A DNA stretch of 64,000 bases. Source: Synechococcus sp. CC9311. Its GTDB lineage: Bacteria > Cyanobacteriota > Cyanobacteriia > PCC-6307 > Cyanobiaceae. The translations under genes were made by a program, and so were the position numbers. The first letter of the stretch is position 1. Each line of letters starts with the position of its first letter. Below are positions 1 through 64,000 of this stretch, piece by piece. The notes under the pieces are model-generated. The model was not told the origin of the DNA. It saw only the letters and a list, made by a program, of their open reading frames with translations, and searched no databases. The stretch spans positions 496,001 to 560,000 of the forward strand of contig NC_008319.1 of the NCBI RefSeq assembly GCF_000014585.1, read 5' to 3'.

Positions 1-291
1 TCTGCCAGCACCGGCTATGCGCATTGGATTTGCACACCCAAAATTTTCCATGATGAAGGTATTTGATAGTTCTCTATGGTTGATCAATCTGTGAATTCCT
101 TGTCTGTATGGTGACCATGGTGCGTAGTCATAGTGTTGTTCTGAATAAAATCCCGGTCCATTGAAGATCTTCCAGGGTAAGGGTCTGAAGATGATATTAA
201 TGCGAGCAAAGTCTTTGGGATTTTCTTGAGATTGTGCGAAGTTGTCATATATTCCCGAAATAGTTTGTGCAAATTTTAATATAGATTCCAT
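1..291 (-). CDS. cpeT: CpeT-family bilin lyase or chaperone, N-terminal part only
   Basis: This is the first 97 codons of a gene that runs off the left edge. The protein begins MESILKFAQTISGIYDN and contains FRPLPWKIFNGPGFYSEQ followed by HYDYAPWSPYRQ, the hallmark stretch of the CpeT/CpcT chromophore lyase family. CpcT proteins attach phycocyanobilin to phycocyanin. CpeT proteins assist bilin attachment to phycoerythrin, so a role in PE maturation is expected. The ATG at 291 lies 14 bases after the cpeS stop codon, so the two are probably co-transcribed. A shorter out-of-register frame in the same stretch (84-272) has no family similarity and is a shadow. The substrate site cannot be judged because the C-terminus is missing. 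Confidence 0.87.
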   Translation of the reverse strand, partial: MESILKFAQTISGIYDNFAQSQENPKDFARINIIFRPLPWKIFNGPGFYSEQHYDYAPWSPYRQGIHRLINHRELSNTFIMENFGCANPMRIAGAGR

Positions 292-305
292 AGAGAAGTT
301 TGTAT

Positions 306-845
306 TTATGATTTGACCAGTCTACGAACTTCAGAAGAGAATGACGTTTGCAGTATCCCCGAACCTTCTGATGTCTTAAGGACAGAGGATCGACAACGGA
401 CATTCTCGCTTACAAACCAAATTCTCTCTTCAGCAATTGATTGATCATATCTTGTCTTTAAGACAAAAGTGCCATCATCTAGAAAATTATATTCTGATTT
501 TGCAGCTATAGACTCTGCGTAACCAACACTTCTGAGTAGTACTCCTGATTGTTGATTGTTTGGTATTGGCACGATAATACACTGACCACTAGCAACATCA
601 TTAGGGTCATCAGGCTCCCAATCACTTTCAGCAGCCCATTTCATCAAAAAAGGTGACTCAATATCGGATACACTTAAGTCACCTTCTTGTTTTAGTATAG
701 CTTGCAAATCAGAATCACTTTTGTCGATTCTTTCTACAGAAATTTCACTTAGGACATCTTCAAATTGCTGAAAGGCAAGAGAGTGAGCTGAGCGCATTGA
801 CCTCCATTCACCTTCAGTCTGAGCAACAAACTGCTCAATATTCAT
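306..845 (-). CDS. cpeS: CpeS-type phycobiliprotein lyase
   Basis: The 179-residue protein has the length and N-terminal pattern of the CpcS/CpeS lyases (MNIEQFVAQTEGEWRSMRSA, then the ISVERI strand). These are small lipocalin-like beta barrels that bind phycoerythrobilin and transfer it to the conserved Cys-82-type site of phycoerythrin subunits. The middle part (SGQCIIVPIP, GVLLRSVGYAES) and the late RIWFVSENVRCRSS strand match the family. It directly precedes cpeT and lies among phycoerythrin linker genes, which supports a PE substrate over phycocyanin. The ATG at 845 is the only sensible start. Which PE subunit it serves cannot be told from sequence. Confidence 0.85.
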   Translation of the reverse strand: MNIEQFVAQTEGEWRSMRSAHSLAFQQFEDVLSEISVERIDKSDSDLQAILKQEGDLSVSDIESPFLMKWAAESDWEPDDPNDVASGQCIIVPIPNNQQSGVLLRSVGYAESIAAKSEYNFLDDGTFVLKTRYDQSIAEERIWFVSENVRCRSSVLKTSEGSGILQTSFSSEVRRLVKS

Positions 846-1071
846 TTTAGTTAGTGAATGTATTTGCTTGCTCTTGATGTAAAGATGGTCTGGTGTTCTG
901 CATCATATTGACAACTGAGTCAATCATCATGGACATTGCCATTGGATTTTTCTCTATCGACCTCTCAAAATCGGTTTGTTCCGGGTTTAATTTTTGGGAA
1001 TTTGGGCGGGTGATTGGCATGAGTTTTGTCTAATAGGGTTGATTATGTTTTGAATTATTCCATGTCTATGA

Positions 1072-1104
1072 TTATGGCCTAGCTAGAAGTGGGCTAGGCC
1101 ATAA
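1072..1104 (-). terminator. perfect 12-bp hairpin after cpeE
   Basis: TTATGGCCTAGC at 1072-1083 is the exact reverse complement of 1093-1104, with a 9-base loop. It begins 12 bases beyond the cpeE stop codon. On the minus strand the hairpin is not followed by a run of T, so it may be a weak terminator or a 3' end stabiliser rather than a strong intrinsic terminator. Confidence 0.6.
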
Positions 1105-1116
1105 CAGCGATGAGCT

Positions 1117-1851
1117 TTAAGCCTTTGTAATACTCAGGATCTTCCCGCCTTGAGCGAGGATGCTTTTGATCGTTGATGACATTGATGCCTGGCTGACAAC
1201 TGATTTTTGCCCGACTCGACGATTGGCACCAATCTGCTTTCGTGATGTCCAGCTTATGGTTAATGCTCCACCATTTCCAACTCCTTTCCTCTGACTGATA
1301 TCAGGAATCGAACCTGTTGTTAGGCTTTGTAAAAGTCTAGAAGATTTCTGGGCCCCATCGTATCCTGCGTATCCAACTTCAGAGGCGTTGGTTCTTGTGT
1401 AATTGATTGTACTTCCACCCTGCATTGTATTAGATCCACGACTGTAAGGAACTTGATCAATTCCAAACGCAGTTAAATACTCTTCACTGTATGTGTAGCT
1501 TGCAATTTCGTTTTCGTAGCCTTCTTCGCTTAGGAGTTTTACATGCTCCATGATTTCGCTTTGGTCATGGGGAGCACGACCTAGAAGATGTTTGAAATTT
1601 AGCTCAACAAATTTATAAGGACTATTGGTCTCAAGGAAGAGCTTTTTGTAGGTGTCTGACTGTGCCAGCGCTGTTACAAACCCCTGTACTGTTAAATCTC
1701 CATTAATGAATAAAGCTTCTAATGATTGATTGATATCCAACTCCATCAGATGTCGATTGCCGAACACTTGCCTATAGATTCTTTTGATCACATCATTTGA
1801 GTGATCAAGATCAATATTTGCTTTGGTGGCAAGGGTGAGTGGTTGAGACAT
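1117..1851 (-). CDS. cpeE: phycoerythrin-I rod linker polypeptide
   Basis: The 244-residue protein carries one phycobilisome linker domain (about residues 18-145, with IYRQVFGNRHLMELD and VELNFKHLLGRAPHDQSE) and a short CpcD-like capping tail ending GGKILSITKA. That architecture and length match CpeE, a linker that fits inside phycoerythrin-I hexamers and fixes their order in the rod. It lacks the N-terminal C..MxIGIGPR motif of the PUB-bearing Mpe linkers, so it is probably colourless. It lies downstream of mpeD in the same orientation, separated by 77 bases that hold a hairpin. The alternative name CpeD would imply a different disc position; assignment rests on size and neighbours. Confidence 0.75.
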   Translation of the reverse strand: MSQPLTLATKANIDLDHSNDVIKRIYRQVFGNRHLMELDINQSLEALFINGDLTVQGFVTALAQSDTYKKLFLETNSPYKFVELNFKHLLGRAPHDQSEIMEHVKLLSEEGYENEIASYTYSEEYLTAFGIDQVPYSRGSNTMQGGSTINYTRTNASEVGYAGYDGAQKSSRLLQSLTTGSIPDISQRKGVGNGGALTISWTSRKQIGANRRVGQKSVVSQASMSSTIKSILAQGGKILSITKA

Positions 1852-1881
1852 TGTTTTTTTGGAGTTGGCTAATAATAATTT

Positions 1882-1905
1882 AGAGCCTTCAGTTTTGAAG
1901 GCTCT
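1882..1905 (-). terminator. perfect 10-bp hairpin between mpeD and cpeE
   Basis: AGAGCCTTCA at 1882-1891 pairs exactly with 1896-1905 around a 4-base loop, in the spacer between the mpeD stop and the cpeE start. The minus-strand downstream sequence is A/T rich but has no solid T run. A partial terminator or attenuator that sets linker ratios is possible. Confidence 0.55.
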
Positions 1906-1928
1906 GCTTATTGAAGATTAATCTATGC

Positions 1929-3575
1929 TTACATTACTTCGGTAATGGATAGAATCTTCCCTCCACGTGAATGGATGTACTTCATTTGGCTTGACATGTC
2001 TTTCCCAGATACTAAATATGTGTTGCCTGCTGTGCGTTGTCTGCTGCGTGCAGCTTGAGCTGACACAACGATTCTGAATCTCTTCTTGGTTGGATCCGCT
2101 GCACCTGATTGTGTACCAGTGCGGTTGATTCGAGTTGTGGTCGAACTCCAACCCCCTGGAACTGTATCAGTAGCAACAGAGGTTACGAGTGAAGATCCTG
2201 TTTGAACGGTGTCACTAGCTGCATATCCTTCGGCTAATTTCAGGTGACGATTAAAGGCAATCTGAGACCGTCCATTTTCTGAAAGAATACGTGCAAATGG
2301 CACGGTGTCTTCGCCGAAGATTGTTTGATATTCAACGCTATCAACATAGCTACAAATCTCTGCTTCATAACCACTTTCAGCAAGGATCTTTGTGTGCTCG
2401 CTGATTTCGGCTTGTGATTTTGGTGCTCTTCCTAAGAAGTGCTTAAAGTTTAACTCAATGAAGCGATAAGGAGCATTTGTTTCGAAGAAACGACGCTTGT
2501 ATTCTGCTGACAGTCCAAGTGCGCGGACAAATTCACGAGTACTCAGATAGCCGTCAACATACTTACTTTCAGCTGAGATTGCCCTTTCAAATTCCATCAA
2601 GTGTGGGTTGCCCATGACCTGCTTGTAGGAAGCCCTAATCAAGGCATTGAGCTGATCATTAGAGTCACCGGGGCAGCGTTGGAATGTTTCTTGCTCCCGT
2701 TGCCCAAGTCCAAAAAATACGTAGCTGTCACCACGCATTGGCGCTCCATCTTTGCCACTTGTGACACCAGGTGCTCTGCTTGCAAAACGACCTGCTGCAT
2801 AGCTTGGAGTTGGTTTTACTCCAATCGATTCAGATGGGACATTGATTCTTGGTGCATGTCCACTGGCATAACTACTGATGAGGTTGCTGCTGCCGCCTCT
2901 TGCACTATCACTACCCGCAAAGCTTTTTTGAATTGCTGCTAGTAATGGGAAAGCAGATGTTGCTAGATCAGCTGGTGAAGACCAAGCTCTTGCATAGGGA
3001 ACGACATCACTTCCGAATACCTCGAGATATTCTGCAGAATCAACAATACTGTCGATGACAGCTTCCTGTCCATGTTCAGCTTGTAGTGAAATTTTCGCTG
3101 AAATCTCTGCCTGTGAGTGTGGTGCTCTTCCAAGAAGGTGTTTGATATTTAAATCAATGCCCCTTTGTGGTCCAACAGCTGTGAAAAATCTTTGCTTGTA
3201 GAAACTTGACTTTGCAAGTCCCCGAACAAAGTCACGAACCGTAAGCTCGCCATTACGAAGTTGTGCTTCAAGTTCTTTGGAACGCTCGAAATCCATGACA
3301 TGAGCATTGCCAAATACCTGACGATATGCGGCTGCAATAACATCATCAAGGGATGAATTGTCATCTGGGCTGTAGCATTCTGATGTCACTCTGTGGGGGC
3401 AATCTGCGTGGCTCCTTGGCCCTACGCCAATAGCCATCTGATCACATGAATTCTTGAGGAATTCTCCTGTTGTTAAGGCTGCCTTCTGTTTTGTTTTCCC
3501 CTTTCTTTGAAAGGAAACTGGATTATTCCACTTGCTTTCTGCGCCAAATCCTGAGGATGTTTTGTTGGTTGCCAT
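1929..3575 (-). CDS. mpeD: two-domain phycoerythrin-II linker, MpeC-like plus CpeD-like fusion
   Basis: At 548 residues this equals the length reported for marine Synechococcus MpeD, a fusion of an MpeC-like and a CpeD-like linker. The N-terminal half has the PE-II linker signature CDQMAIGVGPRSHADCP (Cys44 and Cys59) and a linker domain at about 75-205 with NIKHLLGRAPHSQAEIS. The second half has another linker domain at about 305-430 with ELNFKHFLGRAPKSQAEIS and a CpcD-like tail ending RGGKILSITEVM. Published MpeD carries phycourobilin, and Cys44 lies in the region of the known MpeC attachment site, so chromophorylation is likely. It may bridge PE-I and PE-II discs, which would explain two linker domains in one chain. 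Confidence 0.88.
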   Translation of the reverse strand: MATNKTSSGFGAESKWNNPVSFQRKGKTKQKAALTTGEFLKNSCDQMAIGVGPRSHADCPHRVTSECYSPDDNSSLDDVIAAAYRQVFGNAHVMDFERSKELEAQLRNGELTVRDFVRGLAKSSFYKQRFFTAVGPQRGIDLNIKHLLGRAPHSQAEISAKISLQAEHGQEAVIDSIVDSAEYLEVFGSDVVPYARAWSSPADLATSAFPLLAAIQKSFAGSDSARGGSSNLISSYASGHAPRINVPSESIGVKPTPSYAAGRFASRAPGVTSGKDGAPMRGDSYVFFGLGQREQETFQRCPGDSNDQLNALIRASYKQVMGNPHLMEFERAISAESKYVDGYLSTREFVRALGLSAEYKRRFFETNAPYRFIELNFKHFLGRAPKSQAEISEHTKILAESGYEAEICSYVDSVEYQTIFGEDTVPFARILSENGRSQIAFNRHLKLAEGYAASDTVQTGSSLVTSVATDTVPGGWSSTTTRINRTGTQSGAADPTKKRFRIVVSAQAARSRQRTAGNTYLVSGKDMSSQMKYIHSRGGKILSITEVM

Positions 3576-3632
3576 GATCAGTTTGTGTGTTTGTTGTGGT
3601 TGTTGGCTGAATAAAATGTTTTGACTTTAATT

Positions 3633-4517
3633 TTAAGTGACTGGTGTAATGCTGGAAATTTTACCCCCTTCACGATGTATTCTTATGAATTGCTCTGAGA
3701 GTTTGTCGAAGGGAATGTAAAAGACTCTATTTGATTTTGTGTATCGTGATATTCGACGTACATTGTTAGCTCTATATCCAGTTACCTCAACGCGATATGT
3801 GGTCCCTTCTTGGCCTGCTCCAACGCCGAGGCGTGTAGGTGCATCTTGAAGATTTTTGGCTCTCCTAAAGCTCCATCCAGTTGCTTCTTTGGATGATGGT
3901 GGGACAACAGCGAGTGGAAGGTTTTGGTAGGCAGCCCCTCCAAGTTTTGCTGTGATTCCTGATAGGTCACCTTTCAGACTGCTACTACTGTTGCCACGAA
4001 GAAGTTGGAAACTCCATGTGAACTCTTGAAGGGTTTTGCAGCTCTCCGTCTTCCAGCCACGCTGATAGGGCACAATCCACTCCCCGTATGAATTCTGATA
4101 GTCATCAGAATCCAAATAGCTATCTATATCGGCCTCAAATCCCAAACTGTCAAGACGTTCAGCATGCGCGCGCATTTCATCAAAATCGACCGGGGCTCTT
4201 CCTAAGAAATGTCTGAAGGCAAGTTCGATGTATCGATAGCGCGGGCAGGACTCGAAAAATCGGCTTCGATATAAGTCGCTTTTCGCGATTCGTCGGATGA
4301 GCTCACGAACGCTGATTTCCCCAAGCTTGAACTGGGATTCGGCGATCAATTGCCGTTCGCTCTCCATCACGTAGGCATTGCCAAGCACTTGCTTGTAGAT
4401 AGCGCGTATGAGGGCTTCCTTTTGGGTGTCGTCGTCGCCTGGAAGCAGTTCGAGCGGTGCTTCACTCTCTGCGGAGAAACGCTCGACCCCTAGGAGCGAG
4501 GCAGGACCAAAGGGCAT
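3633..4517 (-). CDS. cpeC: phycoerythrin-I rod linker
   Basis: The 294-residue protein has a linker domain at about 30-165 (IYKQVLGNAYVMESERQ and ELAFRHFLGRAPVDFDEM) and a clear CpcD domain at about 235-294 (TYRVEVTGYRANNVRRIS, ending EGGKISSITPVT). This is the standard CpeC layout. It lacks the PE-II type Cys motif near residue 45. The gene sits 57 bases upstream of mpeD on the same strand, so the order cpeC-mpeD-cpeE is one rod-linker series. The coding sequence is more GC rich at its 5' end (4100-4500) than its neighbours. Confidence 0.82.
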   Translation of the reverse strand: MPFGPASLLGVERFSAESEAPLELLPGDDDTQKEALIRAIYKQVLGNAYVMESERQLIAESQFKLGEISVRELIRRIAKSDLYRSRFFESCPRYRYIELAFRHFLGRAPVDFDEMRAHAERLDSLGFEADIDSYLDSDDYQNSYGEWIVPYQRGWKTESCKTLQEFTWSFQLLRGNSSSSLKGDLSGITAKLGGAAYQNLPLAVVPPSSKEATGWSFRRAKNLQDAPTRLGVGAGQEGTTYRVEVTGYRANNVRRISRYTKSNRVFYIPFDKLSEQFIRIHREGGKISSITPVT

Positions 4518-4677
4518 AAATGCTCTCTCTTTTATCTCTCATCAATCTCTTGCAAATCCTCTGCGATTGGACATCTTCTTTATAAAGCTCAATCAAGTGT
4601 TCCGTTTTGTTGCGTGAAACGACAAAATGATCCATCACGCCGTCGTGCGCGTTCGGCAGGCCTGTTTTATTGTTAAC

Positions 4678-5367
4678 TTATGCTTCTAAAAGCAGGGATT
4701 CGAGGCTTGAGCGTGCACTACTTCGTGTTAGTGGATTCCAGTGGTCCAACTCGATCGCAGGCCTTTCTAGCAAAAGTTGAATATTGGGCTTCATTCCTTT
4801 GCACATAGAGAAATCGCTGCCTTTGATTGATTCGACTGTTTCCAGACTGGCCTCTGTTAAATCAGCCCCTCTTAGGTCGGCCATATTAAGTTCGCTAGTG
4901 CCAAATCGAGTTCTTCTACACATGGCTCCCCTTAAGATCGCATTGCGTAGATCAGCTCCTGCCATTGAGATGTTATCTAGTAGTGCACCACTAAGGTCTG
5001 CTCCACTTAGATAAGCCCCCATTAATGACCCTTTTCGTAGATCTATTCCTCTTAAATCCGCATTATTTAGGAACGCTCCGTTGAGTTGAGCTCCTGGTCC
5101 AATTGCTCCGCTAGTACGGATATTGAACCCCTCTGGTAACTGTGTTTTGTTGTCGTATTTTGCTAACCTCATGTCAACATTTTCTATTTGACATCCTGAC
5201 AAATTTGCGCCTCTTAAATCAGCACGGCACAGATTTGCCTCTCTTAAATCAAGATTTCCAATATCTTTGTTTTGCCAATCCGCACCTCGAGCATCTACTG
5301 GGTAATGGGTAATATTTTCTGGCGAAGCCAATTCAGGCGGCCTCCAGTTATTTATGTCGAAATTCAT
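4678..5367 (-). CDS. pentapeptide-repeat protein of the phycobilisome region
   Basis: The 229-residue protein is built largely of A(D/N)LxX pentapeptides, for example NLDLREANLCRADLRGANLS near residues 38-57, ADLRGIDLRKGSLMGAYLSG near 107-126 and ADLRNAILRG near 140. Such repeats fold as a right-handed quadrilateral beta helix that serves as a protein-binding surface. No catalytic motif is visible. It starts 4 bases after the stop of the CpcL-like linker gene, so the two are almost certainly translated together. A scaffold or chaperone role in rod assembly is an inference from position only. The repeat regularity breaks around residues 62-90, where a non-repeat insert with GFNIRTSGAIGPG occurs. 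Confidence 0.78.
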   Translation of the reverse strand: MNFDINNWRPPELASPENITHYPVDARGADWQNKDIGNLDLREANLCRADLRGANLSGCQIENVDMRLAKYDNKTQLPEGFNIRTSGAIGPGAQLNGAFLNNADLRGIDLRKGSLMGAYLSGADLSGALLDNISMAGADLRNAILRGAMCRRTRFGTSELNMADLRGADLTEASLETVESIKGSDFSMCKGMKPNIQLLLERPAIELDHWNPLTRSSARSSLESLLLEA

Positions 5368-5371
5368 GTTC

Positions 5372-6130
5372 TTAATTTCGTACCATCGATATTCCGATTG
5401 TAATTATTACTCGTGATATTTCAAAGCCTCCAATTGCAAATAGGACCAGCCAAGACTTAATCAGCCATGCGGGTGGTTTTCCAACGATCGAGTTCATCTC
5501 GCTCTTCACACCACCAGTAGTGAACGTTTTATTGACGACTTCTCTTGAAATAAGTGAATTTCTCCATTCTTCACCATAACGTGGAAATCTTTGATAAATT
5601 GGCATGTCTCCAGATGGCCGACCTGGTATTAACCTGCCACGCTGTGCTGGCGTACCATCATATCCAAAGTTACTCATATATTCATCACTTTCTAGTATTT
5701 GATCTACAAAATTTGCGAATCCTTTCTCTGCAATTACAATTGACCAAGCCAATCTTTCACCCTCGCCACTCACTGATCGCCCTAATACTCTCCCCACCAC
5801 TTGCTCCACCATTCTGTAATTCGAGCTGCATTGATAATATCCTTGTTGAAACCTTTCTGACAACAGGAGACCTCTTATGAAGTCTCTCATTGTTATGTAA
5901 CCACTCCTTAATTGTGATTCGAGATATATGTCTCGGTCACAACTCATTGCATGAAAGAAAATTTGCTTATATGTTTGTTCAATTAGGCTATCTACATCTC
6001 TTCGTGCTGCTATTGAAGACGCTGATGTTTCTCCTGTTACTTGATACTTGATTGAATCATTATTACCAGCAAGATTGTTGACCCGACTGTTCTGGCTCTT
6101 CAGAGAATAGTTGCGAACAGGTATAGCCAT
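5372..6130 (-). CDS. cpcL: CpcG/CpcL-family linker with hydrophobic C-terminal segment
   Basis: The 252-residue protein opens MAIPVRNYSLKSQNSRV, which follows the CpcG rod-core linker N-terminus. The linker domain (about 45-170) contains YLESQLRSGYITMRDFIRGL, RVLGRSVSGEGERLAWSIVI and ESDEYMSNFGYDGTPAQRGR, also CpcG-like. The C-terminus (about 222-249) is a strongly hydrophobic stretch with WLVLFAIGGFEIS and VIITIGISM. A membrane-spanning tail and a length near 250 are the features of CpcL (CpcG2 type) in freshwater cyanobacteria. There the protein ties rods to the thylakoid and to photosystem I without a core. The gene is immediately followed by the pentapeptide-repeat gene. Divergence from classic CpcL is considerable, so a PE-specific variant is possible. 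Confidence 0.72.
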   Translation of the reverse strand: MAIPVRNYSLKSQNSRVNNLAGNNDSIKYQVTGETSASSIAARRDVDSLIEQTYKQIFFHAMSCDRDIYLESQLRSGYITMRDFIRGLLLSERFQQGYYQCSSNYRMVEQVVGRVLGRSVSGEGERLAWSIVIAEKGFANFVDQILESDEYMSNFGYDGTPAQRGRLIPGRPSGDMPIYQRFPRYGEEWRNSLISREVVNKTFTTGGVKSEMNSIVGKPPAWLIKSWLVLFAIGGFEISRVIITIGISMVRN

Positions 6131-6263
6131 GGGTTTTTTGTTTCTGCTAGGTAGAATTGCCTGACTTTAAACGTAGAGTCTGTTGGCTTTCTTTTTTGTT
6201 GCCAAATCTTAAAGTATCTAGGTCGTCTTTGCTAGGTCAATTGTTATCATTTTGTACAATAGT

Positions 6264-6311
6264 CAAAGAAAAATGGCTTTCAAGGAGAATGTAATTGTCC
6301 CTGAAAGCCAT
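6264..6311 (-). terminator. intrinsic terminator after the PE-II linker gene
   Basis: ATGGCTTTCAAGGA (from 6273) pairs with TCCCTGAAAGCCAT (to 6311). On the minus strand the hairpin is followed by TTTTTCTTT. It closes the transcription unit that ends with the linker at 6383 and separates it from the CpcL-like unit. Confidence 0.75.
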
Positions 6312-6382
6312 AGGTAATATTAAAATTGTAAGCCTGAATGCAGGTGCTTTTGTGTCTGTTTGGAATTACTTTTGAGTAATTC

Positions 6383-7213
6383 TTATCTTTTTGTTGTTTG
6401 TGGTGTGAACATTCTTTGAAATGCTCCTGAGGATGGGTCCCTTACTGCTTTTGAATAACTAAATCCTGAGACATCAAAGTTACCTGTTGAAGTACTTAGT
6501 TCTCTCGCATTGGCTAATGTCATAACGAGTTGGCTTCTTCCGCCTACAATCTTGTCTGAACTTGCGTTGCCTGTGCTCACTGAGCACATATTGACAAACG
6601 TGGAGCAGTAAAACCCTGCTTCAGATTTCCATGCTCGATCGTAAGGGACTGTGTCAGTACCAAACACCTCAAGATATTCACCAGATGAGGTCATTCTATT
6701 AATGAATACATCATATCCCTGGTCTGCGATTAAACTTATACAAGCGCTAATTTCACTTTGATTAATTGGTGGTCGGCCCAGCAAATGCTTGAAATTGTGC
6801 TCTACTCCTCTAATTGGTGAAACTTTGTGGTAATAGTTCTGTCTGTAGAATTCTGACTTGGCTAGCCCAGCGACGAAATCTCTAGTTGTAATTCTTCCGT
6901 CTCTAAGCTGGGATTCGAGCTCTTTACACCGTTGACTATCAGTTGGATTTGCATTGCCCATCACCTGTTTATAGGCACTGCTAATAGCTGTTTCTAAAGC
7001 ACTATTTCCAGTGGCTGAATATTCCTCCGCTGTAACGCCAAATGGGCATTCCCCATGATGTCTTGGCCCAATACCAATTCCCATAGATTTGCATTGGTTT
7101 TCTTTAAATCTCTCTACTGTTAGAGCGGCTGCTTCTTTCGCCTTTTTATTTGTTGCTGTAAATGAAGTGCGCGTATTATTCGTGAAATCACGTGTTGGCT
7201 TGATGGCAACCAT
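6383..7213 (-). CDS. phycoerythrin-II-type linker (MpeC/MpeE/MpeF family), probably bilin bearing
   Basis: The 276-residue protein closely follows the N-terminal half of the MpeD protein in this window: CKSMGIGIGPRHHGECP (Cys41 and Cys56), then a linker domain at about 70-200 with HNFKHLLGRPPINQSEIS and EYLEVFGTDTVPYDRAW. Cys41 lies where MpeC-type linkers bind phycourobilin. Like the single-domain Mpe linkers it has no CpcD tail. The C-terminal 75 residues are rich in Ser, Thr and Asn. Which letter it should carry (mpeC, mpeE, mpeF or other) needs a family tree. It is the last gene before a terminator, and its start overlaps the small gene upstream. Confidence 0.78.
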   Translation of the reverse strand: MVAIKPTRDFTNNTRTSFTATNKKAKEAAALTVERFKENQCKSMGIGIGPRHHGECPFGVTAEEYSATGNSALETAISSAYKQVMGNANPTDSQRCKELESQLRDGRITTRDFVAGLAKSEFYRQNYYHKVSPIRGVEHNFKHLLGRPPINQSEISACISLIADQGYDVFINRMTSSGEYLEVFGTDTVPYDRAWKSEAGFYCSTFVNMCSVSTGNASSDKIVGGRSQLVMTLANARELSTSTGNFDVSGFSYSKAVRDPSSGAFQRMFTPQTTKR

Positions 7214-7379
7214 AACTTGATTCTTTGAATTTTGATTTGACTGACTCTACTTCTTTTTGCCATATTTTCGCTGTCTTTCCTATTTCTGCAACAAAAATTT
7301 TACTCTTAACCACCTCTGCCTTGAACTGTGTTGATTCGTGCGAATCATTGAGTCCCTTTGATTTGTCAAATTTCGCCAT
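7188..7379 (-). CDS. small Lys-rich protein overlapping the linker start
   Basis: A 63-residue frame (MAKFDKSKGLNDSHES...) lies between the allophycocyanin-like gene and the PE-II linker and overlaps the linker start by 26 bases. It is rich in Lys, Ser and Glu and has no recognisable domain. The ribosome site is weak. Position and orientation fit an operon member, and the overlap would couple its translation to the linker. It could also be a chance frame in the linker leader. No function is proposed. Confidence 0.4.
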   Translation of the reverse strand: MAKFDKSKGLNDSHESTQFKAEVVKSKIFVAEIGKTAKIWQKEVESVKSKFKESSYGCHQANT

Positions 7380-7414
7380 CTTTTTATTGTTTTACATTGT
7401 TTTGACGCTTGTTT

Positions 7415-7993
7415 TTATTTGATGCATTCTATCTTTTCTACTAGATGGTTGAAGCATCCATCCAGTAGTTTCAGGTCCTTCTTTTCTTTTCTTTCTGAAT
7501 ATACTTTTTTGCAGTTTTCTTGTAGCTCTTTCAGGCAAATTATTAATGCATCTATGGGTACTTCTAGTATTTTATATAATTCTTGGATTGCCTTTACTCC
7601 CTCTTTGTCAGTAATGTTTGTGTATCCTGCAGCTGTTCCGTAGATGCTTATTCTTGCAAAGTGAAAGCAATCTCTCCAGCATGCCTCTGCTCTTTCTTTT
7701 GGGTAGAGTGATCCACCTGGTTCTGTGATGTTTGGGATCTTTCTGATCAGAGTTTCTTTTGCGTTATTAATTAATTCGGGTAGTCTATGCTGTAATTCTT
7801 CGAGTTTTATTGAATCGCAACGCGATTGCTCGCAGAGGCTATTCAGCTCTATGGTGCTCAGTAGTCTTTTTTCTCTGTTGGCCAAGTCAAGTATTTTTTG
7901 ATTTTTTTCTAGTATCAGGCTGCTTTTGTGCAACCCAAATAGTTCTGCTTTCTTTGCTAGCTCTCTTAATGTTTGAGATGGATTATTTTCCAT
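7415..7993 (-). CDS. allophycocyanin-like phycobiliprotein (AplA-like)
   Basis: The 192-residue protein matches the allophycocyanin alpha fold region: EPGGSLYP at about 91, then ACWRDCFHFARISIYGTAAG at 104-123 and IQELYKILEVPI at about 136-147. Cys105 aligns with the conserved bilin-binding cysteine (Cys82 type), followed by the usual Arg-Asp. It is longer than ApcA (about 161 residues) and diverges at both ends, as AplA proteins do. It may carry a bilin and act as a sensor, an assembly factor or a minor pigment rather than a core subunit. It overlaps the end of the upstream unknown gene by 11 bases, so the two are translationally coupled. Confidence 0.68.
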   Translation of the reverse strand: MENNPSQTLRELAKKAELFGLHKSSLILEKNQKILDLANREKRLLSTIELNSLCEQSRCDSIKLEELQHRLPELINNAKETLIRKIPNITEPGGSLYPKERAEACWRDCFHFARISIYGTAAGYTNITDKEGVKAIQELYKILEVPIDALIICLKELQENCKKVYSERKEKKDLKLLDGCFNHLVEKIECIK

Positions 7994-8435
7994 CTTTTTG
8001 CCAATTTCCTAGTTGTTTGATGTCAATAATTGGAGATGCTGTTAGCCAGCCATGGCGCTCTAAGTAGAATGCCCAGGTTACCTCTGATCCAAGTCCTGGG
8101 CAATATTTGCAGACTGCTTCGGCAATATCATTTGGGATATCGAGCGATTTTAGCAAGTTTGCTATTTCGCTTGTTTTCCCGATCTTTGTAGAGCGTATTG
8201 CTGCGCCAACGATCCATGTTAATTTCGTGGTCGATAAATCTACTTGATTACTTTCGCATGCAAGTAATACATTCCCAGGGTTGGAAATGTTTTTCAGTGT
8301 TTCTCTCCACAGCATGATGTCTTCAGGCTTTAAGTTTAGCCTTAAAATTTCGTTCCCGATGTTGTAGTGAACCTCTTTCTCCTCGGAGCTATTCTTGAGC
8401 AGGTTTGAGAGTGTCTGCTCGACTGTGCTCTCCAT
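7983..8435 (-). CDS. unknown protein coupled to the allophycocyanin-like gene
   Basis: The 150-residue protein is mainly helical by composition and has no signal peptide or membrane segment. Recognisable features are limited to LKPEDIMLWRETLKNISNPG near 36-55 and a Trp-rich C-terminal part (EVTWAFYLERHGWLTASP). I do not recognise the family. It is the first gene of the unit that includes the AplA-like protein and the PE-II linker. Its stop codon lies inside the next gene. That arrangement suggests a partner, lyase or chaperone for the AplA-like protein, but nothing in the residues proves it. Confidence 0.6.
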   Translation of the reverse strand: MESTVEQTLSNLLKNSSEEKEVHYNIGNEILRLNLKPEDIMLWRETLKNISNPGNVLLACESNQVDLSTTKLTWIVGAAIRSTKIGKTSEIANLLKSLDIPNDIAEAVCKYCPGLGSEVTWAFYLERHGWLTASPIIDIKQLGNWQKDGK

Positions 8436-9037
8436 TTGTAGGATCTCCTCTTTCTCTAGGCTTTCAGTTCTTATTCTTATATTTTCTTCGTTATTGCCTG
8501 GTCTCCGTCGCTAATCCCGAATTTCATCATCAATCTTTATAAATCCTCATCTTCTTTTTGTTGATTGGTCGCTTCTTTTCTGGCTTGCCTGAATTTCCTT
8601 GGTTTTTCTTATGCTAAAGCCCTGTCTTTTTTGTGTTCTAAATGCTGCTTATCTCTGTTTCTGTAGCCCTTTTGTTAGTTTTCTTGGCTCATTACCATCG
8701 GTCGATCACTAATTGGTCGCTCGATCTTGAAGGGTATCCCTGATAAAAATCTGACTTTGGAGACCCTTGACGTGTTCTTCAAGGCTTTCCAGCACGGAGA
8801 GTACTGACTCTTGATTAGCGTGAGCACAGAAGTGGTTAGTTTCTTTCCGGGCAGCTTTCGTCCAGTTTAGGTTTCGTTGTTAACCCTCTTTTTCTTGTAT
8901 TGGTTCGTATTTGCCTTTTGGCTTTTAGTATTTCTACTTACTCTCAAACCCCTTCTCATGCCAAGGTTTGAGATTGCAGTGGACAATTTCATCGTAATCG
9001 ATATCATCAGCTTTCGATCAGTACGGAGATCTCTCCC
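8436..9037. other. non-coding stretch upstream of the phycobilisome unit
   Basis: About 600 bases, T rich on the plus strand, with no convincing gene. It should contain the promoter for the minus-strand unit starting at 8435. A minus-strand frame at 8867-9148 mostly overlaps the next gene and looks like a shadow. Confidence 0.5.
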
Positions 9038-9466
9038 ATGGCCAATTCTAGTCATGACACGATTCCGCAGTTGAGCGGTCAACTTCACATGATTAGTGAA
9101 ATTGCTGAATCTTTGACGCTCAGATTGCTTGCGCTTGAAGAACGACATAACGAACTCGCTTCGCGTTTGGAGTCTGTTGAGCCGGATCAGGATGAGAATT
9201 CTGATAGCTTTTTATTGCTTGCTGATAGCAGCGATAGGCTCGTGCAACTCCGTGGCTTGTTGAGTGAGCAAGTTGAAGAGGACGCGCATGTCGAGAATCC
9301 TCGCCTCGGGGTGGTGATCGATTCCCATGACGACTCAGAGAACTATGAGGATGAACCTGAGAATTTTGATTTGGAGCAAACGGAGTACGTCAACGATTCA
9401 CAGGAACCACCCTTAGAAACTTTGGATCTAGACCTGGATCAGAGCGACGAACTTCTTTCAGCCTGA
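9038..9466 (+). CDS. acidic hypothetical protein
   Basis: The 142-residue protein starts with a helix likely to form a coiled coil (QLHMISEIAESLTLRLLALE, about 15-34, then ERHNELASRLESVE). It continues with a very acidic tail full of Asp and Glu (for example DDSENYEDEPENFDLEQ). A GGAG sequence stands upstream of the ATG at 9038. I do not recognise the family. The composition suggests a soluble protein that interacts with a basic partner. Its end overlaps the convergent gene at 9458 by 9 bases. Confidence 0.6.
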   Translation: MANSSHDTIPQLSGQLHMISEIAESLTLRLLALEERHNELASRLESVEPDQDENSDSFLLLADSSDRLVQLRGLLSEQVEEDAHVENPRLGVVIDSHDDSENYEDEPENFDLEQTEYVNDSQEPPLETLDLDLDQSDELLSA

Positions 9467-9784
9467 TTGGTTTGATCCATCCAGGTTGAGCAATCGAACT
9501 CTGAAGATGGCGATCTGACGAGCTTGCTCAGGTTCTGTCTTCAAAAATGGATGGTCATCCATTTTTTTAATCACCGTATCGATGCGTTGATCAATGGAAA
9601 GCTCAGCAAATTCCTCTGCGTTTGCTGATTGCTTCCATGTTCGGTCGAACACCATCGCAAATCCGTCTGGATTATTAAAAGTGCGATCATCATCGATTGG
9701 TACGCGAATCATTGGGTTTTGGATGTAGATTTCAGAATCTAGATTTGATCTGGAGGCCTTGCGACAATTGGCCACTCTAAGCAT
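9458..9784 (-). CDS. hypothetical protein
   Basis: A 108-residue protein without recognised domain. It has a central stretch NPDGFAMVFDRTWKQSANAE and a helical C-terminal part (FLKTEPEQARQIAIFRVRLL). No signal or membrane segment is visible. It is convergent with the acidic protein gene. Codon content looks natural for this genome, which supports a real gene. Confidence 0.5.
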   Translation of the reverse strand: MLRVANCRKASRSNLDSEIYIQNPMIRVPIDDDRTFNNPDGFAMVFDRTWKQSANAEEFAELSIDQRIDTVIKKMDDHPFLKTEPEQARQIAIFRVRLLNLDGSNQSG

Positions 9785-9872
9785 TCAAAGCGGTGGAACA
9801 GTGTGTTGTCTTAATGTGCTTTGAATGCTTTCTTGCTCGTTTTTGATTCAATACCTCAATTCTAAGGACTTG

Positions 9873-10148
9873 TTATTTGGTTGACCCAACGCACTCTTTT
9901 GGGGTCCATGGACTGAAGAACTCTAATCTCTTGCAATTCCAAAGGCTGCAAGCGCCCGTACCTTGCTGCTTTTGAAGGAGCTGACGCCAGGTCGTTCCAT
10001 GGACTGTTGAGCTGAGTTTATGGACGAAGACGTCAAGGCACTGTTTGGCCTCACCTGAATAGTCAATAATTGAAAGGATTTTTGACCCTATTTGACTTGT
10101 CTTTAGCGGTTGTCGATGGGATTCGCATTTTAAATTATAATTTTCCAA
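9873..10148 (-). CDS. possible small hypothetical protein
   Basis: A 91-residue frame with four Cys residues (one near 8, three in the second half) and no recognised motif. It is the only sizeable frame between the genes at 9784 and 10216, and it may be a shadow. Evidence is weak. Confidence 0.3.
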   Translation of the reverse strand: MENYNLKCESHRQPLKTSQIGSKILSIIDYSGEAKQCLDVFVHKLSSTVHGTTWRQLLQKQQGTGACSLWNCKRLEFFSPWTPKECVGSTK

Positions 10149-10215
10149 TGTGACAAATAAAGTTAATGTGTATTGAGAAGAGGTCTGTAAGTGTTTGAAT
10201 TTTGCAATCTCGCCT

Positions 10216-10920
10216 TTAGCGTCTCATGTAAGCATTTGCGTACTGATCAATAAGGCTGGAATCGTAGCGATGCGAAGATAAAACTTCTGTTATTCGATAT
10301 GCCATGGTTCTTGATGTTGAGGAATATCGTTGGCCCAGTGGTTTGAGCTTCTTCCCTTGATCTCTCAGTGTGGTGAGTTTTCCTGCTCGATATTGCTCTT
10401 CAGTTAGATCGATGATGTCACCACTGCTATTTTCAAGCCACCAGTGGTAGTCATCAGTCTCTTCATGTTTGTGAGAGCCTCGGATGCAATCAAAATCTTT
10501 CCAGAAGAAGCGATGCAGTGTATGCATTGTGAACAAGTGCCATCCTCTTGTCTGATTAGTCGATGTATGGAGAGAGTCTTTCGATAGGCTCTCTTTGTTA
10601 TCGGTTCGGTTTGTTTTTTCAAACTTGCTTTCGATCTCAAGAGTGGAATGCAACCACTTTTTCCCTTTCGCTCTCTTCTCTTGAAGCATGCCTATTGGAT
10701 TAATGTAGAGATCAAGGAAGCACTGAGAAATCGTCAGGATGTTTTGATCTGTTGAAGGGATTGAGAGGTCTCCATTACAAAATTGACTCGATGGAAAGAT
10801 GCCATCCGTGTGTTGTTTTAAGACCCTTTCGCCATTCACACATAAATGGCCGGATCGACTAGTAAGAAGAAAACTCATGTGGGTTATGGAGAGTTTTCCT
10901 GGAAGATGCAATCTTTTCAC
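10216..10920 (-). CDS. hypothetical protein with a YunG-like C-terminal motif
   Basis: The 234-residue protein has an undefined N-terminal half. The segment DDYHWWLENSSGDIIDLTEE (about 156-175) resembles the core of the YunG family, where the pattern H-W/F-W-x-G-x-I-I-D-L-T-x-x-Q is typical. YunG proteins have no settled biochemical role. A His- and Trp-rich stretch (GWHLFTMHTLHRFFWKDFDC) precedes it, suggesting a ligand pocket. The gene stands alone in the gene-poor strip between the phycobilisome genes and tRNA-Phe. Several alternative in-frame Met codons (for example residue 15) could be the real start. Confidence 0.55.
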   Translation of the reverse strand: MKRLHLPGKLSITHMSFLLTSRSGHLCVNGERVLKQHTDGIFPSSQFCNGDLSIPSTDQNILTISQCFLDLYINPIGMLQEKRAKGKKWLHSTLEIESKFEKTNRTDNKESLSKDSLHTSTNQTRGWHLFTMHTLHRFFWKDFDCIRGSHKHEETDDYHWWLENSSGDIIDLTEEQYRAGKLTTLRDQGKKLKPLGQRYSSTSRTMAYRITEVLSSHRYDSSLIDQYANAYMRR

Positions 10921-11005
10921 TTTACCGCGCCATGTGGGACCTGATCAGTTTTTAAGCACTTCCACTCCTCTCCTTCGTTGATTTTATTCCACTCATTAGT
11001 CCGTG

Positions 11006-11045
11006 AAGGCTTGTATCGACTCAAGGCTTGTATCGACTCAAGGCT
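11006..11045. repeat. 17-bp tandem direct repeat
   Basis: AAGGCTTGTATCGACTC occurs twice back to back (11006-11022 and 11023-11039), followed by AAGGCT, the start of a third copy. It lies in the spacer between two hypothetical genes. Confidence 0.85.
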
Positions 11046-11170
11046 GGGGTCGGCTGAGATGCGAGCACCTAACACTCTTCTCTATTCAGGCTCAGGATCC
11101 AAGCGAAAGGTGATGGGCTGCATCCAGTGTTTGACTTCTTTGTGGTTTCTGGGGTGTAACCCCTTCCTTC

Positions 11171-11710
11171 TTATGCTTCTAAGCTGTCCCAGCCAAACAC
11201 CTGAACCATTTGTGCCCTCAGTTGTGCCGTCGTTTCAAGAGCCGGAGTGAGGCTTCGTTGTCGTTGAGGGCTTTGCTTCATCAGATACTCGAGGTCTTGT
11301 AGGAGCATCGAATTCATATTCATGGCAAGAATGCACTGGGCATTTTCACAGTGCTTCTGTTTTATATCGTTGTACATAGAGACAACATCTTTGATGTAAT
11401 CGATAAATACCTTGCTTGACTGCTCCTTTGATAAAACTTCTTCTTTGCCCCATCCGAGACGAATGATTAGTTGATGGCATGATTTTTGAGCGGCAATGGT
11501 GTGTTCATTTTCTTTGAATGATGTCTTGATGAATGTCGTGATATTTGCGATGCAAAATCTCATTCCATACACCATACTGTCGCTTTGCTCTAAATCGTCT
11601 TGGATTCTGTCCCAAGTGATCCTTGCGATCCGATCGTCAGGCTGCATCTCGGCTAAAGCTGCTAATTGGATGGACCGCGATTCAAGTTCTTTGTTTAGCT
11701 TGCTATGCAT
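11171..11710 (-). CDS. hypothetical helical protein
   Basis: The 179-residue protein is predicted to be almost entirely helical and soluble, with features such as LNKELESRSIQLAALAEMQ at the start and ECAQ-type Cys residues in the middle. I recognise no family. It is one of the isolated genes in the strip between the phycobilisome genes and tRNA-Phe. Its 3' end is preceded by a short tandem repeat on the other side of the spacer. Confidence 0.5.
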   Translation of the reverse strand: MHSKLNKELESRSIQLAALAEMQPDDRIARITWDRIQDDLEQSDSMVYGMRFCIANITTFIKTSFKENEHTIAAQKSCHQLIIRLGWGKEEVLSKEQSSKVFIDYIKDVVSMYNDIKQKHCENAQCILAMNMNSMLLQDLEYLMKQSPQRQRSLTPALETTAQLRAQMVQVFGWDSLEA

Positions 11711-12163
11711 TGATATCTATTCACAAGAATAGTTGTTGATATTTCTCATGAGGGTAAGCGCTTTTGCTCTGAGTATGCAACGTCTGAGCTGGAGGACTGT
11801 TGTCTGATTGCTTTGTTTCTGTGCCAATCCAATCCTGCATGAGATTTTTCACAGAGCTGTTTCCTTTCAGCGTTGAAGGTTTGATGTGACCCATTGGGTT
11901 GGTCGGTCGAAGATTGTGCTTGCTTGCGGGATTGTCGAATTCAAAGCCAAAGTTGTTTCTACATTCTTTTTGTTCATCCCGCGTTTAGGTTTTTGCTCAT
12001 TAACGCAAGAATGTCAGGCTGTTCGCTGCTGCTACGAAGTCATTGGCTCAAGGCGCTGAACGGAATGGATGTTCCTTGCATTTGTATGACAGGCTCAGAG
12101 TGGCTAGTCAGGAATCAAGCGGTGTAACCGCTTCGGCAGGATGGCAGCTTCAGCGTTTGCTTC
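11711..12163. other. spacer without clear genes
   Basis: About 450 bases in which no frame shows convincing protein features. A plus-strand frame at 11894-12127 is rich in Cys and Ser with no motif and is not supported. Confidence 0.45.
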
Positions 12164-12358
12164 ATGACATACGAGCAAGAGGTCATCATTAAGTGCGCCA
12201 TCAAGGGAACCCTTGGCGGTCTTGACAAAAAAATGACGTCCGAGGAACTTGATGAGTTGCTCAATGGGTCTCAGGATTGGAGGAAGCACTTAGTGATTGA
12301 GGAGATCACAGAGGTGGCCACCATCCATGCAGGGCGCCGTCGTCCAGAAATTGACTAG
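12164..12358 (+). CDS. small hypothetical protein
   Basis: A 64-residue soluble protein beginning MTYEQEVIIKCAIKGTLGGL, with a helical SEELDELLNGSQDW segment. It has balanced composition and few rare residues, which argues for real coding. No family is recognised. It stands alone upstream of tRNA-Phe. Confidence 0.5.
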   Translation: MTYEQEVIIKCAIKGTLGGLDKKMTSEELDELLNGSQDWRKHLVIEEITEVATIHAGRRRPEID

Positions 12359-12475
12359 TGATGATGGCTCTGCCCTACTGCAGATCAATTCATCAAGTCA
12401 ACTGTTTAGACGGTGTGGTGATTCATCTTCAACCCATGCGTCACAGCGTTGCTGTATTCATCAGGTTGCAGTCAA

Positions 12476-12548
12476 TGCCAGGACCCAGATTTGAACTGGG
12501 GACACGGCGATTTTCAGTCGCCTGCTCTACCAACTGAGCTATCCCGGC
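12476..12548 (-). tRNA. tRNA-Phe (anticodon GAA)
   Basis: The 73-base cloverleaf reads GCCGGGATAGCTCAGTTGG at the 5' end, with anticodon loop CTGAAAA and T-loop GTTCAAATC. The 3' A is encoded but CCA is not. It lies 30 bases beyond the comF stop codon and borders the gene-poor edge of the phycobilisome region. That makes it a candidate integration site. Confidence 0.97.
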
Positions 12549-12578
12549 ACGTCGCTTTCGCGACACCGGAATCTTAAA

Positions 12579-13208
12579 TCACGGGGTGCGCCCTAGGCAG
12601 ATCAATCCCCTGACCTCCCACCCCGCGTTCTTTAACGTTTTGATTGCTTCTTGAGCTGTGGCTCCACTGGTGAGGATGTCATCGACAATCCAAGTGGGTG
12701 TTGCAGAAATGCACCTAGATCGTTGATCTGGATGGATTGCGAAGGCAGATTGCATGTTGACAAGCCGTTGACTGCGACTGAGGTGGTGTTGGCCCACGGT
12801 TGGCCGACAACGTTCCAGCAGCGTCTTGGTGGTTCGTTCAAGGCTCCGGCAGATCAATCGTGGCAGCGGATTGGATCGCTTATCCGCTTTCCAACTGGGG
12901 ATTGGAACCAAGAGAGCATTCGCCGGAAGGATTCGCTGCAGAGCGAAAGTAATCGCCTTCAGTCCTGATAAGTCTTGATTGCGCCGTAGGCGCAGTATTT
13001 CGCTGCGAAGCTCTCCCCGATACCAACCGGCCGCGTTGAAACGAACAGGGGTGATCCCCCTCAGTCCCAATTTCATGAGGCCCAGCTTTTGGGTGCACTC
13101 GTTGCAGGGGTGATCAGCTTGTTGATGGCTTTGGATCACCTTCTTGCAAATCGGGCAAGAAGGCACAACGAACAGGTCTTGTAGGCAATCTTGGAGTGCA
13201 GTAAGCAA
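12579..13208 (-). CDS. comF: ComF-family phosphoribosyltransferase-like protein
   Basis: The 209-residue protein has an N-terminal zinc-binding pair (CPICKK at about 18 and CNEC at about 35) and a C-terminal type I phosphoribosyltransferase domain with the PRPP motif WIVDDILTSGATAQEA at about 169-184. This is the ComF layout, linked to DNA uptake and single-strand DNA handling in competent bacteria. The gene follows the DUF2470 gene by 19 bases and is probably the last gene of the rpsA-metK transcription unit. dprA, another competence gene, lies elsewhere in this window. Confidence 0.85.
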   Translation of the reverse strand: MLTALQDCLQDLFVVPSCPICKKVIQSHQQADHPCNECTQKLGLMKLGLRGITPVRFNAAGWYRGELRSEILRLRRNQDLSGLKAITFALQRILPANALLVPIPSWKADKRSNPLPRLICRSLERTTKTLLERCRPTVGQHHLSRSQRLVNMQSAFAIHPDQRSRCISATPTWIVDDILTSGATAQEAIKTLKNAGWEVRGLICLGRTP

Positions 13209-13227
13209 AGCGTCAGAACGACTGCCT

Positions 13228-13515
13228 TCAGGATTCCCCTTTGCTCCCGTCAGAGGGCATGGCTCTCAGCATGGCCACCATGGTGCGGTGGGCATCCTCA
13301 CTGTCAGTGAGTGTGTGATCAAATGGAATCCTGAGGGGTTTCCCGTCTACCTCAAGGCTCATCGCGTCAGCATTGACGGCCGTCATGGTGGCGATATTGG
13401 CAGCACTAACCCCTCCGTAATGGAGGGCGAACTGAAGCACTGCATCGCCATGGTCATCATTCATGTGACGACAAATGCGTTCGCTAACAGCGGGGGTAAG
13501 CGGATCAGCGGTCAT
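13228..13515 (-). CDS. DUF2470-family small protein
   Basis: The 95-residue protein contains ICRHMNDDHGDAVLQFALHY (about 14-33), typical of DUF2470. That domain also occurs at the C-terminus of haem oxygenase-like and pyridoxamine-oxidase-fold haem-binding proteins. The His residues in HMNDDH could contact haem or metal; this is inference from related families. It lies between a sugar kinase unit and comF on the same strand. Confidence 0.7.
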   Translation of the reverse strand: MTADPLTPAVSERICRHMNDDHGDAVLQFALHYGGVSAANIATMTAVNADAMSLEVDGKPLRIPFDHTLTDSEDAHRTMVAMLRAMPSDGSKGES

Positions 13516-13548
13516 GGTTGAAGGGGCGAAGGTGAGGGGGGTCGTGGC

Positions 13549-13662
13549 TCAGCTAAAGCGTTGCCAGAGCAGAATGGCGAGCCGAAACCCGCTGAATCCC
13601 ACATATCCGGCAAGCACGATGAACAGGCCAAGGGCTAGGCCGTCACGAAGTCGGTTGGGCAA
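13549..13662 (-). CDS. possible 37-residue membrane peptide with TTG start
   Basis: Directly after the sugar kinase stop, in the same frame, a coding-like stretch reads LPNRLRDGLALGLFIVLAGY, then VGFSGFRLAILLWQRFS and TGA. It has one membrane segment flanked by basic residues, a normal pattern for a small membrane protein. No ATG is available; TTG at 13662 is the best start, and an ATC or ACG nearer the kinase stop is less likely. It fits between the kinase and DUF2470 genes without overlap. Confidence 0.42.
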   Translation of the reverse strand: MPNRLRDGLALGLFIVLAGYVGFSGFRLAILLWQRFS

Positions 13663-13680
13663 GGGTTCGGTGATGCTCGT

Positions 13681-14958
13681 CTAATTCTCCCTTAGATGAT
13701 GAGTCTTGTCTGGTGCTTTCACAGCCTGCAGAGCCAGACGCGCGACTCCGGCGGCTGGAGGTGTGTTGCAACTGCGGATCGGAACACCGAGTTGGCGCTC
13801 GCGCAGGCGACGCCATTGAGGATTGCGCGCTCCACCTCCAAGGGTCACGATCTTTCTTGGCGGATCGGCTCCAAGGCTTGTAAGGCGTTGCCATCCCGCG
13901 TGTTCAATTTGCGTTAATCCCTCTAAAAGGCCATGCAGATAGAGGGAATCGCTGACAGGACGGGGTGTGAGTATGGGTTTGAGCTGGGGGTCATCAACGG
14001 GAAATCGCTCTCCGCATCTGGGAAGTGGGCGCAGCTGTAAGCCGCTGTTTTGATCAGGATCGATCTGACGGCTAAGTTCAGCGAGGTCGATATCAGGAAA
14101 GAGTTGTTTCAGCACCGCAGCACCCGCATTGGAGGCTCCTCCGCATAACCAACGGCCCCCCACGCGATGGTTGGAGGTCCCTGCCCAAGGAGCGAGGGGC
14201 TGATCGGTGAACCGTTTAAGCACCAAGGTGCTTCCCAGCACTGTGATGCCCTCGTCGTCTTCAGCATCAGCTGTGAGAACGGCCGCATTCGAATCTGTTG
14301 TTCCAGCGACAACCAGTAGATCCTCTGGCAGGTCTAGATCCTTGGCGCGTTGGGACGAAAGGGGGCCAAGTACTGAGCCACTGGCGCGAATCTCTGGAAG
14401 TGCATCCCACCAGGGTTGGCTGATGAAGCTGTCTGGCCAAGCTCTTTTGCTCAGGTTCCATCCCAGTCGAAGGTTGTTGCCTTCCTCCCCATAGCTCCAA
14501 TTGTCAAGAAGCCACCCGCTTATCCAGTCGGCTTGATGGCGAAGCAGGAGAGGGGCTTTGGTTTTGTGTTGGTCGAATAGGTGCAGCGCCCGTGCAAGGC
14601 TCCCACTGGTGCTTGAAGCTGGTCCACCCTGTGGACTCAATTTTTCGAGCTGATCAGCGAATGTTGAGCATGAGAATGAATAGGGCAAAGCATCCGCAAG
14701 GGGCAGGCCCTGTTGATCGCATGCCAGCAATGTTCCTGAGGTGCCATCCACGGCGATGGCTTTAAGGCGATGTCGATAATCGGGCTTGAGGCGCCCGATC
14801 AATGTGCAACATCGCTCTCGCCAGTCGAAGGGGTTGATCAGACCGATCTGGTACGGCGAACTTTCGGTCTGGAGCAGAGCAAAGTTGCTGTCGATGACAG
14901 CAATTCGGACACCGCTGGTGCCTAGGTCAATGCCGAGCACCAGCGGATCTTGGCTCAT
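13681..14958 (-). CDS. FGGY-family sugar kinase, probably D-ribulose kinase
   Basis: The 425-residue protein begins with the phosphate-binding motif LGIDLGTSGVRIAVID and contains a second ATPase-fold motif VTLGGGARNPQWRRLRERQL near 371-390. The catalytic Asp region (AVDGTSGTLL, about 69) is present. It is shorter than glycerol kinase (about 500) and matches the cyanobacterial/plant clade shown to phosphorylate D-ribulose. The start lies 10 bases after metK, so it belongs to the same unit. Xylulose kinase is the main alternative. A true glycerol kinase is encoded separately at 50771. Confidence 0.75.
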   Translation of the reverse strand: MSQDPLVLGIDLGTSGVRIAVIDSNFALLQTESSPYQIGLINPFDWRERCCTLIGRLKPDYRHRLKAIAVDGTSGTLLACDQQGLPLADALPYSFSCSTFADQLEKLSPQGGPASSTSGSLARALHLFDQHKTKAPLLLRHQADWISGWLLDNWSYGEEGNNLRLGWNLSKRAWPDSFISQPWWDALPEIRASGSVLGPLSSQRAKDLDLPEDLLVVAGTTDSNAAVLTADAEDDEGITVLGSTLVLKRFTDQPLAPWAGTSNHRVGGRWLCGGASNAGAAVLKQLFPDIDLAELSRQIDPDQNSGLQLRPLPRCGERFPVDDPQLKPILTPRPVSDSLYLHGLLEGLTQIEHAGWQRLTSLGADPPRKIVTLGGGARNPQWRRLRERQLGVPIRSCNTPPAAGVARLALQAVKAPDKTHHLREN

Positions 14959-14968
14959 GGTCTTGGGC

Positions 14969-16228
14969 CTAGAGGCTGCTTCCGGATTGGATGCGGTTCG
15001 CTTCCGCTTGCTTCAGGGAAGCCGCTTTGTCACCGACGTCTTCCCAGGGCAAGTTGAGATCTGGGCGGCCAAAATGGCCATAGGCAGCCGTGTCGCGGTA
15101 GAAGCGTCCACCGTTGAGGGAAGGCATTTCTCGCAGCTTGAACTGCTCGATGATGGCTCCAGGACGAAGGTCAAAGTGCTCTTGTACAAGGTCTGTGAGC
15201 TCAGCATTGGACACCTTGCCTGAGCCGAAAGACTCCACAAGGATCGATACCGGTTTGGCCACTCCAATGGCGTAGCTCAGTTGAACTTCTGCACGATTCG
15301 CAAGACCCGCTGCCACAAGTGCTTTTGCTACGTATCGTGCGGCATAAGCAGCGGAGCGATCCACCTTGGTGGGGTCTTTGCCTGAGAAGGCACCACCACC
15401 GTGACGGGCATAGCCGCCGTAGGTGTCGACGATGATTTTTCGACCCGTGAGACCGGCATCACCCTGAGGACCACCGACCACGAATTTGCCGGTGGGGTTG
15501 ACCAGATAGCGGCAATTGGCGCGATCGGGCTTCAGAGGTAGGTCGGCAGTCGCTGGCAGGACAACGTGAGTCCAAAGGTCTTCACTGATGCGATTTCGCA
15601 CCTCTTGCTCATCGGTTAAACCAGTCACCTCGGCGGTGTGTTGGGTTGAGATCAGGATGGTGTCGATCTCAACTGGCTTGTCGTTTTCGTAGACAACGCT
15701 CACCTGGGTCTTGCCGTCAGGGAGCAGGTAATCGAGTGTTCCGTTATGGCGGACTTCGGCCAGGCGCCTTGCCAGTCTGTGGGCAAGGCTGATGGGCAAA
15801 GGCATCAGCTCTGGCGTTTCATTGCAGGCGTAGCCAAACATGATTCCTTGATCACCAGCTCCGACTTTGTCGAGGGGATCGCCGGCGTGATCATCGGCTT
15901 CATCAACGCCCTGGGCAATATCAGGGGATTGTTGGTCAAGGGCAACGAGTACGGCACAGCTCGTGGCGTCAAAGCCACCGGCTCGCGCTCCGCTGTAGCC
16001 GATATCTCGAATCACATCGCGTACAAGATGGATAAAATCCACTTGGGCTTTGGAGGTGACTTCACCTGTGATCATGCAAAGACCGGTATTCACAACCGTT
16101 TCGCAGGCCACCCGGCTTGTGCTGTCTTGGGCTAGGAGAGCATCCAGTACGGCATCACTGACTTGATCGCAGATCTTGTCAGGATGTCCTTCCGTTACGG
16201 ATTCGGAAGTGAAAACGTATCGACTCAT
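14969..16228 (-). CDS. metK: S-adenosylmethionine synthetase
   Basis: The 419-residue enzyme makes S-adenosylmethionine from methionine and ATP in the cytosol. Visible signatures are [17 protein letters not shown] near the start, [12 protein letters not shown] at about 123-134 and [19 protein letters not shown] at about 276-294, all MetK motifs. The length fits the cyanobacterial enzyme. It lies 37 bases downstream of a HAD phosphatase gene and 10 bases upstream of the sugar kinase gene. There is no room for a long riboswitch leader in the 37-base gap. Confidence 0.97.
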
Positions 16229-16265
16229 AAGTGGTTAGGGCGTGGTGGGATTTTACGGGTTGCCC

Positions 16266-17057
16266 CTACAGAGCTTGTTCAACCCTTAGCTCTTGCCAGT
16301 GATGGATCAAATATTGATGGGATGTCAGGTCGGGGGGGCGATGCCATCCCGCCACATACCCAAGTGCATAACCAATGCCTGCGCGGCGTGCCATCAGCAG
16401 ATCTGAGTCGGCATCACCGATCAGTGCGCACTGAGATGGATCCAAATGCAATTGTCTGCAAAGACCATGCACGGCCCCTGGGTCTGGTTTACATGGGGTG
16501 TCATCAGCGCTCCAGATTCCTGTGATGAAGTCGCTCAAGCCATGGTCTTGAAGAAATTGTTCGATTCCATGCTGGGTGTCATTGCTGATCACGGCACAGA
16601 TCACACCTGCGCTGTGCAGCTCGTTGAGCAATTCTCTTGAATGGGGCAGAGGGTTTCTGGCGCTGAGGCTTTCTTTCGTGGCGTTGTGCTTGTGGAGGCG
16701 GTCTACGGAGTCAAAAATCTCTTCTGCGAGTACGAGTGCCTGAGGCCAGCTGAGATCAAAGAGACAGAAAAGCGTTGCGGTGCTCAACAGATTGTGTTGA
16801 CGCGAAGCGACGGCCAATGGTCCATCGGGAATCAAGCCGGAGTCGCAGCGGCCCATCGCGCGCTTAAGCAATCCCTCGAGTTGACTTTGCACGTCGGTTG
16901 ATGCGCCACGGGAGGCAAAGACGCGAATGATTTCCTCAATCCTGGCGTCGGCCAGCTCAATGAGATGGGGTTCGCTATGGGAAAGGGTGCCGTCCTTGTC
17001 GAACAGCACCCCATGGATTAAGCCAAGTGAATGGCCTCTAAGAGATAAATGAGCCAT
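16266..17057 (-). CDS. HAD-superfamily phosphatase
   Basis: The 263-residue protein has all HAD motifs: VLFDKDGTLSHSEP (nucleophile Asp in DKDGT, about 21-25), VISNDTQHGIEQFL (motif II), and CALIGDADSDLLMARRAGIG (motif IV). The cap region between motifs is helical, as in the phosphoglycolate phosphatase/CbbY subgroup. A role on phosphoglycolate is plausible in a photosynthetic cell but not provable here. The gene begins 13 bases after the rpsA stop and precedes metK. Confidence 0.8.
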   Translation of the reverse strand: MAHLSLRGHSLGLIHGVLFDKDGTLSHSEPHLIELADARIEEIIRVFASRGASTDVQSQLEGLLKRAMGRCDSGLIPDGPLAVASRQHNLLSTATLFCLFDLSWPQALVLAEEIFDSVDRLHKHNATKESLSARNPLPHSRELLNELHSAGVICAVISNDTQHGIEQFLQDHGLSDFITGIWSADDTPCKPDPGAVHGLCRQLHLDPSQCALIGDADSDLLMARRAGIGYALGYVAGWHRPPDLTSHQYLIHHWQELRVEQAL

Positions 17058-17070
17058 GGGCTCATGCAGC

Positions 17071-18171
17071 TCAGACCATCATCGAGCTCAAGGGCTCTTC
17101 TCCTTCTTCCGCTTGCTCAAGAAGCATCTGCTTGTAGCGAGCAGCCATTTCCTCTGCCTTATCAAAGACCTTTTGAGGATCGGTGAGCATGTCACCGGGT
17201 TCTGGCTCCAGTGCCTTGGTAGAGAGTGAGATCCGACCGCGTTCAGCATCTAGATCGATGATCATCACTTTCATTTGATCATTCACATTCAGCACGGAAT
17301 GGGGCGTTTCGATGTGCTCGTGACTGATTTCGGAAATGTGAAGCAAACCGCTCACCCCACCGATGTCGATAAACGCGCCGTAAGGCTTGATGCCACGAAC
17401 GGTTCCGATCACCACTTCGCCGACCTCAAGGCGATTCATCTTGCGCTCGACCAGGGCGCGGCGATGACTGAGAACCAAACGATTGCGCTCTTCGTCGACT
17501 TCGAGGAACTTGAGAGGCAAGAAGTCTGCAACCAGCTCTTCTTTAGGTTTGCGCGTGCTGATGTGGGATCCAGGGATGAAGCCGCGCAGGCCTTCCACCC
17601 GAACGAGCGCACCACCACGGTTGGTGGCGAACACTTCTGAATAAATGGTGGCGTCTTCTTTTTGCAGCTGACGCACCCGTTCCCAGGCACGCTGATACTC
17701 GATACGGCGAACCGAGAGAGAGAGTTGGCCGTCTTCGTTCTCTTCACTCATGATGAAGAATTCCCGAATCTCACCGGGTTGCAACACGTCGCTGAGACCT
17801 TCCACTCTGTTGATAGAGACCTCTTGGAGTGGCATGAATGCGGCTGTTTTGGCGCCGATATCGATCATTGCCCCCTTTGTCTCCAGCGCGAATACTGTGC
17901 CGTTAACAATGTCGCCTGGCTTGAAGTTGTAGTCGTACTTGCTAAGAAGTGAGGCGAAATCATCAATCGTGAAGCCGGCTCCATCCAAATCCTTAGGGTT
18001 GGCACGACTGCTGGGATCATCCGCAGTAGGAATGTCTTCCGGGATGCTGAGATCCTCGTCCGTTCCGAAATCGGCTTGGTCCGCTGTGGCTTCGACGGCA
18101 GTGCTCTCGTCGATGGGAGTGGTTGAGTCCACAGCGAGATCCTGAGCCGGATCGGTTGGGGTAACAGTCAT
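17071..18171 (-). CDS. rpsA: 30S ribosomal protein S1 homologue
   Basis: The 366-residue protein has an acidic Thr/Asp/Glu-rich N-terminal extension (1-70) and three S1 domains: GDIVNGTVFALETKGAMIDI (about 92-111), ATIYSEVFATNRGGALVRVE (about 173-192) and GEVVIGTVRGIKPYGAFIDI (about 252-271). Three domains and this length are standard for cyanobacterial S1, which lacks the six domains of E. coli. It binds mRNA at translation initiation. It heads a likely transcription unit that runs through metK. Confidence 0.92.
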   Translation of the reverse strand: MTVTPTDPAQDLAVDSTTPIDESTAVEATADQADFGTDEDLSIPEDIPTADDPSSRANPKDLDGAGFTIDDFASLLSKYDYNFKPGDIVNGTVFALETKGAMIDIGAKTAAFMPLQEVSINRVEGLSDVLQPGEIREFFIMSEENEDGQLSLSVRRIEYQRAWERVRQLQKEDATIYSEVFATNRGGALVRVEGLRGFIPGSHISTRKPKEELVADFLPLKFLEVDEERNRLVLSHRRALVERKMNRLEVGEVVIGTVRGIKPYGAFIDIGGVSGLLHISEISHEHIETPHSVLNVNDQMKVMIIDLDAERGRISLSTKALEPEPGDMLTDPQKVFDKAEEMAARYKQMLLEQAEEGEEPLSSMMV

Positions 18172-18272
18172 GGATGGATGGCGGTCTGCCCGAGGACAGT
18201 GCGATAAAAATTGACCCAGCGCCCGCCGACAAAGGGTCAGTAATTTTTAATTTTACAGAACAGCCTTGCTTT

Positions 18273-18749
18273 TTAGACGAGTGCGGCGAGTTCAGCTTTG
18301 TCTGCGTTCATCCCCTCGAGCGTGGAGACGAAATCGCTAACGCTTCGAAAGTGTCGATACACCGAGGCAAAACGCACGTAAGCGACTTCGCTGAGCCCCT
18401 TGAGATGACTCAGCACCAACTCACCAATCTCTGAACTGGTGATCTCACGGCTACTGCTTTGCTGAAGACTGAGTTCGAGATTGTCAACGATCTCTTCGAG
18501 TTTGCTTGGCGTTAACCCAGTTTTTTCGCAGGCTCGGCTTAGGCCGTGAAGCAGTTTGCTGCGGTTAAAAATCTCACGATGACCATTGCGTTTGATCACG
18601 GTGATTGGAACCATCTCTACCCGCTCGTAAGTCGTGAATCGGAATTCACAATTTAGGCATTCACGACGCCGACGCACACTTCTTCCGCCCTCGGCTGCTC
18701 TCGACTCGAGAACCCGGCTATCCGTGTTTTGGCAGGAGGGGCACTGCAT
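18273..18749 (-). CDS. nrdR: NrdR transcriptional repressor of ribonucleotide reductase
   Basis: The 158-residue protein has the zinc ribbon [15 protein letters not shown] with the second pair CLNC at about 33-36, followed by RFTTYERVE and an ATP-cone ([20 protein letters not shown], about 53-72). The length is typical. NrdR senses ATP/dATP and represses nrd genes. It lies between the psbB-psbT unit and rpsA with its own spacers on both sides. Confidence 0.95.
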
Positions 18750-18837
18750 GCCCTAATCAATCCAATTTGAATACTTCACATTGTATAGAACATGTGGAGC
18801 CTTGAAAAGTGTTTGAGAAATAAAAATCTGATTTGAG

Positions 18838-18868
18838 CAATAAAAAAACCCCGCTTTTGAGCGGGGTT
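18838..18868 (-). terminator. intrinsic terminator after psbT
   Basis: AACCCCGC and GCGGGGTT form a perfect GC-rich stem around a 6-base loop, followed on the minus strand by a run of seven T. It ends the psbB-psbT unit. Confidence 0.9.
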
Positions 18869-18884
18869 AGATCTGCTGGATGGA

Positions 18885-18980
18885 CTACTTACCGATCTTC
18901 GGTGGATCGCGAAATGCGATTGCGAAGAACAAGGTGGCAATCGCCAGGCCGAGGATGAGGATGTAAGCGAAGCTTTCCAT
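18885..18980 (-). CDS. psbT: photosystem II protein PsbT
   Basis: A 31-residue single-span membrane protein: [20 protein letters not shown] followed by [11 protein letters not shown]. This is the standard PsbT sequence pattern. PsbT sits at the photosystem II dimer interface near D1 and CP47. It starts 21 bases after the psbB stop codon, the conserved psbB-psbT order, and is followed by a strong terminator. Confidence 0.96.
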
Positions 18981-19001
18981 CGAGAGTCTCCTAGAGAGCG
19001 A

Positions 19002-20564
19002 TCAGCTGAGGGGTGTGGATCCCGTGGGAGGAACATATCCCTCGGGTAGGCGACGGGTGGATTTGTCGCCAAGTTTTTGGAAGAGGCCGAATTCAACCTG
19101 TTCGCCAAGATCTGGGTCGATTCCTGCGAACACGTCACGGTAGAGGGTGCGAGCACCGTGCCAGATGTGGCCGAAGAAGAAGAGCAGGGCGAAAGTTGCG
19201 TGCCCGAACGTGAACCAGCCGCGTGGTGAACTGCGGAACGTTCCGTCCGAGTTATAGGTTTCGCGATCGAATTCAAAACCTTCACCGAGTTGGGCCTTAC
19301 GGGCCAGGCGTTTCACGTCAGCAGGATCAGTGAAGACCTTGCCATCGAGAGAACCGCCATAAACGGTTGCTGTAACTCCCTTCTGTTCGAAGGAATACTT
19401 GGCTTCGGCACGACGGAACGGAATGTCTGCGCGAACGATGCCGTCGTTGTCTTCAAGAACAACTGGGAAGTTCTCGAAGAAGTTGGGAAGACGACGCACT
19501 TGAAGTTCACGTCCTTCTTTGTCGGTGAAGACAGGATGACCAATCCATCCGGTGGCGAGACCGTCTCCATTCACCATCGGACCAACACGGAACAGGCCGC
19601 CTTTGGCAGGACTGTTGCCGACATAGTCGTAGAAAGCCAGTTTTTCGGGTATGGCTGCGTAGGCCTCATCAATGGAGGCGCCTTCGTCAAGGGCCGTTTG
19701 AACGCGGCGATTGATTTCTGTCTTGAAGTAACTCTGATCCCACTGATAACGAGTGGGGCCAAACAGTTCGACAGGAGTGGCAGCGGCGCCGTACCACATG
19801 GTTCCAGCCACGATGAAGGCAGCGAAGAACACAGCTGCGATAGCGCTGGCAAGCACAGTCTCAATATTTCCCATCCGTAAGGCCTTGTAGAGGCGCTCCG
19901 GCGGTCGCGTTGTGATGTGGAAAATACCGGCAATGATTCCCACGATGCCTGCGGCAATGTGGTGGGCCACAATCCCGCCTGGGTTAAACGGGTTGAAGCC
20001 TTCTGGCCCCCACGATGGTTGAACCGCTTCTAAGTGACCCGTTAATGAATACGGATCAGAGATCCACATTCCAGGTCCGAAGACACCTGTGAGGTGAAAG
20101 GCACCAAATCCAAAACAGCCAAGTCCTGCGAGGAGAAGGTGGATGCCGAAAATTTTCGGAAGGTCAAGAGCTGGTTCGCCCGTACGGGGATCTTGCCAAA
20201 TTTCAAGATCCCAATACGTCCAGTGCCAAATCGCAGCAAGCATCAAGAGACCGCTGAAGACGATATGAGCGGCTGCAACGCCTTCGAAACTCCAGAAGCC
20301 AGGATCGACTCCCGTTTCTCCGGTGATACTCCAACCTCCCCAGCTTCCGGTAACGCCAAGTCGCGACATGAAGGGCATGACAAACATGCCCTGGCGCCAC
20401 ATGGGGTTCAGGACTGGATCCGATGGATCAAAAATTGCTAGTTCGTAGAGGGCCATCGAGCCGGCCCAGCCGGCAACGAGGGCAGTGTGCATGAGGTGCA
20501 CGGCCAGGAGTCGGCCGGGGTCGTTAATGACGACGGTGTGCACCCGATACCAGGGCAATCCCAT
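19002..20564 (-). CDS. psbB: photosystem II chlorophyll-binding core antenna CP47
   Basis: The 520-residue protein starts [20 protein letters not shown], the canonical CP47 start, and has six membrane helices with chlorophyll-ligand His pairs ([52 protein letters not shown]). The large lumenal loop between helices 5 and 6 (about 260-440) is present. Length is within a few residues of the usual. It is transcribed divergently from the ferredoxin gene, with 243 bases between the start codons, and forms an operon with psbT. Confidence 0.98.
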
Positions 20565-20807
20565 GGGTCAGGTTCAGGTGGAACGGAGCTGCTGATGCAG
20601 ACAGACCAAGCGATCGTAGGGGGTTCGCCCAATTGAGTGGGGTGTGTTGTCGCGAGCTGCAATGTCTTGTGTTGAGCCCCCTTGATTTGTTTTCCCCGCA
20701 GTCCTGTCAGTGCTTCCGTCCCTTGCCTGCCGCATTCGGGTCTGGCCGAGGGGGTTACAAAACGCAACCTTTGGGCGCAAAGTGGGCGTTTATTGCTGGG
20801 GCACTCC

Positions 20808-21275
20808 ATGCCAGTCATTCGTTTTCTGCGTGAAGGACGTGATGTGGAGTGTTATCCCGGTGAAAATTTGCGCGACGTCGCTCTGCGAGAAAACATCGAG
20901 CTTTACGGCTTGAAGGGACAGCTCGGGAATTGTGGTGGATGCGGTCAGTGCATTACCTGTTTCGTCGATGTTGTGGGATCCGATGCCGACGCGCCTTTAA
21001 CGGCAAGAACCGTTGTTGAAGACAACAAGCTCAGGCGGCGTCCCGAGTCCTGGAGATTGGCTTGTCAAGCGTTGGTGGAGCAATCCGTGATCGTGTTGAC
21101 ACGCCCGCAAGTTCGTTTGGCTGAACTCGATAAGAAAAAAGCAGCAGCTCGCTCAGAAGCCCTGCCAGCAGGGCCAACTGCGTGGCCGTTTGTCGAGGGC
21201 GCTGAAGACGCTGAAGAAGGCTCGAAACAGGAGACTGATTCCGCTTCGGCTGCTACGCCCAGTGACGAGGGGTGA
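20808..21275 (+). CDS. 2Fe-2S ferredoxin with C-terminal extension
   Basis: The 155-residue protein starts MPVIRFLREGRDVECYPGEN. Cys residues at 42, 45, 48 and 51 lie in NCGGCGQCITC and a further Cys is near 86 in WRLACQALV. A C-x5-C-x2-C pattern plus the distal Cys is the adrenodoxin-like 2Fe-2S arrangement rather than the plant photosynthetic type (C-x4-C-x2-C). The last 50 residues are a low-complexity Ala/Glu/Ser tail. The frame stays open to 20682 upstream, but the start at 20808 gives the family N-terminus. It is divergent from psbB and followed by psbM. Redox partner unknown. Confidence 0.85.
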   Translation: MPVIRFLREGRDVECYPGENLRDVALRENIELYGLKGQLGNCGGCGQCITCFVDVVGSDADAPLTARTVVEDNKLRRRPESWRLACQALVEQSVIVLTRPQVRLAELDKKKAAARSEALPAGPTAWPFVEGAEDAEEGSKQETDSASAATPSDEG

Positions 21276-21335
21276 GCTGAAGCTCATCGTTGCTCCCGAA
21301 CGATGATACGTTCGGCCTTGCACCATTAATCGCCC

Positions 21336-21446
21336 ATGGAAACCAACGATCTCGGCTTCGTTGCCAGCCTCATGTTCGTCCTGGTTCCGACGGTGTTTCT
21401 AATCGTCTTGTTCATCCAGACCAACAGCCGAGAAGGTTCCTCCTGA
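21336..21446 (+). CDS. psbM: photosystem II protein PsbM
   Basis: A 36-residue protein METNDLGFVASLMFVLVPTV, then FLIVLFIQTNSREGSS. The single membrane helix and the FIQT end of the helix are the PsbM pattern. PsbM lies at the photosystem II dimer interface. It follows the ferredoxin gene by 60 bases on the same strand. Confidence 0.95.
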   Translation: METNDLGFVASLMFVLVPTVFLIVLFIQTNSREGSS

Positions 21447-21474
21447 TCAACTGTTGGTTCATGGATGGTCCGCT

Positions 21475-22323
21475 TCAGTTCTTTTCTGGCTCGCGGACCA
21501 GAAGAACCGGAGCAGGCGCGTGGACTCGGATGTAATCGCTGATCGAGCCGCCAAGGAGCTTGTCCAGATCCACGAGGCCTCTGGCTACAAGGGGTCGCCT
21601 GTCTTGTGATGCGATCACGACGAGGTCGGCTCCAATTTCTTCGGCTGCTTGGCAGACTCCTCGGCCGATGTCCGGATTCGCCATGTGCATTGGCTTGAGT
21701 TCAACGCCCAGGCTCCGAGCGCGTTGCACCGCAGCAGCAAGCAATCCATCGGCTTTGTTGTCGCCGCCACGGGATGCTGATAGATCTTGCCTCGCAATGT
21801 GAACTCCGGTGAGCTGTCCGCCTGGGATGTCGCGAACCATTTCACAGGCAATCCGAAGCGCATCGTCGCCAACACCAGTTCCGTCAATGGTCACCATGAG
21901 GCGATTCACGTGGCGGACGTATAGGTCGTCACGGACCAGCAGCATTGGACGTGTTGACAGTTGGAACACGTATTGGCTTGTGCTGTTGGACAGGATCGAC
22001 TGCAGGCGACCAAGGCCTCTGGATCCCATCACGATCAAGTCTGCATTGATTTCTTCAGCCACCTTGAGGACGGTTTGCTTGGCATCCCCTTGGCGGATGA
22101 TCGAATTCACTTCATTGGGGTCAAGCCCTAATTGACTCACAGCTTTTGCGAGCAGGCTCCCAGCTGTTGTCCAATGATCTTCTGCGTTGACCTTGCCTTG
22201 CTCAGAGACCACGTGGAGCAGGTTGATACGAGCAGTCCTGAACCCTGGAAGGTCCCGCAGCATTCGCACCATTTCTCCGACATGCCCTTTGCCGGAATCA
22301 GCAATCAGAAGATTCTTGAACAC
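21475..22323 (-). CDS. tandem universal stress protein (UspA family)
   Basis: The 282-residue protein carries two Usp domains. The first (about 1-145) ends with the ATP-binding type motif LIVMGSRGLGRLQSILSNST and TRPMLLVRD. The second (about 155-282) ends with LVVIASQDRRPLVARGLVD and APVLLVREP, where the glycine-rich loop is lost. So the first domain probably binds ATP and the second probably does not. Cytosolic; target unknown. It is divergent from the thioesterase gene. Confidence 0.88.
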   Translation of the reverse strand: MFKNLLIADSGKGHVGEMVRMLRDLPGFRTARINLLHVVSEQGKVNAEDHWTTAGSLLAKAVSQLGLDPNEVNSIIRQGDAKQTVLKVAEEINADLIVMGSRGLGRLQSILSNSTSQYVFQLSTRPMLLVRDDLYVRHVNRLMVTIDGTGVGDDALRIACEMVRDIPGGQLTGVHIARQDLSASRGGDNKADGLLAAAVQRARSLGVELKPMHMANPDIGRGVCQAAEEIGADLVVIASQDRRPLVARGLVDLDKLLGGSISDYIRVHAPAPVLLVREPEKN

Positions 22324-22375
22324 GATGAAGAGTTAGGTCTGCGTCAGCCTATGGCTGATGCACCAGACCGTGCTG

Positions 22376-22825
22376 ATGGTGACTGAGAGCGTTACGCGCC
22401 TTCCTTGGCAATTACACAAGCGTGTGCTGCCACAGCACACAGATCACGGCGGTGTGATGTGGCACGGCGCCTATGTCGGTTGGTTGGAAGAAGCCCGTGT
22501 GGAAGCACTCGCGGCTGTGGGGCTTCCCTACCGAGTGATGGCGCTTGAAGGGTTGGAAATGCCAGTGGTGCGCTTGGAGATGTCTTACAAGCGAGCCCTG
22601 TTGCATGGTGACCAGGTTGTGCTTGAAAGCCATGCGCTTCCTCCTGAGGGCCCCCGCTGGCGCTGGCGGACGCGTCTGTTGGTGGCCGATGGTGATTGTG
22701 CTTTCGAGGCGGATGTGGAGTTGGTGTTGGTCCGTCTCGACGGTGGACGACGTCAGGTTTTGCGCCGACCGCCGCCATCCGTTGCCACAGCGCTACAGCG
22801 ATTGACCCAGGGGCCAGATCGATGA
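22376..22825 (+). CDS. hotdog-fold acyl-CoA thioesterase
   Basis: From the ATG at 22376 (VTESVTRLPWQLHKRVLPQH) the protein has 149 residues and the 4-hydroxybenzoyl-CoA thioesterase pattern: LPQHTDHGGVMWHGAYVGWL (active-site Asp in QHTDHGG) and EEARVEALAAVGLPY. In cyanobacteria one such enzyme (Synechocystis slr0204 type) cleaves DHNA-CoA in phylloquinone synthesis, so that is the leading hypothesis. A start at 22358 adds six residues without family support. It is divergent from the stress protein gene and upstream of dprA. Confidence 0.75.
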   Translation: MVTESVTRLPWQLHKRVLPQHTDHGGVMWHGAYVGWLEEARVEALAAVGLPYRVMALEGLEMPVVRLEMSYKRALLHGDQVVLESHALPPEGPRWRWRTRLLVADGDCAFEADVELVLVRLDGGRRQVLRRPPPSVATALQRLTQGPDR

Positions 22826-22854
22826 TGTAGTAGTACTGATGTACTTGCAATGAA

Positions 22855-23961
22855 TTGTTGGGAGAGCGTGGCTGGTGGTGGTTATGGATCTCATGCCCCG
22901 GACTCGGTGTTGCCAGGATTAGGGCGCTGAGGGCTGTTGCTAATGCCCATCAGGTGACCTTGGCCGATTTGTGGTCATGGCCTCTTGTTCGTTTGCAAGG
23001 AGCGCTTCGCTGGCCTGACTCCTTGATGGCGCGTGTCGAGTCTTATCGGCTGAGCAAAGGAGCTCTCCCCAGCCTTTTGGTTCCAGACAATGCTCTTTTC
23101 CCCCTGGATTTGGACTGGCCGATCGCATTTGATTCCTTGCAGCGCCCTCCTCTTGCTGTGCACTGGTCGGGGCAGAAGGCGTGCTGGCCTTTCTTATCCG
23201 CTCAAAAGGCTGTAGCGGTGGTGGGAACGCGCCGACCATCGGATCATGGCTGTCGGATGGCGCATGCTCTTGGTCAGTGCCTCGCCCGTGCTGGTTGGCC
23301 CGTGGTGAGTGGTCTTGCCGAGGGAATTGATGCCGCCTCTCACCATGGTTGTCTTGCAGCGAGTGGACTTCCAGTAGGTGTGTTGGGTACGCCGTTGGAT
23401 CGTGTGTATCCGCCTGAGCATGAGGCCCTGCAGGCCCAAGTGGAGTCTGCTGGCCTGTTGTTGAGCGAATGGCCTCGCGGTGCGCGGGTGCAGAGATCCA
23501 ATTTTGCTTTGCGGAATCGTCTTCTGGTGAGTGTGTCTTGTGCCCTAGTGGTGGTTGAGTGCCCAGAGACAAGCGGCTCACTGCTATCAGCCCAGATTGC
23601 TCATACTCAAGATTGTCCTGTTTGGGTGGTTCCAGGGGATGCGCTGCGTTGGTCTTGTAAGGGCAGCAACGGTTTGTTGCAGGAGGGGGCAACACCCTTG
23701 CTATCGCCTGAATCATTGATTGCGGCCCTAGGTCCAGGGCCGCTTGCGGCCGCGAGGACTGCGTCGATGACATTGGACCGATCCCGGTTTTCAGTCGATC
23801 GGAATCATTCGCTTCTGCGTGGCGTTGATCAAGGGCTCACCCTTGAGCAGCTATCTGCAGCACTCAGCTGCAGTCCCACTCAATTGGCGCATGAGTTGTT
23901 GCAACTCGAGCTCGCGGGTGTTATTGAGCCCAAGCCTGGACTGCGTTGGCGGTCCGTTTAA
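22855..23961 (+). CDS. dprA: DNA-processing protein DprA
   Basis: The 368-residue protein contains the extended Rossmann fold of DprA: VAVVGTRRPSDHGCRMAHAL (about 121-140), GWPVVSGLAEGIDAASHHGC (about 147-166) and GVLGTPLDRVYPPEH (about 174-188). DprA loads RecA onto incoming single-stranded DNA in transformation. The first codon appears to be TTG at 22855 or 22858. The C-terminal winged-helix-like part (LTLEQLSAALSCSPTQLAHE) is present. It is the first gene of a tight plus-strand run with prmC. Confidence 0.9.
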   Translation: MLGERGWWWLWISCPGLGVARIRALRAVANAHQVTLADLWSWPLVRLQGALRWPDSLMARVESYRLSKGALPSLLVPDNALFPLDLDWPIAFDSLQRPPLAVHWSGQKACWPFLSAQKAVAVVGTRRPSDHGCRMAHALGQCLARAGWPVVSGLAEGIDAASHHGCLAASGLPVGVLGTPLDRVYPPEHEALQAQVESAGLLLSEWPRGARVQRSNFALRNRLLVSVSCALVVVECPETSGSLLSAQIAHTQDCPVWVVPGDALRWSCKGSNGLLQEGATPLLSPESLIAALGPGPLAAARTASMTLDRSRFSVDRNHSLLRGVDQGLTLEQLSAALSCSPTQLAHELLQLELAGVIEPKPGLRWRSV

Positions 23962-23970
23962 GTTGTTCCA

Positions 23971-24891
23971 ATGGGCGTTATCCGCTGCAAGGGAACAGAT
24001 CTACTGGTGTGGAGGCGGGAGCTGATCCGTCAGGGTGGACGCCCTGTGGATTTGGATTGGCTGCTTTCGATCGCCGCAGATTGCTCGTGGAGTGATCTTC
24101 AAAAGCTACGAATTTGCCCAGACGTTGAGATCGAGCTGAGTTCCTCGTTGCATCACCTCACGGATCTTTGGGCCCAGCATCGCGATCATCACATTCCTCT
24201 TCAGCACTTGGTTGGCATTTGTCCATGGCGAGATCTTGAGCTGGAGGTTTCGTCCGACGCCTTGATCCCCCGTCAAGAAACTGAGCTGCTCATCGAGTTG
24301 GCTTTGCAGTGTTTGCCAGAGGATGCTCGCGATGTAGAAGGGATCTGGGCCGACTTGGGAACAGGATCGGGAGCTTTGGCGGCGGCTCTTGCCCGTGTTT
24401 TCCCTAGCTGGCAGGGCCATGCCGTGGACTCCAGTGGCAGTGCGCTTGCTCTTGCCGAACGCAATCTGATCGCCCTAGCTGGCAAAAGTGATTGGCAACT
24501 CCATCTCGGCAGCTGGTGGGAACCGCTCAAACCATGGTGGGGGCAGATAGACCTTGTGCTCAGTAACCCGCCCTATATCCCGACGGCTGTGATGGATGAA
24601 CTTGCTCCCGTTGTTAAAGACCATGAGCCTCATTTGGCTCTTTGTGGTGGTGAGGATGGACTCGACTGTTGCAGGCAGATCATCCGTGATGCCAGCAGAG
24701 CACTAGCTCCAGGCGGATGGATCCTTCTGGAGCATCACCATGACCAGAGTGCGATGGTGCTGAAGTTGCTCAGTGATGCAGGTCTTGAACGGCCAGAAGC
24801 CCGTTATGACCTTCAGGGCATCCCTCGCTTTGCTCTTGCGCAGCGGTCTTGCGAACCTATCGCTTACGACCAGCAGAGGGATGAACGATGA
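23971..24891 (+). CDS. prmC: release factor glutamine methyltransferase
   Basis: The 306-residue protein has the N-terminal helical domain of PrmC/HemK, PLQHLVGICPWRDLELEV, the SAM-binding WADLGTGSGALAAALARVFP (about 127-146) and the substrate-Gln motif LSNPPYIPTAVMDEL (about 193-207). It methylates the GGQ glutamine of release factors RF1 and RF2. It begins 9 bases after dprA, and its stop overlaps the next start by four bases (ATGA). Confidence 0.93.
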   Translation: MGVIRCKGTDLLVWRRELIRQGGRPVDLDWLLSIAADCSWSDLQKLRICPDVEIELSSSLHHLTDLWAQHRDHHIPLQHLVGICPWRDLELEVSSDALIPRQETELLIELALQCLPEDARDVEGIWADLGTGSGALAAALARVFPSWQGHAVDSSGSALALAERNLIALAGKSDWQLHLGSWWEPLKPWWGQIDLVLSNPPYIPTAVMDELAPVVKDHEPHLALCGGEDGLDCCRQIIRDASRALAPGGWILLEHHHDQSAMVLKLLSDAGLERPEARYDLQGIPRFALAQRSCEPIAYDQQRDER

Positions 24892-25505
24892 CGATCAATC
24901 CCCTCAATCTGTTCGATCGCGATCGAACCGAAGCGCATTTGCGTGCTGGCGGCGCAGCCTTACTCCCAACAGACACCCTCCCGGCATTGGCTTCGATGCC
25001 AGAGCAGGCGGCTCAAATTTGGAGATTGAAAAAACGGCCACAGGACAAGCCGTTGATCCTGATGGGTGCTGACGTTGATGCGTTGTTGTGTCATGTCTCC
25101 CCCGTTGCTCGAGCCGATGCCAGTGCACTTGCGCAACGGCACTGGCCAGGAGCTCTCACCCTGGTCTTGCCAGCCTTTGGTCCCTGCGCAGAGACGCTCA
25201 ACCCGGGATGCGCAACCCTTGGTTTGCGCATCCCGGCTTGTAAGCCCATGTTGGATCTTCTGCGTTGCAGCGGTCCGCTTGCCACGACCAGTGCCAACCT
25301 TTCGGGAGAGCCCGCCAGTCGAACCGAAACGGAGGCTGCTGGCGCATTTCCAGACTTGCCGTTGCTTGCACCGATCCCTTGGCCAGCCCCTTCTTGTCAA
25401 GCGAGCTCGGTGATTGCTTGGCGAGGACCTCAAGACTGGCATTGCCTGCGCAGAGGCGCTGTGATGCCAGTAGGTGTAGTGAGCCTTCCCGAATGCTCTG
25501 GTTAA
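24888..25505 (+). CDS. Sua5/YciO/YrdC family threonylcarbamoyl-AMP synthase
   Basis: The 205-residue protein has the YrdC core: GGAALLPTDTLPALASMPEQ (about 17-36), KKRPQDKPLILMG (about 47-59) and LATTSANLSGEPASRTETEA (about 131-150). The family makes threonylcarbamoyl-AMP for the t6A37 modification of tRNA. It is coupled to prmC by ATGA overlap, a frequent cyanobacterial order. It lacks the C-terminal Sua5 domain, so it is TsaC type. Confidence 0.88.
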   Translation: MTINPLNLFDRDRTEAHLRAGGAALLPTDTLPALASMPEQAAQIWRLKKRPQDKPLILMGADVDALLCHVSPVARADASALAQRHWPGALTLVLPAFGPCAETLNPGCATLGLRIPACKPMLDLLRCSGPLATTSANLSGEPASRTETEAAGAFPDLPLLAPIPWPAPSCQASSVIAWRGPQDWHCLRRGAVMPVGVVSLPECSG

Positions 25506-25654
25506 TCGCTGCGTTGATTTTGCTCCAAACGGCCATGCACTGGCTGTATGAACCGGTGGTCCAACTGCTTACGCCATTGGTTGGTTTCAACCTGCTTCCA
25601 TGGATGATTGTCTTCATTGGGATCTGGATTTTTACAGGTCGCTCAATCCGATGA
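25493..25654 (+). CDS. small two-span membrane protein
   Basis: A 53-residue protein starting MLWLIAALILLQTAMHWLYE, followed by a second hydrophobic stretch (LLPWMIVFIGIWIFTGRSIR). It overlaps the end of the YrdC-type gene by 13 bases. The two clean membrane segments and basic C-terminus make it a credible gene that a length cut-off could miss. Function unknown. Confidence 0.6.
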   Translation: MLWLIAALILLQTAMHWLYEPVVQLLTPLVGFNLLPWMIVFIGIWIFTGRSIR

Positions 25655-25703
25655 CCCACCGCGCAGAAGAAGAGCTGATCGTGCCCTTAGAGATCGTGTC
25701 TGA

Positions 25704-25775
25704 AGCCGGCTAACGGATTTGAACCGATGACCTTCGCTTTACAAAAGCGCTGCTCTACCACTGAGCTAAGCCGGC
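25704..25775 (-). tRNA. tRNA-Thr (anticodon TGT)
   Basis: A 72-base cloverleaf: GCCGGCTTAGCTCAGTGGTA at the 5' end, anticodon loop TTTGTAA, T-arm GGTTCAAATCC, and acceptor 3' strand AGCCGGC plus discriminator T. No CCA is encoded. The small LuxR-type gene on the same strand ends inside its first ten bases. Confidence 0.96.
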
Positions 25776-26035
25776 ATTGTTGGGAGTTTAACGCTGCGCG
25801 TTCTTGTGGACTCTGAATGGTTTCTGAGCCACCACATTGAAAGCTCAAGTCTCGAACGGCACCCACTTTTATCGAGAGCGTTGCTGATGTGACTTTCCAC
25901 AGTGCGGATGCTCACCACCAGTCTGGAAGCGATGGCCCGATTGCTAAGCCCCTCAAGAAGGAGTTGGACCACGGCGGTTTCTGCTGGGGTGAAGCCTTGC
26001 TCAGCCATAAGGTCTGGAGATGCTTCTAGAACCAT
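25766..26035 (-). CDS. small stand-alone LuxR-type DNA-binding protein (PedR-like)
   Basis: The 89-residue protein is little more than a GerE helix-turn-helix: FTPAETAVVQLLLEGLSNRA (about 15-34) then IASRLVVSIRTVESHISNAL. It has no receiver domain. Cyanobacterial PedR is a small LuxR-type regulator of this size that responds to photosynthetic electron transport through a redox-active Cys. A single Cys lies here in KSGCRSRLE (about 58), so PedR is a reasonable hypothesis, not a proof. It starts 6 bases after minE and may be part of the min unit. Its stop codon lies within the tRNA-Thr sequence. Confidence 0.7.
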   Translation of the reverse strand: MVLEASPDLMAEQGFTPAETAVVQLLLEGLSNRAIASRLVVSIRTVESHISNALDKSGCRSRLELSMWWLRNHSESTRTRSVKLPTMPA

Positions 26036-26041
26036 TCCCCG

Positions 26042-26326
26042 TTAGTCAGATTTGGGAGGTGCTGAAGTAATTGGTCGACGAAACGGCAAGTTGGCAACTA
26101 AGGCCGTTACACGATCTTCGGTTTCCAGGCTTACATCCCCTTCCTCTAGGTCGATATCGACGTATTTAGCCACCACTTCAAAAATTTCACGACGCATTTG
26201 GTCGAGAAGCTCAGGGCTTAGGTCACTGCGGTCGTGAGCCAGAACAAGTTGAAGCCTGTCTCTGGCAGTACTGGCGCTCGCTGGTTGACGCCCAAGCAAT
26301 TTGTCGACAAGGTCACGGAGAGTCAT
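26042..26326 (-). CDS. minE: cell division topological specificity factor MinE
   Basis: The 94-residue protein has the MinE layout: N-terminal MinD-contact helix region, then [20 protein letters not shown] (about 17-36) and [20 protein letters not shown] (about 40-59). MinE drives MinD off the membrane, generating the oscillation that keeps the division site at mid-cell. It starts 4 bases after minD stops. Confidence 0.95.
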
Positions 26327-26330
26327 CAGC

Positions 26331-27146
26331 TCAGAAGATCTTCGTTTGCATCAAGCGGCGCACTGTGGCCCGTAGGCCCGAACGCTCCTTGGAAGGATCC
26401 AGCAATGGAATGTCCTCGCCTTGAAGGCGGCCAGCGATATTGCCGTAGGCCTTGGCTGCTGGTGATTTTGTTCCATTCAAGGTGAGAGGTTCGCCCCGAT
26501 TGGTGCTCACGATCACCTGTTCATCTTCCAGCACTAATCCGAGCAAGGGGAGGGCCAAGATGTCGGTGACATCATCCACAGCCAGCATCTCTTGATTGGC
26601 CATCATTTTCGGCCTTACTCGGTTGAGGACGAGCTGGACCGGGTTCACCCCGTGGGTGTTGAGCAAGCCGATCACACGATCTGCATCTCGCACTGCTGAA
26701 ACCTCAGGAGTGGTGATCACAATGGCTTCCCGGGCAGCTGCAACGGCGTTTTTGAAGCCGTCTTCAATGCCCGCAGGGCAGTCGATCAACACATATTCAA
26801 ATCGTTTCTCAAGCATGGAGGCAATGGCCTGCATGTCTTCCGGTTTGAGCCACTCGAGCATCCGAGGGTTGCCAGCCGGCAGCAACGCCAGATTGGGGAC
26901 TTGCTTGTGCTTTACAAGGGCCTGGTCCAAGCGACAGGTCTCGGCTAAGACCTCTTGCGCTGTGTAGACAATGCGATTCTCGAGTCCAAGCAACAGATCA
27001 AGGTTGCGCAAACCGAAGTCGGCATCCAGAACAACGGTGCTTGACCCTCGCTGGGCTAGGGCAATCCCCAAGTTTGCCGTCAGGGTTGTCTTCCCAACGC
27101 CCCCCTTGCCGGAGCAGATCAAGATCGTTCGCGAATTTGACGTCAC
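26331..27146 (-). CDS. minD: septum site-determining ATPase MinD
   Basis: The 271-residue protein has the deviant Walker A motif [20 protein letters not shown] (about 9-28), switch motif [20 protein letters not shown] and the VLIDCPAGI strand. The C-terminus ends [11 protein letters not shown], an amphipathic membrane-targeting helix typical of MinD. It is flanked by minC upstream and minE downstream. Confidence 0.97.
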
Positions 27147-27186
27147 GTTGTCGCGGTTGATTTGGCAAGGTTAAGGGCTAGTGCCC

Positions 27187-27900
27187 TTAATTGTTCAAAT
27201 CGAAAGAAAGCTCCTGAATTGTTAAGTCACTGCGGGGATCAGCAGGCTCGATTGCAATCTCTCCATCCACAATCCGCGCTTCCTCCGCCAGACCAGGTTG
27301 GGGTTTTTCCTCTGGTCCTCTGGCGACTAGATCCGCGATTCGTAGCTGAAGCGGACGGAGCTGTAAGGCCGTGATGCGTGCATTCAAATCGCCTTGAACA
27401 CCCGCATGAGCACAGCCACGGAGGCGTCCCCAGATCAGGACGTTCCCTCCTGCGCTGATTTGAGCGCCTGGATTGACATCTCCAATGAGCAAAACGTGAT
27501 GACGAGCTTTCAGATGGTCTCCCGATCGCAGGGTTGCTCGATGGATCAACAGGGCTGGGGCCTGCTGTTCTTCGCGACTTTCAGGACGAGGATCAGTGGG
27601 CTGCGGCGTCATGAGCTGAGCTGGAATGCCAAGCGCGTTCGCGCTGACAACGGTATGTGGATTGCAGCTTTTGATCGACAGCAATCGACATTGACGTTCC
27701 TCAAGCTGGGCTTGAAAGGCAGCGAGCACTCGGCAATTCAGCAACCACTCCCCGCTATCCAATTCAAGATCTTTTCCCTCAAGACCATTGAGTTGGTCCG
27801 CCAGGGTGTCCTGCCAAGGGATGTGCCGATTGGTGGGCAAAACTAGGCGATGGCATGCAGTTTGAAAGGTCCCTTGGGTCAAAGCCACCGACGTGATCAA
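27187..27900 (-). CDS. minC: septum site-determining protein MinC
   Basis: The 237-residue protein has a divergent N-terminal domain and the conserved MinC C-terminal beta-helix: RSGDHLKARHHVLLIGDVNP (about 126-145), GGNVLIWGRLRGCAHAG (about 151-167). MinC blocks FtsZ assembly when activated by MinD. It is 40 bases upstream of minD. The last 50 residues (IVDGEIAIEPADPRSDLTIQ) are a tail beyond the core fold. Confidence 0.9.
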   Translation of the reverse strand: MITSVALTQGTFQTACHRLVLPTNRHIPWQDTLADQLNGLEGKDLELDSGEWLLNCRVLAAFQAQLEERQCRLLSIKSCNPHTVVSANALGIPAQLMTPQPTDPRPESREEQQAPALLIHRATLRSGDHLKARHHVLLIGDVNPGAQISAGGNVLIWGRLRGCAHAGVQGDLNARITALQLRPLQLRIADLVARGPEEKPQPGLAEEARIVDGEIAIEPADPRSDLTIQELSFDLNN

Positions 27901-27915
27901 GAGTGGAGGCTGACG

Positions 27916-29172
27916 TTAGATGTGCGCCAGGTATTGGCCCACCTTTCGTTTCAGTTCCTGACCGATCTGTTTTGGATAAATCAGCCAGCTGGTGCTGGCC
28001 GGTGTGCTCAGGCTTCTAACCAGTGCTGAGCTTTGCTCAAGCGCTTGAAGTTGCTGGCCATTCCAGAGCCTTAGCCCCCCTCGATAGGGGTGATACCCAC
28101 GTAATTGTTGATGCCGTAGTCCGCAGCACAAACTCGGATCTAAACCTTTCGCTTCGGCTAATCCCCTGGCTTGGGCCAAGCATTCGAGCTGTTTCTCTTT
28201 TGAAAGACTGTCTACATCCAGTGCTTTAAATAGTCGTCGGTTGAGAAACCGATCACAGAGATCAGCGAGCGGGCGAGGGGCTTCCTCTCGCCAGCGCAAC
28301 AAGTGATAGCCAGTTCGCAGGTCATCGTTGGCGAGGTAGGACTCCAGGTCGAGCTCATGGGCAGACCAAAGCCAGCTGTGCATCGTGGAATCTGTCCAGA
28401 CATCATTGGGGCCTAGCTCACGGGCTAGACGGATCATTTGTTCCAGCAGCCAATTGCAGACCACATTGAGGCGGTGGTTGTAAACACTGCGGTACATCAG
28501 GTTTCGCACCACGAGGTAGTGCTCGACGGCCATTAGACCCTTGGGATGAATAGCGAGTTCTCCATCTGGCGCCAGGGTGAGTGCTGCCAGGATTCTCTCT
28601 AAATCAAGCTGGCCATAGCTCGTCCCAGTGCTGTAGCTATCGCGCAGCAAGTAATCGAGTCTGTCGCAGTCGAGTTGGCTGCTAACAAGGTCCTTAATCA
28701 CCCTGCGTTGTGTGCTGCCGTGCTCTAGAAGTGCGGCCACGGCTTCTGAACTTCCCGGTTGGAATCGTTCGAGTGGCTCCTGGATCGCCGGGTGCTCTCG
28801 AACGATGCGTGCTGACCAATGTTCGTGGTGGGTGCCAAACATTTCCTCGCCGGTGTGGCTCAGGGGCGCATGACCCAAGTCATGGAGCAGGGCTGCTGCA
28901 TAGAGCACGCCCCGATGAAGTTCCAGTGACGGATCCATGGCCAACAAGCTCTGAAAGGCCTGTCGTGCGATGTGGAACACGCCAAGAGAGTGGGTGAACC
29001 GGCTCGATTCCGCGCCGTGGAAGGTTAAAAATGCGGGCCCGAGCTGGCGAATGCGCCGAAGCCTTTGGAAGGGAGCTGCGTCAACGAGCTCGAGCACCAG
29101 CGCTTCTGCTGGGTCGTCTGTATTGAGCGCGATGCCGCCATGAAGAGGGTCGTGATAAGTGCGGCTACTCAT
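27916..29172 (-). CDS. HD-domain phosphohydrolase (dNTPase/SAMHD1-like)
   Basis: The 418-residue protein has the HD metal site: FTHSLGVFHIARQAF (about 58-72) and YAAALLHDLGHAPLSHTGEE (about 90-109). The region SQLDCDRLDYLLRDSYSTGT (about 166-185) is also typical of the family. Members remove triphosphate or phosphate from nucleotides; the exact substrate is not visible. Its start codon overlaps the ctpA stop by four bases, so the two genes are co-translated. Confidence 0.82.
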   Translation of the reverse strand: MSSRTYHDPLHGGIALNTDDPAEALVLELVDAAPFQRLRRIRQLGPAFLTFHGAESSRFTHSLGVFHIARQAFQSLLAMDPSLELHRGVLYAAALLHDLGHAPLSHTGEEMFGTHHEHWSARIVREHPAIQEPLERFQPGSSEAVAALLEHGSTQRRVIKDLVSSQLDCDRLDYLLRDSYSTGTSYGQLDLERILAALTLAPDGELAIHPKGLMAVEHYLVVRNLMYRSVYNHRLNVVCNWLLEQMIRLARELGPNDVWTDSTMHSWLWSAHELDLESYLANDDLRTGYHLLRWREEAPRPLADLCDRFLNRRLFKALDVDSLSKEKQLECLAQARGLAEAKGLDPSLCCGLRHQQLRGYHPYRGGLRLWNGQQLQALEQSSALVRSLSTPASTSWLIYPKQIGQELKRKVGQYLAHI

Positions 29173-30476
29173 GCCGTTGCTGCCATCTCCTCTTCATTGC
29201 TGAGATCAGTTGTTGGGGGAGATTCCGCAGTTTGTCGATCGATGATGGCCTCCAGCACCCGTGCGGCATCCGTTAGCCAGCGGTCTCCCTCGCCACCCGG
29301 ATTCAGCGGCTCGGGCTGATCTAGCAAACGGTCTGGAGTAATTCCTTGCCCCTGAATGTCACGTCCGCTTGGGGTGACATAGCCGGCAACAGTGACGGCC
29401 AAACCACTGCCATCGCTCAGATTGGTGAGGGTCTGAATGAGTCCTTTGCCGAAGGTTTCACTGCCGAGCAGCAGTGACCGATCATTGTCTTGAAGGGCCC
29501 CCGCGAGGATCTCGCTGGCACTCGCGGTGCCGGCGTTGACCAAGGTCACCATCGGACCGTCGTACAACGTGATTGGGTTCGATTGGATGGGATCAGCAAT
29601 CCCATCTCGATTGCGTGTTTCTACAATGGGCTCTTGGTTTAGGAAGGCGTCAGCAACAGCGAGTCCACCGCTGACGAGCCCTCCAGAGTTGTTCCGAAGG
29701 TCAAGAACTACCCCTTCCACTCCTTTGTCGGTGAGTTCCTGCAAGGCTTCTTGAACTTGATTCGGTACGCCTTCGCTGAATTGTGTGATTCGAAGATGGC
29801 CAAGGGTGTGGGTGTCACTGCGAAGACGGCGTGTGCGAACGGGGCGCAGGTCAACATTGCGTCGTTCCAATGTGAGTTCTTCCGGCTCTCCATTTGGGGG
29901 TTGCACAGTCAGCAAAACCTGTGTTCCTACATCCCCTCGTAAGCGTGCCGCTGTGGTTTCGAGTCCCAGCAGAGCGGTCGATTCTCCGTTCACTGCCAGC
30001 AGCGCCGCGCCGCTGACCACGCCAGCGTCAGCGGCGGGTGACCCCTCGAGTGCCGCGATCACAACGACTGAATCTTCATCGTTGTGATGGCCGAGTTGAA
30101 GCCCTACTCCACTCAGGCTTCCCGAGTTGCTGGATTTCATGACGGAGTAATCGTCAGGTCTCAAAAGACGTGTGTATGGATCATCGAGGGGCTCAAGCAT
30201 GGCTTCGATGGCGCTGTAGGCCTGCTCGCTGGTTTCGATCGTCTTCTCGAGAGCCTTCTGTCGCAAACGCTTCCAGTGAATACGGTCGAAAGTCGAGGGG
30301 TCGACATAGCTCTGATTCACGAGGCGCCAGGTTTCCACCACCAACTGCTGGGCATCGTTGAGAGCCAGAGCAGGCGCTGGAATTAAGAGGCTGCAAAGCA
30401 AAAGGGAGGCCAAGCCGGAGGCCAGCTGCCGCAGGCCTTTTCTCATGTAATTAACAATCGGCAACATCAGCTTCAT
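29169..30476 (-). CDS. ctpA: C-terminal processing protease
   Basis: The 435-residue protein begins with a signal peptide (LASLLLCSLLIPAPALA, cleaved near residue 38), then a PDZ domain (SGVGLQLGHHNDEDSVVVIA, about 98-117) and a tail-specific protease domain. The catalytic Ser lies in NAGTASASEILAGALQD and the Lys in GSETFGKGLIQT. CtpA processes the D1 precursor of photosystem II in the thylakoid lumen, which fits the export signal. Other Ctp paralogues (CtpB, CtpC) are possible. The ATG at residue 11 may be the true start. It is divergent from petB with 58 bases between. Confidence 0.85.
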   Translation of the reverse strand: MKLMLPIVNYMRKGLRQLASGLASLLLCSLLIPAPALALNDAQQLVVETWRLVNQSYVDPSTFDRIHWKRLRQKALEKTIETSEQAYSAIEAMLEPLDDPYTRLLRPDDYSVMKSSNSGSLSGVGLQLGHHNDEDSVVVIAALEGSPAADAGVVSGAALLAVNGESTALLGLETTAARLRGDVGTQVLLTVQPPNGEPEELTLERRNVDLRPVRTRRLRSDTHTLGHLRITQFSEGVPNQVQEALQELTDKGVEGVVLDLRNNSGGLVSGGLAVADAFLNQEPIVETRNRDGIADPIQSNPITLYDGPMVTLVNAGTASASEILAGALQDNDRSLLLGSETFGKGLIQTLTNLSDGSGLAVTVAGYVTPSGRDIQGQGITPDRLLDQPEPLNPGGEGDRWLTDAARVLEAIIDRQTAESPPTTDLSNEEEMAATA

Positions 30477-30534
30477 TCTGTCGCGTCGGTTGGATCGTCA
30501 TCGGTAGACTCTCGCAATCCAAACCGACCTTTGC

Positions 30535-31191
30535 ATGGCGAACTCCTCACCTGTCTACGACTGGTTCCAGGAACGTCTTGAAATTCAGGACATCGCTGAT
30601 GACTTCAGCACCAAGTACGTTCCGCCCCACGTCAATATTTTCTATTGCCTGGGCGGCATCACGCTTGTTTGCTTCCTGATTCAGTTCGCGACCGGGTTCG
30701 CGATGACTTTCTATTACAAGCCCACTGTGGCTGAGGCTTACAGCTCAGTTCAGTACCTGATGACAGACGTGAGCTTCGGGTGGCTCATTCGCTCAGTTCA
30801 CAGATGGAGCGCCTCAATGATGGTGCTCATGCTGATCCTGCATGTCTTCCGTGTGTACCTCACGGGTGGCTTCAAGCGTCCCCGTGAGCTCACTTGGGTG
30901 ACTGGTGTGACGATGGCTGTGATCACGGTTTCCTTCGGAGTTACCGGATACTCACTTCCTTGGGATCAAGTTGGCTATTGGGCCGTCAAGATCGTTTCCG
31001 GAGTCCCCGCTGCCATTCCAGTGGTTGGTGATTTCATGGTTGAGCTTTTGCGTGGTGGAGAAAGTGTTGGCCAATCCACACTCACTCGCTTTTACAGCCT
31101 TCACACATTCGTGATGCCTTGGTTGCTTGCTGTCTTCATGCTCATGCACTTCTTGATGATCCGTAAGCAGGGCATTTCTGGTCCTTTGTGA
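30535..31191 (+). CDS. petB: cytochrome b6 of the cytochrome b6f complex
   Basis: The 218-residue protein has four membrane helices and the haem-ligand His residues in [20 protein letters not shown] and [20 protein letters not shown]. The N-terminal [20 protein letters not shown] is typical, with Cys35 in the FYCLGGITL region that binds haem c-n. It works in thylakoids between photosystems II and I. It is followed by petD after 77 bases. Confidence 0.98.
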
Positions 31192-31268
31192 TCCATCTCA
31201 GTTGCTTTACGCACTGATTCAAGTTTCGAACTTTCCCACTTACCGTTCGTTCATTACCGCTTCGCACC

Positions 31269-31751
31269 ATGCATATTCTCAAGAAGCCTGATCTCACCGA
31301 CCCCAAGTTGCGGGCCAAGCTCGCCAAAGGCATGGGTCATAACTATTACGGTGAGCCGGCATGGCCCAATGATCTTCTCTACATCTTCCCTGTAGTCATT
31401 CTTGGCACCATTGCCTGCATTGTCGGTCTGTCCGTCTTAGATCCAGCCATGCTGGGCGACAAAGCCGATCCGTTCGCAACACCGCTTGAAATCCTCCCTG
31501 AGTGGTACCTCTATCCGGTGTTCCAGATCCTCAGGGTTGTTCCTAACAAGCTTCTTGGTATCGCACTGCAAACCTTGGTTCCCCTTGGTTTGATGCTTAT
31601 TCCATTCATTGAGAGCTTTAACAAGTTTCAGAACCCATTCCGCCGTCCTATCGCGATGGCAGTCTTCTTGTTCGGTACAGCTACCACTATCTATTTGGGA
31701 ATCGGTGCTGCGATGCCTATCGACAAGTCACTGACTCTCGGTTTGTTCTGA
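31269..31751 (+). CDS. petD: cytochrome b6f subunit IV
   Basis: The 160-residue protein starts [20 protein letters not shown] and contains the conserved PEWY motif of the quinol-oxidising site within [16 protein letters not shown]. Three membrane helices are visible. It follows petB and is closed by a strong terminator. Confidence 0.98.
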
Positions 31752-31765
31752 GCAAACCAGCTTCA

Positions 31766-31802
31766 GTAAAAAACCCCTAGCCCATGGCTAGGGGTTTTTT
31801 TG
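31766..31802. terminator. bidirectional terminator between petD and the invertase gene
   Basis: ACCCCTAGCC and GGCTAGGGGT pair around CATG, with A-rich and T-rich flanks on either side, so it can end petBD on the plus strand and the convergent invertase gene on the minus strand. Confidence 0.92.
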
Positions 31803-31827
31803 TGCGGTGTTGTTTTGAGCTGTTGTT

Positions 31828-33282
31828 TTATCCGCTCGGTCCGTCAAGGTCGAGCATGTCCACATCATCAGGATTGACCCGAAGGAAGTGATGGAGCAGA
31901 AGAAATCCAACGATGGTCCAGGTCTGATAAGTGCGTGATTGCTGGCCCATCCAAGTGCCTGTGGGTCCATCGAAATATTCAGCCCATTGTTGTCTTGGCA
32001 GTTGGTTGAGCTGGCTCCAGTAACAATCCTCAAGCATCGCCTTCATCTGCCCCATCAGCAGGATGTCTGCATTGGGGTGACGGCGCTCATGGAGAAGAAT
32101 CGAAGCTCCGAAATACCAAAGAAGGCTCGGCCAATGGCCACCATTGTGGTAACTCCATGGCCAGTTCTTAGGGTCTGATCCGGTCTTGTTTTGCCACTCC
32201 AACGTTTCCATGGGTGGGTGGCAAATCCGCATTGGCATCTGCGCCATCAGATGATTGCGGTTGTGAAGCGTGAGGCGAAACAGTGCACGCTGTTGCGGTG
32301 CTGTCAGGAGTCCGAAGAGACAGCCCAGGGAATTGCCAAGACTGTAAAAACGGAAATCGGGTCGACCGGTACGGATGTTGCCGATTAAATAGCCACCGCG
32401 GTTCTCAAGCCAATCCTGCAGCCAATCAGGGATCACTTGTGGCTGCACATTGAATTCGTTTTGGTGCTGATTGTCGCCGTATTGCTCCGTGGGCCTTCGT
32501 CTTAAAACTTGCATCGTTTTACTGGTTACCCAGTAGTGCTTCAGCAAGAACTTGCGGAGGTCATGAATCCACTGGCGTGTGAGCACCAAACGTTGATCGA
32601 GCAGGCGACTGCTTTGATTCCGTAGACCGAGCTCCATGAGCTGGGAGCAGCAACGAAGGGAGGCGTACAGGAGCACTTCGACTTCAAGGGGTGCACCCCA
32701 TACGTCCATTGGACGATCGATCATGAACGCACAATCCGGAACAAACAGCACCGGCGTGCCCTCAAACGTGGGGTGAAGAACGAGGTCCAACAACAGTTGG
32801 ACCCCTCGTTGGACGCCTGGGGTGGATCCAAATTGTTCGTCCCCACTGGCTTTGACGTACATCCAGCAGAGGACTGGCCACCAGAGACTGGCGTCGACAG
32901 ATGTGATCCGTCCGATTGAACGTTGTCCGTAATCGGCAATGAGCTCACCGTTCTCCTCAACAAAACTTGTTGGGAATACACCACGGGTCTGATAGGTAGT
33001 GCTCTGCAGGTCGAGGCAGATCTTGAGGAACTGCTTGACGACCTTGAACCTTTTTTGCGTCAACAGGTAGACCATCACTGGCACGTTGTCGCGCAGGAAG
33101 ATCTCGCCGTAATTGAGGGCCTCGTCGTCACGAGGGTGCTGGAGAGCAGCAACGCTTCCTGCCAGGCTGCCAGCAATCGGAATCAGCGTGCGTTCGAAAT
33201 GCTCTTTGGCCTTTTGAACGACCTGATCTTCTTTGGAGCTGGGACGGACCCGCTGGTTCTGTTGGCTGAAGCGTTCGGCCAT
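31828..33282 (-). CDS. alkaline/neutral invertase (GH100)
   Basis: From the Met at 33282 (MAERFSQQNQRVRP) the protein has 484 residues; the reading frame extends 8 residues further. It shows neutral invertase features: NYGEIFLRDNVPVMVYLLTQ (about 66-85), VDASLWWPVLCWMYVKASG (about 135-155), and MPMRICHPPMETLEWQNKTG with SYHNGGHWPSLLWYFGASIL near the end. The enzyme splits sucrose into glucose and fructose in the cytosol. Sucrose is a minor compatible solute or carbon store in these cells. It is convergent with petBD. Confidence 0.85.
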   Translation of the reverse strand: MAERFSQQNQRVRPSSKEDQVVQKAKEHFERTLIPIAGSLAGSVAALQHPRDDEALNYGEIFLRDNVPVMVYLLTQKRFKVVKQFLKICLDLQSTTYQTRGVFPTSFVEENGELIADYGQRSIGRITSVDASLWWPVLCWMYVKASGDEQFGSTPGVQRGVQLLLDLVLHPTFEGTPVLFVPDCAFMIDRPMDVWGAPLEVEVLLYASLRCCSQLMELGLRNQSSRLLDQRLVLTRQWIHDLRKFLLKHYWVTSKTMQVLRRRPTEQYGDNQHQNEFNVQPQVIPDWLQDWLENRGGYLIGNIRTGRPDFRFYSLGNSLGCLFGLLTAPQQRALFRLTLHNRNHLMAQMPMRICHPPMETLEWQNKTGSDPKNWPWSYHNGGHWPSLLWYFGASILLHERRHPNADILLMGQMKAMLEDCYWSQLNQLPRQQWAEYFDGPTGTWMGQQSRTYQTWTIVGFLLLHHFLRVNPDDVDMLDLDGPSG

Positions 33283-33611
33283 GGTGCTTTTGCGACCATT
33301 GTTCAAAACTTAGTGATGGACTTTGCTCTGGCCAGTGGAAGCAAGTCTGGAGATGCTCTCATCCCTCCAAGGTTGCAAAGAGGGTGTGTGTTGGGTTATG
33401 GTTTTGGACTGCGCGGGGGAGTAACACTCCGAGGCGCAGCCGAGGGATGCAAAGAGCGAAAGCTTGAAGTGTTCTGAGGGTGCTTACGAGATTGGGGGAG
33501 CGATCCCACGATGTTGTAAGTTTCAAAGGCGGTCGCGAGACCGCAGGCCGCACGTCTCTGAAAGGGGACGCAAAGCCAGAACCTGGACAATTAAAAAGTT
33601 TAGGAACTGAC

Positions 33612-33682
33612 GCTTTTATCGCGTTTAGTTCGAGTTAAGGCCGAAAGGTTTTAATGCGAACTAAATGATATTGCGATAAAGG
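33612..33682 (+). ncRNA. long hairpin in the rRNA leader
   Basis: CTTTTATCGC then TTTAGTTCG and TTAA on the left arm pair with TTAA, CGAACTAAA and GCGATAAAG on the right arm around the loop GGCCGAAAGG, with one asymmetric bulge of about six bases. The stem is over 20 pairs. It may be a structured leader element or a separate small RNA. Confidence 0.6.
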
Positions 33683-33720
33683 TGTGAGGTCCCGTCAACA
33701 ACATTTTAGTTGCAGAGAAG

Positions 33721-33778
33721 CATTGTGCTTACAACTTGAGGGTTTTCACGAACCATTGAGTTGTCGGTGTGCGCAATG
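33721..33778 (+). ncRNA. second hairpin in the rRNA leader
   Basis: CATTGTGC and ACAACT (33721-33736) pair with AGTTGT and GCGCAATG (33759-33778), with one G-U pair and a small internal loop. It lies about 180 bases before 16S. Confidence 0.5.
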
Positions 33779-33954
33779 TGGAGCAACGACCGGATCTGAG
33801 ATCCTGGAAAGTCAAACGAGGAAGAGATTCTAAATTTGCACTCTTGTGAATCCTTCTGTCAGAGGAAGGGGGCGACAACTGCGACCAGTACGCCAGTGCT
33901 GGGCCCGTGGGTGAAGCAAGTCAATCTGAGGTGAGAACCAAAAGGGATTGATCT

Positions 33955-35438
<1,484 letters not shown>

Positions 35439-35623
35439 ACAGGGAGACAAACAACGATTTTGATGTCTGAGTTTTTTATTCTTAGGCCAAAATCCTGTCA
35501 CCTTAGGTCGATCGGTACCTCAACTTTGAAGCTAAGAGAGTTCCAGCAATGGTTGTCTGCTTAGTGGAGATTTTTAGTTCCTAAACTTTGTCTAGTTCAC
35601 AACCCATTAGGGATGAGACTCCT

Positions 35624-35697
<74 letters not shown>

Positions 35698-35706
35698 TTC
35701 GGTGTA

Positions 35707-35779
35707 GGGGGTTTAGCTCAGTTGGTAGAGCGCCTGCTTTGCAAGCAGGATGTCAGGAGTTCGAGTCTCCTAACCTCCA
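35707..35779 (+). tRNA. tRNA-Ala (anticodon TGC)
   Basis: A 73-base cloverleaf 9 bases after tRNA-Ile: GGGGGTTTAGCTCAGTTGG at the 5' end, anticodon loop TTTGCAA, T-arm AGTTCGAGTCT. It is the second spacer tRNA. Confidence 0.98.
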
Positions 35780-36199
35780 CTGACTGCAAAGAATCCCCAT
35801 CTCCAAAACCTGGAGTATGAACTCGTATGGATTGTGATTTAGATGTGTCCGCTAGATGATCCTAGCTTCTTGTCATTTTAAGACATGGAAATGGTTCCAT
35901 GATTTGATTGATAGGATGCTGGGCTCGATTCAATGTATTGAGAGATCAATGCATTGTTTTGATGTCTAGCCGAACCTTGACAACTGCATAGTAAAAGTCT
36001 GGAAAGAATAAAGCATCTCATAGATGCATCATTCTTGAGTGTTCATTCACTTTTGGATGGTGTTAATTCTAAGAGCAAGAGCCGAGACTCCAGCATGTTC
36101 TTTCAAATGTGTCGAGCATTTGAGAGTTTGATTTTAATTTCTACTTGTAGAAGTTAGAAGAATCTGTTTCAACGACAGCAAGCGTGTTGGAGATACATT
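35780..36199 (+). other. 3' part of the 16S-23S spacer
   Basis: About 420 non-coding bases between tRNA-Ala and 23S rRNA. It contains a TTGACAACTGCATAG box near 35976, typical of the antitermination region in cyanobacterial spacers, and several short inverted repeats such as CATCTCATAGATG. Confidence 0.6.
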
Positions 36200-39064
<2,865 letters not shown>

Positions 39065-39179
39065 ACACTTGGTTCTTGCCTTGAAACAACTTTATTTGAT
39101 CCAGATTGCATCATCAAGACGAAAGTTGAGGTGATGAAGCTATGCAGTTCTCAGGGATCAACCCTTGGGAATTTTCTAT

Positions 39180-39296
39180 CCTGGTGTCCATAGCGCTGTG
39201 GAACCACTCCGATCCATCTCGAACTCGGTTGTGAAACGCAGCAGCGGCGACGATATTTGGGGGGTAGCCCCCTGAGAAAATAGCTCGATGCCAGGT
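39180..39296 (+). rRNA. rrf: 5S ribosomal RNA
   Basis: About 117 bases starting CCTGGTGTCCATAGCGCTGT and ending ATGCCAGG, whose ends pair to close helix I. Conserved loop segments CCGATCCATCTCGAACTCGG are present. Ends are approximate. Confidence 0.95.
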
Positions 39297-39313
39297 AAAA
39301 ACATTCCAAACGA

Positions 39314-39347
39314 AGAAAGCCATCCCTTGAAGGGGTGGCTTTTTTTG
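39314..39347 (+). terminator. intrinsic terminator of the rRNA operon
   Basis: AAGCCATCCC and GGGGTGGCTT pair around TTGAA, followed by seven T, 18 bases after 5S rRNA. Confidence 0.93.
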
Positions 39348-39394
39348 TGCCATTTCTCGCGTTACGTTGGTTTTGATTGGTGCCAGCAGCTGCC

Positions 39395-39592
39395 ATGGCT
39401 AAACAAATCCGGCTGCGAAGGTTGGTTCGTAGTCTTTGGCGCGCCTGTTTGCGTTGGGCGAAGTGCGATTGCGTGGATCTGAGTGCTGCATTTGCGTATT
39501 ACACGCTGCAATCGATCTTCCCGATCCTTCTCATTTCATTGTCAATTGCTTCCACACCTTCTCCTTCCTTTAAGTTAAGCCGTTGCTTCTAA
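39395..39592 (+). pseudogene. truncated YihY/BrkB-like membrane protein gene
   Basis: From MAKQIRLRRLVRSLWRACLR the frame continues VDLSAAFAYYTLQSIFPILL ISLS, which matches the N-terminus of the YihY (BrkB) family of about 280-300 residue membrane proteins. Homology stops after about 50 residues. The remaining residues (TPSPSFKLSRCF) look like read-through into foreign sequence, and no further YihY sequence follows up to mutM. The broken end meets the 3' end of the SulP gene on the other strand, so the gene was probably cut by the event that brought in that gene. Confidence 0.7.
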
Positions 39593-40899
39593 TCGCTTTT
39601 ATCTGATCGTAGATTGGCTTTTCTTCGGATGTATCCGTATAACTGAGATGTGCTCACGCCTACGATCACGCCTACAGCAAGGTTGTGGGGATGAGTCAGC
39701 ATCGTCGCTAAAAATGTAGCGATCATGAGAAGAGTGTCGATCTTAGGTAGTCTCCCTATTCTCCTCAAGCTGTCAGAATCTGCGGTTGCAACTGCGATTG
39801 AAATCATAACTGCGGCGACTGCGGCCAAGGGAATTAAGCCAAGAATTGATCTTGCAAAAATTAGAATAGTAACTATAAATAGTCCCGTCGATAAGGTTGA
39901 TAGTCGTGATTTTGCCCCATTTTTCACGTTCATGACCGATTCGCCTACGAGTGCACATCCGGCCATTCCGCCAAATAGTGATGTAATGATATTGGCGATG
40001 CCTTGTCCAATGCCTTCCGACCGCTTATCCGCTGTTGTTTCTGTTAGTGTATCGATGTAATCGACTGTTAGAAATGTTTCTAATAGGCCTACGAGCGAAA
40101 TTGCAATTGCGATCGGTGCTGTTGTCCATATAAGATCAAGGCCTGCAATGTTGTTCGCTCCATTGATGAGGAATGGGATTTCCGGTAAGTGGATTCCCTG
40201 CGGTAGGCTTCCCAGATCACTAACTCTTGGTACGTCGAATCTCATCGTCCATGCCAGTATTGTTACGACAGAAATTGAGATGAGCTGTGAGGGTATTTTC
40301 TTCGTGATGTATGGAAATGAATAGATGATTAGTAGTCCTATCGCTGTCAAAGCCCATACGGTTGGTAGCTCTTTCACTGTTGGCAGGTAAGTTACCTGAT
40401 GTCTTTCAAGTCCTAGAAGTTGTTCAAAGCCAAGTTGTGGCAATTCTGCTTGTAAAATGAGTAATGCCAGTGCATTGACGAATCCACTCACGACAGGTTT
40501 TGGGATGTATTTCATTAAAGCCGAAATATTCAAGAGGCTCCAGATGATCTGGAGAAGCCCCGCAAGCATGCTTGCTGTTAATAAAAAAATAATTCCTTTG
40601 TTGTCTGCAAAGTTATTTCCTTGAGCTGCAAGCCCGGTCATGAGTACTGCGGTTGATCCTGATGCCGAGGTGATCATCGCGATTCGACTTCCTGTGAAGG
40701 CGATTGTGATCGTTAGAAAGATTGCGCCATAGAGGCCAAGTTCTGGAGGGACTCCAGCGACTCCAGCGAAGCCGATTGCTTCCGGAATAAGTACCAATGC
40801 CATCACCAGGCCAGCCAGCAGATTTGGTAACGGTGCTATTGCTAAAGAGTTTATTTTTTGTCTAAGAGAAGGCATCGAAAAGGTATTTTGTCGCAACAA
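39589..40899 (-). CDS. SulP-family anion transporter without STAS domain
   Basis: The 436-residue protein has the SulP transmembrane core with about 10-12 helices: PNLLAGLVMALVLIPEAIGF (about 25-44), GVPPELGLYGAIFLTITIAF, and GQGIANIITSLFGGMAGCAL (about 298-317). SulP carriers move sulfate, bicarbonate or other anions across the plasma membrane. Typical cyanobacterial BicA-type members have about 560 residues with a cytosolic STAS domain, which is absent here. The stop comes right after the last helix. The A/T-rich codon use differs from the neighbouring mutM and psaE genes, which hints at transfer. Substrate unknown. Confidence 0.82.
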   Translation of the reverse strand: MLRQNTFSMPSLRQKINSLAIAPLPNLLAGLVMALVLIPEAIGFAGVAGVPPELGLYGAIFLTITIAFTGSRIAMITSASGSTAVLMTGLAAQGNNFADNKGIIFLLTASMLAGLLQIIWSLLNISALMKYIPKPVVSGFVNALALLILQAELPQLGFEQLLGLERHQVTYLPTVKELPTVWALTAIGLLIIYSFPYITKKIPSQLISISVVTILAWTMRFDVPRVSDLGSLPQGIHLPEIPFLINGANNIAGLDLIWTTAPIAIAISLVGLLETFLTVDYIDTLTETTADKRSEGIGQGIANIITSLFGGMAGCALVGESVMNVKNGAKSRLSTLSTGLFIVTILIFARSILGLIPLAAVAAVMISIAVATADSDSLRRIGRLPKIDTLLMIATFLATMLTHPHNLAVGVIVGVSTSQLYGYIRRKANLRSDKSD

Positions 40900-41076
40900 G
40901 AGTCTCTTTGATGATGAGCAGTATTGCCTTGAGCGAAACTTTTTTTATTGTTATTTTGTTGGCATCATTGGCCTGGTATTTGTTTTGCTACTCTCTCGAG
41001 TCGCTAGTCACGCCTGGTGATTCTTGCGATTCGGATTGATTGCTTCCCCCTGCTACAACTCCGTTTTGGGATTTCG

Positions 41077-41949
41077 TTATGACGTTTGGCAGCTGGAGCA
41101 CCAGTGGGTGCTTCGTCCTGCCAGCTTGATTCGTTCGATTGCTTTCCCACATTTCGGACATGGTTGTCCGGTACGTCTATAAACCGCTGCTTGACCACCG
41201 TAATTGCCATTTACTCCTTCGAGATCTCTGAAGTCACTAAAGGTTGTTCCGCCTGCCCCAATACTTAGTTCTAAGATCTCGATCAAACATTCCCTGAGTT
41301 TTTCTAATTGCTTGCGATTGAGTTGGCCTGCTGGCGTTTGAGGGCAAATGCCAGCAGCAAACAAACTTTCATCGGCATAGATGTTGCCCGTGCCTGCCAC
41401 GATCGATTGATCCAGTAATGCCGCCTTGATTGAGCGTGTGGACCCTTTAAATCGCTCTTGTAAGTACTGCGTTTTGAAATCTTGGCTAAAGGGTTCAGGA
41501 CCTAACTTTTTTAAGCCCGTGATGATCGACTCCACTGCAGTATCGGGCGGGACCCACCACATTTCTGCAAAACTTCTTAGGTCTACGAAGCGCAATTCTT
41601 GTCCCTTTGCATTCCAAAAACGCACGCGGGTGTGTTTGCAAGGTGGAGTGTCGTCCTCGATCCACTGAAATTGGCCTGTCATTCGTAAGTGAACACCCCA
41701 GTATCCGGCGCTTTCTTCAGCGGAATTGGCTTCGGCTGATCCAGGCCTATAGAGCTCCGAGTAGAGGTATTTCCCTCGTCTCATCCAATTGCCAACGCGG
41801 CAATTGAGGAGGCCTGATTCAAAGCATTCTGGTCCACCAGGACTGGCAATCGCCCTGTCCCGGCAAACTTCAAGATCGCTGATCACGAATTGATCGAGAC
41901 GATTCGCTAATCCACGACGAACCGTCTCAACTTCCGGGAGTTCGGGCAA
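41077..41949 (-). CDS. mutM: formamidopyrimidine-DNA glycosylase
   Basis: The 290-residue protein starts MPELPEVETVRRGL with the catalytic Pro2-Glu3 and has the C-terminal zinc finger CPKCGKAIERIKLAGRSTHW followed by CSSCQ. The Lys of the YSELYRP-type loop region (about 61-66) and the helix-two-turn-helix (DESLFAAGICPQTPAGQLNR) are also present. It removes oxidised purines such as 8-oxoguanine from DNA. It starts 5 bases after the psaE stop and forms an operon with it. Confidence 0.96.
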   Translation of the reverse strand: MPELPEVETVRRGLANRLDQFVISDLEVCRDRAIASPGGPECFESGLLNCRVGNWMRRGKYLYSELYRPGSAEANSAEESAGYWGVHLRMTGQFQWIEDDTPPCKHTRVRFWNAKGQELRFVDLRSFAEMWWVPPDTAVESIITGLKKLGPEPFSQDFKTQYLQERFKGSTRSIKAALLDQSIVAGTGNIYADESLFAAGICPQTPAGQLNRKQLEKLRECLIEILELSIGAGGTTFSDFRDLEGVNGNYGGQAAVYRRTGQPCPKCGKAIERIKLAGRSTHWCSSCQTS

Positions 41950-41954
41950 CGGCC

Positions 41955-42164
41955 TCAGGCCGGCTCGAGTTCCGCTTGAGCGAAATTATTCGTGTTGATT
42001 CCGCCTTCTGATCCGGAAATCCCGTTGTAATTCACCTTTTCAAAGCGAACGACCACCGGGTAACGAATGCCTGAGGTGTCGATGGAAGCCACCGTGCCGA
42101 CATCGTTGTACCAATAAGACTCAGGGCGCTTAATGCGCACCTTGTCACCGCGGGAAATTGCCAT
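41955..42164 (-). CDS. psaE: photosystem I subunit IV PsaE
   Basis: The 69-residue protein [20 protein letters not shown] contains the SH3-like PsaE fold with [20 protein letters not shown] and [11 protein letters not shown]. An upstream in-frame Met at 42188 adds eight residues not found in PsaE, so 42164 is the start. PsaE sits on the stromal side of photosystem I and helps dock ferredoxin. Confidence 0.96.
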
Positions 42165-42309
42165 CGCTGCGCAAGAACGTTGATGCAATCAGAGCGTATC
42201 GCTGCGTGGCCTCAAGATGGAGTGAGCGTCACAGAATGTCTTTCGACCTGTTGCCATCTTCGCCGCATCGGCATGGCAGCATCCATCACCACCTCCTCTG
42301 TCACCGCCT

Positions 42310-43347
42310 TTGACAAGCCTGAGTTCCGAAGCACCCACGTTCAATCTCGATCTCCCAGATCCTGAGCGGGATGACATCAGCACGATGGAATTCCTGGCTC
42401 GTCTCGAGCAGGCCTGGGATGTGTGCGACAAATTTGACCTACAAACCGAAATTTGGCGTGGTCGCATCCTGAAATCAGTGCGTGACCGTGAAAAACGCGG
42501 AGGTGAAGGTCGTGGTGCGGGCTTTTTGCAGTGGCTTCGTGAACGGGAAATCAGTAAGACCCGGGCATATGGATTGATTCAACTAGCTGAATCAGAGCAG
42601 GGTTTGGTTGGTGAGGGTTTGCTCGAGCAATCGAGTGTGAATCAGTTTTCAAAACGCGCCTTCCTTGAGACAGCTTTGGCGGCTCCCGAAGTGCAAGTGA
42701 TGATTGCTGAAGCCGCCAACGAGGGACAAGAAATCACCCGCAAGCAGGTGCGCAGGCTCACGGATGATTTCACTTCTGCAACCAGTCCCTTGCTTCCGGA
42801 TGAAATTCGTCAACGGGCGCAAGAGAATTTGCTGCCATCCAAGGTTGTGGCACCTCTGGTGCGTGAATTGTCAAAGCTTCCAGAGGTTCAGCAGGAAGAC
42901 TTCCGCAAGGTGCTTCGTGATGAGCCGGAACTTGATCGGATCAAGGACGTGACCCATACGGCGCGATGGATCACGAAGGCCACGGAATCAGGTGTTGCTG
43001 TTCGTGCCTTTCAACAGGGTGAGCTGGATCTGGAGAAGGCGATGCAGGAGGCACAGCGTCTCGATGCTCTGGGTTTGCTTGCCGATGCTGTAGGGCAGGC
43101 TCAGGCTCTGGAGTCCGCGGTTCTTAAGCTGCACACCTCCTGGAGACGGTTAGGCGGTCTGCATGAACGACTGTGGGTGGAAAGCGGAAGCAGCACCCCT
43201 TATCTACGCGATGTTTTGACAGCGCTACAAACTTTGAGTGGGGCCACGATGCGGGTGTCGCTTGGGGAACTTGCTGGGGGCAAGAGGGTGAGACTCCAAC
43301 TTGTTGAGGAGGCTCCTGACCAACTGGAGCCTCCGATAACCCTCTAG
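42310..43347 (+). CDS. conserved hypothetical protein, possibly DNA binding
   Basis: The protein of up to 345 residues (TTG start at 42310; ATG at 42385 is an alternative) is helical. The segment GFLQWLREREISKTRAYGLI (about 72-91) resembles ParB-like or phage-type helix-turn-helix regions. Later parts contain LLPSKVVAPLVRELSKLPEV and a Leu-rich helical C-terminus. No catalytic motif is visible. I do not recognise a named family. It is divergent from psaE and ends 51 bases before recQ, so it may be in the same unit as recQ. Confidence 0.65.
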   Translation: MTSLSSEAPTFNLDLPDPERDDISTMEFLARLEQAWDVCDKFDLQTEIWRGRILKSVRDREKRGGEGRGAGFLQWLREREISKTRAYGLIQLAESEQGLVGEGLLEQSSVNQFSKRAFLETALAAPEVQVMIAEAANEGQEITRKQVRRLTDDFTSATSPLLPDEIRQRAQENLLPSKVVAPLVRELSKLPEVQQEDFRKVLRDEPELDRIKDVTHTARWITKATESGVAVRAFQQGELDLEKAMQEAQRLDALGLLADAVGQAQALESAVLKLHTSWRRLGGLHERLWVESGSSTPYLRDVLTALQTLSGATMRVSLGELAGGKRVRLQLVEEAPDQLEPPITL

Positions 43348-43397
43348 ATCTAGTGCTCGTTAAGCTGAAGCCACTACCTGTGGAGTGAGAGGGAGAG

Positions 43398-44888
43398 TTG
43401 GATTCACTCCTTGAGGCTCTCCACAGGCATTACGGCTGGGACTCCTTTCGTTCAGGACAACGTCCTGTCATCGAAGCACTGCTGAGCGGTCGCGACTGCT
43501 TAGCAGTGCTGCCAACCGGAGGCGGAAAATCGCTTTGTTTTCAGCTTCCTGCCTTGGTGCGGCAGGGGCTGGTCGTGGTGATATCTCCACTCGTTGCTCT
43601 GATGGATGATCAGGTTTTGCAACTGCAGCGGAGGGGGATTGCTGCTGCCTGCCTGCACCGCGGGATTCAACCTGAACAACGACGTTTGATTCAGACACAG
43701 TTATCGGCTGGCAGCTTGCGTCTCCTTTATCTCGCCCCTGAGCGTCTTCAAGGTGAGGCGGCGAGGGACATGCTCTCTGCCTATGCAAGGGATGGGCGGC
43801 TGGTGGCATTGGCCGTGGATGAGGCTCATTGCATCAGCGCTTGGGGGCATGATTTTCGGCCCGACTACAGGCGCCTTGGTCAGCTTCGCGCCCTTTGCCC
43901 CGGTGTCCCGCTCGTTGCGTTGAGTGCAACCGCAGCTCCAAGGGTGCGGGCTGACATCCTCCGTCTACTTGGGTTATGTAAACCGCTCATCCAGGTGTCG
44001 TCGGCGCAACGCACCAACCTCAAATACACAATGCGGCGCCGTCCGAGCGATCCGCTCCCTGATGTCTTAGAGGCCCTGCAGGATTCACGGGGTGCCACCT
44101 TGATCTATGCCAGGACCCGTCGTTCGGTGGAGCTCTGGGCTGAACGGCTACAAGCCCAAGGCATTCCAGCTATCACGTATCACGCTGGGCTGGAGCCGGA
44201 ACGCCGTGAAGAGGCTTTAATGCATTTTTTAGAAGCTGATGCGCCTGTTTTGGTGGCCACCGTGGCGTTTGGGATGGGCGTTGACCGTCCGGATGTGGGG
44301 TTGGTCTTGCACTTGGATTTGCCTGCGACACCAGAGGGATATCTCCAGGAGTCAGGTCGCGCTGGACGCGATGGCAGACCGGCCCATTGTCTTGTGTTGT
44401 TTTCACCTGGAGACCGAACCAGCTTGGGCTGGGCGATGCAGTCCACGTTGCGCCGTGCGTCTGAATCCAAGGTGTCTGACGATGATGTTTGGCGCGTGGA
44501 GTTTTCTCAGCAGCAATTGAGGCGAATGGAGGCTGTTGCTGAGGGTGAGATTTGCCGAGAACAGGCTCTGCTGCTTTCAGTGGGCGAGCTGACGTCTCCT
44601 TGCGGCCGCTGTGATCGCTGCCTGGCTCAAGTGCGGCCCAAGGATTGGTCGGATCGCGCCCAAGAATTGTTGGAGGTGATCGATGCCGGTCAGGGAGCAG
44701 ACATCCGCAGCCTGACCGAGCGATTACGGGAGCTTGATGGCAGCGAAGAGCGTTGGGGTTGGCTTGCGCGCAGGCTCGTGCAAGAGGAGCTCATTCGTGA
44801 GAGCAACGATGGTGCCCAACGCTTGTCGTTAAGGGATAGCGGCAGACAATTCCTGCATGCCCCTTGGCCCTTGCATTACGCAGCTTGA
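43398..44888 (+). CDS. recQ: ATP-dependent DNA helicase RecQ
   Basis: The 496-residue protein has the helicase motifs I (LPTGGGKSLCFQLPAL, about 38-53), II DEAH (VDEAHCISAWGHDFRPDYRR, about 142-161), III (LVALSATAAPRVRADIL) and VI (QESGRAGRDGRPAHC, about 316-330). A shortened zinc-binding RQC part (CGRCDRCLAQ, about 402-411) follows. No HRDC domain is present, so it is shorter than E. coli RecQ (about 609). The start is TTG at 43398 with GGGAGAG just upstream. It unwinds DNA in recombination and repair. Confidence 0.9.
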   Translation: MDSLLEALHRHYGWDSFRSGQRPVIEALLSGRDCLAVLPTGGGKSLCFQLPALVRQGLVVVISPLVALMDDQVLQLQRRGIAAACLHRGIQPEQRRLIQTQLSAGSLRLLYLAPERLQGEAARDMLSAYARDGRLVALAVDEAHCISAWGHDFRPDYRRLGQLRALCPGVPLVALSATAAPRVRADILRLLGLCKPLIQVSSAQRTNLKYTMRRRPSDPLPDVLEALQDSRGATLIYARTRRSVELWAERLQAQGIPAITYHAGLEPERREEALMHFLEADAPVLVATVAFGMGVDRPDVGLVLHLDLPATPEGYLQESGRAGRDGRPAHCLVLFSPGDRTSLGWAMQSTLRRASESKVSDDDVWRVEFSQQQLRRMEAVAEGEICREQALLLSVGELTSPCGRCDRCLAQVRPKDWSDRAQELLEVIDAGQGADIRSLTERLRELDGSEERWGWLARRLVQEELIRESNDGAQRLSLRDSGRQFLHAPWPLHYAA

Positions 44889-44889
44889 C

Positions 44890-45912
44890 TTAGGCGGTTT
44901 TGTTACAGCGATCCTTGACCAGGTCCTTCTCAAAATTGGTCTGCGGGGCAATCCAGCTTTTCCATGCACCATCAGAACTGGTGACATTGATTTTGCGAGC
45001 TGAACAGTTCACTGCCACGTAAAGGGGCTTGCCTTCGCTATTCAAAGTTGGGGCCACCATGCTGCCGCCCATGGATTGCCAGTTGCTCCAGTCCACTTGG
45101 AGCGGGCCGTAGGTTCGCCATGCCGCTGGTTTGGCCTCCACTGATGGGGTTGTAGTGGTCTTGGCCGGAGCCGCTTTTGTTGGAGTCGTTGTGGACTGGA
45201 CTGGTTTGACTTGAACCGTCTTGGTTGATTGGCTGGCTGTCGCCGTGAGAACGGGCTTCACTACTGGCGTGGTGCTGGTTGGTACTGCTGTGCTGACCGA
45301 TTCTGTGGTTTCAGAGCGACGGATATCCCGAAGCATCAACTTGGTTCCAATCGTCACCCGGTTGGGGTCATTGATGGTGTTGAGATCAATCAGAGAGGCA
45401 ACCGGAACCTCATAGGCGCGAGCGATCTGGGTGAGGGTCTGACCTCGGGCCACGGTGTGGGATGTGGCGTTTGGATTGGCTTTGATCGGCGTCGGCTTGG
45501 CTTTCGCCACAGACTTTGGCTTGGGAAGTAAGGCCGATGTAGGCAGTTTCAGGGTTTGGCCTACCTCAACATGATCAGCGCTTGGAAGGTTGTTGATCGC
45601 GATCAGATCTCTTTCGCTAACGCGATATCGAGCCGCTATGCCACCAAGGGTGTCTCCACCTTGAACGATGTGACGCCCTTGGCCAGCGCTTACGACGCCC
45701 CTGGCACCGCTTGGTAAACGCAATGTTTGCCCAACTTCCACATGGTTTGAATTGCGAATTCCATTCGCTTTCATCAAACTTTTAACCGATACGCCATAGC
45801 GATCAGCGAGACCAGAGATGGTGTCTCCTGGTTTGACGGTGATTGATGCCGCGCCCGCTTGAAGGGGCATCAATGCCGACAGGGTTAGGGCGGCGGCAAC
45901 AATGCTTCGCAT
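44890..45912 (-). CDS. exported LysM-repeat protein
   Basis: From the Met at 45912 (MRSIVAAALTLSALMPLQAG) the protein has 340 residues and a signal peptide. Three LysM repeats follow (ITVKPGDTISGLADRYGVSV, HIVQGGDTLGGIAARYRVSE, HTVARGQTLTQIARAYEVPV), each about 45 residues. A Thr/Pro-rich linker of about 80 residues then leads to a C-terminal domain of about 75 residues with Trp residues and two Cys. LysM binds peptidoglycan. The C-terminal domain has no function I recognise. It is convergent with recQ, one base apart. Confidence 0.82.
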   Translation of the reverse strand: MRSIVAAALTLSALMPLQAGAASITVKPGDTISGLADRYGVSVKSLMKANGIRNSNHVEVGQTLRLPSGARGVVSAGQGRHIVQGGDTLGGIAARYRVSERDLIAINNLPSADHVEVGQTLKLPTSALLPKPKSVAKAKPTPIKANPNATSHTVARGQTLTQIARAYEVPVASLIDLNTINDPNRVTIGTKLMLRDIRRSETTESVSTAVPTSTTPVVKPVLTATASQSTKTVQVKPVQSTTTPTKAAPAKTTTTPSVEAKPAAWRTYGPLQVDWSNWQSMGGSMVAPTLNSEGKPLYVAVNCSARKINVTSSDGAWKSWIAPQTNFEKDLVKDRCNKTA

Positions 45913-46017
45913 GCTTCTTTCTGTGCTGGGCGAAAGATAAGGTGTCTTGCCCAACTCGCCAGTCCCTCGCGCGGATTCCTTGGTATTGATTGATTTGGAC
46001 CGTTTGTTCAGCGGTTT

Positions 46018-47418
46018 TTAGCTCACAAAACGGCGAAATAACGCAGGATTCAAGGTGTAAGGCGGGTAGCGGAGACGAAGGTCAAGAAAAAATGGCCGGC
46101 TCAGCACCGAACGTTCGTGCGAGAAGGTTCGAAAGCCGGTTTCTGCGTGATAGCTGCCCATTCCACTGGGCCCCACTCCACCGAATGGCAATTCCGGGAC
46201 CCCCTTTTGCATCAAGACGTCGTTGAAGCAAACCCCACCTGAACTGGTGCGCTGCAGAACCTCGCTTTGGTCGTTGTGATCACCGCCAAAGAGATAGATC
46301 GCCAAGGGCTTGTCTTGCTGTTGGATGCGTGTGATGGCGCCATCTAAGGACTCCACCGTCAACATCGGTAATAACGGGCCAAAGATTTCCGCTGCCATTA
46401 AGGGATCCTGATCGCTGTGAACCTCAATCAAGGTGGGTGCGATCTTGCGGCGTTGTCGGTCGCATTCGCCTCCAAACAGGATGCGCCCCTCCTCTCGTGC
46501 TGCTGTAAGCAGCCCTTCGAGATGTTGAAAATGCCGATCGTGGATTAAGCAGCTGAGATCAGCGGAAGCGAGTGGATCCTCTCCATAGAGATTGCGGCGC
46601 TCCTCTTTCAAGGCATTCACAAGCTGCTCCCTGATGCTGGTCTGAACCAGGAGGTGATCAGGGGCGATGCAGGTTTGTCCAGCATTCACACTTTTGCCCC
46701 AAATCAAGCGGCGTGCTGTGACGGCTAGGTCTGCACTGTCGAGCACGACAGCAGGATTTTTGCCTCCAAGCTCCAGCGTGACGGGAGTGAGATGACGGGC
46801 GGCACCGGCCAGCACCTTGGCTCCAATCGCTCCACTACCGGTAAAGAAGATGTGGTCAAAGCCAAGGTCCACGAGCGCGGCCGCGATGGATCCATCCCCA
46901 TTCACCACCCTCACCACATCGCTGGGGAATTCCTCAGTGATGAGGCGCGTGATCAGGGCTGCCGTGGCAGGAGCATGCTCTGAAGGTTTCAAGACAACAG
47001 TGTTTCCCGCAGCAAGGGCACTGATCAGGGGCTGAAGCGTGAGCATGAAGGGGTAGTTCCATGGCCCGATTACGAGCACACAGCCCAGGGGTTCTCGGAT
47101 GAGTTGGGCCCGCCCTGGCCGTTGTGGAATCGGCACGGGGATGCGCCGAGGGCGCATCCAAGCCTTGAGGCGCCGCCGCGTAACTTTTAATTCTTGAAGC
47201 AAAGCCACGATTTCAAACATCCCCTCGAGCCCTGGCTTTGCCAGGTCGACACGCAGGGCTTGAAGAATGTCGGCTTCATGACGATCAAGCAGGTCGCTTA
47301 AGCGTTTTAATTGCAGTCGCCGCCAAGCTTCTGGACGGGTCTGACCCGATACGACTGGAGTGCGTAGGGTCTTTAAATCAGCGGCTTGAAAGGCTTCGTT
47401 GGTGGAGGCGCTAACCAT
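46018..47418 (-). CDS. aldehyde dehydrogenase
   Basis: The 466-residue protein matches the aldehyde dehydrogenase family with the NAD-binding site GPWNYPFMLTLQPLISALAA (about 119-138), catalytic Glu in LELGGKNPAVV (about 217) and catalytic Cys in NAGQTCIAPDHLL (about 245-250). The C-terminal membrane-facing tail (FRTFSHERSVLSRPFF) resembles the fatty-aldehyde class, so an alkanal substrate is plausible. It is divergent from the GH13 gene. Confidence 0.88.
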   Translation of the reverse strand: MVSASTNEAFQAADLKTLRTPVVSGQTRPEAWRRLQLKRLSDLLDRHEADILQALRVDLAKPGLEGMFEIVALLQELKVTRRRLKAWMRPRRIPVPIPQRPGRAQLIREPLGCVLVIGPWNYPFMLTLQPLISALAAGNTVVLKPSEHAPATAALITRLITEEFPSDVVRVVNGDGSIAAALVDLGFDHIFFTGSGAIGAKVLAGAARHLTPVTLELGGKNPAVVLDSADLAVTARRLIWGKSVNAGQTCIAPDHLLVQTSIREQLVNALKEERRNLYGEDPLASADLSCLIHDRHFQHLEGLLTAAREEGRILFGGECDRQRRKIAPTLIEVHSDQDPLMAAEIFGPLLPMLTVESLDGAITRIQQQDKPLAIYLFGGDHNDQSEVLQRTSSGGVCFNDVLMQKGVPELPFGGVGPSGMGSYHAETGFRTFSHERSVLSRPFFLDLRLRYPPYTLNPALFRRFVS

Positions 47419-47530
47419 CAGAAGTTGGGGGATCTAAGGCCATGCTCGCAGTCTTAATTCCCTGATCGTGAAAGAGGGGATGACGTCGCGGCCGATCGGG
47501 GTTAGTACAAGTTGGAATGGTGCCGGCGTG

Positions 47531-49234
47531 ATGACTAAGCAGCAGCCGTGGTGGAACGGTGCCGTCATCTATCAGCTGATTGTGCGCAGCTATGCCGATG
47601 GCAATGGTGATGGAATCGGCGACTTGCAGGGTCTTGCCAATCGCCTGCCCTATCTCCGTTGGTTGGGTGTGGAAGCGATCTGGCTCACTCCGATTTATCC
47701 ATCGCCCCTGCAGGACGGGGGCTACGACATCACAGATTTCAAGTCCATCCATCCAGAACTGGGTGATCTAGCGGCCTTTCATCGGGTCTTGATCGCTGCC
47801 CACTCACATGGCATCAAGGTGGTGATGGACTTGGTGCTGAATCACACCAGCACCCTCCATCCTTGGTTCCAGCGTGCCCGTTGGGCTCCAGAAGGGAGCC
47901 CTGAACGGGACGTATATGTGTGGAGCGATGACCCCAAGCGCTATGCCGATGCACCAGTGCTTTTTCGCCACTTCGAGTCTTCGAACTGGGAATGGGACGA
48001 GGTGGCGCAGCAGTACTACCTTCATCGCTTTTTGCGCCATCAACCTGACCTCAATTACGACAGCCCCGTCGTCCAGGAGGAGATGCTCGATGTGGTGGAT
48101 TTTTGGATTGAACGAGGCGTGGATGGCTTCCGTCTCGATGCGGTTCCATTCCTCTGTGAAGCGGAGGGATCTCGTTGTGAAGGGTTGCCTGAAACCCACG
48201 AATTCCTTAAGCGCTTACGGGCGCGGGTGGATCGCCATGGCAAGGATGTCTTGCTTCTTGCGGAAGCGATTCAACCGGTTGAGGAGGCTGCGCCTTACCT
48301 CGCCGATGACGAACTGCATGGAGCGTTTAACTTCGCCTTAACCGCTCACCTGTTCGCCTCGATTGCTAGTGGAACGGTGGAGGCTTTGCGCGAGTGTTTG
48401 CAGGCGGCTCAGAACGCGGTTGGTGGTTGTCGCTGGGCCCTGCCGTTACGCAATCACGATGAACTTTGGCTGGGGGATGGCCATCTGGTTCCAGAGGAGG
48501 TGATTCAAACGATCCGAGCCGGATTGCACCAGGGGCAGGGGCATTGGCTGAACTGGGGCATCAACCGGCGTCTGGCGCCTTTGCTCAATGGTGATCCCGG
48601 TTCCAATCGGGTGATGCATGCCCTGCTTTACAGCCTTCCAGGTCTCCCATGCCTGTACTACGGCGATGAGCTGGGGATGGGGGATTGGCCGGGCTTGCGC
48701 GACCGCGATCCGAACCGCACGCCGATGGCCTGGACGCCTGGACGGAATGGTGGATTTTCAACGGCTCCAGATCCACTGTTGGTGTTGCCACCTATCACTG
48801 CTCCCGGATACGACTATCGGGTGGTGAATGTGGAGGTTCAGAAGCAGCTCCCTGGATCGCTTTTGAATTGGCATCGGCGCATGCTCACTTGCCGCAAGCT
48901 GCTTCCAGCACTGCGTAATGGCGATTTTGAGCTGTTGGATTGCGCCCATCCCGGCGTCATTGTGTACGTGCGCACGAACGCCACGATGACGGTGCTGGTT
49001 GCGGCCAACCTCTCCGCCGCTGGGGCATCATTTCGCCTCGATCTGAGCCGATGGGCTGGTGAACGCACCCGTGAGGTGCTGTGGGGGTGTGACTTCCCGC
49101 CTGCCGATGCCGACTGGTTTGTTTACCTCGCTGCGCACGGGTTCAGTTGGTGGTTGATTGGTGAGGTGGAGGAAACAGACAACACCAGCGAGGACATTGA
49201 CGCTCAGCAGGACAAGTTGAGCTCCGGCGTGTAG
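47531..49234 (+). CDS. GH13 alpha-amylase-family enzyme, trehalose-synthase-like
   Basis: From ATG 47531 (MTKQQPWWNGAVIYQLIVRS) the protein has 567 residues; the frame is open to 47468. Catalytic residues are in place: Asp in VDGFRLDAVPFL, Glu in VLLLAEAIQ and Asp in LRNHDEL. The N-terminal WWNGAVIYQLIVRSYADGNG and GLANRLPYLRWLGVEAIWLT fit the trehalose synthase/isomaltulose-type subgroup, which works by an intramolecular rearrangement or by hydrolysis. The C-terminal beta domain ends with SWWLIGEV. The end overlaps the convergent glpD by 31 bases. Confidence 0.82.
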   Translation: MTKQQPWWNGAVIYQLIVRSYADGNGDGIGDLQGLANRLPYLRWLGVEAIWLTPIYPSPLQDGGYDITDFKSIHPELGDLAAFHRVLIAAHSHGIKVVMDLVLNHTSTLHPWFQRARWAPEGSPERDVYVWSDDPKRYADAPVLFRHFESSNWEWDEVAQQYYLHRFLRHQPDLNYDSPVVQEEMLDVVDFWIERGVDGFRLDAVPFLCEAEGSRCEGLPETHEFLKRLRARVDRHGKDVLLLAEAIQPVEEAAPYLADDELHGAFNFALTAHLFASIASGTVEALRECLQAAQNAVGGCRWALPLRNHDELWLGDGHLVPEEVIQTIRAGLHQGQGHWLNWGINRRLAPLLNGDPGSNRVMHALLYSLPGLPCLYYGDELGMGDWPGLRDRDPNRTPMAWTPGRNGGFSTAPDPLLVLPPITAPGYDYRVVNVEVQKQLPGSLLNWHRRMLTCRKLLPALRNGDFELLDCAHPGVIVYVRTNATMTVLVAANLSAAGASFRLDLSRWAGERTREVLWGCDFPPADADWFVYLAAHGFSWWLIGEVEETDNTSEDIDAQQDKLSSGV

Positions 49235-50778
49235 GGAGCGTCCACGCCCGCCTCTTCAAGAAGGGCTTGAACCTGCGGGAGCAGGCGCTCGGCTTCGTCT
49301 TGATCCACCATGGCCAAACGGCAGCGACGGGCGAGGACATCCGTTGCCGTGCAAGCGTGTTCAGCTCTGATGGCATGGCGAAATTCACCGCGGCACACGG
49401 GGATGACATCGCTCAATGGCTCACGATCGCTTTCATTCCAGCTGGCCACGAGTGCAGCTGCTTCCAATCCGAAAGTGGCTTGCAGGTGGGCTCTTTGTTG
49501 ATCACGTAGAGGGGTCTCGGGCAGCAGACGTTCCAGGGCGCAGACTTGCTCCTGCAGCAGTGTGGGAGTGCGTTTGGGGTCTTGATCTGCGCCGATCAGC
49601 GGCAGCGAAGCGGGATCTGGAAGGGGGCTCCCGAATTGTGCTTCCACCGCCTTGAGGGTGTCGATCGCCATCGGTCTGCAGGTGGTCCATTTGCCCCCCA
49701 TCACGCTGATGAGTCCGCAGTTGAGCCTTTCAACCTCGTGCTCCCGGACAACCCTGCTGCTGTTCACTTCGGCTCCGGCTGGCTTGAGCAGCGGTCGTCC
49801 GCCAGCCCAACAGCTCCCTACATCGGGTTGGCTCAGATCGGGGAACCAGCGCCTCACGTAATCGAGCAAATAGTTTTGCTCGTCTTCGGATGGAGCCGCT
49901 GCGCTCGCTTGGGTGCAGGGGGTGTCTGTGGTGCCAACCAGGGTGCGTCCAAAGAACGGCAACATGAATAAAACGCGTCCGTCATCGGTGGATGGCAACA
50001 GCAAGCCGAGTCCATCAGGGCAAAGGTTTGCTCGCAATACCAGATGCACTCCCCTGCTGGTGAGCATGCGCATGGAGCAGTTGGGGGCGGCCATCCGCCG
50101 GATGGCATCTGCATGGATGCCTGTGGCATTCACAACCGCCCTAGCTTCCCAGCGCTCTTGTTCTCCCTTGTGGTTTTCGCTGATGGCAGCACAGATCTGA
50201 CCTTGGCTGTTGCGTTCCAGCTCCCGAACCTTGGTGCGGGTCCGCAGCACAGCACCGGCCCGTTCAGCGGTGAGAGCCAGAAGCAGATTCAGGCGAGCAT
50301 CATCGAATTGCCCATCGCTGTAGGCCACTCCGCGACGAACATCGGGACGCAGCAGAGGCAAGGCTTGTTGAAGTTGTTTGGATGAGAGCAAACGACTGCT
50401 TCCGATCCCAGCCCGACCGGATAAGGCGTCATAAAGCCCAAGCCCGATGCGGTAGTAAGCCTGGCCGAGGCGACAGTCGCTGGGCAGGGCTAGTTCAAGG
50501 CGTTGGGCTAAGAACGGGGCCTGGTTCAGCCAGTGGCCTCGCTCCAGCAAGGCTTCTCGCACCAAGTGCAATTGCGCGAGGTCGGCTGTTTTGAAGGCAA
50601 GTTCGAGATAACGAACCCCCCCATGCAGGAGCTTGGTGCTGCGGCAGCTGGTGCCACTGCCGAGGTCATGGCCCTCGAGCAGCGCAACCCGCAGGCCGCG
50701 GCGGACCGCTTCATAGGCCACGCTGCATCCACTGGCCCCGCCGCCGATGACGACGAGGTCAAAACGTTGATCAGCCAT
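49204..50778 (-). CDS. glpD: glycerol-3-phosphate dehydrogenase, FAD dependent
   Basis: The 524-residue protein has the FAD-binding motif VVIGGGASGCSVAYEAVRRG (about 9-28), GTSCRSTKLLHGGVRYLEL (about 42-60) and LISVMGGKWTTCRPMAIDTL (about 349-368). It oxidises glycerol 3-phosphate to dihydroxyacetone phosphate and passes electrons to quinone, probably at the membrane. It overlaps glpK by 8 bases, the classical glycerol-use pair. Confidence 0.92.
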   Translation of the reverse strand: MADQRFDLVVIGGGASGCSVAYEAVRRGLRVALLEGHDLGSGTSCRSTKLLHGGVRYLELAFKTADLAQLHLVREALLERGHWLNQAPFLAQRLELALPSDCRLGQAYYRIGLGLYDALSGRAGIGSSRLLSSKQLQQALPLLRPDVRRGVAYSDGQFDDARLNLLLALTAERAGAVLRTRTKVRELERNSQGQICAAISENHKGEQERWEARAVVNATGIHADAIRRMAAPNCSMRMLTSRGVHLVLRANLCPDGLGLLLPSTDDGRVLFMLPFFGRTLVGTTDTPCTQASAAAPSEDEQNYLLDYVRRWFPDLSQPDVGSCWAGGRPLLKPAGAEVNSSRVVREHEVERLNCGLISVMGGKWTTCRPMAIDTLKAVEAQFGSPLPDPASLPLIGADQDPKRTPTLLQEQVCALERLLPETPLRDQQRAHLQATFGLEAAALVASWNESDREPLSDVIPVCRGEFRHAIRAEHACTATDVLARRCRLAMVDQDEAERLLPQVQALLEEAGVDAPYTPELNLSC

Positions 50779-52276
50779 TCCAGTGAAGGCTCCTACTCAC
50801 AGCATCGTTCCAACGCTGGCGCCAGTGTTGGCGTTGCTCCAGGGTTTGTAAGGGCTCAAACACCCTGGAGTCTTGGGTGCGATTCGGTACCAAGTCCTTG
50901 AGGTCGGCAATTGCGCCGGCTTGTAAGCCAGCTAACAGGGCCACACCACGAGCGGTGCTTTCCAGGTGAACTGGGCGGCGCACGTTTAAACCAGTGCTGT
51001 CGGCTTGGGCTTGCAAGAGCAGATCGGAAGCAGCTGCTCCTCCATCCACAGCAAGCTCCCCGAGGCTTTGCTCCATGGATTGCTCTGCCAACTCCACAAG
51101 ACTGGCTACGGAGAAGGCGATTCCTTCCAGGGCGGCTCGGGCGATATGGCCTCGGCGGGTGTCGCGGGTGATCCCGATCAAGAGACCACGGGCACTGGGG
51201 TCCCAGTGAGGTGTGCCCCATCCGGTGAAGGCTGGAACAAGCATCACCCCGGCAGAGTTCTCCACCTCTTGCGCCAGGGGATTGACCTCCTCGGCACTTC
51301 GAATAATGCCAAGGCCGTCGCGCAGCCATTGCACCACCGTGCCCGCATTGAACAGGCTTCCCTCTAAGCAATAGGTGGGTGTCCCGTGCTGATCGGTCCA
51401 GCCCAGGGTGCTGAGTAGGCCAGCGTCGGAATGGCGGATGGTTGCACCGGTGTTTACTACGAGAAAGGCGCCGGTGCCGTAGGTGCATTTGCCTTCGCCT
51501 GGTTGCAGGCAGAGTTGCCCCAGGGTTGCGGCCTGTTGGTCGCCAAGCAGGGCTTGAATGGGCACGCCAGCGAAGGGCAAACCTGCTTGGATGACGCCGA
51601 AATCTCCACGGCAGGGCCTGAGCTCTGGGAGGGCCTGCTTCGGTAAGCCAATTTCAGCGCAAGCATCATCGATCCATTGCCGCTGTTTCAGATCCATTAG
51701 CAGGGTGCGGCTGGCATTGCTCATGTCTGTGGCATGGACTGTTCCGCCACTGAGCTGCCATAGGAGCCAGCTGTCCACAGTTCCAAAGCAGAGATCACCC
51801 TGGGCAGCGGCGCTGCTTGCGGCGGACTCATGGTCGAGAAGCCAGCGAATTTTGCTCGCGCTGAAATAGGGGTCGAGCATTAGGCCGGTTCGAGCTCTCC
51901 AGCTCGTTTCAAGGCCGCTTGCCTTCCATTGCTTACAGAGATCGGCGGTGCGACCGTCCTGCCAAACCAGGGCTGGGCCGCAGGGGCTCCCATCGCTTCG
52001 TTTCCAGAGCGTGGTGGTTTCGCGCTGATTGGTAATGCCGCAGCTGATTACGGCTTGGCGCTGCTCTGGAGTAATCGCCTGCTCAAGGCGGCTCATCGCC
52101 AGGCGCTGGCTTTCCCAGATCGCCGAGGGGCTTTGTTCCACCCAGCCATCGGCGGGGTAGTGAATTTCAAGGGGGGCGGAAGCGCTAGCGACTGGGCGGC
52201 CATCCGTATCGAATAAAGCAGCGCGTGAGCTGCTGGTGCCTTGATCTAGTGCGAGCAGGAGGGGCGGTGCTGCCAT
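50771..52276 (-). CDS. glpK: glycerol kinase
   Basis: From the Met at 52276 (MAAPPLLLALDQGTSSSRAA) the protein has 501 residues; a further Met two codons upstream is possible. It has the FGGY kinase motifs of GlpK: LDQGTSSSRAALFD (about 8-21), ITNQRETTTLWKRSDGSPCG (about 84-103) and FNAGTVVQWLRDGLG (about 302-316). It phosphorylates glycerol with ATP. It is followed by glpD with an 8-base overlap and is divergent from a GH13 gene. Confidence 0.95.
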   Translation of the reverse strand: MAAPPLLLALDQGTSSSRAALFDTDGRPVASASAPLEIHYPADGWVEQSPSAIWESQRLAMSRLEQAITPEQRQAVISCGITNQRETTTLWKRSDGSPCGPALVWQDGRTADLCKQWKASGLETSWRARTGLMLDPYFSASKIRWLLDHESAASSAAAQGDLCFGTVDSWLLWQLSGGTVHATDMSNASRTLLMDLKQRQWIDDACAEIGLPKQALPELRPCRGDFGVIQAGLPFAGVPIQALLGDQQAATLGQLCLQPGEGKCTYGTGAFLVVNTGATIRHSDAGLLSTLGWTDQHGTPTYCLEGSLFNAGTVVQWLRDGLGIIRSAEEVNPLAQEVENSAGVMLVPAFTGWGTPHWDPSARGLLIGITRDTRRGHIARAALEGIAFSVASLVELAEQSMEQSLGELAVDGGAAASDLLLQAQADSTGLNVRRPVHLESTARGVALLAGLQAGAIADLKDLVPNRTQDSRVFEPLQTLEQRQHWRQRWNDAVSRSLHWNG

Positions 52277-52303
52277 AGCCATCTCGTTTCCTACTTGCTA
52301 GCG

Positions 52304-53761
52304 ATGGGATCAGAGGCCTGCAAAGGAATGGCGGAGACACCACGCATTGGCCGGTTCCCCGCTTGGGTTGCTGAGGCGGTGGTGTATCAAGTATTCCCTG
52401 ATCGTTTTCGCCGGAGCGGCAGGGTGGAAGCCCAGCAGGGTTTGTCGATGCAGCCCTGGGGTACAGAGCCGGTAGAGCATGGGTTTCAGGGGGGAGATCT
52501 GTATGGCGTGATCGATGCTCTCGACCACCTTCAAGGGTTGGGAGTGACCTGCTTGTATCTCACGCCGGTATTTAGTTCGGCGGCCAACCATCGCTATCAC
52601 ACCTACAACTATCTCGAGGTGGACCCACTCCTGGGAGGCAATCAAGCCCTTGATGCCCTGATTGCCGCAGTGCATCAACGAGGCATGCGCCTGATCCTCG
52701 ATGGGGTGTTCAACCATTGCGGGCGAGGCTTTTGGGCGTTTCATCATTTGCTGGAAAACGGTGATAGCTCTCCCTATCGCCAGTGGTTCCATGTGCATCA
52801 GTGGCCGCTGCGGCCCTATCCGGGCAGGGGCCAGGCCTGTGGCTACAGCTGCTGGTGGAATGATCCAGCGCTACCGAAGTTCAACCACGACCATGCCCCC
52901 GTCAAGGACCACCTATTAGCTGTTGGGAAGTACTGGCTGGAACGGGGCATCGACGGTTGGCGTTTGGACGTGCCCGATGAGGTGCCATCGGAGTTTTGGA
53001 TGGACTTTCGGCGCATGGTGAAGGCGGTGAACCCAGAGGCCTGGATCGTGGGTGAGATTTGGGGCGATGCCCGGCCGTGGCTCCAAGGGGAGCATTTCGA
53101 TGGGGTGATGAATTACCGCTTGGGCTGGAGCAGCCTCTGCTGGGTGGCTGGCTCTCGCCTGCGTCGTCGCTATCACAATCCGATGTACCCGTTGCGCCCC
53201 CTCCAGACGGAGGCATTGCTTGAGATCTGGTCTGAGACGCAGGGATGGTATGCGCCGGAGGTGAATCGCTGCCAGCTCAATCTTTTGGATAGTCACGATG
53301 TGCCCCGGGCCTTGCACAGCCTGAAAGGAGATGTGGCTGCGCTGTCTTTGGCGTTGCTGATGTTGATGCTTCAGCCCGGGGCCCCTTGCCTCTACTACGG
53401 AACGGAAGCGGGTCTGGAGGGTGGTGCCGAACCGGACTGTCGCGAGGCGATGCCGTGGGAGGAGCCTTGGCCCCATGATTTGTGCACGATGATCAAAGCG
53501 TTGACCAAGATTCGCCAACAGGTTGAGGCCTTGAGAGAATGTGGGTTGTTCTGGCAGGCTTGCGCCAGTGATGGCCTCATAGGCCGCGCGCCTGGGGTGG
53601 TAGTGGTTGTAAACCGCTCTCGAAGGAAAGCTTTGCTACTGGAGTCTCACGACGTTCCGCAAGTTGGCTGGAAGACGAATGACGCGTTGATTGGCACTTA
53701 CCAGGTGGCTCGCCATGCACTTGGTCCTCAATCAGCGGTGTTATTTAAGGCTCTAAGATGA
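52304..53761 (+). CDS. GH13 glycosidase, neopullulanase/cyclomaltodextrinase-like
   Basis: From ATG 52304 the protein has 485 residues; TTG at 52295 and ATG at 52328 are alternatives. It has WVAEAVVYQVFPDRFRRSG near the start and catalytic Asp in GIDGWRLDVPDEV, Glu in WIVGEIWGD and Asp in NLLDSHD. It lacks the N-terminal carbohydrate-binding module of classical neopullulanases. Substrates could be maltodextrin, glycogen fragments or a glucoside osmolyte. It is divergent from glpK with a spacer of under 50 bases, a hint of joint regulation. Confidence 0.82.
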   Translation: MGSEACKGMAETPRIGRFPAWVAEAVVYQVFPDRFRRSGRVEAQQGLSMQPWGTEPVEHGFQGGDLYGVIDALDHLQGLGVTCLYLTPVFSSAANHRYHTYNYLEVDPLLGGNQALDALIAAVHQRGMRLILDGVFNHCGRGFWAFHHLLENGDSSPYRQWFHVHQWPLRPYPGRGQACGYSCWWNDPALPKFNHDHAPVKDHLLAVGKYWLERGIDGWRLDVPDEVPSEFWMDFRRMVKAVNPEAWIVGEIWGDARPWLQGEHFDGVMNYRLGWSSLCWVAGSRLRRRYHNPMYPLRPLQTEALLEIWSETQGWYAPEVNRCQLNLLDSHDVPRALHSLKGDVAALSLALLMLMLQPGAPCLYYGTEAGLEGGAEPDCREAMPWEEPWPHDLCTMIKALTKIRQQVEALRECGLFWQACASDGLIGRAPGVVVVVNRSRRKALLLESHDVPQVGWKTNDALIGTYQVARHALGPQSAVLFKALR

Positions 53762-53789
53762 GTTTTCCCTTCTTGGCTTGATCTGCTGA

Positions 53790-54320
53790 TTAAGCCTGCT
53801 GAAGCATGTTGATGAGACCTAAGATTCGTTCTTGATCAGCATGTTCTTGAAGTACGATAACGCCAATCTTCTTGGACTTGAGTTCAATATTTTTTAGGGA
53901 TTGATTTTCTGTTGGAAGATCAGTAAGAGGACATAGGCAAGCGTCCACAATGCGTTTTTGCAAGCATTCCAGACTGTGGGGATTGGTGACGTTTTTGGCT
54001 GAAGATACAAGCCAGCCAGCGGGTGGTGGATTGAAAAGGTCACTGTCAAGCCAGCGATTGGCGTCAAGTCTCAAGCTTGATTTCCCTTGAAAACGCGCCA
54101 CTTGATGAACCATGCGCTCCAAGTGAAGCAAGGGAGAAGAATCCCCTTGGGGTTGCCAATTGCTGCTTATTTTTTGAAGTTTAATGTCGAAGGCCTGAGC
54201 ACATTTTTTTTGATTTCGACTTATTGTTGTTTGGTGTTGACCAAAGAGTGCACCTACTTTCTTTCCGGACTGAAGCCATATCATTCCATCAAAACTAGAA
54301 AGTAAATCCAAGCTGACCAT
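53790..54320 (-). CDS. tandem paralogue A, possible DNA-binding protein
   Basis: The 176-residue protein starts MVSLDLLSSFDGMIWLQSGK and continues VGALFGQHQTTISRNQKKCA, which looks like a helix-turn-helix of the LysR-type N-terminal kind. The rest (WLVSSAKNVTNPHSLECLQK, CLCPLTDLPTEN) has no known domain. It is a paralogue of the next gene upstream (54535), with more than half of positions identical by eye and equal length. Both follow a two-component gene pair on the same strand. Confidence 0.65.
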   Translation of the reverse strand: MVSLDLLSSFDGMIWLQSGKKVGALFGQHQTTISRNQKKCAQAFDIKLQKISSNWQPQGDSSPLLHLERMVHQVARFQGKSSLRLDANRWLDSDLFNPPPAGWLVSSAKNVTNPHSLECLQKRIVDACLCPLTDLPTENQSLKNIELKSKKIGVIVLQEHADQERILGLINMLQQA

Positions 54321-54534
54321 GATGCTGATGTCTGGAATGAAGAAGCCACCAAAGGAAGCCGGATCCCAAATTAATTTGTAGTCATTTCATTATGAAGTCC
54401 GCCTAGGCAATGGGAAGTAATGTGTCAAAGTTATGCACTTTTGGGACCATAATTCACACAGATGGCGACCCTTGCTTCAATCACAGTATCTGAGGTGATA
54501 GAAGGAAAGGATCAAGTTTTTTGGCCTTTATTCT

Positions 54535-55065
54535 TTACATCTGTTTGAGTGTGTTGACGAGGCCTATGATGCGTTCTTGATTGGCATGTTGCTGGAGCAT
54601 AACAAAGCCGACCTCACTATTTATGTTGAGTGGAATGATTGTGAGATCTTCAGATTCAGCTGGGAGATCAGTGAGAGGGCATAAACAAACATCGACAATA
54701 TGCTGTCTTAAGTATTGAATGCCATGTGGATCGCTGAGATTGTTTCCTGTACCAACAACCCAACCAGAGGGTGGTGGATTGAAATAAGGACTATCCAAGC
54801 ATCCATTCACTTCAATTCTTAGGCGAGATTTGCCTTGGAGGCGAGCGACTTGGTGCACTTTTCGCTCATGCTGAAGAAGTGTTTGATCTCCAATTGTGCT
54901 CCACCTTCTCTTATGTTTAAAGAGCTTAATTCCAAAAACTTGAGCACATTTTTTTTGATTGCGACTCACTGTTGTTTGGTGTTGCTGAAAAAGGGCTCCT
55001 ACTTTTTTACCCGATTGAAGCCATAACAGACCATCAAGACTGGAAAGCAAATCTAGGCTGACCAC
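54535..55065 (-). CDS. tandem paralogue B, possible DNA-binding protein
   Basis: The 176-residue protein MVSLDLLSSLDGLLWLQSGK, VGALFQQHQTTVSRNQKKCA shares the same N-terminal pattern, the GWVVGTGNNLSDPHG segment and the CLCPLTDLPAE motif with paralogue A. The middle region is more divergent, as expected for an older duplication. It starts 77 bases after the histidine kinase stop. Two conserved Cys in VCLCPLTDLP could be functional. No published family is recognised. Confidence 0.65.
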   Translation of the reverse strand: MVSLDLLSSLDGLLWLQSGKKVGALFQQHQTTVSRNQKKCAQVFGIKLFKHKRRWSTIGDQTLLQHERKVHQVARLQGKSRLRIEVNGCLDSPYFNPPPSGWVVGTGNNLSDPHGIQYLRQHIVDVCLCPLTDLPAESEDLTIIPLNINSEVGFVMLQQHANQERIIGLVNTLKQM

Positions 55066-55142
55066 GTGATGAATATTTAATAACTTACCTTGTCAAAATT
55101 GTTGCTTTCTTGCAATCCCCAATACTGGGTAGAAGGATCTGC

Positions 55143-57218
55143 TTAGCTATTTTTGGGAAGACTGAGTTGGGCAAGCAGTCCTCCCTGTGAACCGTTGAGA
55201 AGAGATAAATGACCGTTATGGCTCTCCATCGTCATGCGCACAATGAACAGGCCAAGTCCTGTGCCATCGGGTTTATTGCTTTTCATCAGAGACTCTTCAC
55301 TCATCTCTGGCAAAAGACCTCCTCCATTATCTTCAATCTCTATGATCCAGAAGTTTTCATTTTCTTTCAAGCTTACAAGTATTAATGGAGCATGATGTTG
55401 AGGCTCGCGTAAAGATTCGATAGAGTTTTTAAAAATATTGATGAGAGCAATTTGTAATTGCACTGCATCCCCTGTAATGACTGCGCTTGAATCTGCAATC
55501 GAGTCGATTTGTTTACTGTTGATCCAGCCATGACTGCCTGGATTATTTGAGTGGATATAGCGCAAGCTGCTTTGAACTACTTGCTTTAAATCGAGATCAG
55601 AGAGTTCTGTTTGGGCATTGCGGAGAAGTGCTCGTACTTTATCTGTAATCAAAATAATCCTCTCTGATTGAGAATTGATAGTTGAAAGCTGTTGTTTAAG
55701 CTCAGATATATTTGGGCTTTTGCTGTTGTTGTCAAGAGCATTGATCAAGGTCTGAGATGTCAGCTTTAGGATGCTTAGGGGTTGGTTGATTTCGTGAGCG
55801 ATGGATCCAGCTTCAAGGCTTGTTTTTAATTTTTTGCTCATCACGGAAAGCTCTTGTTCATCTTTATCTTGTTTTTCTTTGAACAGTTCGATGATTTGTT
55901 TTTCTTTACTCTTTAGGCTTTGGGTGAGATTATTGAATGCTTTCACCATGGCTGTAATGGCTTGATGGAGATCGCTAAATTCCTTGGCTCCAGATTTTTG
56001 AATCTCACATTTGAAGCTGAGCACTTCAGGTTGTTTTGTTGTATCTGTAATTTGTTGTTCTGTGCTTTGGCTTGCTGATGTTAATGCTCCTAGGGGTGTG
56101 AGTAGGGCATTAATCAAGCGGCGGTTAATAGCTAAGGCTAGAAGGAGGGCTGCAATGCTGATGAAAATCATCAGCATCAAATTCCGCTCTGCCATGCTCA
56201 CTTCTTGATCAGCTGATGTACCCGTTACTAAAAACCAATCGAGGCCGAACTCTTGTCCCCAAGGTGTAGCTCTCAAAACAAAGTGCTGTGAGCCTAAACT
56301 TGAGATTTGAACAAGTTCTTGTTTAAAGTTTTTTTCATTAACAAGAAGATTCTCTCCTTGTTGCGAAAAGTATCTCCTTGAAAGGGATTTTGCTAATGGA
56401 GAGTCTAGTTCTTGAATATTGGCTCTCTGGATTGTTTTGCCTGAGCGAACAAGCACTATTTTAGGCTTTGAACTGGCAACTACATTTCCATTTTTCTCTA
56501 CAATTAATGCCAGGCCTGACTGATCTTTCCATGCGTCTTGAAGCCAGTTGCTTAGTTTGTCGATGATCATGTCAACGCCAACAACTCCAATAAGCTTTTC
56601 TTCCTGATTAAAGATTGGTGCGTTGTACGAAATTGAAAAGGTTTCTGGCTGGTCTTCCCAGGAATAAATCTTGCTCCATGTTGGTTTTCCAGCTTTCACG
56701 GTATCGACGTACCAAGCTTCTTGGTGTGTTGGGCTCATCTCTGGGATTACATCTTCCTGCTTAAGACGTTCCCCCGTTGTCGTCATGCTGTAAACAAACA
56801 TTTTCCCCCGACCTAACCGTGCGCTGTCTTCGTTGTGGAAAAGACTGCCATCCTCGCTTTTTTCGATGCCAAGAAATGACCCGTCTTCTGATCCATAGTT
56901 GATGTAATCAACTGGGAATGAGCGAAGCTGCCTCCAGAAACGTAGGCTGAGCTTATCGAAATCCTTCAGTAACTCTGGGTCGGCAGAGATCGCCTCTTCG
57001 TTGAGCTGATTAATAATCGTTGGAAAACTGATCTTGCTGCTTAATCGTTCTGATACTCGTATGACTGGTAGATGCGCGCGATGGGATTCTTTCTGCTCAA
57101 TTACATTGTTGCGTCCAACACTAAACCCTAAAATGCTGAGAGATCCTGCAACGAGAATCAGCTGAAGCCCTGTCGTGCGAGTTAGCTTTTCTGCTAATGA
57201 CTTAAATTGTGTTTTCAT
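55143..57218 (-). CDS. membrane sensor histidine kinase with Cache domain
   Basis: The 691-residue protein has an N-terminal membrane helix (about 17-35), a large periplasmic double-Cache sensor (about 50-330), a second helix (LMLMIFISIAALLLALAI, about 347-364), a coiled-coil linker, and a kinase core. The H box is SIAHEINQPLSILKLTSQTL (about 475-494), the N box LINIFKNSIESL, and G boxes IEDNGGGLL and GTGLGLFIVR. AHEINQPL is the DctB/NtrY-like form. Its start overlaps the response regulator stop by four bases. The ligand is probably a small organic acid or amino acid, but this is inference from Cache domains. Confidence 0.88.
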   Translation of the reverse strand: MKTQFKSLAEKLTRTTGLQLILVAGSLSILGFSVGRNNVIEQKESHRAHLPVIRVSERLSSKISFPTIINQLNEEAISADPELLKDFDKLSLRFWRQLRSFPVDYINYGSEDGSFLGIEKSEDGSLFHNEDSARLGRGKMFVYSMTTTGERLKQEDVIPEMSPTHQEAWYVDTVKAGKPTWSKIYSWEDQPETFSISYNAPIFNQEEKLIGVVGVDMIIDKLSNWLQDAWKDQSGLALIVEKNGNVVASSKPKIVLVRSGKTIQRANIQELDSPLAKSLSRRYFSQQGENLLVNEKNFKQELVQISSLGSQHFVLRATPWGQEFGLDWFLVTGTSADQEVSMAERNLMLMIFISIAALLLALAINRRLINALLTPLGALTSASQSTEQQITDTTKQPEVLSFKCEIQKSGAKEFSDLHQAITAMVKAFNNLTQSLKSKEKQIIELFKEKQDKDEQELSVMSKKLKTSLEAGSIAHEINQPLSILKLTSQTLINALDNNSKSPNISELKQQLSTINSQSERIILITDKVRALLRNAQTELSDLDLKQVVQSSLRYIHSNNPGSHGWINSKQIDSIADSSAVITGDAVQLQIALINIFKNSIESLREPQHHAPLILVSLKENENFWIIEIEDNGGGLLPEMSEESLMKSNKPDGTGLGLFIVRMTMESHNGHLSLLNGSQGGLLAQLSLPKNS

Positions 57219-57784
57219 TGATCGATGCTTTGAATGGTGCGTGTCAAAGCTGCTCTTCTGATGAGTTCAGCACCGCTGACATTCAGTTTCAGGGCAATCG
57301 CTTTGCGATGTGTTTCTATCGTTGAATGAGCGCTGCCAAGTTTTTTGGCAATCTCCTTTGTGGTTTTTCCCTCTCCAATAAGATTGTAGATCGTTTGCTG
57401 GCGCTCGGTTAAGTCTTGATGAGCTGGCTTCACGATCACATTGATGCAATGTCGCAAAGCATCAAAAGCATCGGTTTTGTCGACGATGCCGTAAATGGCT
57501 TCTTTAAGGCCTTCAGGGCAAACAAACTCTTGTGCTGCGCCTGAAAGGATGATTATTTTGATGTCCGGATTTTGAAGGGCTAAATGTTGCGCTAGGTCGT
57601 TACAGAGCCCATCTGGCAGATAGATATCAAGAATTGCAAGATCAATTGTTTGTTGACTCGAGATTTCGCGCGCAGATTCGATGCTATTTGCTTTGAAGAC
57701 AGCCGATATCTCGGTGAAGCTTTTGACCATGGAGCCAAGGAGGTCAAGGAATATCTGCTGGTCTTCCAGCACGAGGCAGTTCAT
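57215..57784 (-). CDS. NarL/FixJ-type response regulator
   Basis: The 189-residue protein has a receiver domain with acidic patch (LVLEDQQIFLDLLGSM, about 4-19), phosphoacceptor Asp in LAILDIYLPDGLC (about 51-63), Ser and Lys sites (IILSGAAQ, DKTDAF), and a GerE helix-turn-helix (LTERQQTIYNLIGEGKTTKE, IAKKLGSAHSTIETHRKAIA). It is the first gene of the two-component unit and should activate or repress genes in response to the Cache kinase. Confidence 0.9.
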   Translation of the reverse strand: MNCLVLEDQQIFLDLLGSMVKSFTEISAVFKANSIESAREISSQQTIDLAILDIYLPDGLCNDLAQHLALQNPDIKIIILSGAAQEFVCPEGLKEAIYGIVDKTDAFDALRHCINVIVKPAHQDLTERQQTIYNLIGEGKTTKEIAKKLGSAHSTIETHRKAIALKLNVSGAELIRRAALTRTIQSIDQ

Positions 57785-57921
57785 GCAAATCGTGCAACTT
57801 GACGATCTTAAATCTGGTTGGTTGCTCTAGGGCCTTCGACAGGTCTTATGCGTTATTTGCATAGGCATCCTGGGATGCGTCTTCTTGCGGGGCGGCTGCC
57901 TTGCACGTGTGTCGATGCGTT

Positions 57922-58149
57922 TTAGTCAACTAGTTCCAACTCTGAATTTTGAAATGGCCGTGATTGCTTCGTCTTATCACTAGGCCATCTCCATCTTGCT
58001 TTTTGCGATGTAACAGCAACTCCAAGCTGAACTTGCTTCTGCAGCCAACGTTTGAGAAAGATGCCTTCACCGGAACTGACATCGTGTTCTGTTTGGCCAG
58101 CCACTCGATCATTCTTCTGAACCAAAACGATGTTGGATAGGTCTGCCAA
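57922..58149 (-). CDS. possible small hypothetical protein
   Basis: A 75-residue frame MADLSNIVLVQKNDRVAGQT followed by KRWLQKQVQLGVAVTSQKAR. Composition is plausible for a small soluble protein, but an alternative 60-residue frame covers the same region and no family is recognised. It may be a degraded gene. The stretch 57785-57921 is empty. Confidence 0.35.
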   Translation of the reverse strand: MADLSNIVLVQKNDRVAGQTEHDVSSGEGIFLKRWLQKQVQLGVAVTSQKARWRWPSDKTKQSRPFQNSELELVD

Positions 58150-58170
58150 CCAATCGTTGAATCAAATTGA

Positions 58171-58242
<72 letters not shown>

Positions 58243-58252
58243 GTGTGGTGGA

Positions 58253-58334
58253 TGGGCCGGGTTGGATTTGAACCAACGTAGGCAGAGCCAGTGGATTTAC
58301 AGTCCACCCCCATTAACCACTCGGGCACCGACCC
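58253..58334 (-). tRNA. tRNA-Tyr (anticodon GTA)
   Basis: An 82-base type II tRNA with a long variable arm. The 5' end is GGGTCGGTGCCCGAGTGGTT, the anticodon loop CTGTAAA and the T-arm GGTTCAAATCC. It lies 10 bases upstream of tRNA-Thr on the same strand, so the two are probably one transcript. Confidence 0.96.
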
Positions 58335-58401
58335 GAACCACACCCCCAGACATTACCAGCAAGGCTGTCGATACGATCAACCAATGTTTAAGAGTCGGGC
58401 C

Positions 58402-58857
58402 ATGCACCTGTTGCTGCTCAACGGCCCCAACCTCAATCTGCTGGGCCAGAGAGAACCAGGCCTTTATGGTCGCCAAACCCTGGATCAGATCGAGACGGCA
58501 CTCAGCGAGCGGGCCAGCGCTGATGGCCTAACGCTGGAGTGTTTCCAGAGCAATTTTGAAGGTGCCTTGGTGGAAAGGATCCATCAGGCGATGGGGAAGG
58601 TGGATGGCATCCTCATCAATGCAGGGGCTTACACCCATACCTCGATTGCAATCCGTGATGCCCTGTTGGGGACAGCCATCCCCTTCGTGGAGCTGCACTT
58701 GAGCAACACCCATGCCCGTGAACCATTTCGGCATCGTTCATTTCTCGCCGACCGTGCCGTTGGCGTGATTTGTGGTTTTGGCCCCGTTAGTTACGACTTG
58801 GCCTTGGATGGTTTGGTCCGCTACCTGCGGAACTCTGCGAGCGGAGGGGTGGGCTGA
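58402..58857 (+). CDS. aroQ: 3-dehydroquinate dehydratase, type II
   Basis: From ATG 58402 the protein has 151 residues beginning [20 protein letters not shown]. The type II active-site lid and residues are visible: Tyr in [29 protein letters not shown] (about 73-90, with the Asn) and [15 protein letters not shown] (His, about 95-109). It makes 3-dehydroshikimate for aromatic amino acids. The frame is open upstream to 58291 but would run into tRNA-Tyr; ATG 58384 is a minor alternative. Confidence 0.95.
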
Positions 58858-59483
58858 TGGCTCCAACCTCTGTGGCCAGCATTCGTTGGTTGGCTGCATC
58901 TACGAGTGCTTCTTGGGTGCAGCAAGCGATTTTGAGACCGATGGAGGTCTTGATTGATCATGCGCATTGCGAGCGCAAAGCAGCGGGGTCTGCGGTGCAG
59001 CTGATGTTTCGTTATCTCTGCGAACCAGGCCTGGGGGAAGTGTTGAGTCCGTTGGCGCGCGAGGAGCTTGAGCATTTTGAGCAGGTGCTTGCGTTGTTGC
59101 AGGCGCGAGGCCGCTATCTCGAGCCCTTGCCATCCCCTGGATATGGCGGCTTTCTTGCCAAGCACATTCGCAAAGAGGAGCCGCTGCGGATGCTGGATTC
59201 GTTTTTGGTGGCAGGTTTGATCGAAGCCCGCAGCCATGAACGAATGGCGTTGTTGGCGGAGCACAGTCCGGAGGACGATTTAAAGGACCTTTATGGAAGC
59301 TTGTTGTTAAGTGAGGCTCGTCATTTTGGTCTCTACTGGGTGTTGTGCGAACAGCGTTGGGATCGTTCAGTGATCGTGCCCCGCTTGGAGGAGCTTGCAC
59401 AGGTTGAAGTGGCTGCCCTGACTGGAAAGTTGGAGAATCCGGAGGACGTGAGAATGCATTCAGTAGGAGTTGATGTTCGCTGA
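58857..59483 (+). CDS. miaE: tRNA-(ms2io6A)-hydroxylase MiaE
   Basis: The 208-residue protein has diiron carboxylate ligands of the MiaE family: EVLIDHAHCERKAAGSAVQL (about 30-49), AREELEHFEQVLALLQARGR (about 67-86), and LLSEARHFGLYWVLCEQ (about 149-165). It hydroxylates the isopentenyl group of ms2i6A37 in tRNA. The ATG overlaps the aroQ stop by one base, so the pair is translationally coupled. Confidence 0.9.
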   Translation: MAPTSVASIRWLAASTSASWVQQAILRPMEVLIDHAHCERKAAGSAVQLMFRYLCEPGLGEVLSPLAREELEHFEQVLALLQARGRYLEPLPSPGYGGFLAKHIRKEEPLRMLDSFLVAGLIEARSHERMALLAEHSPEDDLKDLYGSLLLSEARHFGLYWVLCEQRWDRSVIVPRLEELAQVEVAALTGKLENPEDVRMHSVGVDVR

Positions 59484-59489
59484 AATAAG

Positions 59490-59750
59490 TCAGACGGGAC
59501 ACTTTTTAACGTCATGAAGGTCTTGGGTGGCCCTCGCATCTACCAACGGAAAGAAGGTTGACCGTGGCAGTTCGACTACTTCGTTGAGAACGGAGGGAGT
59601 CGAATACGCCAGTCGTTGAAAACATCGGACAAAGCATTCGCCATAAGAGAAGCAGAGGTAGTCCTGTCGCTGAAAGCGAATCAACACACCGCAATAGTGG
59701 GTGAAACAGCTCAGAGATAAGGGAGAAGAGGTCACCCTTGGAGCTATCAC
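59490..59750 (-). CDS. possible small hypothetical protein
   Basis: An 86-residue frame MIAPRVTSSPLSLSCFTHYC with several aromatic and Cys residues and no recognised domain. It is the longest frame in the stretch 59484-59795. Composition is unusual, and it may not be real. Confidence 0.3.
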   Translation of the reverse strand: MIAPRVTSSPLSLSCFTHYCGVLIRFQRQDYLCFSYGECFVRCFQRLAYSTPSVLNEVVELPRSTFFPLVDARATQDLHDVKKCPV

Positions 59751-59795
59751 AAAGGAGCAGTGACTGAGTTATCAGCTATTGATTTACCTTTTGCC

Positions 59796-60074
59796 TTATC
59801 TTTTTGGCATCTTATTCCTTTGTGTTTTTTTGATCAAGCTACCCTTAATCAGCTCCCATCTTGTTGGAATCACGTGTCCATACCGGCCAAGATGCTTGAG
59901 TTTTAAATTTTGAAAATTCTTTCCAGGATCTCTTTTGGCAAAAAACTTTTTAATCTCTTCTTTCGGAGGCATAGCAAGCCACTGAAGCAATTTAAGGGTG
60001 ATTCCTCCACACACCCCTGTTACGACTCCTTTCCAAAACCAATCAGGCATCTGCAGCACTGCTTGATGTGTCAA
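59796..60074 (-). CDS. small basic hypothetical protein
   Basis: A 92-residue protein with a hydrophobic N-terminal part (FWKGVVTGVCGGITLKLLQW, about 13-32) and a Lys-rich C-terminus. A single short membrane segment is possible. Family unknown. Codon choice looks natural. Confidence 0.55.
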   Translation of the reverse strand: MTHQAVLQMPDWFWKGVVTGVCGGITLKLLQWLAMPPKEEIKKFFAKRDPGKNFQNLKLKHLGRYGHVIPTRWELIKGSLIKKTQRNKMPKR

Positions 60075-60280
60075 ACATTACTCGTAGCGGCGTTCTGCCT
60101 GCTGAGATGCTTCTGATCCTAGATGTGCGCTGTTAGGTCTTTTTGTCTCAGTTCGTCGAATGTACTCATTCGAATTGATCAACGAAGGTTGAGTTGAAGT
60201 TGTGATTAGCAAAATCTGTTTTATAGAAACTCTGTTTCGCTGTGGTGACTCTTGGAGTTGGGTGTCGTATCGGTTGTGAA

Positions 60281-60469
60281 TCATCTTCTTGAGATAAGTA
60301 GATAGGTTGCTGATGCTGCGGCAACTGCTGAGCTGGTGTATGCGAGGGCTTCGAGTACGAGGGATTCACTCATCACACCTTTCTGATCGATAAATCTCGG
60401 GCTTGCCTCTAATCCAATCCATGCTGCGACGGTGAAGCCAGCTGTAAAAGCACAGATAGTACGGATCAT
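60281..60469 (-). CDS. small two-segment membrane protein
   Basis: A 62-residue protein MIRTICAFTAGFTVAAWIGL then a polar stretch and a second hydrophobic segment ALAYTSSAVAAASATYLLIS ending RR. Two membrane segments with a soluble loop are clear. No family is recognised. Isolated minus-strand gene. Confidence 0.6.
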   Translation of the reverse strand: MIRTICAFTAGFTVAAWIGLEASPRFIDQKGVMSESLVLEALAYTSSAVAAASATYLLISRR

Positions 60470-60566
60470 GAGTTCTTCTCGATTGCTTTAGCGATGCCTT
60501 GCGCTGAGTTGCTCCAGAGTTCTCTCAGCATTCATCTGCTACAAGGCGTTGCCAGAAGACTATTGC

Positions 60567-60746
60567 CTATTGGGAGCGATAGATGATCACGCTCAAGGCA
60601 AGGACGCCCCAACTCCACAAGATGCCCTCTCTCATCATCCCAAGGCCAATCAAGCCCATGAAGATGGCGAAGTCGCCGATCACATTCTTGGTTTGCTCCA
60701 GCTTCTGAGCGTCAGTTTTTTCACCAAGCTTTGCCCGATTGCGCAA
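60567..60746 (-). CDS. small membrane protein with apparent TTG start
   Basis: A 59-residue frame reads LRNRAKLGEKTDAQKLEQTK, then NVIGDFAIFMGLIGLGMMRE and GILWSWGVLALSVIIYRSQ. The charged N-terminus, two membrane segments and clean stop are typical of real cyanobacterial small proteins. It has no ATG. TTG at 60746 lies just after GGGAGAGGAG, an excellent ribosome site. A plus-strand frame at 60549-60869 in the same DNA lacks any protein pattern and is the shadow. The frame is open further upstream to a TAG near 60839 without a better start. Confidence 0.6.
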   Translation of the reverse strand: MRNRAKLGEKTDAQKLEQTKNVIGDFAIFMGLIGLGMMREGILWSWGVLALSVIIYRSQ

Positions 60747-61078
60747 CCACTCCTCTCCCAGGAGTTGCCCCTCGATCGGCTTCTTGCGTTGCTCACCTCT
60801 GTGCTCTGGCCGTTTCTTGAGCTTCGAGAGCGTCTAACAAGACCGCTTTTAGCCAAGCTTTACGAATGATTAATCAACTTAGATCAGCCAGTTTCGACTC
60901 TTGATCAGCGTGACTCAACCAGGTTCCATTGCTTTGTCTTGAAGACGGTGCGGGTTTAGCAGCACAGATGTTGAAGGGAGTGAAGGAGATTGCCTGATTT
61001 CATGTTTACTCATTGATGAATTTAGGGAGCAAGCTGTTTCTCTGGGAGATACTGTTGAGTCAAGCCAAGTGAAACATA

Positions 61079-61297
61079 TTAGACGGCTATTGATTTTTCA
61101 GATCTAGACTTGATTCCTGAAAAGTAAGACTCAATGGCCCAATCCATCGCTTCGCCTTTTCTTGCGTAGGGGTTCTGAGCTAAAAAATCTTGTCTTAACA
61201 GGCAAATTTCTTTGAATTGATTTTTGGCTTCATCTTTGCTGATGGGCTGTCCGTAAAGACCATGAGACTTCATTTGAATAAGCCCTTTCGACTCCAA
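61079..61297 (-). CDS. small hypothetical protein
   Basis: A 72-residue protein MESKGLIQMKSHGLYGQPIS followed by a helical charged part (KDEAKNQFKEICLLRQDFLA). The second Met (residue 9) may be the true start. It has no membrane segment and no recognised domain, but its composition is natural. Confidence 0.5.
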   Translation of the reverse strand: MESKGLIQMKSHGLYGQPISKDEAKNQFKEICLLRQDFLAQNPYARKGEAMDWAIESYFSGIKSRSEKSIAV

Positions 61298-61442
61298 TCA
61301 ATAATCATTCACTTGGTCCTCGCTCAAATGAGGAATCCATGAGTATTTTCGGTGATTCGTTTCAGGCACTATTAACTGATTCCAAATCAATTCAATCCAA
61401 ATTTAAAAACCGTCCATCATTTGTTGGCTATTGGGTTTGGCT

Positions 61443-61562
61443 TTAATAAGCGTAGTTCGGGTTGCAATCCTGAGAGGCAGTAGCGAATTGTGGGTAGGTG
61501 ATGAGCTCGGTACTAAGAGCCTCATCGGCGAGATCGGGGTCGAGGTTGGCGGCAGCCTCCAC
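61443..61562 (-). pseudogene. possible remnant of a small gene
   Basis: A GTG-initiated 39-codon frame VEAAANLDPDLADEALSTEL, ITYPQFATASQDCNPNYAY looks like natural protein. The same frame upstream (TLYEPEAKALLLLI) is also protein-like but is cut by a TAA two codons before the GTG. This suggests a small gene broken by a stop codon. A plus-strand 83-residue frame (61431-61682) competes for the same DNA. Confidence 0.3.
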
Positions 61563-61649
61563 GGATTAAATCAAGAGGAGCAACGCTTTGGCTTCAGGTT
61601 CGTACAAGGTCTTATGAGTGGAATTGTCTTGGTAACCTTGAGTGCAGCT

Positions 61650-62438
61650 TTAAATATGTGCTTCAACCAAGCCATGCGTTAAGGCAAAGACTGCTGCTTG
61701 TGTTCTGTCTCTTACTCCAAGCTTATGAATTACTGTGCTGACATGGCTTTTAACTGTTTCGGCAGAAACAAGCAGTGAATCGGCGATTTCAGTATTCTTC
61801 ATTCCGCAAATAATACATTGAATAACCTCTAGCTCCCTTTCTGATAATGGGTCTACAAGAATTGGTGCTGGTTTGACATTTGCTGTTGCCGCTTCAAGTA
61901 CAGCCCTTGGATAGTAAATGCCTCCATTGTTGGTCGTTCTTAAGGCGTTAATGAAGTCGCCGTCTCCGGTGCCCATGGAAGAGACGAACATCACTCCGTC
62001 TGCTCCAGCCTCCATCGCTTCTTGAACAACCTCTGGGGTTTCACGTGATAAGAAAATGAGAGCTTTGATGTCTGGGGATTGTCTTTTCGCTTTTTCTACC
62101 AGTCTGATCCCGTATCCCCTTTCAAGGTCTTCACTTGTAATCAAGAGGTCTGGATTGCTCTCAAGTTGTATCTCCAGTGCCTCGTCTTCCGTTGTAGTGC
62201 CACCGATCAACGATTGCAGGATTGGCTCAGCAAGGCTTACTGCGGTGAGCGTAAGCCTGTTTTTAGAGCAAACCAAGACTCTTTTGTTTGCCAGCATTTG
62301 CTTGCATGCATCAACTGCCTTCTTTAATGCGCCCTCAGATGGGTTAAGCCTCAACTGTTTTTGTCTGTGAATAGATGAATGATGGTACCTGCGAATTGTC
62401 CTTTTGCCAATCGTGACGATTTGATATTTATGCACCAT
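61650..62438 (-). CDS. orphan LuxR-family regulator with degenerate receiver
   Basis: The 262-residue protein has a receiver-like domain (about 50-180, starting RVLVCSKNRLTLTAV) and a GerE helix-turn-helix at the C-terminus (LSERELEVIQCIICGMKNTE, then IADSLLVSAETVKSHVSTVI). At the phosphoacceptor position the usual LLD is LITSED, so the Asp appears to be replaced by Ser. Phosphorylation-independent control is likely. No kinase gene is adjacent. The target genes are unknown. Confidence 0.82.
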   Translation of the reverse strand: MVHKYQIVTIGKRTIRRYHHSSIHRQKQLRLNPSEGALKKAVDACKQMLANKRVLVCSKNRLTLTAVSLAEPILQSLIGGTTTEDEALEIQLESNPDLLITSEDLERGYGIRLVEKAKRQSPDIKALIFLSRETPEVVQEAMEAGADGVMFVSSMGTGDGDFINALRTTNNGGIYYPRAVLEAATANVKPAPILVDPLSERELEVIQCIICGMKNTEIADSLLVSAETVKSHVSTVIHKLGVRDRTQAAVFALTHGLVEAHI

Positions 62439-62828
62439 CTGCTTCGTTTTTATCTATGGCTAACACTTCTATGGCTATGATTTGAAATAATCTTGTATCG
62501 GCAAGGCTTCAATTGTGCTTCGGAGGCTTGAAGCTGTGCACTCAGTGTTATTGAAGTTGTGAATCAAATCGCCGAGGGGTGCTCGCTTCATTCTTTTGAG
62601 ATTGATGTCTTGTTTAGCGAACCCTTCGTTCAGTATTGGAAGACGGCAGTTCTCATTGGCAGGCGAGTGGTTCTAGGAATTCGAGTGTGATACGTCGGGG
62701 CCGTGAGGTTTGCGTCTTTCAGTGGAGTGGTCTGTCCTTCACGCTTCTGTCTGAGATCACTGCATAAAAAAGCTGCTCCGGTCAGAGAGCAGCTCTGAGC
62801 ATGCGCCTAAGCTATCCAAACCAAGAGC
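62439..62828. other. spacer with a minus-strand terminator
   Basis: About 390 bases upstream of the LuxR-type regulator; no gene found. It holds the terminator at 62766-62797 and presumably the regulator promoter. Confidence 0.5.
62766..62797 (-). terminator. minus-strand intrinsic terminator
   Basis: AGCTGCTC at 62771-62778 pairs exactly with 62787-62794 around an 8-base loop, and the minus-strand 3' flank is a T run interrupted by one A. It would stop a minus-strand transcript coming from about 63114 or beyond, where only a 24-residue frame is visible. Confidence 0.75.
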
Positions 62829-62987
62829 ATGAGCTACAAACAGCATCTCGAAGCGCAGTGCAAGAGGCCGTCAAATAAGCACTCTTTCGAAGTTCACTTG
62901 TTGGTTGATGGCGTCACCAATGATGGGCCTTATGTGGCGGCTAGTCACCTTGTCCCATTCCATTTGGAGGGGCAGGCTGTGAACTGA
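62829..62987 (+). CDS. small hypothetical protein
   Basis: A 52-residue frame MSYKQHLEAQCKRPSNKHSF, then EVHLLVDGVTNDGPYVAASH and LVPFHLEGQAVN. It resembles a compact beta-rich small protein and uses common codons. No membrane segment, no recognised family. The spacing of the ribosome site is not informative. Confidence 0.45.
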   Translation: MSYKQHLEAQCKRPSNKHSFEVHLLVDGVTNDGPYVAASHLVPFHLEGQAVN

Positions 62988-63039
62988 ACGCTTGATTTCA
63001 AAGCTGAATATCAATAAGTGAAAAAATTTTGATGATTGA

Positions 63040-63114
63040 TTAGTTTTTGTCAGTCAATGACTTGGACATGGCAGCTGCAAGAGCAACGCAACCAGCAACG
63101 ATCAGATAGCCCAT
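63040..63114 (-). CDS. possible 24-residue membrane peptide
   Basis: A frame MGYLIVAGCVALAAAMSKSL ending TDKN has one hydrophobic segment and a polar tail. The minus-strand terminator at 62766-62797 lies downstream, which supports a short transcript here. It may instead be a small RNA with a chance frame. Confidence 0.35.
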   Translation of the reverse strand: MGYLIVAGCVALAAAMSKSLTDKN

Positions 63115-63195
63115 GAGATTTGTTTGAAGGCCTACACATCATTTGATTTGGAGGTGCCTGCTGACTGTCTCCGATGAGACCGAATCCTCAATCGA

Positions 63196-63804
63196 TCAGC
63201 CCTGGGTTGTCTGTTTTCTTGCTTGATCAAGGCCTGGATAGTGATCGGCGATCGGATCATGGGTGAAAGACGCCGCCCATCCTCCTGAGTTTTTAAAAAA
63301 ACGAATCACGCAATAGTTCGGGTCGACGCCCATGTCGAACCAGTGCCGGGTTCCAGCTGGAATTGCGATCCAATCATTGGCTTCGCAGATCACTTGAAGC
63401 ACCTCATCCTTGATGTGAAGTGCAAAGAGCCCGCACCCTTCCACAAAAAAGCGCACTTCATCCTCTGCATGCTGGTGCTCTTGCCGAAATGTTTGGCGCA
63501 ACGTTGAGCCGCTGATCTGATCGCGCTCAACGCGCATCACATCCACAGTTTGGTAACCCTCGTTTTTTTGGACGGAAGCAATCAGCGATGCATAGGCCTC
63601 CAAAATCTGCTCTTGCATGGCCCCTTGCTCAAGCTTGGGCTTGCTTGGCCAACGCTGAAACTTGATGCCTCGCGTTTTGAGTTGTGCGCTGATTTGTTCA
63701 GCGTTGCTGGTGCTGAGAAGTGCCTCTGGTGCTGCAGCAACGGCTGAATCACGGTCTGCCTCAACACCCGCGCCCCGCGTTGCGTAAATCCTCAGCTCCG
63801 TCAT
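63196..63804 (-). CDS. mtnD: acireductone dioxygenase
   Basis: The 202-residue cupin protein has the metal ligands in QEHQHAEDEVRFFVEGCG (about 108-125; His, His, Glu) and the later His in PAGTRHWFDMGVDPNYCVIR (about 148-167). It acts in the methionine salvage pathway, cleaving the acireductone to 2-oxo acid and formate. The length is typical. Metal choice (Fe or Ni) determines the product and cannot be read from sequence. Confidence 0.88.
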   Translation of the reverse strand: MTELRIYATRGAGVEADRDSAVAAAPEALLSTSNAEQISAQLKTRGIKFQRWPSKPKLEQGAMQEQILEAYASLIASVQKNEGYQTVDVMRVERDQISGSTLRQTFRQEHQHAEDEVRFFVEGCGLFALHIKDEVLQVICEANDWIAIPAGTRHWFDMGVDPNYCVIRFFKNSGGWAASFTHDPIADHYPGLDQARKQTTQG

Positions 63805-63900
63805 CAGCGCTGCGTTGTTTGAACTTCACTTCTCTAGCCCTGATGGGTCTCTGCCGTGGGGCTTGCTCCACCAGACGCTGTCATTGTTGACCTGTTGGTC

Positions 63901-64000
63901 GTGGATCCTGTGCCTCACGCTCTGCAATTGATCGGAGTGGGCCCTGGTGATCCAGAGCTTCTCACCATTGCTGCTGTTCGCGCGATTGAAACCGCTGATG
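63901..64000 (+). CDS. cobI: precorrin-2 C20-methyltransferase, N-terminal part
   Basis: The frame reads VDPVPHALQLIGVGPGDPEL then LTIAAVRAIETAD up to the right edge. GVGPGDPELLT is the N-terminal SAM-binding motif of the tetrapyrrole methyltransferases, and this form is typical of CobI/CbiL in cobalamin synthesis. The start is uncertain: GTG at 63901, GTG at 63910 or an in-frame GTG at 63856 are possible. Other members of the family (CobJ, CobA) are less likely on this short evidence. The gene runs beyond the window. Confidence 0.7.
   Translation, partial: MDPVPHALQLIGVGPGDPELLTIAAVRAIETAD

Follow-up and report, generated by a model that had tools for sequence, protein, structure and literature searches.

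A CpcL-like predicted membrane tail on the linker CpcGII of marine Synechococcus recurs on the phycoerythrin-II linkers MpeF and MpeG

CpcL is recognised by a membrane helix that replaces the C-terminus of CpcG (PMC9415938). The membrane-proximal hexamer of CpcL-PBS contains the PF00427 domain of CpcL, the transmembrane part being unresolved in the structure (PMC10322944), and CpcL partitions preferentially into the Triton layer (PMC12461855), which implies that standard preparations could lose tail-anchored rods. For marine Synechococcus, Six et al. 2007 (PMC2246261) distinguished CpcGII, encoded inside the phycobilisome (PBS) rod region, from CpcGI, encoded outside it, and termed CpcGII a rod-core linker. 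By mass spectrometry, CpcGII was undetected in purified phycobilisomes of the strains examined in that study and was for this reason omitted from its PC tree; an earlier sighting in a phycobilisome fraction of WH8102 is cited there. The extra phycoerythrin-II (PEII) linker of RCC307 and RS9916 likewise escaped detection. Table 2 of the paper lists it as MpeG in both strains (one sentence names the RS9916 gene mpeF), and the strains with mpeF in that table (CC9311, CC9902, BL107) lay outside the mass-spectrometry set (PMC2246261). In the main text of this paper, 'hydrophobic' occurs zero times, 'transmembrane' once (for Unk3) and 'membrane' in connection with the core-membrane linker alone, and a word search of that text returned no membrane tail on CpcGII, MpeF or MpeG (PMC2246261). 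Our reading of the open-licence literature, which covers little of what appears by subscription, found neither a membrane tail described for MpeF or MpeG nor a marine CpcGII called CpcL. As cpcL has been assigned in a phycoerythrin (PE)-rich Cyanobium strain (PMC13342260), it may already be known in part that CpcGII-type linkers can be read as CpcL; the occurrence of the CpcGII tail on MpeF and MpeG, and as a free ~59-aa protein, appears to be new.

The window analysed here is a stretch of 64,000 nucleotides from Synechococcus sp. CC9311 (positions 496001–560000 of a genome consisting of one contig of 2,606,748 bp). Coordinates refer to this window unless a locus handle or a genome position is given, and all window genes described below lie on the minus strand. 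A linker ORF of 252 aa (5372–6130) is followed, after a gap of four bases (5368–5371), by a pentapeptide-repeat ORF of 229 aa (4678–5367), confirming the positions and the spacing given in an earlier note on this DNA. The linker has a CpcG-type N-terminus and the PF00427 phycobilisome linker domain at residues 43–164 (5639–6004; 119.6 bits in Pfam); in NCBIfam it matches CpcG1 best, over residues 1–208 and, at 148.6 bits, far below the cut-off of 430. PF00805 matches the pentapeptide protein in three stretches (86.1 bits). On the downstream side there are three further rod linkers and a CpeS-type lyase; the linkers comprise two PE rod linkers with a CpcD domain, which by gene order we take to be those of cpeC (3633–4517) and cpeE (1117–1851), and an mpeD-type double linker (1929–3575), so named from its two linker domains and its N-half. 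The pair is thus surrounded by phycobilisome linker and related genes, in agreement with the earlier note, which placed it among PE linker genes; the note's mention of an oceanic strain is doubtful, CC9311 being a coastal one. Upstream lie an mpeE-type PEII linker gene with a C-x14-C pair (6383–7213), an aplA-type phycobiliprotein gene (PF00502; 7415–7993), in keeping with the aplA ortholog that Six et al. place upstream of cpcGII, and a gene for an Unk4-type protein without a Pfam family (7983–8435).

The 252-aa linker, encoded inside the PBS rod region while cpcGI lies outside it in this genome, is CpcGII, and the 229-aa protein is Unk5, in the nomenclature of Six et al. 2007 (PMC2246261). 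The gene pair is not new, its two members having received their description and names in that study; the order unk4-aplA-(mpeE)-cpcGII-unk5 is the one reported there, including mpeE upstream of cpcGII in CC9311 (PMC2246261). Elsewhere in the genome, the four linker domains of a 1203-aa ApcE-like frame also agree with what Six et al. state for CC9311 (PMC2246261). Several observations were made around the cluster. The AplA-type phycobiliprotein could, speculatively, accept energy from membrane-anchored rods. A MAG named Prochlorococcus marinus (L156:5989-6726, plus strand), either a misbinned Synechococcus or an unusual Prochlorococcus, has the gene order unk4–aplA–CpcG-type linker–unk5, its linker ending in a segment with a Kyte-Doolittle (KD) value of 1.84 that the tail profile introduced below leaves unmatched. 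A contig in a MAG named Porticoccaceae, with an mpeE-cpcGII-unk5-PE linker cluster, is probably contamination. A phage origin was rejected: CpcGII matched no phage record at 1e-5, and the 225 phage records matched by Unk5 all share less than 60% identity with it.

By inspection, CpcGII is devoid of the MARS...VPYR-type C-terminal segment of soluble CpcG relatives, the end by which CpcG attaches to the core. In its place, an AlphaFold model (30-row alignment; mean pLDDT 67.5) gives a single helix at residues 221–251 (5378–5470; block pLDDT 79–82), with a KD peak over 19 residues of 1.89 at residues 229–247. A CpcG-type linker with a predicted membrane-spanning helix instead of the usual CpcG C-terminus is the mark of CpcL in the literature, and the C-terminal hydrophobic segment and CpcL-type signature that the earlier note had claimed are therefore both present. 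With its CpcG-like N-terminus, its PF00427 domain and its single hydrophobic helix in lieu of a CpcG-type end, CpcGII resembles CpcL (CpcG2 of Synechocystis), the rod-membrane linker of the CpcL-phycobilisome. Hydrophobicity by itself was rejected as proof of a membrane helix: since 347 of 5000 residue shuffles of CpcGII reach 1.89 somewhere along their length, the value alone is not beyond chance. For comparison, among the other linkers of the genome, ApcE left out, six peak at 0.83–1.36, MpeF at 1.88 and CpcGIII at 2.33. The case for a putative membrane tail rests instead on C-terminal conservation. The tail is found at the C-terminus in all 30 best-matching loci, that of CC9311 included (by inspection), and across 13 CpcGII and MpeF tails (alignment A3) a proline, a glycine, a glutamate and an arginine are invariant, the last three as the motif G-x2-E-x2-R, while a second proline and a lysine are nearly so. 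As E237 and R240 lie inside the CpcGII helix, where they would be costly in bare lipid, they hint at a protein partner. Recycling of a photosystem I subunit or of another solved membrane protein was considered as a source of the tail and rejected, a single tail giving no match in the PDB; searched with the tail profiles A3 and A5, the PDB yielded unrelated proteins only (best E 0.46 and 0.27).

In a linker-domain tree of 53 rows, a 100/100 split separates the PE linkers from CpcG and CpcL. CpcGII falls with the latter, in a group (99/96) that includes CpcGIII and joins CpcG rather than CpcL at 85/56. Forcing CpcL and CpcGII into one tailed clade is 28.8 lnL worse and not rejected at 0.05 (AU p 0.056), in a 37-row tree from which CpcGIII and most PE linkers were left out. 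The CpcGII linker domain is of the FFHA type, in contrast to the NEQQ type of the CpcL rows. The CpcL-like reading of the earlier note, which would have lost its ground had the protein grouped with PE rod linkers and had no helix been predicted, was thus upheld on both of these points, whereas a place among canonical CpcL bodies was not obtained. Foldseek with the CpcGII model returned CpcG chains first and the CpcL chain 8hfq_n at rank 10, an order that is uninformative at the mean pLDDT of this model. The tail and the absent CpcG-type C-terminus support a CpcL-like reading of the protein, and the tree weakly suggests that a CpcG body took on a CpcL-like tail.

The tail is not confined to CpcGII. 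Profile A4, built from 17 CpcGII-type tails with that of CC9311 included and MpeF excluded, was run over the whole CC9311 genome and returned CpcGII at 3.2e-22 (by construction) and, as the sole other convincing match, the PEII linker MpeF at 4.4e-5, the next matches scoring 0.22 and 0.82. This linker, the tail of which the earlier note had overlooked, is encoded at L004:1282-2187, plus strand (genome positions 1978015–1978917), next to a cytochrome c550-like ORF (named by inspection). It lies outside the rod region, is related to the MpeD N-half and is distinct from the MpeG of RCC307, and received the name MpeF by elimination. CpcGIII (L012:1216-1947, minus strand) has a hydrophobic end of a type that the tail profile does not recognise, and was rejected as a third user of the CpcGII tail (1.1 bits with A4). 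In 26 relatives, hand-chosen and most of them for carrying MpeF or MpeG, A4 detected CpcGII tails in 24 (several being rows of the profile) and MpeF/MpeG tails in 20 (E 1.4e-8 to 1.5e-5), as well as eight small ORFs (3e-10 to 1e-3), the remaining matches starting at 0.059. These eight ORFs encode a ~59-aa protein that consists of the tail and nothing else (for example at L118:2708-2887, plus strand). Summed over pairs of the eight genes, differences at codon positions 1, 2 and 3 number 270, 100 and 661, a bias which argues that the ORF is protein-coding; the members tested matched no family in Pfam, NCBIfam or PHROG, and nothing convincing in the PDB. A tail-only protein was sought in CC9311 with the tail profile and not found. 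At one locus (L122) the small gene is situated between cpcGII and unk5.

By inspection, the MpeG C-terminus is a version of the whole ~59-aa protein. The carriers of tailed MpeG include RCC307, for which Six et al. list mpeG (PMC2246261). In the 53-row tree, the bodies of MpeF and MpeG cluster with the MpeD N-half, MpeC and MpeE (97/92), that is, across the 100/100 split from CpcGII, so the same tail is found on two distant bodies. This suggests that the tail is a portable module, fused to CpcGII, MpeF or MpeG and also occurring free as the 59-aa protein. In their location outside the rod region, their relation to the MpeD N-half and their presence in chromatic acclimaters and RCC307, the MpeF and MpeG seen here are those of Six et al.; the CpcGII-like membrane tail predicted on both goes unmentioned in the main text of that paper (PMC2246261).

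We lean moderately towards the view that CpcGII is a CpcL-like rod-membrane linker, and that tail-bearing linkers make core-free rods attached to a complex in the membrane, photosystem I being the likeliest. The CpcG-type linker domain of CpcGII would hold the base hexamer of a rod, and its single C-terminal helix would anchor this rod in the thylakoid rather than on the allophycocyanin core. CpcGII, MpeF and MpeG would each build small core-free rods docking at a membrane complex; in CpcGII and MpeF, the conserved G-x2-E-x2-R side of the helix would pack against this complex. The genes and their tails, and how these are related and distributed, are observed here, whereas we infer membrane insertion, core-free rods and a photosystem I partner, the last by analogy with freshwater CpcL. 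Membrane anchoring, with the attendant loss during preparation, would explain why CpcGII and MpeG went undetected in purified phycobilisomes, and MpeF is predicted to be lost from such preparations likewise.

Alternatively, CpcGII could be a second rod-core linker and a low-copy part of ordinary phycobilisomes, its helix residing within the core, on it, or against ApcE. This would fit the lean of its body to CpcG (85/56; AU p 0.056), the modest hydrophobicity (KD only 1.89) with charges inside the helix, and its reported presence in the WH8102 phycobilisome fraction (PMC2246261), all of which count against the membrane-linker explanation. The tail searches count against it as well: A3 and A5 matched no CpcL chain in the PDB, 8hfq_n (249 aa) and 9wd5_1 (237 aa) included, and among 20 tailed CpcL-type proteins outside the family, picked from a class-wide search for long or CpcL-like matches rather than at random, A4 scored clearly on only 3 (11.8–16.5 bits), the rest giving at most 5 bits or none. 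Against a rod-core role, CpcGII lacks the C-terminal segment of its soluble CpcG relatives, and its tail recurs in conserved form on linkers of PEII, a class located away from the core. CpcGII was, moreover, absent by mass spectrometry from the strains examined by Six et al. (PMC2246261), and we regard a rod-core role as unlikely.

The tails might also serve to tether ordinary phycobilisomes, with MpeF and MpeG replacing the distal PEII linker and holding rod tips to the facing thylakoid without feeding photosystem I. Marine Synechococcus has closely stacked thylakoids, and PEII emission overlaps chlorophyll absorption poorly, which favours such a role and counts against a simple route from PEII to photosystem I. 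The grouping of MpeF and MpeG bodies with MpeC, MpeE and the MpeD N-half (97/92) points the same way, MpeC being the distal PEII linker (PMC2246261). Yet CpcGII has this tail too, on a body of the base-hexamer type, and we consider tethering improbable. As to the chromophore, a C-x14-C pair is present in the N-terminal region of MpeE, MpeC, MpeD and the MpeF of CC9311, as well as in 10 of 14 MpeF and 9 of 10 MpeG checked; four short MpeF, one MpeG and CpcGII have no such pair. Six et al. tied two cysteines in the N-terminal region of MpeD to phycourobilin (PMC2246261), and a phycourobilin is accordingly a prediction for the CC9311 MpeF. Four loci (L055–L058) encode a short MpeF of 269 aa with the tail and no C-x14-C pair, perhaps a linker without phycourobilin.

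The distribution of the tails was surveyed in 200 genomes of the family, 142 of which were scored as phycobilisome-containing (at least two linker matches); genomes with a best CpeA-family E below 1e-70 were scored as PE-containing. Profile A5 matches 124 of the 200 genomes and, within the phycobilisome-containing set, 74/80 with and 50/62 without PE, counts that are lower bounds since rows missing the 1e-3 limit were scored as lacking the tail (for example G024, scored only by A4). Among the matches listed, tailed MpeF is present in at least 14 and tailed MpeG in at least 10 genomes, with no overlap, and the tail-only ORF in at least 19 of the 200. The three were distinguished by place and open-frame length, eight of the tail-only ORFs having been read, and two 127-aa frames (G048, G067) were excluded from the tail-only count; an ORF at L157 that resembles these frames proved to be the end of a CpcGII-like linker, read in an odd frame. 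At least 24 of 42 PEII-type genomes carry a tailed MpeF or MpeG among the matches listed, PEII type being assigned by an MpeF match at E≤1e-60, a proxy that mostly works through the MpeD N-half. These linkers were found in 19 of the 24 PEII-type genomes with both fciA and fciB versus 5 of the 18 others (p 0.0015); an fciA fragment in G047 was not counted, which lowers the former set from 25 to 24. A strict link between MpeF/MpeG and chromatic acclimation was rejected, as five of the 24 lack them and five of the 18 have them. Internal stops were seen in fciA-like genes of G170 (one TAG) and G047 (fragmented). CC9311 itself has two adjacent AraC-type genes, which we read as fciAB, at 1.961 Mb beside an unk10-like ORF, with mpeF at 1.978 Mb; such an island has been described in chromatic acclimaters, CC9311 among them (PMC3877281).

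One elaboration, which we put forward tentatively and think somewhat unlikely as a whole, would have two kinds of core-free rod: PC/PE rods on CpcGII and phycourobilin-rich PEII rods on MpeF or MpeG. Both would use one tail and the same photosystem site, probably on photosystem I, which the free 59-aa protein of some relatives would occupy or compete for. As the PEII version is more frequent in genomes with fciAB, blue/green chromatic acclimation might, on this view, include a re-wiring of excitation between photosystems.

The earlier note had further proposed the pentapeptide protein as an assembly partner of the membrane linker, so that linker and pentapeptide protein together would be dedicated to an antenna of photosystem I. 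The four-base gap in the window is in line with this. So are the 29 named loci holding both genes: with ORF starts set mechanically, unk5 begins no more than 200 bases beyond the tailed linker in 25 of them, and at 1.3 to 1.9 kb in the other four. Across genomes, however, Unk5 follows PE and not the tail. Found in 82 of the 200 genomes, it is present in 79/80 PE-containing versus 3/62 PE-lacking phycobilisome genomes (p 4e-35), and in 75 of 124 genomes with a tail match versus 7 of 18 without (p 0.12); CpeA exceeds the cut-off in 112 of the 200, genomes without phycobilisome linkers included. In two of the three PE-lacking genomes with Unk5 (G064, G118) the gene is at a contig edge, and the single PE-containing genome without it is G115. 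Three PE-containing genomes of other genera (G024, G135, G096) have Unk5 on a different contig from the CpcGII-like linker or at a distance of over 1 Mb from it, and of the 50 PE-lacking genomes that keep a tailed linker, 48 are without Unk5. We accordingly abandoned Unk5 as the partner of the membrane linker and consider a dedicated pair very improbable; the distribution is best explained by Unk5 being a phycoerythrin-linked protein rather than part of the anchor. In its pentapeptide repeats, its usual place downstream of cpcGII in PE-containing strains and its unk4-like phyletic profile, the protein does not differ from the Unk5 of Six et al., and the wider survey confirms its link to PE (PMC2246261).

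Should CpcGII, MpeF and MpeG indeed hold core-free rods at the membrane, a whole class of antenna may have been lost in standard phycobilisome preparations, the CpcL trick would extend to phycoerythrin linkers, and the tail would offer a direct experimental handle on this class. It would bear on how photosystem I of marine Synechococcus receives energy from phycobilisomes. These cyanobacteria, a main primary producer of the ocean, may anchor some of their light-harvesting rods directly in the membrane.
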